From Ruminococcus sp. (GTDB taxonomy: Bacteria; Bacillota; Clostridia; Oscillospirales; Acutalibacteraceae), in NCBI GenBank assembly GCA_022768065.1, contig JALELS010000026.1, forward strand, positions 72,961 through 114,996: a stretch of DNA of 42,036 nucleotides, in the 5' to 3' direction. Under the pieces are notes generated by a model. The model was not told where the DNA came from and did no database searches. It was given only the letters and a program-made list of their open reading frames with translations. This document shows positions 1 to 42,036 of the stretch, piece by piece (positions within the stretch are counted from its first letter, which is position 1; every line of letters begins with the position of its first letter). The position numbers and the translations under genes are program-made.

Positions 1-1
1 G

Positions 2-454
2 TACTTTGACCAGGAGGAAAACAGAAAGTACATTCCCTATGTCATAGAGCCGTCTCTCGGCGCGGACAGAGTTGCGCTTGCGTTCCTCTGCGACGCTTAT
101 GACGAAGAGGTAATTGACGAAGCCAAAAACGATAAGCGCGTAGTTTTGAGACTTCATCCGGCGCTCGCGCCCATGAAAGCGGCGGTACTTCCGCTCTCAA
201 AGAAGCTCTCGGAAGAGGCGGGCAACATTTACGCCGAGCTTTCAAAGCACTTCTCGGTTGACTATGACGACGCCGGCTCAATAGGCAAGCGCTATCGCCG
301 TCAGGACGAAATCGGCACACCGTTCTCAATAACCTATGACTTTGACAGTAAAGAGGACGGCTGCGTTACGGTTCGCGACAGAGACACTATGGAGCAGACA
401 AGAATACCCGTTTCAGGGCTTGTAAAATATATTGAAGAAAGACTCGAATTTTAA
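2..454 (+). CDS. glyQS: Glycyl-tRNA synthetase, C-terminal part (gene runs off the left edge)
   Basis: Last 150 residues of a class II single-chain (alpha-2) glycyl-tRNA synthetase, the cytoplasmic enzyme that charges tRNA-Gly. Visible are the end of the catalytic core, with the motif 3 region [21 protein letters not shown], and the anticodon-binding domain (from about [19 protein letters not shown] to the stop) with the family's ending [12 protein letters not shown] followed by an amphipathic helix. The frame is open to base 2, so the start lies outside the window. The stop at 452-454 is 20 bp before the next gene, so the two are probably co-transcribed. The single-chain form is usual in Firmicutes that lack the alpha2-beta2 enzyme. 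Any T-box leader would be upstream of the window. Family assignment is firm. Confidence 0.95.
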
Positions 455-474
455 TATTCGCAAGGGTAATCATT

Positions 475-1452
475 ATGGCAGAGGATAAAATCAAGAAGCT
501 TTTGCTTGTTGTAAATCCGGTTTCCGGCAAAAAGATGGCAAAACGGCATATGATGAAAATGATAGACCGTTTTGACGAGGCGGGGTACAGTGTTACAGCT
601 TGCTGTACACAAAAAAACAAAAACGCGTACGACATTACGTTGTCGCGCGGCGGCAATTTTGATTTGATAGTTTGCGTCGGCGGAGACGGAACTTTAAAGG
701 AGACCGTAGCCGGGGTTATGAAGCTCGGCAAGGATATTCCGCTCGGATTCATTCCGCTCGGCTCTACAAACGATTTTGCAAAATCGCTCGGTATCCCCAC
801 CGATGTAAAGGGAGCCGTTGACGCCATAATAAACGGAACACCCACTCCCGTGGATATGGGTGTTTTCGGAAAAGACAGCTTTATATACGTCGCGGGCTTC
901 GGCAACTTTACCGCGATATCGTATTCGGCAAACCAAAGGGCAAAAAACGTTCTCGGCAAAAACGCTTACTATTTACAGGCTGTGGGTGAGTTTTTCAAAA
1001 TGAAGCCGTTTCACGCCAAGGTCATAGCCGACGGCGAAGTTTTTGAGGGCGACTATTTTTACGGTGCTTTTTCAAATTCGTACTCGGTAGGCGGTATGCC
1101 GGTTCTTCACAATATGGGTGTTGAATTTGACGACGGACTTTTTGAGATGGTGCTTGTGGATATGTTTAAAAATCCCGGTGAAATCGCCTATCTCGCAAAT
1201 TCCATGGTGCGCAAAAACGTAAAAAACAACCGTCTTGTAACGATAAGGCACTGCAAGAATGTAAAATTCATTTTTAACGAGCCTACCCCGTTTACACTCG
1301 ACGGCGAATACGGCGGAGCTTTTACCGAAATAGACGCTTCGTGTATACATAACGCGGTACGCATAATGCTGCATAAGAGCGACTGGGTTGAGCTCTCAAA
1401 GGATTCCGCTCCGAATGCGGAGGATGAAAAAGAGCCTGCCGAAGTAAAATAA
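475..1452 (+). CDS. Diacylglycerol/sphingosine kinase-family lipid kinase
   Basis: 325-aa soluble lipid kinase of the DAGK catalytic (YegS/DgkB) superfamily, expected to phosphorylate diacylglycerol or a related lipid with ATP at the inner membrane face. The N-terminal domain carries VVNPVSGKK (residues about 12-20), the nucleotide-binding signature CVGGDGTLKE near 68-77, and the GSTNDFAKSLGIP loop near 97-109. The C-terminal beta-sandwich ends with the TLDGEYGG motif. Start ATG475 follows AAGGG at 8 nt. It sits 20 bp after glyQS and ends at a strong terminator. The acidic tail (DSAPNAEDEKEPAEVK) is low complexity and probably disordered. The exact substrate cannot be read from sequence. B. 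subtilis DgkB recycles diacylglycerol from lipoteichoic acid synthesis, which is the best guess here. Confidence 0.88.
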   Translation: MAEDKIKKLLLVVNPVSGKKMAKRHMMKMIDRFDEAGYSVTACCTQKNKNAYDITLSRGGNFDLIVCVGGDGTLKETVAGVMKLGKDIPLGFIPLGSTNDFAKSLGIPTDVKGAVDAIINGTPTPVDMGVFGKDSFIYVAGFGNFTAISYSANQRAKNVLGKNAYYLQAVGEFFKMKPFHAKVIADGEVFEGDYFYGAFSNSYSVGGMPVLHNMGVEFDDGLFEMVLVDMFKNPGEIAYLANSMVRKNVKNNRLVTIRHCKNVKFIFNEPTPFTLDGEYGGAFTEIDASCIHNAVRIMLHKSDWVELSKDSAPNAEDEKEPAEVK

Positions 1453-1500
1453 CATTATTTAAATGTATCGGCGGAAAAGACCGATATATTTCATAAGCCG

Positions 1501-1545
1501 AAAAGGGTCTGTAAAAACAAAAGTTTTTACAGACCCTTTTATTTT
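1501..1545. terminator. Bidirectional intrinsic terminator between convergent lipid kinase gene and ntpD
   Basis: A perfect 18-bp inverted repeat (arms 1501-1518 and 1523-1540, 4-nt loop AAAA) sits between two convergent genes. The outer A/T pairs give a short U-tract in both directions (TTTTATTTT rightwards, TTTT leftwards), so it can end both transcripts. Confidence 0.9.
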
Positions 1546-1570
1546 GTCAGAAGCCTTTTTGCGAAACGGT

Positions 1571-2257
1571 TTATCCCATTTCGAGAGCCGCCTCGCGGTC
1601 ATGCTCAATCGCCTTACGGCGCGCCTCTTCAAGCATCATATTTTTAACCTTCATAAGGCGTATTGTAGAGCTTCGCTCATTTTCGTCGAGCTTCATCGTA
1701 ATATACTTTATGGTCTCCTCATACTGAGGTATCATAACGTGTTCAAGCGCATTTACTCGGCGTCTTGTCTTTTCTATTTCTGCGGACATAAGCTGGCACG
1801 ATTTTTCAACTTCCGCAAGGCGAAGCATATACGGCATTATGTCCGACAGGGATTTTACCGCCGCGTCGAGGTCGGTCGACGTAAACGCAAATCCGTATGA
1901 ATATATATCGTTTTCATCGGCGGTCTTGAGCTTTGTCGAGAATACCGGGAGCATTACGCTCATCACGTTTTTTTCGCTGACATCAAGGCTCATTTTCTGC
2001 GACGGCATCATGAGCGCCACATCGAGAGAAGAATCGCTCATAACCGAGCGAGCCAAAGCCATATGCCTGTTTGACTCCTTAATGCCCTCCTCCACCTTGC
2101 GGCGCAATTCCTTGTTTTCTCTTACAAGGTCGAGGAAACGGCGCATCAGCTCATCCTGCTTGTCTTTTAAAAGCTTGTGGCCGCGCCTTGCGGTCGTAAG
2201 CTTTCGTTTCAGATTTGTGAGCTCCATTCTTGTCGGATTCACATTAAGTCTTGCCAA
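1571..2257 (-). CDS. ntpD: V-type ATP synthase subunit D (central stalk)
   Basis: 228-aa subunit D, the coiled-coil rotor shaft that turns inside the A3B3 head. The family opening ARLNVNPTRMELTNLKRKL and the following TTARRGHKLLKDKQDELMR are present. Both ends are long amphipathic helices, as expected for an antiparallel coiled coil. The start is TTG at 2255-2257: GGAGG lies 8 nt upstream, no upstream ATG fits, and the family's conserved N-terminus begins exactly there. It is the last gene of the V-ATPase operon, 36 nt after ntpB, and is followed by a terminator. Confidence 0.95.
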   Translation of the reverse strand: MARLNVNPTRMELTNLKRKLTTARRGHKLLKDKQDELMRRFLDLVRENKELRRKVEEGIKESNRHMALARSVMSDSSLDVALMMPSQKMSLDVSEKNVMSVMLPVFSTKLKTADENDIYSYGFAFTSTDLDAAVKSLSDIMPYMLRLAEVEKSCQLMSAEIEKTRRRVNALEHVMIPQYEETIKYITMKLDENERSSTIRLMKVKNMMLEEARRKAIEHDREAALEMG

Positions 2258-2293
2258 AAACGGTTCCTCCTTTCGGGAAGTTAATGCACCGGG

Positions 2294-3667
2294 TTATTTT
2301 TTGTCGTAATATTCGTCGAGCAACTCGTCGCTGATACGTTTAAGCTCGCTTCTCGGAAGAATTCTGAGAAGTTTCCAGCCTATATCAAGCGTTTCTTCTA
2401 TGGAGCGGTTTGTATTGTAGCCCTGAGACACATACTCTTTTTCAAATTCGTCGGCAAATTTCGCATAGAGCTTATCTATATCGGTAAGCGCAGCCTCGCC
2501 GAGTACCACCATAAGCTCCTTTGCGTCTTTACCTCTTGCATATGCGGAAAAGAGCTGGTTCATGGTGTTTGAATGGTCTTTTCTCGTTTTGCCCTCGCCT
2601 ATACCCTTATCTTTAAGTCTTGAAAGCGACGGTAAAACGTCGATAGGCGGCATTATTCCGCGACGGTAAAGGTCACGGCTCAAAATAATCTGACCCTCTG
2701 TGATATATCCCGTAAGGTCGGGAATCGGATGGGTCTTGTCGTCCTCGGGCATAGTGAGTATGGGTATCATTGTGATACTGCCGTCCTTGCCGCGCTGGCG
2801 ACCGGCTCTCTCGTAAATGGACGCGAGGTCGGTATACATATATCCGGGATAACCGCGGCGGCTCGGAACCTCTTTTCTTGCCGCAGAAACTTCACGGAGC
2901 GCGTCCGCATAGTTAGTTATATCGGTTAAAATTACAAGCACGTGCATACCCTTGTCAAATGCGAGGTATTCGGCGGCTGTAAGAGCCATTTTAGGCGTTG
3001 CTATACGCTCTATGGCAGGGTCGTTTGCAAGGTTTGAGAACATAACCGTTCTGTCTATGGCGCCCGTTTCCTTAAATGACTGAATAAAGAAGTCGGATTC
3101 CTCAAAGGTAATACCCATAGCGGCAAAGACAACGGCGAATTTCTCATCAGCCGAACGCACCTTCGCCTGCCTTGCTATCTGAGCGGCAAGCTGTGCGTGC
3201 GGAAGACCCGACGCAGAGAAGATGGGAAGCTTTTGACCTCTTACGAGGGTATTAAGCCCGTCTATTGCAGAAACGCCCGTCTGTATAAATTCCTGCGGAT
3301 AAGCTCTTGCCGCCGGATTCATAGGCATACCGTTTACATTCATCCTCTTTTCGGGGATTATTTCGGGGCCGCCGTCTATGGGTCTGCCGAGTCCGTCAAA
3401 GACTCTGCCGAGCATATCTTCGGAAACTCCGAGTTCCATCATTCTGCCGAGGAAACGCACCTTACTGTTTGAAAGGTTTATGCCGGTGGACGCCTCAAAC
3501 AGCTGAACGAGAGCGTCCGTTCCGTTGACTTCAAGCACGCGGCATCTTCTTGTTTCGCCGCTCTCAAGTTCAATTTCACCGAGTTCGTCGTATTTGACGC
3601 CCTCGACTTCCTTGACGAGCATAAGAGGTCCTGCTACCTCCTGAACGGTTCTGTATTCCTTAGGCAT
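2294..3667 (-). CDS. ntpB: V-type ATP synthase subunit B (non-catalytic head subunit)
   Basis: 457-aa regulatory head subunit alternating with A in the A3B3 hexamer. It has the N-terminal beta barrel, the degenerate nucleotide-binding region around [19 protein letters not shown] (no Walker A lysine), and the signature [18 protein letters not shown]. The C-terminal helical domain is full length. Start ATG3667 overlaps the ntpA stop by one base (TGATG), a sign of translational coupling that would help give A and B equal amounts. Confidence 0.97.
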
Positions 3668-5439
3668 CAGTCATCCTCCCCTTCTTTTACTGCCTCGGCG
3701 AGTTCCGAGGAAAGTCTTTCGTTTATCTCGGCAAATTCTTTGTCGATGTTCTCTTCTTTAACGTACTTAAATCTGCCTATCGCTTCTCTTACCGGCAACG
3801 CGGCGATTTTTTCTATATCCGCGCCCTTATTCAATGCGTCGAGCGAGCGGTCATAATACATAAGCATAAGCTTCATCATAAAGCACTGCTTTTTAAGACT
3901 TGTGTAGGTGTCTACTTCGTGGAACGCAAGCTGATGCAGGAAGTCCTCGCGGATGCTTCTTGCAGCCTCCATTTTAAGTCTGTCGGAGGGTGACAGGGCG
4001 TCCATACCGACAAGCTTTACTATTTCGTCAAGCGACGCTTCGTCGGAGAGAATACCCATTATACGGGTACGCATATTCGTCCAATCCTTGTCAACATTTT
4101 CGTTGAACCATTTTCCGAGGCTGTCGGCATAGAGCGAATATGAAGTAAGCCAGTTAATAGCCGGGAAGTGGCGCTTATATGCGAGCGCGGAATCAAGCCC
4201 CCAGAATACCTTTACTATTCTCAGCGTTGCCTGAGATACCGGTTCCGAAATGTCGCCGCCAGGTGGCGATACGGCGCCTATTACCGAGAGCGAACCCTCT
4301 TTGTCGTCCGAGCCGAGAGTCACTATACGTCCGGCGCGCTCATAGAACTGAGCGAGTCGTGAACCGAGGTATGCGGGGTAGCCCTCTTCGCCGGGCATTT
4401 CTTCAAGTCTGCCCGACATTTCGCGCAGAGCCTCTGCCCAACGTGAGGTGGAGTCCGCCATAAGCGCCACGGAGTAGCCCATATCGCGGAAATATTCGGC
4501 AATTGTAATGCCTGTATAAATCGAAGCTTCACGAGCCGCAACGGGCATATCCGAAGTGTTCGCTATAAGAACGGTGCGCTCCATAAGCGATTTGCCGGTA
4601 TGCGGATCTATAAGCTCGGGAAATTCGTTTAAAACATCGGTCATTTCGTTGCCGCGTTCGCCGCAGCCTATATAAACGACTATATCAGCCTCCGCCCATT
4701 TTGCGAGCTGATGCTGAGTTACGGTTTTACCGCTTCCGAAAGGACCGGGTATTGCGGCAACGCCGCCCTTTGCTATCGGAAAAAGCGCGTCGATAACACG
4801 CTGACCCGTGATAAGCGGAACATCGGGAGAAAGCTTTTTCTTGTACGGTCTGCCGCGCCTTACGGGCCACTTCTGCATAAGCTTTACGGGAACAACGGTG
4901 CCGTCGTCCTTTTCTATTTCGCCTATCGTGTCTTCAACCGTATAGTCGCCCTCCGAAAGGCTCTTCACCTTGCCGGAAATGCCTATCGGCACCATTATTT
5001 TGTGGCGGACAATATCGGTCTCCTGAACAAAGCCGAGTTCGTCGCCCGATGTCACGTATGCACCGATTTCGGCGGTAACGTTAAAATGCCACTTCTTCTC
5101 TCGCGAGAGTGACGGCACCTCTACGCCTCTGGGTAAGTTGTTGCCTACCTTTTTCATTATTTCGACGAGGGGTCTTTGAATACCGTCGAATATTCCTTCG
5201 ATAAGACCCGGTCCGAGTTCAACACTCAGCGGTTCTTCCGTGGATTCAACAGGCTCGCCCGTGCCGAGACCGGAAGTGTCTTCATATACCTGAATTGACG
5301 CCTTATCGCCGTGCATCTCGATTATCTCGCCGATAAGCCTTTTGTCGCTTACCCTTACAACGTCGAACATATTGGCGTCACGCATATGCTCGGCAACTAC
5401 GAGAGGTCCGGCTACTTTGAGTATTGTTCCTTTGCTCAT
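3667..5439 (-). CDS. ntpA: V-type ATP synthase subunit A (catalytic)
   Basis: 590-aa catalytic subunit that hydrolyses or makes ATP. It shows the N-terminal barrel ([14 protein letters not shown]), the A-specific non-homologous insert, the Walker A loop [14 protein letters not shown], the ERGNEM segment, and the [16 protein letters not shown] and [22 protein letters not shown] signatures. I chose ATG5439 rather than an in-frame ATG 120 nt upstream: the family begins MSKG..., GGGTGG precedes it, and the upstream residues have no family similarity. Upstream lies a 494-nt non-coding stretch with tandem repeats that separates the A-B-D block from the rest of the operon; the block may have its own promoter, but I could not identify a good one. 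Confidence 0.97.
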
Positions 5440-5611
5440 ATTAGTTCCACCCTTCAAAGGTTTGGTTGATTTTACGGTCCAAAGACAAGCGATTTTCACC
5501 GCCTGCCGTGTAAATATTTTGGGTTTATTTTGAGTGACGATATGCGTAAAACAGCGCAAATCTCACCTCGAAATTCAGTTAAAACCCATGTGCATTATAT
5601 TAAGATACTGT

Positions 5612-5938
5612 GTGCGCTGCCGTGGGATTTTCTTTAGCCACGAAGCGTACAAAGTGCACGAAAGTGTGAAAAAATTTTCTCAAATACGTGCTAAAACCCT
5701 AACATTGAAATTTAATTAAGGTGTTTTGGTGCGTAGATGGGGAATTTTCTTTTGCCCCGACACATACAAAATACGCGAATGGGCGAAAAATTTTCTCAAA
5801 TACGTGCTAAAACCCTAACATTGAAATTTAATTAAGGCGTTTTGGTGCGTAGATGGGGAATTTTCTTTTACCCCGAAGCGTACAAAGGTACGCGAGCGGG
5901 TGAAAAAAATTTCTCAGATGCGTGCTAAAACCCTTAAT
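5612..5938 (-). repeat. Imperfect ~117-bp tandem repeat array between ntpF and ntpA
   Basis: Units start at 5612, 5729 and 5845 (periods 117 and 116). The second and third are nearly identical over their first 30 bases and the first is diverged. The third is cut short where it meets the ntpF stop codon. A degraded further copy is suggested around 5540-5604. Each unit carries a C-rich/G-rich short dyad flanking AAAGAAAATT, and a central dyad that is best preserved in unit 3 (GCGTAC-N4-GTACGC at 5878-5893). No ribosome-binding site or conserved reading frame crosses it. It accounts for almost all of the 494-nt gap. Confidence 0.85.
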
Positions 5939-6245
5939 TAACGATATCGGAACCGACGGCTCGTTCAACAAATCCGCTTACCTCTCTCATACCGAGGCCT
6001 GTATTACCGGTGACACCGGGAATGGGGATTATGGCGGGGAGAGGGCTGTCTTTAAAGCGCTCGATTTCGGGAGCGATAAGCTCCGCGAGAGCCTCGGTTA
6101 TAAAGATAACGGCGTAGCCCTCTTCGGCAAGCTTTTTGAGTTTGTGCGAAGCGCTTTGCGGATCGTCCTCGGGAAATACCGAAAGTCCGAGAGACGCAAA
6201 ACCGTAAATACTGTCGCGGTCGCCCATTGCGGCTATTTTATACAT
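5934..6245 (-). CDS. ntpF: V-type ATP synthase subunit F
   Basis: 103-aa Rossmann-like small subunit attached to the rotor shaft with D. The family opening YKIAAMGDRDSIYGFASLGL is present, followed by a region (GYAVIFITEALAELI) that matches the central strand and helix. ATG6245 is chosen because the family starts MYKIA; it overlaps the 3' end of ntpC by 8 nt, so translation is probably coupled. An ATG 21 nt further up would place the start directly on the AAAGG sequence. The stop codon lies inside the last repeat unit of the adjoining array. Confidence 0.93.
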   Translation of the reverse strand: MYKIAAMGDRDSIYGFASLGLSVFPEDDPQSASHKLKKLAEEGYAVIFITEALAELIAPEIERFKDSPLPAIIPIPGVTGNTGLGMREVSGFVERAVGSDIVN

Positions 6246-7203
6246 ACAGTTCACGCATCCTTTCACGGACGACTTCTTCGCTCGTACCGTTGAATTTTGC
6301 CGACAGGATTATGCGGACGCAGCCGATTTCGGTCATTCTCGCAAAAATATATGCGGCGAGCGGACCGAGCCCGAAAGCCGTGTATTTGGCTTTTTTCATG
6401 TTCTCCATAACGGCGTCGTCGCAATATTTTTCAAAGGACGACGGGCTCTTTTTAAGAGCCTCGGCAAAAGAATCAAGCCCGAGCGACGAAATAAAACCGT
6501 AAAAGGCGTCTGTGCCCTGCAACGAGGCGGCAATCAAATCCGCCTTTTTTATTTCGGGTATGTCGGGCAGCGCCTCTTCAAGGAAGCCGCGCTTTTTACC
6601 GGTAAGAATTGCGCGATAAGCGGTTTTCAGCACAGCCGATTTTATGAATATGTCGCCGTATGCCGAAACAATATCGTTGTCGGCGCTTTTTGCAAAGCCC
6701 GCCATAGACTCAAGACAGGCTCTGTCTGCGGCAATGTCGCAGAGCTGACCGTTTTCGGTTTTGGTTATAACATCAAAACACTTTTTTGCGGCAGCGGAAA
6801 TGAAATCCGGCAGAGAGTCGAAATCGCGCTCCTTAACCGCTTTTAAAAGTCGGTCCCCCGGTATTACGGACGGCGAAACGAGGTATTTTTCCGCGTCATC
6901 ACCGGTTTTTTCGCTCTTTAGCGCCGCCTTTAAATTTTGGAAATCGTTTTTAATTATGAATATGTCGAGAGCCTCGGCACTCGGTGCAACCGACTTTATA
7001 AGCGACCACGTTTTTTCGGTTTCGCCGTCAAGCATAGCGGAATAATCGCTGCCAAAGGAAGTGTCGTAGCCCTTGCCGTCAAGCAGCGTGAGCGCCGTCT
7101 TGTAATCGGGAGCGTCTATGAGTGCGTCAATATCGGCACGTGAGAGAAGCGACAGCTCATTAGCTCTTATATTCGCCACCGCATAAAGATAATTGTTATC
7201 CAT
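6238..7203 (-). CDS. ntpC: V-type ATP synthase subunit C (d-subunit homologue)
   Basis: 321-aa funnel-shaped, all-helical subunit that joins the rotor shaft to the membrane c-ring. The start YLYAVANIRANELSLLSRADIDALI is typical. The rest is helical and shows the usual low conservation of this family. ATG7203 follows GGAGG at about 11 nt. It lies 22 nt after ntpE and overlaps ntpF by 8 nt. Identification rests mainly on the N-terminal motif and on operon position. Confidence 0.92.
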   Translation of the reverse strand: MDNNYLYAVANIRANELSLLSRADIDALIDAPDYKTALTLLDGKGYDTSFGSDYSAMLDGETEKTWSLIKSVAPSAEALDIFIIKNDFQNLKAALKSEKTGDDAEKYLVSPSVIPGDRLLKAVKERDFDSLPDFISAAAKKCFDVITKTENGQLCDIAADRACLESMAGFAKSADNDIVSAYGDIFIKSAVLKTAYRAILTGKKRGFLEEALPDIPEIKKADLIAASLQGTDAFYGFISSLGLDSFAEALKKSPSSFEKYCDDAVMENMKKAKYTAFGLGPLAAYIFARMTEIGCVRIILSAKFNGTSEEVVRERMRELYV

Positions 7204-7225
7204 TTAAACGCTTCCCTCCTTTATA

Positions 7226-7813
7226 TCAGTTAAAAAGTAATTTGTTAAGCTCGTCAAAAAGCTCGTCGCGCTTTTCCGAAACAAGCGAACCGAACGTGCA
7301 GTTTACGTCTATATCGCCGTAGACAAGCATAAATCCGCTGTCTATATCGCAGGAGTCGCCGAGAGAGACGCTGCCTTTGCCCGAAAGCGCGGAATTGACA
7401 CCGCTTATGAAATTTTGCGGCAGCTTTGCGGTATCCTCTTTTGAAAAACGTATAACTCCGTCGCCTGCAAGCGCATTTTTAACGGCAAGTTCCTTTAACA
7501 TCTCAAAATACTCTCTTTTGGGGAGCGCTTTTAAGACATCTACCGCCCTGCCGAGTATGTCCTCAATCGCCTCGATTTTTCCCTCGAGAACCGTCTGCTT
7601 CTTTTTAAGCTCGGCGGAGCTTTTGGCGGACGCCAAAACGGAAGCGACCTTTGCAACCGTTCTCTCTTCGCTCTGAGCTTTCATCTCGGAGGCCTTTTTT
7701 TCGGCGGCAAGGGATATCTCTTCGGCTTTTTTGTTTGCCTCATCGGAAATTTCTTTTATGCGCTGTGACGAGTCCGAGCCGATCTCTGAAATAATTTTAT
7801 CTAATCCCGTCAT
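7226..7813 (-). CDS. ntpE: V-type ATP synthase subunit E (peripheral stalk)
   Basis: 195-aa peripheral-stalk subunit. The first about 85 residues are a charged Ala/Lys/Glu-rich coiled coil (EISDEANKKAEEISLAAEKK) that pairs with the G/H subunit. The C-terminal globular part, which binds the head, has the DIDSGFMLVYGDIDVNCTF segment typical of E subunits. The start has AAGGG about 9 nt upstream. It is spaced 12 nt from ntpK and 22 nt from ntpC. Confidence 0.92.
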   Translation of the reverse strand: MTGLDKIISEIGSDSSQRIKEISDEANKKAEEISLAAEKKASEMKAQSEERTVAKVASVLASAKSSAELKKKQTVLEGKIEAIEDILGRAVDVLKALPKREYFEMLKELAVKNALAGDGVIRFSKEDTAKLPQNFISGVNSALSGKGSVSLGDSCDIDSGFMLVYGDIDVNCTFGSLVSEKRDELFDELNKLLFN

Positions 7814-7825
7814 AAAGCTTCACCC

Positions 7826-10280
<2,455 letters not shown>

Positions 10281-10326
10281 TTTTAATTTTGCCGTAAGCC
10301 ATCACCTCACTTTGCAAAATGTTTTA

Positions 10327-10638
10327 TCACTTAAGCAATGTATCTTTTACAATGCCGACAGCTTCCGATAGTTTTTCGGCGGACTCTCTTTTAAGCCCGT
10401 CTGCATATTTTTGGGCTTCTTTTACCGCCTCGGTAACGATTACCTCTGCCGTATCTTTGGCTTTTTTGATTTCGGCTGCCTCGTACACGGCACATTCCTT
10501 TTCTTTCTCCGACAGGAGCTTTTCGGCGTCGTCATTTGCCTTTTTTATGATTTTGTTTGCTTCGATTTCGGCGTTTTTTTCGTTTTCCGCCGCCTCGTTT
10601 TCTTTTGCCATAACTTTTTTCAGCATTTCTGCCGCCAT
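10327..10638 (-). CDS. ntpH: V-type ATPase peripheral-stalk subunit G/H
   Basis: 103-aa, almost entirely charged coiled coil (KENEAAENEKNAEIEANKII and a repeated Ala/Lys/Glu pattern), the expected partner of subunit E in the peripheral stalk. First gene of the operon. ATG10638 has AGGTGA just upstream; a GTG 9 nt earlier would overlap that site. Sequence identity in this family is low, so the name rests on position, length and coiled-coil character. Both NtpG and NtpH names are used for such proteins. Confidence 0.8.
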   Translation of the reverse strand: MAAEMLKKVMAKENEAAENEKNAEIEANKIIKKANDDAEKLLSEKEKECAVYEAAEIKKAKDTAEVIVTEAVKEAQKYADGLKRESAEKLSEAVGIVKDTLLK

Positions 10639-10707
10639 ACGCTTCACCTCATATCTGTATTTTATCTTAAATATGCAATAATTATCATAAAAAAGAATTA
10701 CGGAAGA

Positions 10708-10735
10708 AGTATACCATAAATTAACGGATTTGTAA
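10708..10735 (-). promoter_or_regulatory. Predicted sigma-A promoter of the V-ATPase operon
   Basis: On the minus strand: -35 TTACAA (10735-10730), 16-bp spacer, extended -10 TGG-TATACT (hexamer at 10713-10708). It is about 65 nt upstream of the first gene, with an A/T-rich leader and no obvious terminator. Confidence 0.6.
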
Positions 10736-10825
10736 TGTTTTTTATGAAATTTGTATTATTTTTTTATTATTATGCAAATATGTTATCAACACTCGCCTAT
10801 TATACGGAAAAATTTTAAAAAAGTG

Positions 10826-10854
10826 TTGAATAATGAACTTGTTTATATTATAAT
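10826..10854 (+). promoter_or_regulatory. Predicted sigma-A promoter of the tetR-CDF operon
   Basis: -35 TTGAAT (10826-10831), 17-bp spacer, consensus -10 TATAAT (10849-10854), about 80 nt before the regulator gene and divergent from the V-ATPase promoter. Confidence 0.75.
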
Positions 10855-10932
10855 AACAGCTGTCTATTAAATCAATAAACGAACTATGTTTGTTTGTCTA
10901 AAATCAGGCAAGAGAAAGGATGTTTGGATAAA

Positions 10933-11526
10933 ATGGCAGAAAAAGCAGTCGACAGCAGAGTACGCAGAACCAAAAGGCTTTTAAAACAGGGGCTCACCGA
11001 GCTTATGGCTCAAAAGAGTATCAAAAAAATAACCGTAAGAGAGCTCTCGGAGCTTGTAGATATAAACCGCGGCACGTTTTATTTGCATTACAAAGATATA
11101 TACGACCTTGTGGAGCAGATAGAAAACGAGCTGTTCCAAGAGTTTGAGTCTATTCTGATGAGCTACACCATAGACGATTTTTCACGCCGCCCGAAGCAGC
11201 TTTTGACGGACGTGTGTAAATTCCTTGACGAAAACCGCGATATTTGCTCGGCACTCCTCGGCGACAACGGCGATATAAACTTCACTCAGAAGCTCCGCAG
11301 CTTTATACGCAAAAAGTGCTTTGACGACATAACCGCATCATATAATGTAAACGACATATCCGAATTTGAATTTCTCTATTCTTATTTCGAGTCCGGCTTT
11401 ATAGGCGTTGCGCGCTACTGGCTTCAGCATCCGGAAGCCGGCAAGAGCGCCGAGGATATAGCGAACATAATAGAGAGAATATTTGTATTCGGCATAAAAG
11501 ATTTTAACGTGGAAGAAAAGAAATGA
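10933..11526 (+). CDS. TetR/AcrR-family transcriptional regulator
   Basis: 197-aa repressor-type regulator. The N-terminal helix-turn-helix (RRTKRLLKQGLTELM...ITVRELSELVDINRGTFYLHYKDIYDLVEQIE) is of the TetR type with the FYLHY recognition helix. The C-terminal part resembles the TetR_C_8-like ligand domain of Firmicute regulators. I start at ATG10933, with AAAGGA 12 nt upstream; an in-frame TTG at 10894 would add 13 residues. The stop overlaps the start of the next gene (ATGA), so it is co-translated with the CDF exporter and probably regulates it. The ligand, perhaps a metal, is inference only. Confidence 0.9.
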   Translation: MAEKAVDSRVRRTKRLLKQGLTELMAQKSIKKITVRELSELVDINRGTFYLHYKDIYDLVEQIENELFQEFESILMSYTIDDFSRRPKQLLTDVCKFLDENRDICSALLGDNGDINFTQKLRSFIRKKCFDDITASYNVNDISEFEFLYSYFESGFIGVARYWLQHPEAGKSAEDIANIIERIFVFGIKDFNVEEKK

Positions 11527-12689
11527 CTGAACTTTTAATGAAGCTTTTTATAAGGAAAGACGCGCCCGCCGACGACCCAAAGACGCGTGCCTCATACGGT
11601 ATGCTCTCGGGATTTGTCGGAATTGCGGTAAACGTAATACTGACCGTCGCAAAATTTGCGGTGGGTTCTTTGACCGGCAGCATTTCCATAACCGCCGACG
11701 CCATAAACAACCTCTCCGACGCAGGTTCGTCGGTCGTTACTTTAGTCGGCTTTAAAATGGCAAAAAAGCCTGCCGACAAAGAGCACCCGTACGGTCACGG
11801 CAGAATAGAATACATATCCGCGCTGATTGTGTCTTTCCTCGTACTTCTGATGGGCGTTGAGCTTTTAAAAAGCTCGGTGGAAAAAATCAGGACTCCCGAC
11901 GCGGTAACTTACAGCAACGCCGCACTTATAGTTTTGATAGTCTCGATACTGTTTAAATTATGGCTCGCATACTTCAATTATTCGGTCGGCAAAAAGATAG
12001 ACTCCACAGCCAATAAAGCCGTAGTTGCCGACAGCCTTTCGGACACCGCGGCAACGGCGGCGGCTCTGATTTCGCTGATAATATCAAAATATTCATCGGC
12101 GCCGGTCGACGGGTGGTTCGGTCTTGTTGTTTCGGGCTTTATCATCTATTCGGGTATCGGCATAGTAAAGGACACCGTCTCACCCCTGCTCGGTCAGCCG
12201 CCCAAAAAGGAATTTGTAAAGCAGATAGAGGACGAAATTCTGTCATACCCCAACATAGTCGGCGTTCACGACCTTATAATCCATGACTACGGCCCCGGCA
12301 GGCAGTTCGCCTCCGCCCACGCCGAAGTACCATCGGACGTTGATGTTATGAAAAGTCACGACACCATAGACCTTATCGAAAGAAATATTCAGAGGAAATA
12401 CAATCTGCTTATTTCCATACACCTTGACCCGATTGTTGTCAACGACGTACATATAAACCGTTTACACGATTTAACCGAGTCCGCCGTCAAGAGCATTGAC
12501 CCGGAGCTCTCCATACACGATTTCAGAGTGGTTGAAGGTCCCACGCACTCAAATCTCATATTTGACGTAATGGCGCCGCCGGACTTTAGGCTTTCCGACC
12601 GTGAACTTACAAATCTCATCGGAGAAAAACTAAGCAAAATAGACGAAAGATATTTCTGCGTCATTACGGTAGACCACTCTTTTAACTAA
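11523..12689 (+). CDS. Cation diffusion facilitator metal exporter (possible Mn2+ type)
   Basis: 388-aa CDF antiporter: six membrane helices, then a cytoplasmic ferredoxin-like dimerisation domain (about 215-290) and a further C-terminal extension of about 90 residues. The family motif HPYGHGR is at 88-94. The transport site is read by alignment to YiiP: helix 2 INNLSDAGSS gives N62 and D66, helix 5 VADSLSD gives D170 and D174. This N-D/D-D set resembles the site described for streptococcal Mn exporter MntE and differs from the H-D site of zinc exporters, so Mn2+ or Fe2+ is more likely than Zn2+ (inference). It is coupled to the upstream TetR gene by a 4-bp overlap. Confidence 0.92.
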   Translation: MTELLMKLFIRKDAPADDPKTRASYGMLSGFVGIAVNVILTVAKFAVGSLTGSISITADAINNLSDAGSSVVTLVGFKMAKKPADKEHPYGHGRIEYISALIVSFLVLLMGVELLKSSVEKIRTPDAVTYSNAALIVLIVSILFKLWLAYFNYSVGKKIDSTANKAVVADSLSDTAATAAALISLIISKYSSAPVDGWFGLVVSGFIIYSGIGIVKDTVSPLLGQPPKKEFVKQIEDEILSYPNIVGVHDLIIHDYGPGRQFASAHAEVPSDVDVMKSHDTIDLIERNIQRKYNLLISIHLDPIVVNDVHINRLHDLTESAVKSIDPELSIHDFRVVEGPTHSNLIFDVMAPPDFRLSDRELTNLIGEKLSKIDERYFCVITVDHSFN

Positions 12690-12714
12690 TCTTTTGTTTT
12701 TTGCCTTTTTTCCC

Positions 12715-12742
12715 TTGAAAATGACACAAAATATAGTAAAAT
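12715..12742 (+). promoter_or_regulatory. Predicted sigma-A promoter of prs
   Basis: -35 TTGAAA (12715-12720), 16-bp spacer, -10 TAAAAT (12737-12742), about 60 nt before the prs start. The preceding 30 nt is pyrimidine-rich, and no clear hairpin terminator for the CDF gene is visible there. Confidence 0.6.
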
Positions 12743-12804
12743 AATATTATCGGTATACGGATAATGTTATTATCCGCAAATTTTGTGCTGCACGGAGGAA
12801 AATT

Positions 12805-13992
12805 ATGCCTGATTACACACAGGAGTTCACTACTATCCCTTACGGTCCGCTCGGTATCATCGCGCTTCCCGGCTGCGAAGAATTAGCCCAGAAAATCGAC
12901 CGTTATCTCGTTAAATGGCGCGCTCAGAAACAGTCTGAGCACAAAAACAGTCTTTCTTTTGCAGGATATGAGAGAGACACTTACATCATTGAGGCCTCGT
13001 TCCCGAGATTCGGTTCGGGCGAAGGCAAGGGCTCGCTTCACGAGTCGGTTCGCGGCTACGACATTTTTATTGTATGCGATATGTTTAACTACGGCGTAAC
13101 CTACAATATGTACGGCCATACAATTCCCATGAGCCCGGACGAGCATTTTGCAAACCTTAAAAGAGCAATTTCCGCAATAGGCGGCAAGGCTCACAGAATA
13201 ACCGTTATTATGCCCATGCTTTATGAGGGCAGGCAGCACAAGCGTTCGTCAAGAGAGTCTCTTGACTGTGCAATAGCTCTTCAGGAGCTTTGCAACAATA
13301 TGGGCGTTGACAACATCATTACATTTGACGCCCACGACCCGAGAGTTCAGAATGCAATTCCGCTTAAGGGCTTTGAAAACGTACAGCCCGCTTACCAGAT
13401 GATAAAGGCTCTTGTAAACAATGTTGAGGATTTGCATCTCGACAAAGAACATATGACAGTCGTATCTCCCGATGAGGGCGGTATGTCACGTTGCATTTAC
13501 TATTCTACGGTTCTCGGTCTTGACCTCGGTATGTTCTATAAGCGCCGCGACTATTCAAGAGTTGTCAACGGCAGGAACCCCATACTCCAGCACCAGTTCC
13601 TCGGCTCAAACATAGAGGGCAAGGATATAATGGTTGTTGACGATATGATTTCCTCCGGCGAATCAATGCTTGAGGTTGCCAAGAAATTAAAGGAACTCGG
13701 CGCTAAGCGCATCTTCATTTTCTCAGCGTTCGGCCTCTTCTGCGAGGGACTCGAAAGCTTTGACAAATCCTATGCGGAAGGCAACATAACAAAGGTATTC
13801 ACAACAAACCTTGTTTACCGCACACCCGAGCTTTTACAGCGTGAATGGTTCTGCGAAGTTGATATGTCGAAATATCTTTCATACATTATCGACACCCTCA
13901 ACCACGATATGTCGGTCAGCAAGCTCTTAAATCCGGCTGACAGAATTTACGCTCTCCTTGAGAAAAAAGGTTACAGAAAAACAGAAGAATAA
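12805..13992 (+). CDS. prs: Ribose-phosphate pyrophosphokinase, long form
   Basis: 395-aa PRPP synthetase making phosphoribosyl diphosphate from ribose 5-phosphate and ATP, for purine, pyrimidine, histidine and NAD synthesis. The PRPP-binding loop VVDDMISSGESMLEVAKKL lies near 273-291 (the D-D-x-x-x-S/T-G type). The metal/ATP region is FDAHDPRVQNAI near 171-182. It is about 75 residues longer than the usual 315-320 aa class I enzyme, with extra sequence at the N-terminus and in the middle. Such long forms occur in Clostridia alongside the standard enzyme. GGAGG is 7 nt before ATG. Monocistronic, between its own promoter and terminator. Confidence 0.93.
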   Translation: MPDYTQEFTTIPYGPLGIIALPGCEELAQKIDRYLVKWRAQKQSEHKNSLSFAGYERDTYIIEASFPRFGSGEGKGSLHESVRGYDIFIVCDMFNYGVTYNMYGHTIPMSPDEHFANLKRAISAIGGKAHRITVIMPMLYEGRQHKRSSRESLDCAIALQELCNNMGVDNIITFDAHDPRVQNAIPLKGFENVQPAYQMIKALVNNVEDLHLDKEHMTVVSPDEGGMSRCIYYSTVLGLDLGMFYKRRDYSRVVNGRNPILQHQFLGSNIEGKDIMVVDDMISSGESMLEVAKKLKELGAKRIFIFSAFGLFCEGLESFDKSYAEGNITKVFTTNLVYRTPELLQREWFCEVDMSKYLSYIIDTLNHDMSVSKLLNPADRIYALLEKKGYRKTEE

Positions 13993-14002
13993 AAATTGCG
14001 AT

Positions 14003-14037
14003 AAAACACGGTTGGCGAAAGTCAGCCGTGTTTTTTT
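14003..14037 (+). terminator. Intrinsic terminator of prs
   Basis: Inverted repeat ACACGGTTG / CAGCCGTGT (one G-U pair) with a 7-8 nt loop, followed by a run of seven T, 11 nt after the prs stop. Confidence 0.88.
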
Positions 14038-14094
14038 CTGCGCCGAAAAAGGTAAGTGTGCACATAAAATTCGGACCCTTATTAAAAGTTAAAA

Positions 14095-14131
14095 AAACGG
14101 AAAAGGGAACGACAAAATGCCGTTCCCTTTT
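14095..14131 (-). terminator. Intrinsic terminator of glnA
   Basis: 11-bp inverted repeat AAAAGGGAACG / CGTTCCCTTTT, loop about 9 nt. On the minus strand it is followed by CCG and seven T. It lies 25 nt past the glnA stop. Confidence 0.85.
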
Positions 14132-14155
14132 CGCAGGAGAAAAAATGAGGTATTA

Positions 14156-15478
14156 TCAATATTTGGTCAAATATCTGTTTGTTTCCCAGTTGCTTACGCT
14201 GGTACGATACTCATCCCACTCGCGGAGTTTGCCCTCAACATATTTTTCATAGATGTGGTCGCCGAGCGTCTCTTTCATAAACGGATCAGCCTGGAATTCC
14301 TTCATGGCGTCCTCAAGAGTGCCGGGGAGATAATCTATGCCGTCTGCGGCAAGCTCATCTGCGGACATTTCAAAGATATTCTTTGTGGTGTTCTGCGGAG
14401 GAGTAAGGTTGTTTTTGATACCGTCAAGACCTGCTGCAAGGCAAAGAGCCATTTCAAGATAGGGGTTGCATGACGGGTCGGGAGAACGAAGCTCAATTCT
14501 GGTGCCCATTCCGCGAGCTGCGGGAACACGGATAAGCGAGGAACGGTTTGAAGCCGACCAAGCTATATATACGGGAGCTTCATATCCGGGAACAAGTCTC
14601 TTGTAAGAGTTAACAAGCGGGTTTGCTATGGCGGTAATGCCCTTTACGTGCTTTAATACGCCTGCTATGAAGTGAAGAGCGGTATCGGAAAGTCCGAGCT
14701 CTGCGTCTTTATCATAGAAAGCATTTTTGCCGTCTTTCATAAGCGACATATTGGTGTGCATACCCGAGCCGTTTATACCGAATACGGGCTTCGGCATAAA
14801 TGTCGCATGCAGACCGTGGCGGCGCGCATAAGTCTTTACTACGTGTTTAAAGGTCATAACATTGTCTGCGGTCTTGAGAACTTCGTCAAAACGGAAGTCT
14901 ATCTCATGCTGACCCTCGGCAACCTCGTGGTGCGAGGCCTCTATTTCAAATCCCATGCTCTCAAGCGCAAGGCAGATGTCTCTTCTGCACTGCTCGCCCT
15001 GATCGGCGGGACCCATATCGAAGTAGCCTGCAACGTCGCCTGTCTTTGTGGTGGGATTTCCGTCCTCATCAAGCTGGAAGAGGAAGAATTCGCACTCGGG
15101 GCCTACGTTGAATGTATAACCCATATCGGCAGCTTCTTTAACCACCTTTTTAAGAACGTTTCTCGGATCGCCGAGGAACGGAGTTGTGCCGTCCGCACAA
15201 TAAACGTCGCATATAAGGCGCGCTACTCTGTCTTTCCAGGGGAGTATAACGAACGAATCGTAATCCGGTCTTAAATACATATCGGATTCGTTGATTCTTA
15301 CGAAGCCCTCTATTGAAGAGCCGTCGAACATACACTCGTTGTCGAGAGCTTTTTCGAGCTGACTCGCGGTAATTGCAACATTTTTAAGCTGACCGAAAAT
15401 ATCGGTGAACTGAAGTCTTATAAACTTAACGTCTTTTTCTTTTGCGATGCGAAGTACATCTTCTTTTGTGTAACCCAT
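14156..15478 (-). CDS. glnA: Glutamine synthetase type I (alpha)
   Basis: 440-aa dodecameric enzyme that makes glutamine from glutamate, ammonia and ATP in the cytoplasm. The N-terminal beta-grasp domain ([18 protein letters not shown]) and [10 protein letters not shown] are present, as are the metal and glutamate-binding segments [24 protein letters not shown] and [37 protein letters not shown] and the ATP loop follow. At about 440 residues it is the GSI-alpha type, which lacks the inserts of the longer GSI-beta form and is normally controlled by feedback and regulators rather than adenylylation. GGAGA is 7 nt before ATG. The leader carries a terminator-like hairpin. Confidence 0.97.
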
Positions 15479-15500
15479 TTTTCATTCTCCTTTCAGATAT

Positions 15501-15540
15501 AAAAAAAGGGCAGCGAGATCTTTTAAAAGACCGCGTTGCC
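15501..15540 (-). promoter_or_regulatory. Terminator-like hairpin in the glnA leader (possible attenuator)
   Basis: On the minus strand, 16-nt arms (15540-15525 and 15524-15509) pair with two mismatches and one G-U, and are followed by CC and seven T (15507-15501), then by the glnA ribosome-binding site. The hairpin begins about 10 nt after the predicted transcription start, so it would terminate the glnA transcript before the gene unless it is prevented from folding. Confidence 0.7.
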
Positions 15541-15556
15541 TTTCATTTATGCATTC

Positions 15557-15584
15557 ATTATATCACCGACAAAGCTTTTGTCAA
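15557..15584 (-). promoter_or_regulatory. Consensus sigma-A promoter of glnA
   Basis: -35 TTGACA (15584-15579), 16-bp spacer, -10 TATAAT (15562-15557) on the minus strand. Both hexamers are exact consensus. Such a strong promoter immediately followed by a terminator-like hairpin suggests control after initiation. Confidence 0.88.
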
Positions 15585-15710
15585 TGCAAAAACGGTCAAA
15601 AAACGGGTTTTTGTAACATTAAACAAAAGAGAGCGAAAAGCCCCCTCGTTTATAAGGCAATTTTGCTTTAAAATAACATATTTGCCTTTTTGGTGCGTCA
15701 TTCAGAAAAG

Positions 15711-18700
15711 TTAAAACAGCGATAACTGCGCCGTTTTCGGAATGTCGCCGAACGCGCCGACGTTTTCGAGCATTTCTATGGTGGATTTGCCTGCTCCCGA
15801 GCGGCGTGCAAAATCGTCAATTGATATAAACTTGCCCTCGCCGTCGTTTCTTGCCTCGGCAAGCGGTATGGCGGCGCTCTCGCCTATGCCCGACAGCGCA
15901 CCGAACGGCATTCTGATTTTGCCGTCCTCTATTACATACCTTGTCGCCTCGGATTTATATATATCGACCGGGAGCAGCTCTATGCCCCTTGCCATCATCT
16001 CGTTTACCACCTGCAAAGCGGTATACTGTTCTTTATCTTTGGCTGTGGCGGATTTGGTTTTTACTTTATTATCGATTTCCGCCATACGCTCTTTGACGGC
16101 GTCCCTGCCCTTTATTGCCACCGCAGCGTCAACTCCGTCTCCGCGAACGGTAAGAAATGCCGTATAGTATTCGAGCGGCTTGTATATTTTATACCAGCCG
16201 AGCCTCAGCGCGGCAATTACGTAAGCCGCGGCGTGGGCTTTCGGGAACATATACTTTATCTTGCGGCACGAATCCATATACCACTGCGGCACGTTGTGCT
16301 CGCGCATGGCTTCTTCGGCGCCCTCTGGGAAGCCTTTTTTAGCTACTATACCCTTTCTCGTTTTCTCCATTATGTTAAACGCCATACTCGGGTCAAGCCC
16401 TGCGTGCATAAGGTAAATCATAATGCTGTCACGCGTTCCGATAACCGAAGAAATGGTGCAGATGCCGTCTTTTATAAGGTCCTGTGCGTTGCCGTTCCAA
16501 ACGTCCGTACCGTGTGAAAGTCCCGAAATCTGCAAAAGGTCGGCAAAGGTCTTGGGCTGTGCCTCCAAAAGCATCTGACAGACGAACGAAGTACCCATTT
16601 CGGGGATAGACAAAGTGCCCGTTTTCCAGTCTATATCCTCCGGCGTTACGCCGAGCGGTTCGGGTGAAGTACAGAGCTTTATAATCTCGGGGTCGCATAT
16701 ATCTATGTCGGTTACATTTATACCCGTCATATCTTCGAGGTGTTTGTCGAGCGTGGGAACATCGTGGCCGAGCTCGTCAAGCTTCAATATGGTATCGTGC
16801 ATCGAACGGAAGTCGAAGTGCGTTGTCTCCATATCGCTCTCGGTATCGTCGGCAGGGTACTGAATGGGTGTGAAGTCGTACACATCGTATTCGTTGGGTA
16901 CAACGACCATTCCGCCGGGGTGCTGACCCGTGGTTCTCTTAACTCCCGTACAGCCGCGTGCCAAACGCTCTATCTCGGCTTTGTTTGCGTGAATATTTCT
17001 CTCTTCAAGATACTTTAAAACATAGCCGTAGGCGGTCTTGTCGGCGACCGAGGCTATTGTACCCGCCTTGAATACGTGCGTTTTGCCGAAGAGCTCCTCC
17101 GTGTATCTGTGCGCCTTGCCCTGATATTCGCCGGAGAAGTTAAGGTCGATATCGGGCGCCTTGTCGCCGTGAAAGCCGAGGAAGGTTTCAAACGGTATTT
17201 CGTGGCCGTCCCTTATCATCTGCGCGCCGCAATGCGGACATTTTTTCGGCGGCATATCAAATCCCGAGCCGTACTCGCCCTTTGTGTAAAATTCGGAATA
17301 ACGGCACTCGGGGCACCTGTAATGAGGCGGCAGCGGATTTACTTCGGAAATACCTGCCATAGAGGCGACGAACGACGAGCCTACCGAACCTCGCGAACCT
17401 ACATGGTAACCGTGATCCTCGGAATCCCACACAAGCTTTTGGGCTATTATGTAAAGTACGGCAAATCCGTTTTTGATTATGGAGTCAAGCTCGCGGTTAA
17501 GTCGGCTCTCGACGATTTCGGGAACCTTGCCCTCAAATTCATACCACTTTTTCGCCTTGGTCCAGCAAATGTCTCTGAGCTGTTCCTCGGCGCCGTCTAT
17601 GGAGGGCTGGAAAGTGCCTATCGGGAACGGGCGTACCACGTCTATCATATCTGCTATCTTGTTGGGATTTTCTATGACTATTTCGTGAGCGGTCTCCTCG
17701 CCGAGGTATGAGAACTCATTGAGCATTTCCTCGGTTGTTCTGAAATAGAGCGGAGCCTGCTTGTCGGCGTCGGTAAAGCCCTGCGCCGCCATAAGAATGG
17801 CGCGGTATTTTGCGTCCTCGGGGTCTATGAAGTGGACGTCGCAGGTGGCAACAACGGGCTTGCCGAGCTTATCGGCAATGGCTATAACCTTGCGGTTGAC
17901 GTTTTCTATATCTTCAATGCAGGTTATCTTGTCGAATTCCTTGTTTTTGTCGGGATTTTTCGCCGAGGGGTCGGAGTGGGCGTCTATCATAAAGCGGTTG
18001 TTTCCGACGGGCTGAATTTCGAGATAGTCGTAAAACGACGCTATCTCCATAATCTCCTGTTCGGGACGCTCCTCAAGTATGGCGCGGTAAAGCTCGCCCG
18101 CCTCGCACGCCGAACCGATAATCAATCCCTCGCGGTGCTTCATTATTTCGCTCTTGGGCATTCTCGGCTTTTTGTAGAAATAGTCGATATTCGACTTTGA
18201 AATCAGCTTGTAGAGATTTTTAAGTCCTACATGATTTTTGACAAGAATTATCTGGTGATATGAACGAAGCTCTTTGTAAGTCTTGTCCGGCTCTTTGATG
18301 TCGTCTATAAAATAATCCTCGATGCCGTAAATGATTTTGATTTTGCCTGCGGCGGCATTACACGCCTCGGGGTACCCCTGAACGCAGCCGTGGTCGGTTA
18401 TGGCTATTGCCTTGTGCCCCCACTTTATGGCGCGCTCCACAAGCTTTGAGGGCGGAGTCATACCGTCCATCTGCGACATATTTGTATGCAGGTGAAGTTC
18501 AACGCGCTTTTCGGGATAATTATCCTCTTTTTCTATCATCTGAACAGTACTTATGCACTTCGGTTTTATTGTGTATTCGCCGCGGTACGTGTCAAATTCG
18601 ACCTCGCCGAACATAAGTATGTGTGCTCCGTCTTTAAGCTTTGACAGCAGCTCGTCGCAGTGCTCAACCTTTGGAAGCATAACGGCGGAAAAGGAATTTG

Positions 18701-19520
18701 TATTGTCGGTTATATTAAATGTAACTACCTTGACTTTGCCCTTTTTTGTGTCTTTGACTTCAATGCCGAAAACCTCGCCGTAAATCGTAACGGGCGTTGT
18801 GTCGCCCTCCTCGGGCAGAGTGATTTCGTCTATTCTTATGGGCTGACTTCTGATGACGTTGCCGAAAATCGGCTTTACGCTCTCAAGATAATACGGTATA
18901 CCATCCTTTACGATGTGCTCGCGCGGCGGCTCGTCTTCTTTTACCGGGTCAAAGCTGCGCGAAGAACCGCTCTTGACGGGTGATACTTTGGGAGCCATAC
19001 TGTCAATCTTTTTCTGCACCGCGGAAATATCCTCGCCTGCGTCATATCCGTCGCTCTGAGTGAAAGAAATTTCCTGCGTTACTCCGAAACGCTCCCTGAG
19101 CATTTTTGATATGAGATTTTGCGCGCCGACATCTTCAAGAATCTGCTTGCCGCCGTGCATAAGCTCGATTTCCGTTTTTCCGTCGGAGAAATTATATTTG
19201 CAGTCGGCAAAAAAGCCGTTTGCCATAGGCACGTTTTTCTTTGCCCACTCGCTTATTTCACCCGAATATTTTTCCGAAAAAAGCGACGAAGAAAAGACCG
19301 GCGTCGTTTTAACCGCACCGAGTCCGAGTCTTTCTTTTATTATAGCGTTTATTTTATCAAGTGTTTTCTCCGATACAAGACGCGGAAAGCGCACTTTAAG
19401 ATACAGCTTTCTTTCGGCAGGGTCGGCGCTCATATCAATTATATCGGCGCCGCCGAGAACTGCGTCCAAATCCGAGAAATCGTTTCTGTATTCTATAAAC
19501 AGGTCATAAAAGCTTGTCAT
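15711..19520 (-). CDS. polC: DNA polymerase III alpha subunit, PolC type, without the exonuclease domain
   Basis: 1269-aa replicative polymerase of low-GC Gram-positives, acting with the beta clamp at the fork. In order: N-terminal domain (1-200); OB domain (about 243-325); PHP domain beginning ELHLHTNMSQMDG (341-353); palm with the catalytic PDIDLNFSG (D790, D792); zinc knuckle C736/C739/C761/C764; thumb, fingers and the C-terminal domain. It ends in QLSLF, a clamp-binding motif. In ordinary PolC (about 1430-1450 aa) a DEDD exonuclease is inserted inside PHP after YG-E-Y. Here YGIEDYFIDD (398-407) runs straight into SYHQIILVKN (about 420-429), so about 170 residues and any proofreading motif (D-x-E-T-T-G) are absent. 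The frame is intact. Probably co-transcribed with ispG (18-nt gap). Confidence 0.96.
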   Translation of the reverse strand: MTSFYDLFIEYRNDFSDLDAVLGGADIIDMSADPAERKLYLKVRFPRLVSEKTLDKINAIIKERLGLGAVKTTPVFSSSLFSEKYSGEISEWAKKNVPMANGFFADCKYNFSDGKTEIELMHGGKQILEDVGAQNLISKMLRERFGVTQEISFTQSDGYDAGEDISAVQKKIDSMAPKVSPVKSGSSRSFDPVKEDEPPREHIVKDGIPYYLESVKPIFGNVIRSQPIRIDEITLPEEGDTTPVTIYGEVFGIEVKDTKKGKVKVVTFNITDNTNSFSAVMLPKVEHCDELLSKLKDGAHILMFGEVEFDTYRGEYTIKPKCISTVQMIEKEDNYPEKRVELHLHTNMSQMDGMTPPSKLVERAIKWGHKAIAITDHGCVQGYPEACNAAAGKIKIIYGIEDYFIDDIKEPDKTYKELRSYHQIILVKNHVGLKNLYKLISKSNIDYFYKKPRMPKSEIMKHREGLIIGSACEAGELYRAILEERPEQEIMEIASFYDYLEIQPVGNNRFMIDAHSDPSAKNPDKNKEFDKITCIEDIENVNRKVIAIADKLGKPVVATCDVHFIDPEDAKYRAILMAAQGFTDADKQAPLYFRTTEEMLNEFSYLGEETAHEIVIENPNKIADMIDVVRPFPIGTFQPSIDGAEEQLRDICWTKAKKWYEFEGKVPEIVESRLNRELDSIIKNGFAVLYIIAQKLVWDSEDHGYHVGSRGSVGSSFVASMAGISEVNPLPPHYRCPECRYSEFYTKGEYGSGFDMPPKKCPHCGAQMIRDGHEIPFETFLGFHGDKAPDIDLNFSGEYQGKAHRYTEELFGKTHVFKAGTIASVADKTAYGYVLKYLEERNIHANKAEIERLARGCTGVKRTTGQHPGGMVVVPNEYDVYDFTPIQYPADDTESDMETTHFDFRSMHDTILKLDELGHDVPTLDKHLEDMTGINVTDIDICDPEIIKLCTSPEPLGVTPEDIDWKTGTLSIPEMGTSFVCQMLLEAQPKTFADLLQISGLSHGTDVWNGNAQDLIKDGICTISSVIGTRDSIMIYLMHAGLDPSMAFNIMEKTRKGIVAKKGFPEGAEEAMREHNVPQWYMDSCRKIKYMFPKAHAAAYVIAALRLGWYKIYKPLEYYTAFLTVRGDGVDAAVAIKGRDAVKERMAEIDNKVKTKSATAKDKEQYTALQVVNEMMARGIELLPVDIYKSEATRYVIEDGKIRMPFGALSGIGESAAIPLAEARNDGEGKFISIDDFARRSGAGKSTIEMLENVGAFGDIPKTAQLSLF

Positions 19521-19538
19521 TTGCCGTCTCTTTCACAA

Positions 19539-20591
19539 TCACAATTTTTCTATTTCTTTAAGTAATTCCGGAACTATTTCGTCCTCGCTTACTTTTTTGA
19601 GTATTTTGCCGTGCTTGAATATCATACCGCAGCCGTCGCCGCCGGCTACGCCTATATCGGCTTCTTTGGCTTCGCCGGGACCGTTTACCACACACCCCAT
19701 AACAGCCACCTTAATAGGCTTCCGACAGTTCCGTAAGGCGTTTTCGATTTTTTCGGCGAGAGAAATCAGGTCGATTTTGGTTCTGCCGCAGGTCGGGCAC
19801 GATACTATCTGCGGACAGTCCTTTTTAATATCAACCGCCTTTAATATATCGAAGCCCGCCGAAACCTCCTCTATGGGGTCGGCCGTAAGAGAAACGCGTA
19901 TGGTATCGCCTATGCCGTCCATTAAAAGCGAGCCTATCCCCGCCGCGGATTTAATAAGCCCCATACGGCGCGTGCCTGCCTCGGTTACGCCGAGATGCAG
20001 CGGATAATCGCACATAGTTGCAATTTTTCTGTATGCCGAGACCATGGTGGGCACGTCGGAGGATTTTATGGAGATAACTATATCGTGGAAATCGAATTTT
20101 TCGAGAAGTCCCGCGTGGTAAAGCGCGCTCTCGCAAAGTGCGTCAGGCGTGGGAGCGCCGTATTTCGCGAGAATATCCTTTTCAAGCGAGCCCGAATTTA
20201 CGCCTATCCTTATGGGTATATTTTTTGCACGGCAGGCGTCGGCAACCGCTTTAACGCGATCATCGGAGCCTATGTTGCCGGGATTTATTCTTATTTTGTC
20301 GGCACCTGCCGCAACGCTCTCAAGCGCGCAGCGATAGTCGAAATGTATATCCGCAACCACGGGAATTGAGACCTTCTCTTTAACGGCTGCCAAGGTCTTT
20401 ACCGCCTCTTTATTTGGAACCGTGAGACGGATAATCTCACAGCCGGCTTTTTGCAGTTCCAATGCCTGCTTAACATTGCCCTCGGCGTCTTCGGCAGGAA
20501 CATTTAACATCGACTGAACGGGTATATGATTGTTTCCGCCTATTTTTACGTTACCTGCCGTTACAACACGGCTCTTTCGTCTTTCGAACAT
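19539..20591 (-). CDS. ispG: 4-hydroxy-3-methylbut-2-enyl diphosphate synthase (flavodoxin/ferredoxin)
   Basis: 350-aa [4Fe-4S] enzyme that reductively converts methylerythritol cyclodiphosphate to HMBPP in the MEP isoprenoid pathway. TIM barrel opening VKIGGNNHIPVQSMLN; cluster-binding half with SCPTCGRTKID and GCVVNGPGEAKEADIG. Start ATG20591 has GGAGG 9 nt upstream; a longer reading adds nine unrelated residues. In the usual cluster order it follows dxr and rseP and precedes polC. The 340-nt gap upstream holds repeats (see those entries). Confidence 0.97.
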   Translation of the reverse strand: MFERRKSRVVTAGNVKIGGNNHIPVQSMLNVPAEDAEGNVKQALELQKAGCEIIRLTVPNKEAVKTLAAVKEKVSIPVVADIHFDYRCALESVAAGADKIRINPGNIGSDDRVKAVADACRAKNIPIRIGVNSGSLEKDILAKYGAPTPDALCESALYHAGLLEKFDFHDIVISIKSSDVPTMVSAYRKIATMCDYPLHLGVTEAGTRRMGLIKSAAGIGSLLMDGIGDTIRVSLTADPIEEVSAGFDILKAVDIKKDCPQIVSCPTCGRTKIDLISLAEKIENALRNCRKPIKVAVMGCVVNGPGEAKEADIGVAGGDGCGMIFKHGKILKKVSEDEIVPELLKEIEKL

Positions 20592-20636
20592 TTTTATGTA
20601 CCTCCGATATTTCGGCAAAAGGGAACCTGAACAATC

Positions 20637-20677
20637 CCTCAGTCACCTGCGGTGACAGCTCCCTTTACAAGGGAGCC
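20637..20677. repeat. REP-like double hairpin upstream of ispG
   Basis: Two adjacent small palindromes: TCACC-TGC-GGTGA (20643-20655) and GCTCCCTT-TAC-AAGGGAGC (20658-20676), preceded by TCCCTC. The segment strongly resembles a short intergenic repeat that I recall being common in gut Ruminococcaceae and Lachnospiraceae (recall, not a search). It lies in the leader between rseP and ispG, together with a further imperfect dyad around 20724-20758. Confidence 0.6.
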
Positions 20678-20827
20678 TAAAGTGCTTGCCGCTATAAACA
20701 ATTCTTGTTTTTATATAAATTTGCGTGCCGCCCCGAAAGGACGACACAAATTGAGATTCGCATTAAATGTAAACCGCGTTATGCCGGCGGAAGTCCTGAC
20801 TTTTGAAGTATTACAAACCCCAAAATC

Positions 20828-20937
20828 GTGATTTTTGAAGGATTTTTTCGTAAGACAAGGAAAATGAACGACGGCGTACGAATGTACTCCGAGTGAAATT
20901 TGACGCAGTATTACGGAAAAAGACTCAAAAATCAAGT
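20828..20937. repeat. MITE-like palindromic element (copy A) abutting the rseP stop codon
   Basis: About 110 bp with 25-bp imperfect terminal inverted repeats: left end TGATTTTTGAAGG..TTTTTTCGTAA, right end (reverse) TGATTTTTGAGTCTTTTTCCGTAA. The core contains GACAAGGAAAATGAACGAC, a GTAC-N4-GTAC dyad, and GTGAAATTTGACGCAGTATT. The core is about 80% identical to copy B at 25123-25202. The TGA of the right terminus is itself the rseP stop codon. No reading frame is visible inside. Confidence 0.75.
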
Positions 20938-22020
20938 TTTAATCAATCTGACAATATCGTTATACGTAACAAATACCATAAGAAGCATAAGTAAGGCAAA
21001 TCCTATGGCGTGGACGTAGCCCTCGTATTTGGGGTTTATGGGCTTGCGGCGAATCGCCTCTATCAAGAGAAAGAAAAGTCTGCCGCCGTCGAGCGCGGGC
21101 AAGGGAAGAAGATTTGCCACGCCGATATTTATGGTTATGAACGCCATTATCATAAGCAGGCTGCCGAGATTTTTTGACGACGCCGCCGAGGCTGTGACAT
21201 CAGCTATGACGTTTACCGTACCGACAGGCCCGGCAAGCTCCGACATACCGTAACGCCCCGTTACGAGGTCAAAAAGGCTGAGCCAAACCATACGCACAAC
21301 GGACGCCGACTGTGTAAACGAGTTTTTTACAACATTTAAAAAGTTCGGCTTTTCGCCTATAATTACAAAATCATATTTTATGAGAGTTATCCCGTCCTGC
21401 TGTTCGGTATCGAAATGAACGTCGGAAAGCTCAACCTTTTGACCGTCACGCTCAACAACGAAATCAAATACGCCGTCTTTGCTGCGGCTCATTAAAAAGC
21501 TGAGGTCGCGCTCCGACCAAACGTGATGACCGTCGATTTCAAGAAAACGGTCGCCCTCTTTAAGACCGTACTGCTCCGAGACAGCTCCGTCGTAAAAGGA
21601 TTTTATCGTATTGGTGCCTATTAAGTCGCCCGAGGTTGACAGCATTATGCACATTATTATAACGCCGAGCAAGATGTTCATAAAAGCGCCTGCGGCAACT
21701 ATTATCATCTTTTGCCAAACCGGCTTTTTATTAAATGCGCCGTCGTCGTCGCTGTCTTGATCCTCGCCCTCCATGGAGACATAGCCGCCTATCGGAAAAA
21801 CGCGCACCGAATACTGTGTTTCGCCCTTTTTACGCTTGAAAACAGCAGGCCCCATACCTATGGAAAACTCATTAACCTTTACTTTAAAGAGCTTTGCAAA
21901 AAGGAAATGGCCGCACTCGTGTATAATAATTATCACGCCGAAAAATAAAATTGCCACGGCAACAGTCCATACCTTGCTCCAAATCCCCGAGGAAGCTATG
22001 CTGAGTAAAATCTCAATCAC
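20932..22020 (-). CDS. rseP: RseP-type site-2 zinc metalloprotease
   Basis: 362-aa intramembrane M50 protease. The active-site HEXXH is HECGH in the first membrane helix (IIIIHECGHFLFAKLF, about 34-38). The third ligand region is LPLPALDGGRLFFLL near 310-324. Between lie a loop with GGYVSMEGED, the FMNILLGVIIM helix, and one PDZ domain (about 125-210, EQYGLKEGDRFLEIDG). It cleaves membrane-bound anti-sigma factors or signal peptide remnants in relatives. The start is GTG22020 with only a weak GAGG nearby, so the first few residues are uncertain. 27 nt after dxr; its stop codon lies in a repeat end. Confidence 0.94.
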   Translation of the reverse strand: MIEILLSIASSGIWSKVWTVAVAILFFGVIIIIHECGHFLFAKLFKVKVNEFSIGMGPAVFKRKKGETQYSVRVFPIGGYVSMEGEDQDSDDDGAFNKKPVWQKMIIVAAGAFMNILLGVIIMCIMLSTSGDLIGTNTIKSFYDGAVSEQYGLKEGDRFLEIDGHHVWSERDLSFLMSRSKDGVFDFVVERDGQKVELSDVHFDTEQQDGITLIKYDFVIIGEKPNFLNVVKNSFTQSASVVRMVWLSLFDLVTGRYGMSELAGPVGTVNVIADVTASAASSKNLGSLLMIMAFITINIGVANLLPLPALDGGRLFFLLIEAIRRKPINPKYEGYVHAIGFALLMLLMVFVTYNDIVRLIKT

Positions 22021-22047
22021 CTCATAAAATAAGAAATAAAGTCTTTA

Positions 22048-23193
22048 TCAAACGGATTTCATTACAAATTCACGCGCAAAACGGTCGATTTCAAGAACGT
22101 CGTCGAGAGTATATACGTCCTTTTTCGGCACATACGGAAGTATCGCTTCAACCCTTTTCGCAATATCGAGAAAGCCGATTTTGCCGTTTCTAAACAGGAG
22201 GTTTGCCTGCTCGTTTGCTCCGTTTACGGCAGCGGGATAAAGTCCGCCGCGGTCTATCGCCTCTCTGCAAATATTTATGCAGCGAAATGTGTCGTAATCC
22301 GGCTCAAAGAACGTGAGCTTGCCCAAAGCCGCCAAATCAAGTTCGCCGACGGGCGACTCATATCTTTCGGGGTAAGTCAGCGCATACTGTATGGGGATAC
22401 GCATATCGGGAAGCCCCAGCTGCGCTATGACGGAATTATCGTCATATTCCACCGCCGAATGCACAACGCTTTCGCGGTGAACAACTATTTTTACATCCTG
22501 CGGTTTTACGCCGAACAGCCAGACCGCCTCTATAAGCTCAAGACCTTTGTTCATCATAGTCGCCGAGTCCACGGTGATTTTGGCGCCCATAGACCAGTTG
22601 GGGTGCTTCAGCGCATCGTTCACCGTAACGGATTCAAGTTCCTTTGCGGTCCTGCCGAAAAACGGTCCGCCGGAGGCTGTGAGAATTATCTTTTTTAACG
22701 CCTTATTAGAAGGGTTTCCCTGAAGAGCCTGAAATATAGCCGAATGTTCGGAATCGACGGGAAGAATATCTACATTTTCTCTTTTTGCCGCGTCTATAAC
22801 GAGCCTGCCGCCGGCAACGAGCGTCTCTTTATTGGCAAGCGCCAATTTTTTGTGAGCGTGAATTGCCGTAAGAGTAGGTTCAAGTCCTGCCATTCCCACT
22901 ACCGAGTTCAGAACCGTGTCGGCCTTTTCATATGCGGCGCACTCGCATACGCCCTCTTTGCCCGAAAGAATTTTTGTGCCTGTATCGGCTACGCGCACCT
23001 TTAAATCCTTTGCCGCGTCCTCGGATACCAGCGCCGCGACGTCGGGTTTGAATTCGCGAATCTGCTCCTCTATTTTTTTGACGTTTGAAAAAGCGGACAA
23101 AGCCCTGACGCGGTACCCGCGCTTGCGGGCAACGTCAAGACTTTGAGTGCCTATTGAGCCTGTTGAACCTAAAAGTGATAAATTCTTTGTCAT
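22048..23193 (-). CDS. dxr: 1-deoxy-D-xylulose-5-phosphate reductoisomerase
   Basis: 381-aa NADPH-dependent enzyme for the first committed step of the MEP pathway (DXP to MEP). NADPH-binding start LLGSTGSIGTQSLDVAR, metal and substrate residues in VDSEHSAIFQ and TASGGPFFG, and HPNWSMGAKITVDSATMMNKG are all present, so it should be active. Start ATG23193 overlaps the cdsA stop by 4 bp (ATGA), indicating coupled translation. Confidence 0.97.
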   Translation of the reverse strand: MTKNLSLLGSTGSIGTQSLDVARKRGYRVRALSAFSNVKKIEEQIREFKPDVAALVSEDAAKDLKVRVADTGTKILSGKEGVCECAAYEKADTVLNSVVGMAGLEPTLTAIHAHKKLALANKETLVAGGRLVIDAAKRENVDILPVDSEHSAIFQALQGNPSNKALKKIILTASGGPFFGRTAKELESVTVNDALKHPNWSMGAKITVDSATMMNKGLELIEAVWLFGVKPQDVKIVVHRESVVHSAVEYDDNSVIAQLGLPDMRIPIQYALTYPERYESPVGELDLAALGKLTFFEPDYDTFRCINICREAIDRGGLYPAAVNGANEQANLLFRNGKIGFLDIAKRVEAILPYVPKKDVYTLDDVLEIDRFAREFVMKSV

Positions 23194-24059
23194 GCCAATT
23201 TAATCCTTGAATAAATTATGATTATCGCATAAAGCGCACCGAGAACAAAGAGCGCGCTGTCAAATCTGTCCATAACTCCGCCGTGACCGGGGAAGAGCTT
23301 GCCGTAATCCTTGACGCCGAAATTTCTTTTAAGCACGGACGCCGAAAGGTCGCCGCACATACCGATAACGCAGAGTATAAGGGAAATTATTGCTATCTCC
23401 CACCAGGTGAAAAGATGAACGGTAAAATATTTGCTGTCGAAAACAAGGAAGAGTATTACGGAGCTGAGCACTCCCGCAAACGCACCGCCGACAGCGCCCT
23501 CTATGGTCTTTTTGGGGCTGATATTCGGAGCCATTTTGTGCTTGCCGAAAAATCTGCCCGCAAAATACGCAAGCGAGTCCGTAAGCCATGCCGAGAAAAG
23601 CCCGAGAAGTATAAAGAAAAGCCCGTAGTGCTTATCGTAAAGCTCGGGGTAGGTAAAGCCTACGTCGCGCATCATTATGAGCGTCGAAAATCCCCAGGGG
23701 ACGAAGTACGACGCCACCACAACCGCGGCAACATCTTCAAATTTGTTGTGCTCGTAGTCGGTTATCATAAGGATGAACAAAAGCAGTATGTAAAGTATTA
23801 CCACGGCAAGCACGGGAATAGAAATACCGTGCTCCGTAAGATAACGGTTAAATCCGTAATAGAGCGGTATAAGACCCGCAAAGATAAGACTTATAATATG
23901 TATAGCCTTATTTTTAACGCCGATAACCCTCTCGAGTTCAAAAGCAGCCATTACGGCAAAAAAAGCAACTACTATCGGGAATACCGGTGTAAATCTGATG
24001 GCGAGCATTCCCACGGCAAACAGCGCGGCAACAACGCCTACGACTATTCTTGTCAGCAT
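23190..24059 (-). CDS. cdsA: Phosphatidate cytidylyltransferase
   Basis: 289-aa integral membrane enzyme making CDP-diacylglycerol, the precursor of phospholipid head-group attachment. About eight membrane helices. The family signature LKRNFGVKDYGKLFPGHGGVMDRFDS is near the C-terminus, with DSLAYFAGRFFGKHKMAPNISPKKTIEG before it. ATG24059 is chosen because AGGAGG lies 6 nt upstream; a reading ten residues longer has no such site. It sits between uppS and dxr as in most Clostridia. Confidence 0.96.
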   Translation of the reverse strand: MLTRIVVGVVAALFAVGMLAIRFTPVFPIVVAFFAVMAAFELERVIGVKNKAIHIISLIFAGLIPLYYGFNRYLTEHGISIPVLAVVILYILLLFILMITDYEHNKFEDVAAVVVASYFVPWGFSTLIMMRDVGFTYPELYDKHYGLFFILLGLFSAWLTDSLAYFAGRFFGKHKMAPNISPKKTIEGAVGGAFAGVLSSVILFLVFDSKYFTVHLFTWWEIAIISLILCVIGMCGDLSASVLKRNFGVKDYGKLFPGHGGVMDRFDSALFVLGALYAIIIIYSRIKLA

Positions 24060-24130
24060 AAAGAGCCTCCTAAATTTTGGTTTCAACACTTAGGTTTTCG
24101 GCTCTCTGCCAAAAACCCATATCCTTTATA

Positions 24131-24865
24131 TCATACCCCGCCGAATCTGCGGCTGCGATGCTCATATGCACGCAGAGCCTCAACGAAATCCTCTTCGGTA
24201 AAATCGGGCCACAAAACGTCGGAATACCAGAATTCCGCGTAAGCCGACTGCCACAGCAAAAAGTTTGAAAGGCGCTGCTCGCCGCTCGGACGGATTATAA
24301 GGTCCGGGTCGGGCATACCGGCGGTGTAGAGATGTGATGAAATCATATCCATATCAATTTCCGACGGCTTTATTCTGCCTTTTTTTACATCCTCCGCAAT
24401 CTCGCGCACGCTCTCCGCTATCTCCTGCCTGCCGCCGTAATTTACGGCGATGTTGAGCATTATGCGGTCCTCTTTTCTGCCTATCCTCTCGACCTGCTTC
24501 ATGAGAAGCCTTATGTCTGCCGGAATACCCTCGCGGGAGCCTATAAAGCTTATGCGGATACCGTTCTTTCTGTCCTCTTCAACCCTGCCGAGCGCCTCTT
24601 TGAGATACTCGCGGAAGAGGTCCATTATAGCCGAGACCTCCTCCTTGGGGCGCTTCCAGTTCTCTGTGGAAAAGGCATAAAAGGTTATGTATTTTATGCC
24701 CAGATCCGCCGCGAATTCGCCTATCTTGCGAAAGGTCTTGGCACCCTCAACGTGCCCCTTGTAGCGCGGCAGACCGCGTTTTTTTGCCCAGCGACCGTTT
24801 CCGTCCATTATTACGCCGACATGCTTCGGCAAAACCTCAAAGGTCGGCAGATTATCATAATCCAT
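24131..24865 (-). CDS. uppS: Isoprenyl transferase (undecaprenyl diphosphate synthase)
   Basis: 244-aa cis-prenyltransferase that builds the C55 lipid carrier for cell-wall synthesis. Catalytic MDGNGRWAKKRGLPRYKGH with the essential Asp (residue 20 region), FYAFSTENWKRPKEEV, and the C-terminal IIRPSGEQRLSNFLLWQSAYAEFWY are complete. AAGGG lies 8-9 nt before ATG. Upstream is a 460-nt repeat-filled gap separating it from frr, which is unusual because these genes are normally close together. Confidence 0.97.
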   Translation of the reverse strand: MDYDNLPTFEVLPKHVGVIMDGNGRWAKKRGLPRYKGHVEGAKTFRKIGEFAADLGIKYITFYAFSTENWKRPKEEVSAIMDLFREYLKEALGRVEEDRKNGIRISFIGSREGIPADIRLLMKQVERIGRKEDRIMLNIAVNYGGRQEIAESVREIAEDVKKGRIKPSEIDMDMISSHLYTAGMPDPDLIIRPSGEQRLSNFLLWQSAYAEFWYSDVLWPDFTEEDFVEALRAYEHRSRRFGGV

Positions 24866-25029
24866 TTGCTTTTACCCTTTTGTGTGATTTGCGGAGAATG
24901 TATTTTGCTCCGAACGGCTCTCCGCCGCCGCCGAAGCAGACTTTATTTTGCAAGCGTATTCGCAAAAATTTTGCGCATTTTCCCAACGCGAAACATCAAG
25001 CCGACATGCAGCATACCGCAAAACGATTT

Positions 25030-25330
25030 TAACCGCCGCGATACATACCGCAAGGCGCAAGAAACGCAGTTTTACGGGAAAATCAGCCCGACCCTCAACC
25101 CATTAGCCCGTTTTTCGGCGATGTTTTTTCGCAAGACAAGGAAAATGAGCGACAGCGTACTGCCGGTACTATAAGTGAAATCTGACGCAGTATTCGGGAA
25201 AGTCAGCCCGAACCTCAGCCCGTTTTTCGGTGATGTTTTTTCGCAAGACAAGGCTTCTAAGCCGCCGCTGTATACGCATACCGCAAGGCGCAAGAAACGC
25301 AGTATTGCGGAAAAACAGCCCGAAAAATCA
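25030..25330. repeat. Repeat cluster (copies B, C and a partial copy) between frr and uppS
   Basis: About 2.7 copies of a unit of about 112 bp. GATGTTTTTTCGCAAGACAAGG recurs with a 112-bp offset (25120 and 25232). ATACCGCAAGGCGCAAGAAA followed by CGCAGT recurs at about 25045 and 25279. Copy B (25123-25202) matches the rseP-ispG element core. Copy C (25232-25330) has inverted ends (TTTTTCGG..TTTTTTCGCAA against the reverse of its right end) and again supplies the TGA stop codon, here of frr. The remainder of the gap (24866-25029) shows no gene and no clear repeat. Confidence 0.75.
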
Positions 25331-25882
25331 GATTTCCATAATGTCGGCTTCCTTTTTCTTTGCCATATCGTCTATTTCTTTAACGTATTTGTCGGTTATC
25401 TTCTGAACTTCGTCCTCGCCGTCGTGGAGCTCGTCTTCGGTTATGGTTTTATCTTTGTTGAGCTTCTTTAATTTCTCCATAGCGTCGCGGCGAACGGAAC
25501 GGACGGCAACCTTTGCCTCCTCGGCATATTTGCCTACCTCTTTGGCAAGGAGCTTTCTCTTTTCCTCGGTGAGAGGCGGGAAGTTAAGGCGGATAACCTT
25601 GCCGTCGTTCATCGGATTAACTCCGAGGTCGGACGCCTGTATAGCCTTTTCAATGGTATTTATAGTGCTTACATCCCACGGCTGAATAACAAGATTTCTG
25701 CCCTCGGAAACCGAGACGGCAGCCATCTGCTGAACGGGAGTGGGGCAACCGTAATAATCTACGACTACCTTATCGAGCAGCGAAACGGAAGCTTTTCCGG
25801 CGCGCATCGAAACATATTCGTTGTGAAGAGCTTTAACGCTCTTAGTCATTTTTTCATTGGCAAAATCATAAACCTCTTGCAT
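25328..25882 (-). CDS. frr: Ribosome recycling factor
   Basis: 184-aa factor that, with EF-G, splits post-termination ribosomes. Full length: three-helix bundle ends and the central beta domain. Family segments: MRAGKASVSLLDKVVVDYYG, AVSVSEGRNLVIQPWD, NDGKVIRLNFPPLTEEKR and VRSVRRDAMEKLKKLNKDK. AGGAGG is 8 nt before ATG. It lies 25 nt downstream of pyrH. The stop codon TGA coincides with the end of a palindromic repeat. Confidence 0.98.
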   Translation of the reverse strand: MQEVYDFANEKMTKSVKALHNEYVSMRAGKASVSLLDKVVVDYYGCPTPVQQMAAVSVSEGRNLVIQPWDVSTINTIEKAIQASDLGVNPMNDGKVIRLNFPPLTEEKRKLLAKEVGKYAEEAKVAVRSVRRDAMEKLKKLNKDKTITEDELHDGEDEVQKITDKYVKEIDDMAKKKEADIMEI

Positions 25883-25907
25883 GGTTTTTCCTCCTGAAAA
25901 TATATTG

Positions 25908-26612
25908 TTATTTGACTAACGTGCCTATTTTTTCACCCGCTGCGGCGCGAATGATGTTTTCGGGGTCGTTGAGATTGAAAACAAGTATCGGAATATTGTT
26001 GTCGCGGCAAAGTGAAGCTGCCGTGCTGTCCATTACCTTGAGTCCCTTTGCGAGAACCTCGGTGTGAGTGAGCTCGTCATATTTTACGGCGTCGGCAAAA
26101 CGGTTGGGGTCCTTATCGTAAACGCCGTCAACATTTGTCGCCTTAAATATAACGTCGGCGTTTATCTCCGCAGCGCGAAGAGCCGCCGCAGTATCGGTTG
26201 AGAAGAACGGGTTGCCGGTTCCGCAGCCGAATATTACAACTCTGCCCTTTTCGAGGTGACGAACCGCTTTATTGCGGATATAGGGCTCTGCCACACGCGG
26301 CATTTCTATGGCGGTCTGAACTCTGACGGGAACATCGAGCTGCTCAAGAGTGTCGGCAAGAGCAAGCGCATTCATAACCGTTGCGAGCATACCTATATGG
26401 TCGGCTCTGGTTCTGTCCATATTACCGCTGGAGCGGCCGCGCCAGAAGTTTCCCCCGCCTACGACGAGACCTATCTGAACTCCCATTTCGGAACATTTTT
26501 TTACGTGTTTGCACACGTCGCTTACCGTGTCGAAATTGATACCGTGACCCTCTTTGCCGGCAAGAACTTCACCGCTGAGCTTTAACAGTATCCTTTTATA
26601 TGCAGGCTGCAT
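25908..26612 (-). CDS. pyrH: UMP kinase
   Basis: 234-aa hexameric bacterial UMP kinase of the amino-acid kinase fold, converting UMP to [44 protein letters not shown] and the [16 protein letters not shown] loop are intact. GGAGG is 8 nt before ATG. It is the first gene of the leftward pyrH-frr-uppS-cdsA-dxr-rseP-ispG-polC cluster and has its own promoter. Confidence 0.98.
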
Positions 26613-26659
26613 TTAAAATTCCTCCATTCATACTTTAAGTCATACTTATAATTAAATAT

Positions 26660-26688
26660 ATTTTATCTTAAATTCGCTGTTATGTAAA
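26660..26688 (-). promoter_or_regulatory. Predicted sigma-A promoter of the pyrH cluster
   Basis: -35 TTTACA (26688-26683), 17-bp spacer, -10 TAAAAT (26665-26660) on the minus strand, about 45 nt before pyrH and downstream of the preceding gene's terminator. Confidence 0.7.
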
Positions 26689-26721
26689 GTGCTTTTTACG
26701 CTCCCGCCGTTTTTTCCCACA

Positions 26722-26763
26722 TAAAAAAACGAAGCCGTGAACCTTTAAATCCACAGCTTCGTT
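26722..26763 (-). terminator. Intrinsic terminator of the M23 gene
   Basis: 8-bp outer stem AACGAAGC / GCTTCGTT (26728-26735, 26756-26763) extended inside by GTGGATTT / AAAGGTTCAC-type pairing. On the minus strand it runs into seven T. Confidence 0.85.
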
Positions 26764-26827
26764 ACGGACTTTGACAACACAGACGCCGACGCGGCTTTTT
26801 TAGGCGGATTTGCCGTCATTTCGGGCA

Positions 26828-27520
26828 CTACGATGCGGGCAAAAGGCTTTCAAAGTCAATATATTTTCCGTCCTTTTCGGCCTCGATATGGAAATGCGTT
26901 CTGTCCGCCGACTCGGCAGGTATCTCGGAGAGATTTCCGATTTTATCGTTGATTTTCACCTCGTCGCCCTCGCTTACGGTGCTGCCCTTGCCGAGCCCGC
27001 AATACCTCACGGTAAGCCCGTCAAAGTGGTCGATTTCTACCGTTGTTCCCCACAAAACGTCGTCATATACCTTTGTAACCTTACCGTTATTGACGGCTCT
27101 TATCGGGTCGCCGGTATTTCCGGCAAAGTCCGTGCCGTTGTGGGTTCGCCAGTCGCCCATGGTCTTTGACATAACGAGGGTGTCGCCCGAAAACGCTTTA
27201 ACAATGTCGGTATCCATCGGTTTTACAAACTGCGCCGCCCGTGACGGCTTTGTCTCTTCCTCTTTTTCCGATGTATCCGGTTCGGTTTCGTGCCGCGTAT
27301 CGGGCACATCCGTCACTATATCCGCCGCAGGGACGGTGTACACAGCTGTAATACCATGCTCCGAATTTGAGGTCGATTCATTATTATCGGTCTTTACGCG
27401 AAATTTTGCCGACCAAAGCGAAACGCCCAGAGCCGAAACTATGCACAGCGCGGCAACGATGTAAAACGGGCTTAGTTTTTTCAGCAGCTTCTTTTTTGAG
27501 CCTTTATCTTTTTGTGTCAA
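26828..27520 (-). CDS. Membrane-anchored M23 (LytM) metallopeptidase, SpoIIQ-like
   Basis: 230-aa protein: Lys-rich cytoplasmic N-terminus, one membrane helix (about 19-39, FYIVAALCIVSALGVSLW), a low-complexity Thr/Glu/Ser linker (45-100), then a LytM domain outside the membrane. Zinc ligands look complete: H127 and D131 in HNGTDFAG, H209 and H211 in HFHIE. Architecture and the segment VLWGTTVEIDHFDGLTVRYCGL recall the forespore protein SpoIIQ. Intact zinc ligands would resemble the clostridial rather than the Bacillus form. I start at TTG27520 because GGGAGG lies 7-8 nt upstream; the in-frame ATG further up has no such site. A role in engulfment is inference; other cell-wall hydrolase roles are possible. 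Confidence 0.8.
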   Translation of the reverse strand: MTQKDKGSKKKLLKKLSPFYIVAALCIVSALGVSLWSAKFRVKTDNNESTSNSEHGITAVYTVPAADIVTDVPDTRHETEPDTSEKEEETKPSRAAQFVKPMDTDIVKAFSGDTLVMSKTMGDWRTHNGTDFAGNTGDPIRAVNNGKVTKVYDDVLWGTTVEIDHFDGLTVRYCGLGKGSTVSEGDEVKINDKIGNLSEIPAESADRTHFHIEAEKDGKYIDFESLLPAS

Positions 27521-27616
27521 AAAAACACCTCCCGATGTTATTCTTGACACAAAGTACCGCACGTATACGGCAAAAAGGAAAAATCCGCCGCAATTCGCGT
27601 TATATAATATAGTATA

Positions 27617-27651
27617 GAAAAAAGCGCCGTAAACATACAGCCTACGGTGCC
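27617..27651 (-). terminator. Probable intrinsic terminator upstream of the M23 gene
   Basis: Imperfect stem GCACCGTA / TACGGCGC (one mismatch, arms at 27624-27631 and 27643-27650), followed on the minus strand by six T. It could act as a second terminator for the RNA transcribed from around 27814. Confidence 0.55.
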
Positions 27652-27701
27652 TCGAAAATTCAGACTTTTGTTAAAAGTACAGACAAAAAATATTTTCCCG
27701 T

Positions 27702-27737
27702 AAAAAAGGAAAATCCCCGATTGCGGCATCGGGGATT
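27702..27737 (-). terminator. Intrinsic terminator of the candidate sRNA
   Basis: Perfect 10-bp stem AATCCCCGAT / ATCGGGGATT (27712-27721, 27728-27737) with loop GCCGCA on the minus strand, followed by TTCC and six T. Confidence 0.85.
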
Positions 27738-27814
27738 CCCTATTGAGGGGTTGCTTGAGGAGGGGGTATAAAGTACTCAGTCGGACGGGTTGCGGCTCCC
27801 TTCCTGTCGAGTAC
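27704..27814 (-). ncRNA. Candidate small regulatory RNA with C-rich anti-Shine-Dalgarno motifs
   Basis: Minus-strand RNA of about 110 nt, divergent from lexA. Its 5' end is inferred from a TATAGT -10 hexamer (27826-27821). It would begin with a stem GUACUC (27814-27809) / GAGUAC (27778-27773). A single-stranded stretch with CCCCCUCCUC (27767-27758) and ACCCCUC follows, complementary to GAGGAGGGG-type ribosome-binding sites. It ends in a perfect 10-bp hairpin (27737-27712, hexanucleotide loop) and a U-run (27706-27702). No reading frame with a start signal is present. The -35 is weak, so the promoter class is unknown. Confidence 0.6.
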
Positions 27815-27907
27815 AGTTACACTATAAAGGGTAAATATGAATTAGAAATGAACAAATTATAAAAAAACAGTATAAATTTAAAAAATTTATTTTTTTCTGT
27901 CTTTTAG

Positions 27908-27947
27908 CAAACAAATGTTTGCTTTTTCAGAACATTTGTGTTACAAT
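27908..27947 (+). promoter_or_regulatory. lexA promoter with two LexA boxes
   Basis: -35 TTGCTT (27919-27924), 17-bp spacer, -10 TACAAT (27942-27947). A LexA box CAAACAAATGTTTG (27908-27921) overlaps the -35. A weaker half-conserved box AGAACATTTGTGTT (27929-27942) fills the spacer. The consensus comparison is CGAACATTTGTTCG, present intact at 29550. This fits negative autoregulation. Confidence 0.8.
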
Positions 27948-27976
27948 GTAAAAAAATATAATCGAATGGGGGCAGT

Positions 27977-28573
27977 ATGATGAAAACCATCAACGAAACT
28001 CAGAAGAAAATATACGAATATCTTATGGAGCGTTCGCAGTGCGGAGTTCCGCCTTCGGTCCGTGAAATCGGCGCCGCCGTGGGGCTTAAATCGACCTCCT
28101 CGGTTCAGGCGAACCTCGACGCGCTTGAAGAGGCGGGCTACATAGAGCGCGACCCGATGTTAAAAAGGTCGATACGTGTTACCGGCGACGCGGAAAACGT
28201 GACCAATGTTCCGCTTCTCGGAACGGTCACGGCAGGTATGCCGATACTTGCCGTTGAGCAGATTGAGGGCTATCTGCCGTACAGCGGCAGAGTCTCGCGT
28301 GACAAGCCGCTGTTTGCACTTAAGGTTCGCGGCGAAAGTATGATTTGGGCGGGAATTCTCAGCGGCGACATAGTAATCGTCGAAAAGACTCCCGTTGCCG
28401 CAAACGGCGAAATCGTAGTTGCCATGATTGACGACGAAGCCACAGTCAAGAGATTTTACAAGGAAAACGGTCATTTCCGCCTTCAGCCGGAAAACGACGC
28501 CTTTAAGCCGATTATTGTCGATGAAGTCGTCATTCTCGGCAAGGTTGTGGGTCTTATGAGGTATTACGACTGA
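27977..28573 (+). CDS. lexA: SOS repressor LexA
   Basis: 198-aa repressor. N-terminal winged helix-turn-helix (QKKIYEYLMERSQCGVPPSVREIGAAVGLKSTSSVQANLDALEEAGYIER). Self-cleavage site Ala86-Gly87 (TVTAGMPI); catalytic Ser121 (RGESM) and Lys158 (ATVKRFY) in the C-terminal S24 domain. It should therefore cleave itself when stimulated by RecA filaments. GGGGG lies before a double ATGATG start; either codon may be used. Its own promoter carries two LexA boxes, and a perfect box lies 1 kb downstream at the 76-aa gene. Confidence 0.96.
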   Translation: MMKTINETQKKIYEYLMERSQCGVPPSVREIGAAVGLKSTSSVQANLDALEEAGYIERDPMLKRSIRVTGDAENVTNVPLLGTVTAGMPILAVEQIEGYLPYSGRVSRDKPLFALKVRGESMIWAGILSGDIVIVEKTPVAANGEIVVAMIDDEATVKRFYKENGHFRLQPENDAFKPIIVDEVVILGKVVGLMRYYD

Positions 28574-28636
28574 TTTTTTCTGCCGTGCACCGCGAAAATG
28601 GCGGATTTTGCGAAACGAAGAACAAGGAGTTATAAT

Positions 28637-29260
28637 ATGGAACATCCCGAAATACCGCTTAACTGTTTCTTTAACGGGTGCTATAATCCCGACTATGAAA
28701 GGGACATAAAAGCGGCAAAAGACATCTGCTATAAGTACAATAATCTGAACCCGAACGACGAAAAGAGCAAAAGCGATATACTGAGGTCGTTTTTGGGCAA
28801 ATTCGGCAAAGACGCGGTATTTGTTGCTCCGTTTTGGTGTGATTACGGATACAGAATTTCGGTCGGCGACAGATTTTATGCCAATCACAATTTGGTAATA
28901 CAGGACGGCGGCGGAGTTACCTTCGGCGACGACGTTTTTATAGGCCCGAACTGCTGTTTCACTACGGCGGAGCACGCCGTTGACCCATCTCTTCGCAAAC
29001 AGGGCATTGAAATAGCAAAACCCATCTCCGTAGGCAACAATGTGTGGATAGGCGCAGGCTCTACCGTTCTCGCCGGAGTTACGATAGGCGATAATTCCGT
29101 TATCGGCGCAGGCAGCGTGGTAACGTCGGATATACCCCCGAATGTTGTCGCAGTCGGTGTTCCGTGCCGTGTTATGCGAGAAATCACCCCGGACGATAAA
29201 AACAAATACCCGTTTTACGACAAAATAAAGCTTGACCCGAACGGCGATAATGAGAAATAA
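28637..29260 (+). CDS. Sugar O-acetyltransferase (maltose/galactoside acetyltransferase family)
   Basis: 207-aa cytoplasmic left-handed beta-helix acetyltransferase of the Maa/LacA/NodL type, transferring acetyl from acetyl-CoA to a sugar hydroxyl. An N-terminal helical segment (NPDYERDIKAAKDICYKYNN) precedes hexapeptide repeats. The catalytic His is in TTAEHAVDP near 116, and the trimer repeats NNVWIGAGSTVLAGVTIGDNSVIGAGSVVTSDIP follow. ATG28637 has AAGGAG 7 nt upstream. 63 nt after lexA with no clear terminator between, so it may be co-transcribed with it. The substrate is not readable from sequence. Confidence 0.93.
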   Translation: MEHPEIPLNCFFNGCYNPDYERDIKAAKDICYKYNNLNPNDEKSKSDILRSFLGKFGKDAVFVAPFWCDYGYRISVGDRFYANHNLVIQDGGGVTFGDDVFIGPNCCFTTAEHAVDPSLRKQGIEIAKPISVGNNVWIGAGSTVLAGVTIGDNSVIGAGSVVTSDIPPNVVAVGVPCRVMREITPDDKNKYPFYDKIKLDPNGDNEK

Positions 29261-29355
29261 TTTCGGAACGCGCTTTTTGCCGCGGATTACGCTGTTGCCG
29301 GCTTTTTAAAGTCACTCCGAAACCTAAAAACCGAGCAAAAAATTCAATATTTTAC

Positions 29356-29396
29356 AGCACCGACCCGTGCAGGCAACTGTGGGTCGGTGCTTTTTG
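29356..29396 (+). terminator. Intrinsic terminator after the acetyltransferase gene
   Basis: Perfect 11-bp inverted repeat AGCACCGACCC / GGGTCGGTGCT (29356-29366, 29381-29391) with a 14-nt loop and TTTTT. Confidence 0.88.
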
Positions 29397-29508
29397 TTAT
29401 TAAAATACGAAACATTTATTAAAATCAAAAAGCGCGTTTTTCGCCGCGGTAAAATGCGTTTTAAGCGTCCGCAAATTCGGACATTTACCTTGTCCTTACT
29501 ACGCCCTA

Positions 29509-29563
29509 TTGACCGACCGATGTTTTTCTGCTAATATGGTATTTGCAGACGAACATTTGTTCG
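29509..29563 (+). promoter_or_regulatory. Promoter with a perfect LexA box (SOS gene)
   Basis: -35 TTGACC (29509-29514), 17-bp spacer, -10 TAATAT (29532-29537), then a fully palindromic CGAACATTTGTTCG (29550-29563) just past the expected start of transcription. The box would block elongation or open-complex formation until LexA is cleaved. Confidence 0.85.
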
Positions 29564-29585
29564 ACAGCAGAAAGGGGCGATAAAT

Positions 29586-29816
29586 TTGACATTATCCGAA
29601 TTATCCGGGGAATACTTGAAAGAAGAGGAAAAACTTACGCGGCAAATCAAAAACTTTACTCCCGAGGTTCACCGGCTGAAGGGCGAGGACCTTTATCTCG
29701 CAAGGCGGCGGCTTATGTGTCTTTACGAAATGCGGAGCGACGTGAGAGCCACAGCGAAAAAGCTCGAAAACTATTACAATAAAGACGATATGTTACGTGC
29801 TTACCATAAACATTGA
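29586..29816 (+). CDS. SOS-controlled small coiled-coil protein of unknown function
   Basis: 76-aa, highly charged, predicted mostly helical (KEEEKLTRQIKNFTPEVHRL, then RRRLMCLYEMRSDVRATAKK). No membrane segment or signal peptide. Start TTG29586 has AAAGGGG 8 nt upstream and no better start exists. Its promoter carries a perfect LexA box, so it should be induced by DNA damage. I do not recognise a named family; it lacks the LysM and membrane helix of the SOS division inhibitor YneA, so it is not that protein. Small helical proteins with an R-R-R-L-x-x-L-x-x-M pattern occur in Clostridia as uncharacterised genes (recall). Monocistronic, followed by a weak GACAA/TTGTC hairpin with T-run. Confidence 0.75.
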   Translation: MTLSELSGEYLKEEEKLTRQIKNFTPEVHRLKGEDLYLARRRLMCLYEMRSDVRATAKKLENYYNKDDMLRAYHKH

Positions 29817-29859
29817 CAATATTTTTTGTCGAACCGACGGCATATTGTAATTTTTCCTA

Positions 29860-29888
29860 TTGATAAATTTATCACGAAAATGTATAAT
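29860..29888 (+). promoter_or_regulatory. Predicted strong sigma-A promoter of the scaffold/GGGtGRT operon
   Basis: -35 TTGATA (29860-29865), 17-bp spacer, consensus -10 TATAAT (29883-29888), about 30 nt before the first gene. Confidence 0.8.
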
Positions 29889-29919
29889 GTTCCCGTAACA
29901 AATTGAAAGGAGCTTCAAA

Positions 29920-30615
29920 ATGATAAACTATTCACAGGAAGTTGAAAAAATGTGTTGCGTTGCCAAAGGGCCGAAACACGGTCCCGCGCCTATTCCCGAA
30001 GAGGGCAAATGGGTAAAGGCATACGACATCAAAGATATTTCCGGATTTTCACACGGCGTCGGCTGGTGTGCTCCGCAGCAGGGTGCGTGCAAACTCAGCC
30101 TTAATGTAAAGGACGGCGTTGTTGTAGAAGCGCTCGTTGAGACAATCGGTTGCTCGGGTATGACCCATTCGGCTGCTATGGCGGCGGAAATTCTCCCCGG
30201 CAAGACTCTTCTTGAGTGCCTTAACACCGACCTTGTTTGCGACGCTATCAACGTAGCTATGCGCGAGCTCTTCCTTCAGCTCGTTTACGGCAGAAGCCAG
30301 TCCGCTTTCTCGGAGGACGGTCTTACCGTGGGTTCCGGTCTTGAGGACCTCGGCAAGGGTCTTCGTTCTCAGGTAGGCACAATGTTCTCTACCGAGAAAA
30401 AAGGCGTTCGTTATATGGAAATGGCAGAGGGCTACGTTACTCATATGGCTCTTGATAAAGACGATCAGGTTATCGGTTATGAATTCATAAAAGTCGGCAA
30501 AATGCTTGAGGACATCCGTCACGGCATGGACGCCAACGAGGCTCTTAAGAAGAATACCGGAAACTACGGCCGTTATGCAGAGGGCGTTAAATTCATCGAC
30601 CCTCGTGAAGAATAA
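29920..30615 (+). CDS. NifU/IscU-like iron-sulfur cluster scaffold-family protein (paired with GGGtGRT protein)
   Basis: 231-aa soluble protein. The core ACKLSLNVKDGVVVEALVETIGCSGMTHSAAMAAEILPGKTLLE has the fold pattern of the IscU/NifU scaffold, with C78 in the IGCSG turn. Cysteines at 12, 13, 50, 57, 78, 100 and 107 could bind a cluster. A C-terminal segment of about 100 residues (KGVRYMEMAEGYVTHMALDKDDQVIGYEF onwards) is not part of the classical scaffold. No cysteine desulfurase or SufBCD lies nearby, so a role in general Fe-S assembly is doubtful. It always seems to precede a GGGtGRT gene (family recall), 19 nt away here. Codon use is rich in GCT/GTT, suggesting high expression. Confidence 0.8.
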   Translation: MINYSQEVEKMCCVAKGPKHGPAPIPEEGKWVKAYDIKDISGFSHGVGWCAPQQGACKLSLNVKDGVVVEALVETIGCSGMTHSAAMAAEILPGKTLLECLNTDLVCDAINVAMRELFLQLVYGRSQSAFSEDGLTVGSGLEDLGKGLRSQVGTMFSTEKKGVRYMEMAEGYVTHMALDKDDQVIGYEFIKVGKMLEDIRHGMDANEALKKNTGNYGRYAEGVKFIDPREE

Positions 30616-30634
30616 TTGAAGGAGGGACTTACAA

Positions 30635-31642
30635 ATGGCTAATGATGTAGTATTTGAGGGCAAAGAAAGAAGAATGCCCAAAATAGAAAAATGCCTTGCC
30701 GACAACGGCATAGAAAGCCTCGAGGCTGCAAGAGACCTTTGTCTCTCAAAAGGCATAGATGTTGAGTCGATAGTCAAGGGCGTTCAGCCTATTGCTTTTG
30801 ATAACGCTGTTTGGGCTTACACTCTCGGTGTTGCTCTCGCTATTAAATCAGGCGTTAAAACCGCTTCCGAAGCTTCGGCGGTTATCGGCCAGGGACTTCA
30901 GGCATTCTGCGTACCGGGTTCGGTTGCAGAGCAGAGGAACGTCGGCCTCGGCCACGGCAATCTCGGCGCAAGACTTCTTCACGAAGACACCAAGTGCTTT
31001 GCATTCCTTGCAGGTCACGAGTCATTCGCAGCCGCTGAGGGCGCTATCGGTATAGCTAAGACCGCAAACAAGGTTCGCAAGACTCCTCTTCGCGTTATCC
31101 TTAACGGCCTCGGCAAAGACGCCGCTATGATCATTTCAAGAATCAACGGCTTCACCTATGTTAAGACCGATTACGATTTCTACACAGGCGAGCTTAAAAT
31201 TGTCAGCGAAACAAAATATTCCGACGGCGAGAGAGCCGCTGTTAAGTGCTACGGCGCTAACGACGTTCTCGAAGGCGTTGCTATAATGAAGAAAGAGGGC
31301 GTTGACGTTTCCATCACCGGTAACTCAACAAACCCGACCCGTTTCCAGCACCTCGTTGCAGGCACTTACAAGAAATGGGCTAACGAAAACGGCGTTAAAT
31401 ACTTCTCGGTTGCTTCGGGTGGCGGCACAGGCCGTACTCTTCACCCGGATAACGTTGCGGCAGGTCCTGCTTCATACGGTCTTACCGACTCCATGGGCAG
31501 AATGCACGGCGACGCTCAGTTCGCAGGTTCTTCATCTGTTCCGGCTCACGTCGAAATGATGGGACTTATCGGCATGGGCAACAACCCGATGGTTGGCGCT
31601 ACCGTTGCTTGCGCTGTTGCAGTTGAAGAGGCTGCTAAATAA
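30635..31642 (+). CDS. GGGtGRT-family protein, function unknown
   Basis: 335-aa soluble protein carrying the family's name-giving motif GGGTGRT at residues 262-268 (SVASGGGTGRTLHPDNVAAG). The C-terminus MMGLIGMGNNPMVGATVACAVAVEEAAK is glycine-rich and strongly conserved in the family as I recall it. Cysteines at 20, 36, 92, 121 and 205. No catalytic motif I recognise; the glycine-rich loops suggest a nucleotide, phosphate or thiolate ligand (inference). GGAGGG lies 10 nt before ATG, the operon has a strong promoter and a strong terminator, and codon use is biased as in highly expressed genes, so it is probably an abundant protein. Confidence 0.88.
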   Translation: MANDVVFEGKERRMPKIEKCLADNGIESLEAARDLCLSKGIDVESIVKGVQPIAFDNAVWAYTLGVALAIKSGVKTASEASAVIGQGLQAFCVPGSVAEQRNVGLGHGNLGARLLHEDTKCFAFLAGHESFAAAEGAIGIAKTANKVRKTPLRVILNGLGKDAAMIISRINGFTYVKTDYDFYTGELKIVSETKYSDGERAAVKCYGANDVLEGVAIMKKEGVDVSITGNSTNPTRFQHLVAGTYKKWANENGVKYFSVASGGGTGRTLHPDNVAAGPASYGLTDSMGRMHGDAQFAGSSSVPAHVEMMGLIGMGNNPMVGATVACAVAVEEAAK

Positions 31643-31661
31643 GTTTTATAAAGCATAAAAC

Positions 31662-31708
31662 AAAAACACCCACAAAGCTCATTTAGAGTTTTGCGGGTGT
31701 TTTTTTGT
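31662..31708. terminator. Bidirectional terminator between GGGtGRT gene and membrane protein gene
   Basis: Arms AAAAACACCCACAAAGCTC and GAGTTTTGCGGGTGTTTTT with a 5-nt loop (one mismatch); T-runs on both sides serve the two convergent genes. Confidence 0.88.
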
Positions 31709-31769
31709 CTGTTAAAGTTGCGGAAGAACCGCAGAATACAGCGCAAAATAAAATACATTGCCTGAAAAA

Positions 31770-32378
31770 TTATTTGTTGTCGAGAAATTCCCATTCGATA
31801 AAGCGGGCCTGCATCCAGTCATCTGGTGCGTCTTCGTCCAAATCAAATTGAATTTTTGTTTTTGCAGCCATTCCGTAATGTCTTTCGCTCCAACGCGTTA
31901 TCGAAGCCGCCGTAAGCCCCCAAACGCAGGTAAAGCCGATACAGATAAGTCCCTTATAATTCATAAAACTGTGTTCGTAGTTCCAGGCACGCATACCCAA
32001 AAAGTCTTTAAGCAGCAATCCGCTGAACAGCTCCAGCGTAGTTGCCGAAACCGCCATAATCACAACTCTCCAGCCGAGCGGTTTGCTCTTTAATTTTACC
32101 GCGCCCACAAAAAATAAAACTGCGCCCGCACCGTATAAAATATTAAATGCACCGAATACCGAAACCACGTGCGTTTCCCAATGCCCCTTGGTCAGCAGGC
32201 AAAAAAAGCCCTCCATTAAAACCCCTATAACGCTGCCGACCAAAAACAGCACAAACATTTTGTCATACGTTATTTCCTTTTCGTCGCCACTGTTTTTTTG
32301 CGTGCTGTGCGAAGTCTCCTGCGACTCCGGTTTATAGACGGCAGTCACCTGACCGCCGCGTTTTTTCGTCAGATTCAT
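31770..32378 (-). CDS. Putative ABC-transporter permease family membrane protein (CmpB-like)
   Basis: 202-aa membrane protein resembling the family often labelled putative ABC transporter permease (ABC_trans_CmpB). A polar N-terminus of about 40 residues is followed by four membrane helices: MFVLFLVGSVIGVLMEGFFC, FGAFNILYGAGAVLFFVGAV, WRVVIMAVSATTLELFSGLL and GLICIGFTCVWGLTAASI. The family signature ELFSG..L is followed by AWNY. The acidic tail ends near the stop. No ATPase partner is nearby, so transport is unproven. ATG32378 fits best, with GAG 9 nt upstream. It lies 148 nt downstream of the MarR gene on the same strand and may be its target. Confidence 0.75.
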   Translation of the reverse strand: MNLTKKRGGQVTAVYKPESQETSHSTQKNSGDEKEITYDKMFVLFLVGSVIGVLMEGFFCLLTKGHWETHVVSVFGAFNILYGAGAVLFFVGAVKLKSKPLGWRVVIMAVSATTLELFSGLLLKDFLGMRAWNYEHSFMNYKGLICIGFTCVWGLTAASITRWSERHYGMAAKTKIQFDLDEDAPDDWMQARFIEWEFLDNK

Positions 32379-32526
32379 AATATCATTCTCTTTCCTGTTT
32401 GTATTGCATTTTGCGTGCAACACCGAATTAGCAAAGCACGGTTGTTTTCCGCAAACAATAAAATTACAACCCCGACGAGGCTCCGAAGCGAGCCCGTATC
32501 TTTTGCGCGCCCATTACATCGGCAAA

Positions 32527-32988
32527 TTATGCCGGACTGCATCCAAAAGCACGTTCTTTTTCGCGTTTCAGGTTTTCCACATGGCGGCAGAGGAATGACA
32601 GAAACTGCTTCCTCTCGTTTTCGTCGAACAGACTGAGTGCGTTACACTCTATTTCGTCCACCTTATCTATTGTATTTTTCACGAACTTCGCGCCCTTTTC
32701 GGTAAGCAGGATTTCTTTGCGATTTTTGGTTTTCGGAATAACCCTCAATTCCACCAAGTCTTTTTTTATAAGCTTACCTATGGCGGAATTTATGGTCTGA
32801 ACCGGAAACAAAAATTCTTTTTGCAAATCTTTTTGGGTTACCTCGCCCTGCGAGTGTGAAACCGCATACAAAATCCAAAATTCGGTATCCGGCATACCGA
32901 AATGCGCGGCGATGTTACTGTAAATATCGTCTACCTCTTTATCCAAGCGGCACAGCAGTTTTAACTGTTCTTTTAATTTGTCGCTCAT
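32527..32988 (-). CDS. MarR-family transcriptional regulator
   Basis: 153-aa winged-helix dimeric regulator. The DNA-binding part reads EVTQKDLQKEFLFPVQTINSAIGKLIKKDLVELRVIPKTKNRKEILLTEKG, with the KNRKEI wing, flanked by dimerisation helices. ATG32988 has AGAGG 8 nt upstream; a GTG three codons earlier would overlap that site. Its promoter has two palindromic sites matched to each other, so autorepression is likely. The ligand is unknown. Confidence 0.92.
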   Translation of the reverse strand: MSDKLKEQLKLLCRLDKEVDDIYSNIAAHFGMPDTEFWILYAVSHSQGEVTQKDLQKEFLFPVQTINSAIGKLIKKDLVELRVIPKTKNRKEILLTEKGAKFVKNTIDKVDEIECNALSLFDENERKQFLSFLCRHVENLKREKERAFGCSPA

Positions 32989-33005
32989 AAAGTTCACCTC
33001 TTTGT

Positions 33006-33058
33006 GTTTCCGATTTCGGAAACATATTTATTATAATCCGATTTCGGAAACTTGTCAA
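33006..33058 (-). promoter_or_regulatory. Consensus marR promoter with two operator palindromes
   Basis: On the minus strand: -35 TTGACA (33058-33053), 17-bp spacer, -10 TATAAT (33035-33030), exact consensus. A perfect palindrome GTTTCCGATTTCGGAAAC (8-bp arms) at 33006-33023 covers the start region. A second, one-arm-degraded copy (33036-33051) fills the promoter spacer, 28 bp away centre to centre. Confidence 0.85.
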
Positions 33059-33060
33059 GG

Positions 33061-33236
33061 CACGCAACGGTACAAAATATCACAAAATGACACAGGATGT
33101 CACAGACCGACACATATCGGCGTATGGTGGCGGAACGTGTACAGGGCGACACAAAACGTGTGCAGGTCAGGTGCAGGGCGGCAAATGAAAAGCACAAAAT
33201 GACACAAAACAACACAATTCGGTGCAAATTCGCCCG
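33061..33236. repeat. 10-bp-periodic CACA array
   Basis: A run of decamers beginning CACA or a near variant, in exact 10-bp register: 33081 CACAAAATGA, 33091 CACAGGATGT, 33101 CACAGACCGA, 33111 CACATATCGG, preceded by variants at 33061 and 33071. After a looser middle part (ACA/GCA about every 10 nt, 33139-33188) the pattern returns with CACAAAATGA CACAAAACAA CACAATTCGG (33192-33221). It has no reading frame, lies between a marR promoter and an unknown gene, and is not a CRISPR (no spacers). Confidence 0.75.
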
Positions 33237-33310
33237 TACATAATTTTCGGCAAAAATGTCCAAAAAGTTAATACGCTAAGCCGATTTGCCGCAATAAGAC
33301 CGAATACGAC

Positions 33311-33373
33311 TTAAATTTGTATGGCAAATTTAATATAATTCTCATTGCAAAAGCAAAACATATGTGATATTAT
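33311..33373 (+). promoter_or_regulatory. Promoter and inverted-repeat operator candidate of the 138-aa gene
   Basis: Perfect 9-bp inverted repeat TTAAATTTG-N5-CAAATTTAA (33311-33333), 11 bp before a promoter with -35 TTGCAA (33345-33350), 17-bp spacer and -10 TATTAT (33368-33373). The position suits an upstream-binding activator or a repressor. Confidence 0.55.
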
Positions 33374-33454
33374 AATCTTGACCTACAGTCGGTGCCGTAC
33401 ACCGACAGTAAGCGTCGGAATAAAATTTGCGGAAATATGCGGAGAAAATTAAAT

Positions 33455-33871
33455 ATGGAAAGAATTAGATTTGCAGCTGAAATTGATAACAGCAGCGTAG
33501 AAAAGTTTTGGGAATTACTCGTCGGGGACGATTTTTTTAAGACATTACCCACATTTAAAAAACGTATCGACAAGAATGACGGTTTTGTTGTTGTGCTGAA
33601 ACATCACAAACTGTCCGTCGATTTCGACGATTTTGAACCTTACTGTATCGTTTCGGGAAAAGCGCTCGAACGTCCGTTTCACATTGATTTCAGCGTCACA
33701 TTAACTCAGCGTGCAACCACAAAATATGCTGTATTTTCAGCGGAGCTCACGGGCTTTGCCGAAAAAGTACCTCTGTGCAGAAAGATGTTTGCCGAAAAGT
33801 TCGACGAATACGTGGAAAGGCTGTTGTCTCAGCTTACCAAGTTTGAAAACAGTCGTCCGATTTTCAGCTGA
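33455..33871 (+). CDS. Hypothetical protein, possibly SRPBCC-like
   Basis: 138-aa soluble protein not recognised. ATG33455 has GGAG 10 nt upstream. The layout is an N-terminal beta strand (ERIRFAAEID), a helix (SSVEKFWELLVGDD), a run of alternating beta strands (FVVVLKHHKLSVDFDDF onwards) and a long C-terminal helix (CRKMFAEKFDEYVERLLSQL). This beta-rich core closed by a long last helix is the order of the START/SRPBCC fold, but there is no decisive motif, so that is a guess. It is monocistronic with its own promoter and terminator. Composition is more A/T-rich than its neighbours, and an unusual repeat array lies upstream, so recent acquisition is possible. Confidence 0.65.
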   Translation: MERIRFAAEIDNSSVEKFWELLVGDDFFKTLPTFKKRIDKNDGFVVVLKHHKLSVDFDDFEPYCIVSGKALERPFHIDFSVTLTQRATTKYAVFSAELTGFAEKVPLCRKMFAEKFDEYVERLLSQLTKFENSRPIFS

Positions 33872-33895
33872 ACAAATGCACACTTAATATTATGT

Positions 33896-33940
33896 AAAAA
33901 CCCCCTGATATGCCAATGCATATCGGGGGGTAATTTTTTT
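33896..33940. terminator. Bidirectional terminator between the 138-aa gene and hydA
   Basis: 14-bp stem (one G-U pair) with a 4-nt loop, arms 33900-33913 and 33918-33931. Seven T follow to the right and five T to the left, ending both convergent transcripts. Confidence 0.9.
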
Positions 33941-33974
33941 GCCGTTTGGTGTTTCGGTTTTGCAAAGGCGCGTT

Positions 33975-35717
33975 TTAATCGTACTTTTTGCGCGCAACAT
34001 AAGTCGTGTGCAAAACTTCATGTGCCTTGTGGCCGCCCGGCTCGCCGAGGAATTCATCGTACAGCTCTTTAACAGCCGAATTTTCGTGCGAACGTCTCTT
34101 TTGATTTTTTTCGTCGGATTCATAGAGCGCTTTTGCGCGGCGCTCTTTCAAATCGACAAAATTACGCACAACCGCGTGCTGTATAGGCTGTCCTCCGCCG
34201 TTTATACAGCCGCCGGGGCAGCCCATTATTTCTATAAATGTATAATCCGCCGAGCCGTCCTTTATCTTATCCATAAGATAGCCCGCGTTTTTGGTTCCGC
34301 TTGCAACCGCAACCTTTACGTTAAGACCGCCCACATCATACTGCGCCTCTTTTATATTTTTCATTCCGCGAACTTCGGTAAAATCGGGCGACGGAGCTTC
34401 TTCACCGGTTATCAGCTTAACTGCGGTGCGAAGAGCCGCCTCCATAACTCCGCCCGTAGCGCCGAAAATGGTTGCCGCTCCGGTGCTCTCGCCGAACGGA
34501 TTGTCAAACTCCTCATCGGGTAAATGCTTAAAATATATTCCCGCGCTCTCTATCATACGCGCAAGCTCTCTTGTGGTTATGGCAATGTCAACATCAGGAT
34601 AACCGCTTGCCGCCTCGCCGTCGCGCTTTGTCTCAAACTTCTTTGCGGTGCACGGCATAACTCCCACAACTACCATCTTAGAGGGGTCCATATTGAGCTT
34701 CTTTGCATACCATGTTTTCATAGTTGCGCCGAACATCTGCTGCGGCGATTTGCACGTGGAAAGGTGCGGTATAAGCTCGGGGTAATAGTGCTCGCAATAC
34801 TTTATCCAGCCCGGTGAGCACGAAGTTATCATCGGTAAAACTCCGCCGTTTTTAACGCGCTCAACAAGCTCGTTTGCCTCTTCTATAATAGTAAGGTCGG
34901 CGGCAAAATCCGTATCAAACACCTTATCGAAGCCGAGTCTGCGAAGCGCAGCAACCATTTTGCCCTCGACGTTTGTGCCGATTTTCATACCGAAAGCCTC
35001 GCCGAGCGTAGCTCTGATTGACGGTGCGGTATTTACTATTACAAACTTATCGGGGTCGTTTACGGCGTCAAGAACTTTTGCCGTGTCGTCCTTTTCGACT
35101 ATTGCGCCCGTGGGGCAGTTTACTATACACTGGCCGCAGGAAATGCACGAGACGTCCGCAAGCTTTTTATCAAATGCGGACCCTATGTGGGTGTCAAAGC
35201 CTCTCGCATTGGCGCCTATTACGCCTATGCCCTGCGCGTCGCAGGCTGCAACGCATCTGCGGCAGAGTATGCACTTATTGTTATCCCTTATCATATGGGC
35301 GGCAGACACGTCTTTTTCGTAATGTATCGTTTCGCCCTTATATTCGTCCGCGTTATCAACGCCGTAATCCTTGCAGAGCTTTTGCACCTCACACGTTCCG
35401 CTGCGCACACAGGTAAGGCAGTTTTTTTCGTGAACGGAAAGTATCAGTTCAAGAGTAGTCCTCCTTGAGCGGCGAACCTTATCGGTATTTGTGAATATCT
35501 CCATGCCCTCGGCTACGGGGAAAACACATGCGGACACGAGATTTCGCGCGCCCTTTACCTCGACCATACATATGCGGCAGGCGCCTATCTCGTTTATATC
35601 CTTTAAGTAGCAAAGCGTAGGGATTTCTATGCCGGCATATCTTGCCGCCTCAAGTATTGAAATTCCCTTCGGCACGCTCAGGGGCATGCCGTTTATTTTA
35701 ATATTTACGTTTTCCAT
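33975..35717 (-). CDS. hydA: [FeFe] hydrogenase catalytic subunit of an NADH-linked (bifurcating) complex
   Basis: 580-aa H2-forming subunit. An N-terminal [2Fe-2S] domain (C36, C47, C50, C64) is followed by a His-ligated [4Fe-4S] (H96, C100, C103, C109) and a two-[4Fe-4S] ferredoxin domain (C149/152/155/159 and C191/194/197/201). The H-cluster motifs are L1 TSCSPGWIKY (C300), L2 MPCTAKKFE (C356) and L3 MGCPGGCINGGGQP (C500, C504), and a small-subunit C-terminus follows. ATG35717 has AAGGAG 8 nt upstream. Last gene of hydC-hydE-hydD-hydB-hydA; 12-nt gap from hydB. Active-site maturases HydEFG are not in the window. Confidence 0.97.
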   Translation of the reverse strand: MENVNIKINGMPLSVPKGISILEAARYAGIEIPTLCYLKDINEIGACRICMVEVKGARNLVSACVFPVAEGMEIFTNTDKVRRSRRTTLELILSVHEKNCLTCVRSGTCEVQKLCKDYGVDNADEYKGETIHYEKDVSAAHMIRDNNKCILCRRCVAACDAQGIGVIGANARGFDTHIGSAFDKKLADVSCISCGQCIVNCPTGAIVEKDDTAKVLDAVNDPDKFVIVNTAPSIRATLGEAFGMKIGTNVEGKMVAALRRLGFDKVFDTDFAADLTIIEEANELVERVKNGGVLPMITSCSPGWIKYCEHYYPELIPHLSTCKSPQQMFGATMKTWYAKKLNMDPSKMVVVGVMPCTAKKFETKRDGEAASGYPDVDIAITTRELARMIESAGIYFKHLPDEEFDNPFGESTGAATIFGATGGVMEAALRTAVKLITGEEAPSPDFTEVRGMKNIKEAQYDVGGLNVKVAVASGTKNAGYLMDKIKDGSADYTFIEIMGCPGGCINGGGQPIQHAVVRNFVDLKERRAKALYESDEKNQKRRSHENSAVKELYDEFLGEPGGHKAHEVLHTTYVARKKYD

Positions 35718-35729
35718 ATGGCACACTCC

Positions 35730-37514
35730 TTATCTTTTAACTATCGCGCCGAATTTGCAGGTCTGCATACAGACGCCGCATTTGACGCAAAGCGATTTGT
35801 TGATTGTATGGGCTTCTTTGACGTTGCCGCTTATAGCGCCAACAGGGCATTTTCTCGCACAGGCGGTACAGCCGCGGCATCTGTCCTCAAGTATCTCATA
35901 AGACAACAGTGCCTTGCAAACGCCTGCCGGACATTTTTTGTCAACAACGTGAGCCTCATACTCGTTACGGAAAAATTTGAGTGTGGCAAGCACGGGGTTC
36001 GGTGCCGTCTGACCGAGTCCGCAAAGTGAATTTGCCTTGATGTAATGACACAGATCTTCGAGCTTGTCGAGGTCCCGGAGCGTTGCGTTGCCCGACGTTA
36101 TCTTTTCGAGCATTTCGAGCAGACGCTTTGTGCCCACACGGCACGGCGTACATTTGCCGCAGGATTCGTCTACGGTAAAGTTGAGGAAGAACTTTGCAAT
36201 ATCCACCATACAGTCGTCCTCATCCATTACTATGAGTCCGCCCGAGCCCATCATACAGCCTATGGCTGTAAGGTTATCGTAGTCAATTGGGGTATCCATA
36301 AGCGAAGCCGGTATGCAGCCGCCCGAGGGGCCGCCCGTCTGAGCCGCCTTGAACTTTTTGCCGCCGGGTATACCGCCGCCTATCTCCTCTACAATTTCGC
36401 GGAGAGTTGTGCCCATGGGTATTTCTACAAGTCCCGTATTTTTGATTTTGCCGCCGAGAGCGAACACCTTTGTTCCCTTTGAACGCTCGGTTCCCATTGA
36501 GGCGAACCAATCCGCTCCGTTAAGTATTATCTGAGCGACATTCGCAAAGGTTTCAACGTTATTTTCCGTGGTCGGCTTTCCGAAAAGGCCCTTGACCGCA
36601 GGGTACGGGGGTCTCGGTCGCGGCTCGCCGCGGTTGCCCTCTATTGACGTCATAAGCGCCGTCTCCTCGCCGCAGACAAACGCGCCGGCTCCGAGGCGTA
36701 TATGAAGGTCAAAATCAAATCCGCTGTCGAATATGTTTTTTCCGAGCAGGCCGTATTCCCTCGCCTGCCCTATCGCTATTTCAAGGCGTTTTACGGCAAT
36801 CGGGTATTCGGCTCTTACATATATGTAGCCCTCGCTCGCGCCCGTGGCATAACCGCATATCGCCATGGCTTCAATTATGCAGTGCGGGTCGCCCTCAAGC
36901 ACCGAACGGTCCATAAACGCACCCGGGTCACCCTCGTCGGCGTTGCAGACAACATATTTTTGATCGGATTTCTGCGCCGCGGTGAAACTCCACTTTTTGC
37001 CCGTGGGGAATCCTCCGCCGCCTCTGCCCCTGAGTCCCGACTCGGAAATAATGTCTATAACCTGCTCCGGAGTGTATTCGGAGAGACACTTTGCGAGAGC
37101 CGCGTAGCCGTCGTACGCTATATATTCGTCTATGTTTTCGGGGTCGATAACACCGCAGTTGCGAAGTGCGACGCGGTGCTGTTTTTTGTAGAAATCCGTC
37201 TCCTTGAGCGACTTTATGTCGTCCATGGTGAACTCCTCAAACAGCAGTCTTTTAACTATTCTGCCCTTTAAGAGGTGTTCCTCCACAATTTCGGGAACGT
37301 CCTCGGGTTTTACAAGCGAATAGTAGCTGCCCTCGGGGTAAACCACCATTATTGGGCCGCGCGCGCAAAGTCCGAAACAGCCTGTTCTGACGACCTTTAC
37401 CTCATTTTCAAGACCGTGTTTTTTGATTTCGGCTTCGAGCGCTTCAATTATAGCGGCGCTGTTTGAAGAGGTACAGCCGGTACCGCCGCAAACGAGCACA
37501 TGTGAACGATACAT
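35730..37514 (-). CDS. hydB: NADH-oxidising flavin subunit of the bifurcating hydrogenase (NuoF-like)
   Basis: 594-aa subunit where NADH is oxidised and, in studied complexes, electrons are split or merged. An N-terminal thioredoxin-like [2Fe-2S] domain (C9, C14, C46, C50) leads into the NuoF core, with the FMN/NADH loop GLRGRGGGGFPTGKKW and the NADEGDPGAFMDR region. ESCGKCTPCRVG gives the [4Fe-4S] N3 cluster. The C-terminal ferredoxin part with CRGCTACARKCPVGAI and CVKCGVCMQTCKFGAI is typical of HydB and absent from Complex I NuoF. It is packed between hydD and hydA. Confidence 0.96.
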   Translation of the reverse strand: MYRSHVLVCGGTGCTSSNSAAIIEALEAEIKKHGLENEVKVVRTGCFGLCARGPIMVVYPEGSYYSLVKPEDVPEIVEEHLLKGRIVKRLLFEEFTMDDIKSLKETDFYKKQHRVALRNCGVIDPENIDEYIAYDGYAALAKCLSEYTPEQVIDIISESGLRGRGGGGFPTGKKWSFTAAQKSDQKYVVCNADEGDPGAFMDRSVLEGDPHCIIEAMAICGYATGASEGYIYVRAEYPIAVKRLEIAIGQAREYGLLGKNIFDSGFDFDLHIRLGAGAFVCGEETALMTSIEGNRGEPRPRPPYPAVKGLFGKPTTENNVETFANVAQIILNGADWFASMGTERSKGTKVFALGGKIKNTGLVEIPMGTTLREIVEEIGGGIPGGKKFKAAQTGGPSGGCIPASLMDTPIDYDNLTAIGCMMGSGGLIVMDEDDCMVDIAKFFLNFTVDESCGKCTPCRVGTKRLLEMLEKITSGNATLRDLDKLEDLCHYIKANSLCGLGQTAPNPVLATLKFFRNEYEAHVVDKKCPAGVCKALLSYEILEDRCRGCTACARKCPVGAISGNVKEAHTINKSLCVKCGVCMQTCKFGAIVKR

Positions 37515-37526
37515 CGTTTTACCTCC

Positions 37527-37901
37527 TTAATCTTCAACTGCTCCGACCGTAAATTCCGCAACGGGGTTTCCGTTTACGATATGGTCGTTTACAACTCTTA
37601 CTGCTTTTTCGGGCGTCATTTTGACATATGTAACCTTTTCTTTGCCGGGCTCGGTCACCTCAACTATGGGCTCATACCTGCACATTCCTATGCAGCCGGT
37701 TTGCAGTACGGACACGCCCTTTATGTCTCTTTTTGCTATCTCGTCAACAAAAGCGTTCATTACGGGTCTTGCCCCGGCGGCTATACCGCAGGTCGCCATA
37801 CCCACGACTATTCTTATTTTTGAGTCGCCGGTATCTTCGCGTACCGTCATATTTTTCCGCGTTTTGTCTCTTATTGCCATCAATTCTTCTATACTTTTCA
37901 T
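37527..37901 (-). CDS. hydD: Thioredoxin-like [2Fe-2S] ferredoxin subunit (HydD-like)
   Basis: 124-aa small subunit. Cysteines C38 (GMATCGIAAGAR), C70 and C74 (TGCIGMCRYEP) are seen. The second cysteine of the usual first pair is missing, as I recall for this subfamily, so cluster binding would need another ligand or may be lost. Encoded between the ATP-binding protein and hydB, as in Acetobacterium woodii hydCEDBA (family knowledge). It overlaps the upstream gene by 4 bp. Its role in the complex is not settled. Confidence 0.85.
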   Translation of the reverse strand: MKSIEELMAIRDKTRKNMTVREDTGDSKIRIVVGMATCGIAAGARPVMNAFVDEIAKRDIKGVSVLQTGCIGMCRYEPIVEVTEPGKEKVTYVKMTPEKAVRVVNDHIVNGNPVAEFTVGAVED

Positions 37902-38452
37902 TTATTGTTTCCTCCGCTGAATTTTTCCGTATTTTCGGTCAGATATTCGCGCATCCATTCTCTGACTTCGGGCGACTCCATGGGCACATCGCCGAGGATT
38001 TCCCGAATTTTGCGCGACTCGAATGTAAAAGAGTCGTTGTTGCCGTGTTCCTTAAAAACTATATTTACTTTCGGATTTGACACGCATAAAAGCTCTACCG
38101 TGGACGCTATATCGCCGAGCGGCACAAAGTCCACGCTGTCGGTTTTAAACACGGCGGTTAAGGTTGTTCCCTTTCCGAGAACGGACGAAATTTCAAATGA
38201 GCCTCCGCTCATCTCCGCCGCCATTTTAAAAAGCGGAACTCCGAGCCCGACCTTGCGCGTGGTGCGCGTTGTATAAAACGGGTCGGTAACGTTTTTAACC
38301 TGCTCTTTTGTCATACCGCAGCCGTTGTCGGAAACGATAACGGTAAGCGTATTTTCCCTTTCCGAAAAGGCAACGTCGATTTCAACCGTGTCGGCGCCCG
38401 CCTTCAATGAATTTTCGGCGACGTCGAGAATATTTAACGAAATTTCTCTCAT
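37898..38452 (-). CDS. GHKL ATP-binding protein in the hydrogenase operon (HydE position)
   Basis: 184-aa protein made of one GHKL (histidine-kinase-like) ATPase domain: N-box around N14 (LDVAENSLKAGA), G1 DNGCGM at 42-47, F-box DPFYTTRTT and G2 GLGVPLF at 69-75. There is no phospho-acceptor helix, sensor or membrane segment, so it is not a complete histidine kinase. It looks closer to the anti-sigma type (SpoIIAB/RsbW) or an accessory kinase. ATG38452 overlaps the hydC stop by one base; the reverse-end overlap with hydD is 4 bp. It sits at the place called hydE in A. woodii. Its function in the complex or its control is unknown. Confidence 0.85.
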   Translation of the reverse strand: MREISLNILDVAENSLKAGADTVEIDVAFSERENTLTVIVSDNGCGMTKEQVKNVTDPFYTTRTTRKVGLGVPLFKMAAEMSGGSFEISSVLGKGTTLTAVFKTDSVDFVPLGDIASTVELLCVSNPKVNIVFKEHGNNDSFTFESRKIREILGDVPMESPEVREWMREYLTENTEKFSGGNNK

Positions 38453-38949
38453 CACGCACCGTATTTTGCGAGTATTCCGGGAACGTCCTCGGGGACGAGC
38501 TTGCCGAATACCTCGTCGTTTACCGTCATAACGGGCGCCAAGCCGCACGCACCTATACAGCGGCACGCCTCAAGCGAAAATCTGCCGTCGGGGGTACATT
38601 CGCCCGGACCTATGCCGAGTATTTCGGTTATTTTGTCGAGAATTTTTTGCGAACCCTTTACATAGCACGCGGTTCCGAGGCAAACCGAAATATTGACTTC
38701 GCCCTTCGGCGACAGCGAAAACTGCGCGTAAAAGGTTGATACTCCATAGACCTTTTCAAGCGGAACATCCATACCCTCGGCTATCATAACCTGCACTTCA
38801 TACGGGAGATAACCGTATATATCCTGTGCCTGCTGCATAACGTACATCAAAAGGCTTTTGTCGTGCTTGCTTTCTTCAATTACCTTTTTGAGCTTTTCCT
38901 CCTGCTCCTTTGTACCCTTAAACGGTATGTTGCTTACTTTTTTAAGCAT
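38452..38949 (-). CDS. hydC: NuoE-like [2Fe-2S] subunit of the bifurcating hydrogenase
   Basis: 165-aa subunit that works with HydB. Helical N-terminal part, then a thioredoxin-like domain with C90 and C95 (SVCLGTACYVKG) and C131 and C135 (CRCIGACGLAPV). The sequence VYGVSTFYAQFSLSPKGE is typical of NuoE. ATG38949 has AGGAGG 10 nt upstream. First gene of the operon, coupled to the next by TGATG. Confidence 0.96.
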   Translation of the reverse strand: MLKKVSNIPFKGTKEQEEKLKKVIEESKHDKSLLMYVMQQAQDIYGYLPYEVQVMIAEGMDVPLEKVYGVSTFYAQFSLSPKGEVNISVCLGTACYVKGSQKILDKITEILGIGPGECTPDGRFSLEACRCIGACGLAPVMTVNDEVFGKLVPEDVPGILAKYGA

Positions 38950-39012
38950 TCGGGTTTTTCCTCCTTGCATCCGTAAAGCGAAAAGCGCAACTTTTCACTT
39001 ATAAATTAGACA

Positions 39013-39030
39013 TTGTCAACATTATAACAG
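39013..39030 (-). promoter_or_regulatory. Possible hyd operon promoter -10 with a Rex-like site
   Basis: TTGTCAA-N4-ATAACAG (39013-39030) resembles the redox repressor Rex operator TTGTTAA-N4-TTAACAA at 11 of 14 arm bases, and overlaps a minus-strand -10 hexamer TATAAT (39026-39021). No convincing -35 is visible. It fits an NADH-sensing control of hydrogenase but is weak. The rest of 39031-39372 is A/T-rich with no gene. Confidence 0.4.
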
Positions 39031-39372
39031 ACCGATTCGCAAAAATCCATTATTTTTTACAAAAATATATCAGTATTTGAATATCGATTGCGCAAATTAT
39101 ACAACTTGTTATGCTGCCCTGCCTTTTTTCGTTGCTCCGATAACGTCAAAAAACAATCCGGAAAAAGCCGTTTTCGGCACGGGAACAGTATAATTATTCA
39201 TTTTTATGTTATTTACGCGCCGTTTTTTCACATTTTGCACCGTTTTTTGAATTTATTTGGTGAATTTCTTTTCACTTTTTTCAAAAAAGCCTTGTAAACA
39301 TACATAATACTGTGATAAAATAAATTTTACATATTATAATACATTTAAATTTTGATAAAACAGGTGAAGAAA

Positions 39373-40032
39373 ATGGATCTTCGCGCGCATCACAAGCCGA
39401 CCTTTGATAACATCTCGGCTGAAAAGAGGAACAGAATCCTCGACGCCGCGACAAAAGAATTCGCCGTAAACGGCTTTGAAAACGGCAATATAGGCACCAT
39501 TGCGAAAAAAGCGGGAGTCAGCGTCGGCTCGCTTTACAAGTACTTTGAAAACAAGCAGGACCTTTTTTTGACGGTCGTTCAGCACAGCATTTCGCAGATG
39601 GAAGAGCTTTTAAACGTGCTCGCGGTAAGCGACGAGGACGTACTCGTAAAGGTGGAAAAAATTATACGCACAATACAGTCGTCTTCGCGTGAAAGCTCAG
39701 TGCTTTTAAAGCTTTACAACGCAATGACCGCGGAAAACAATCCGCGTTTTGCCTCTCAATTCGCATACGAAATGGAATCCATGACGTCGCGCATCTACCG
39801 CACCGCCATAGAAGAGGGCAAAAAGAACGGCGATGTACGAGACGACATCGACTCCGCCTTTGCCGCGTTTATGCTCGATAACCTTTTTATGTCGCTTCAG
39901 TTTTCATATTCCTGCGACTACTACAAAGAGAGGTTTAAAATATATGTCGGGAACGATATTGAATCCCGCGATGAATTTGTCGTTGAGCAGAGCTTGAAAT
40001 TTATAAAGTCTGCATTTAAAAATAAATCATAA
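39373..40032 (+). CDS. TetR/AcrR-family transcriptional regulator
   Basis: 219-aa regulator. Canonical TetR helix-turn-helix: EKRNRILDAATKEFAVNGFENGNIGTIAKKAGVSVGSLYKYFENKQDLFL, then an all-helical ligand domain. ATG39373 has AGGTGA 5 nt upstream. It lies 21 nt before the sugar kinase gene and is probably co-transcribed, so the kinase or its pathway is the likely target. Upstream, TTGTAA-N18-TAAAAT (about 39293-39322) is a possible promoter in a very A/T-rich stretch. The ligand is unknown. Confidence 0.92.
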   Translation: MDLRAHHKPTFDNISAEKRNRILDAATKEFAVNGFENGNIGTIAKKAGVSVGSLYKYFENKQDLFLTVVQHSISQMEELLNVLAVSDEDVLVKVEKIIRTIQSSSRESSVLLKLYNAMTAENNPRFASQFAYEMESMTSRIYRTAIEEGKKNGDVRDDIDSAFAAFMLDNLFMSLQFSYSCDYYKERFKIYVGNDIESRDEFVVEQSLKFIKSAFKNKS

Positions 40033-40053
40033 CCATTTGGGAGGTTTTTGTTT

Positions 40054-41667
40054 ATGGGAAATCCGGTATATGTAATTGCCTATGACGTGGGAACTACGGG
40101 AGTTAAAACCTGTCTGTTTTCTATCACGGACAAAATCAGCTTGCTTGAGGCCGCAAGCGAGGGGTACAACCTCTATGTTTATCCCGACGGCGGAGCCGAG
40201 CAGGATCCCGACGAGTGGTGGGAGGCAATGCGTACCAGCACCCACACAGTAATGAAAAAAGCCAAAATCAAAAAGAGCGATATATCGGGTATCTCGTTCT
40301 GCTCGCAGATGCAGGCTCTTGTTCTTGTTGACAAAGAGGGCAACGCCGTAAGACGCGCCATGAGCTATATGGATCAGCGTGCGAGAGAAGAGCTTAAAAA
40401 GGGTATTGCTTACGGTCCGCAGATAGCCGGCGCAAACATACCGAAGCTTTTAAAGGCTCTTAAAATCACGGGCGCCGTTGCAGCGTCGGTAAAAGACCCG
40501 GTATGGAAATACAAATGGGTTGAGGCTCACGAGCCCGACGTATTCAACAAAGCTTACAAATGGCTTGACGTTAAAGAATATCTCATAGGCCGTATGACAG
40601 GCGAATTTGTTATGACTCAGGACTCAGCCTTCGCCTCAATGCTCTATGATATACATAAGAAGTGCTGGAGCGAGGAAATGTGCAAAATCTACGGCATAAA
40701 CCCGAAGCACCTCGCAAAGATAGTTAAATGCACCGACAAGGTTGGCGAGCTCTCAAAGAAAGCTGCCGACGAGCTTGAACTCGAACCCGGCACCGCGGTA
40801 TTCGGCGGCGGCGGAGACGCATCGCTTATCGGCGTTGGTGCAGGCTCGGTTGACCTCGGCGACACACACGTTTATTCCGGCACATCGGGCTGGGTATCAA
40901 CCGTGGTTGACAAGAGCGTTGTAGACACCTCAGCCATGATAGCCGCAATAGTCGGCGCACGCGACGGCTACTACAATTATTTTGCAGAGCTTGAGACTGC
41001 CGCAAAGTGCGTTGAGTGGGTTAAAGACCACCTGGCTCTCGACGAAATTGACATATACCTCGACAAGAGCAAAAACTTAAAGCACGGCAAGGCAGATCAG
41101 GAAGTTATTTACACCAACCTTTATGACTATATGATGGCAGTTGTAAACACGGTACCCGCAGGCTCAAACGGCGTTGTATTTACTCCGTGGCTCCACGGCA
41201 ACCGCTGCCCCTTTGAGGACCCGAATTCACGCGGTATGTTCTTTAACATCAGCCTTGAAACCGGCAAATCCGAAATGATAAGAGCCGTTGTAGAGGGCGT
41301 TTGCTTCCATATGCGCTGGCTCCTTGAGACAGAGGCGAAGAAGGTAAGCACCTCGAACACAGTTCGTTTCGTAGGCGGCGGCGCTCTCAACGACGTTACC
41401 TGCCAGATACTCGCAGACTGCACGGGCAGAACCGTTGAAACCGTTGACAGTCCGCAGAACATCGGCGCTGTCGGCGCGGCGGTAACAATAGCCGTCGGCA
41501 CGGGTCTTATCAAAGATATCGGCGAAGCGAAAAAGCTTATCCCCGCGGCTAAGGTATTTAAGCCGAACCCGGCACTCAAACCCATTTACGACAGAAACTA
41601 TAAGGTTTACACGAACCTCTACAAAGCGAACAAAGAAAACTTCGCTATCCTCAACGGAGACGAATAA
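40054..41667 (+). CDS. FGGY-family carbohydrate kinase (xylulokinase-like)
   Basis: 537-aa two-domain sugar kinase of the actin/hexokinase superfamily. N-terminal phosphate 1 motif AYDVGTTGVKTCLF (about 7-20), SGISFCSQMQALVLVD and DQRAREE substrate-side segments. The C-terminal domain has GGGGDASLIGVGAG, YSGTSGWVST, and the FGGY signature region VRFVGGGALNDVTCQILADCTGR. At 537 aa it is slightly longer than XylB (about 485-500). No isomerase, aldolase or transporter is adjacent, so the sugar cannot be assigned. GGGAGG lies 9 nt before ATG40054. Confidence 0.93.
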   Translation: MGNPVYVIAYDVGTTGVKTCLFSITDKISLLEAASEGYNLYVYPDGGAEQDPDEWWEAMRTSTHTVMKKAKIKKSDISGISFCSQMQALVLVDKEGNAVRRAMSYMDQRAREELKKGIAYGPQIAGANIPKLLKALKITGAVAASVKDPVWKYKWVEAHEPDVFNKAYKWLDVKEYLIGRMTGEFVMTQDSAFASMLYDIHKKCWSEEMCKIYGINPKHLAKIVKCTDKVGELSKKAADELELEPGTAVFGGGGDASLIGVGAGSVDLGDTHVYSGTSGWVSTVVDKSVVDTSAMIAAIVGARDGYYNYFAELETAAKCVEWVKDHLALDEIDIYLDKSKNLKHGKADQEVIYTNLYDYMMAVVNTVPAGSNGVVFTPWLHGNRCPFEDPNSRGMFFNISLETGKSEMIRAVVEGVCFHMRWLLETEAKKVSTSNTVRFVGGGALNDVTCQILADCTGRTVETVDSPQNIGAVGAAVTIAVGTGLIKDIGEAKKLIPAAKVFKPNPALKPIYDRNYKVYTNLYKANKENFAILNGDE

Positions 41668-41710
41668 TAAACCGCATAAATAAAAGGCACTCAAAAGGGG
41701 TGTCCGTCAT

Positions 41711-41748
41711 AAAGAAAGTGGATGAGTTTTCACTCATCCACTTTCTTT
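41711..41748. terminator. Long hairpin terminator after the sugar kinase gene
   Basis: Perfect 17-bp inverted repeat with a 4-nt loop (41711-41727, 41732-41748), between convergent genes. Its A/T-rich outer pairs can serve in either direction, though the T-tract is short. Confidence 0.75.
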
Positions 41749-41772
41749 GTAATATCTGCAAAATAACAATTA

Positions 41773-42036
41773 TCAATAGAGTTCTTCAATGAAATTGAAA
41801 ATACGTTGCGTTGCCAACTCATCTTTTGACATTTTTCTCAATTCATCAGCGGTTATCCATTTATAATCCGATGTCTCTCCTTCTTGTAATACAATACTAT
41901 CCTTATCTACATCCGTAATACAAAGATACTCCACATAAAACGATTTATGTTCGTGGTGGAGCACCCTTCCTATTTCGACTAAATTATCAGAGATAATTCC
42001 CGTTTCTTCACGAAGTTCCCTACAGGCACACAACAA
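41773..42036 (-). CDS. Nudix hydrolase, C-terminal part (gene runs off the right edge)
   Basis: 87 residues of a Nudix-fold hydrolase; the frame is open at the right edge, so the N-terminus is missing. The end of the Nudix box is visible as CRELREETGI (the REUXEEXGU half). Then come the strands EIGRVLHHEHKSFYVEYLCIT and the acidic DKDSIVLQEGETSDYKWI segment, and a helix LATQRIFNFIEELY. Substrates of such small enzymes range from oxidised nucleotides to sugar nucleotides, and none can be chosen here. Composition is more A/T-rich than the rest of the window, hinting at a different origin. Confidence 0.88.
   Translation of the reverse strand: MLCACRELREETGIISDNLVEIGRVLHHEHKSFYVEYLCITDVDKDSIVLQEGETSDYKWITADELRKMSKDELATQRIFNFIEELY

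Follow-up and report, generated by a model that had tools for sequence, protein, structure and literature searches.

On its minus strand, the window (the whole stretch of 42,036 nucleotides analysed here) carries ispG and a gene for the DNA polymerase PolC (Table 1). A Pfam search of the PolC protein found the PHP (residues 341-497), DNA_pol3_alpha, finger, HHH_6 and OB-fold domains and a weak PolC N-terminal domain, in the order seen in PolC. It found no RNase_T domain in the protein at E <= 0.001. Both NCBIfam models of PolC were matched above their cut-offs, NF001688 with 1461 bits (cut-off 873) and TIGR01405 with 1344 bits (cut-off 1043). YGIEDYFIDD begins at residue 398 and SYHQIILVKN at residue 420, and the interval between the PHP ligands E401 and H422 is 20 residues long, as against 197-237 (median 213) in 99 exonuclease-containing PolCs, where this position is usually occupied by a DEDDh exonuclease of about 213 aa. 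In an alignment with PolC of E. faecium (9qpc), the window PolC skips from 9qpc residue 432 to 626, and its best NF001688 stretch starts at profile column 606, the PolC profile matches in its own genome covering columns 23-408 and 606-1444.

An alignment of 45 exo-less PolCs shows no variation in PDIDLNF and four cysteines of the polymerase core; we take these cysteines to be the zinc motif and the QLSLF at the PolC C-terminus to be a clamp-binding motif. The predicted structure of the window PolC has an ordinary PolC fold and superposes on G. kaustophilus PolC (3f2b) over 980 residues. Like these canonical PolCs (9qpc, 3f2b) it possesses the OB fold, PHP domain, polymerase core, HhH domain and clamp motif, and it differs from them in lacking the DEDDh exonuclease found there between PHP ligands 5 and 6. 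In a sequence search of solved structures it aligned in one piece to the exonuclease-deleted G. kaustophilus protein and in two pieces flanking the exonuclease to that of E. faecium; the exonuclease had been removed before the former was crystallized, according to the available text of PMC12592400. With the exonuclease insertion absent and a DnaE-type polymerase in the genome, the window PolC falls within the definition of an exo-less PolC, and it is intact and apparently functional. The initial annotation had already described a PolC whose PHP halves are joined directly without the exonuclease, and its positions and residue numbers are correct; the unbroken frame of 1269 aa, the intact polymerase, zinc and PHP motifs, the QLSLF end and the functional appearance were all borne out.

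Table 1. Features of the polC region of the window
Feature	Position	Strand	Residues of PolC	Remarks
polC ORF	15711-19520	-	1-1269	ATG start, 1269 aa, unbroken
QLSLF	15714..15728	-		C-terminal end of PolC
HhH domain	15738..15986	-	1179-1261	Pfam
Polymerase core and fingers	16350..17582	-	647-1057	Pfam
PHP domain, part 2	17637..18257	-	from 422	Ligands H422, C472, D561, H563; Pfam, end approximate
20-residue loop	18258..18317	-	402-421	Between PHP ligands E401 and H422
PHP domain, part 1	18318..18509	-	338-401	Ligands H343, H345, D376, H377, E401; Pfam, limits approximate
OB fold	18552..18791	-	244-323	N-terminal of PHP as in PolC; Pfam
ispG (GcpE)	19539..20618	-		Directly upstream of polC

Recurrence of the junction and distribution of exo-less PolCs

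PolC profile matches end at columns 407-409 and restart at 602-610 in all 36 genomes of the genus, that of the window included. In 35 of these the two pieces lie on one contig, no more than about 20 bases apart, and in G013 they are on two separate contigs, i.e., the contig breaks at the junction. The 20-residue loop is also identical in length in all 13 exo-less loci from named MAGs, including 'Candidatus Fimenecus excrementigallinarum' (six of the 13 are copies of genomes in our G-numbered set, with the last 1000 residues identical). Although the genome of the window is a 32-contig draft, this recurrence refutes an assembly deletion, one of about 500 bp having been named in the initial annotation as a possible undoing of its reading, and it leaves an assembly or annotation artefact as the cause of the missing exonuclease with next to no probability. 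In all 20 named loci (13 exo-less and seven exonuclease-containing) ispG stands just upstream of polC, and dxr and rseP precede the pair save where the contig or locus ends. Since the ispG-polC order is common to exo-less and exonuclease-containing relatives, the window gene is the resident PolC. Beside their resident polC, two genomes of the set carry additional short PolC-like frames of 810-868 aa that match profile columns 611-1384 only (G023:C44, G023:C77, G035:C10), possibly PolCs of mobile elements or phages.

The architecture itself is already published. In the available text of Timinskas et al. (2013, PMC3919608), exo-less PolCs account for 6% of the PolCs surveyed and 16% in PolC+DnaE1 systems, and are confined to Clostridia and Negativicutes except for one extra copy in Thermotogae. 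The PolCs described there have a PHP domain uninterrupted by an exonuclease and are paired with DnaE in Clostridia, and the architecture of the window PolC is no different, which makes the present case less surprising than the initial annotation held. What is new here is how the trait is distributed, how often it has changed and where replacement exonucleases are missing. Among the matches listed in a search of the open-access literature (titles and opening abstracts), none dealt with recurrent losses of the exonuclease from PolC or with proofreading by a PolC PHP domain, and the available part of PMC3774996 holds nothing bearing on either.

Genomes of the order, class and phylum were sampled with slight overlap and a completeness floor of 90% (order, class) or 95% (phylum). 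A PolC match was present in 109 of 117 genomes of the order (13 exo-less, 95 exonuclease-containing and one fragment), in 130 of 137 of the class (26 exo-less or with odd inserts, 21 and 5, respectively; 103 exonuclease-containing; one of undecided state) and in 46 of 61 of the phylum (29 exo-less and 17 exonuclease-containing). The 29 comprise 25 confirmed on sequence, the window included, and four assigned by profile coordinates only. Outside the window's class, presumed to be Clostridia, the phylum sample has 44 genomes with a PolC, 28 of them with the exo-less form.

Mapping the trait on a tree, as the initial annotation had proposed, gave at least 12 changes. A FastTree phylogeny of the PolC core, with the insert and the PHP ligand loop excluded, was built from 177 distinct PolCs (183 collected, six identical dropped), of which 73 are without the exonuclease, 99 possess it and five have odd inserts; the exonuclease state changes 16 times on this tree, and 12-13 of the changes are forced by well supported branches (local SH support only). 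Such counts are blind to gain versus loss, and loss is argued here for the window's order alone. A more careful tree (40 rows, 38 of which represent the order's side) requires three changes, all forced, and a single change was compatible with 0% of 200 bootstrap trees; the three fall in the window's genus, in another genus of the same family (G207) and in genus g19 of family f19. The exonuclease domains of the order's PolCs group in a single clade (48 rows, SH-aLRT 97), for which reason these changes are best read as losses. Outside the window's class, the ancestor may have been exo-less.

Stand-alone exonucleases in the genus, order, class and phylum

The initial annotation had proposed that either proofreading is supplied by a DnaQ-like protein in trans or by the PHP domain itself, or the mutation rate is raised, and had suggested searching the genome for both polymerases and exonucleases. 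In the genome of the window, queries with RNase_T and with a PolC exonuclease found no DnaQ-like exonuclease besides a single distant match (the genome is 96.8% complete, so that a gene may have been overlooked). This match is a 291-aa KapD-like protein (G000:C1:52773-53648; L005:12774-13649) encoded about 8 kb from dnaE, with E-values of 2.8e-13 for RNase_T and 4.4e-4 for the PolC-exonuclease query of a family member. It has DEDDh-like residues as judged by eye, and remains below the cut-offs of both the KapD model (77 bits, cut-off 169) and the DnaQ model (23 bits, cut-off 71.5). Frames of 264-342 aa that match RNase_T are present in 35 of the 36 genus genomes and are taken to encode the same protein, the family check having covered that of the window's genome only; in several further genomes of the genus, too, dnaE and the KapD-like gene are no more than about 10 kb apart. 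Nine of the 36 have a further RNase_T match, strong (E <= 1e-30) in G009, G017 and G032 and weaker in G008, G013, G020, G023, G031 and G033, and stand-alone frames matching the exonuclease columns of PolC were found in G009, G017, G032, G036 and G053. The near-constant presence of the KapD-like frame and its DEDDh-like residues would suit a stand-alone proofreader acting in trans. Against this, the protein is only weakly DnaQ-like, and KapD/ERI-1-type enzymes favour RNA.

The wider samples point in two directions on proofreading in trans. Within the order, a stand-alone match is present in 11 of the 13 exo-less genomes as against 27 of the 95 exonuclease-containing ones (Fisher p 0.00015, uncorrected for kinship); the 11 with a strong stand-alone enzyme belong to family f2 (8/8) and genus g19 of f19 (3/3), no stand-alone exonuclease was found at E <= 1e-20 in the two exonuclease-containing f19 genomes sampled, and neither the window's genome nor G207 has a match at that threshold. 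The class shows no such enrichment: a stand-alone protein matching RNase_T at E <= 1e-20 occurs in 5 of the 26 genomes that are exo-less or have odd inserts and in 29 of 103 exonuclease-containing ones (p 0.46, genomes treated as independent). This leaves 21 of the 26 without a strong match, and for at least eight of the 26 not a single RNase_T candidate was found. Of the 29 exo-less genomes in the phylum, nine have no RNase_T match at E <= 0.001, and the remaining 20 have one or more, of various kinds.

We also considered whether an excised PolC exonuclease now acts in trans. In a tree of 99 PolC exonuclease domains and 46 stand-alone proteins chosen from those found (support by SH-aLRT only, with numerous weak branches and with long branches flagged), the stand-alone proteins of f19 and the main ones of f2 fall outside the clade of the order's PolC exonucleases, and relocation is thus unsupported there. 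Two f2 proteins (L195, L203) lie near other PolC exonucleases on weaker branches. The f2 enzyme clusters with stand-alone proteins of the exonuclease-containing family f7 (support 99), suggesting that it is older than the exonuclease loss. Two lineages, f2 and g19 of f19, thus couple the loss with a stand-alone exonuclease that mostly does not look derived from PolC. The f2 proteins L195, L197 and L203 are 307-310 aa long, with an additional N-terminal part of about 120 residues. For the window's genome, with the KapD-like protein as the only candidate, proofreading in trans seems very unlikely, and this half of the initial proposal is not upheld; the PHP option is the better supported of the two.

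The PHP site, DnaE and the proposed route of proofreading

All nine PHP ligands of the window PolC are intact (Table 1), matching the motif HHDHEH[C/H]DH given for PHP exonucleases in a 2026 survey (PMC12926913), the available part of which does not discuss genomes with an exo-less PolC and no DnaQ. All nine are likewise retained in 72 of 73 exo-less, 97 of 99 exonuclease-containing and five of five odd-insert PolCs; in the two exonuclease-containing exceptions the eighth ligand is changed from Asp to Asn. By our reading, this position corresponds to a residue of M. tuberculosis DnaE1 that is essential for PHP activity there, according to the text available of PMC5636811, which also presents PHP proofreading as established for some DnaE polymerases. 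The window PolC resembles M. tuberculosis DnaE1 in its nine conserved metal ligands, its uninterrupted PHP domain and the loop beside the site, and differs in that DnaE1 is a DnaE-type polymerase with a measured PHP-exonuclease activity (same source), the window PolC being known from sequence. The question of whether PHP proofreading is widespread was itself raised in the portion of PMC3919608 at hand.

In the reading that we favour, the ancestor of the genus would have lost the DnaQ-type exonuclease domain of PolC, leaving behind a short loop of the same length as that in the DnaE of the window's genome, and the remainder would be a normal PolC with its clamp motif, acting beside DnaE (DnaE1 by lineage, a label taken from the literature). 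Misinserted bases would be removed by the polymerase's own PHP domain, serving, as in Mycobacterium DnaE1, as a metal-dependent 3'-5' exonuclease; the PHP domain of DnaE and MutS-type mismatch repair would be further safeguards, and MutS is present. The direction of the change, the catalytic activity of the PolC PHP site and its accessibility to the primer terminus are inferred; as the most economical account, proofreading by the PHP domains of PolC and DnaE, with mismatch repair behind it, is the probable arrangement. To our knowledge no exonuclease activity of a PolC PHP domain has been reported and PHP proofreading is not established for PolC, in which it would be hidden by a DnaQ domain. 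The site is no less intact in exonuclease-containing PolCs, so its conservation is not by itself proof that the PolC PHP domain cuts DNA, and its intactness could reflect a structural role. The pairing of loss with a stand-alone exonuclease in all 11 genomes of f2 and g19 also suggests that the PHP domain alone is not always enough.

DnaE could instead perform the accurate bulk synthesis, with PolC reduced to an accessory or strand-specific role in which proofreading is no longer needed. This was raised for PolC+DnaE1 systems in the available text of Timinskas et al. (2013, PMC3919608), the exo-less PolCs there being clostridial only save the extra Thermotogae copy. In family f10 of the order, none of the nine genomes sampled (G044, G199, G213, G226, G239, G251, G262, G273, G283) has an intact PolC, eight having no match at E <= 1e-60 and G251 only a fragment with stops. 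The PHP ligands of DnaE are intact in 21 of 21 genomes (19 of the genus, G036 and G058), including the DnaE of the window's genome, located on G000:C1, which is the second replicative polymerase of this bacterium. Set against this, PolC is retained in all 36 genus genomes, and its PHP domain and core have diverged at a matching pace, whether or not the exonuclease is present. We regard this division of labour as unlikely, though the strongest of the alternatives. No clear difference was seen that would indicate relaxed or tightened PHP evolution after the loss.

PolC might also go without any proofreading, its errors limited by mismatch repair alone and the mutation rate raised. The failure to find a DnaQ-type exonuclease in the window's genome would fit this, as would the MutS_V matches in 59 of 59 relatives, a domain that is also found in MutS2 (G004, G007 and G027 have the weaker type only). 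The exo-less state nevertheless persists across one genus (36 species) and in numerous further lineages, and the PHP ligands are maintained, which makes this quite improbable.

The odd inserts lie between PHP ligands 5 and 6. In family f57 (L124, L131) they are 161 and 150 aa long and devoid of the DEDDh residues. Sequence comparison fails to establish a degenerate exonuclease, as the hhalign values of 94.7-96.5% obtained with the flanks drop to 5.3% without them, versus 0.1-1.4% in ten shuffled controls. In an AlphaFold model of L131 we read the strand and helix order of the insert as RNase H-like, and VIA-align placed 401 of 416 residues on the complete PolC 9qpc (rmsd 11.1, a loose fit) and 260 on the exonuclease-deleted 3f2b; the input alignment of the model contained 15 exonuclease-containing PolCs, so it is not independent, and the insert is perhaps a dead exonuclease fold. 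The PolCs of family f60 (L135, L136, L137) are about 1650 aa long with inserts of 327-329 aa, for which no strong RNase_T match (E <= 1e-20) and no clear kin were found; hhalign gave 72% locally over 51 columns with flanks and 13.5% over 29 without. Tentatively, PolC may have traded its DnaQ-type proofreader for its own PHP domain repeatedly, so that many Bacillota, most of the genus included, would have two C-family polymerases proofread only by two PHP domains, with f57 and its maybe decayed, dead fold marking the route; we hold this general form less firmly than the proposal for the window.

Where no DnaQ-type exonuclease is found in a genome, its naturally exo-less PolC offers clean material for testing PHP proofreading, and would reveal whether a replicase can switch its proofreading chemistry many times in evolution. 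Since an antibiotic directed at PolC is undergoing clinical development, information on the type of proofreader present in different Clostridia may also prove useful.

In the window as a whole, neither a tRNA nor an Rfam match at the gathering score was found, and positions 33975-37514 encode the large subunit of an iron-only hydrogenase adjoining a NuoF-like subunit, a combination typical of an anaerobic fermenter.
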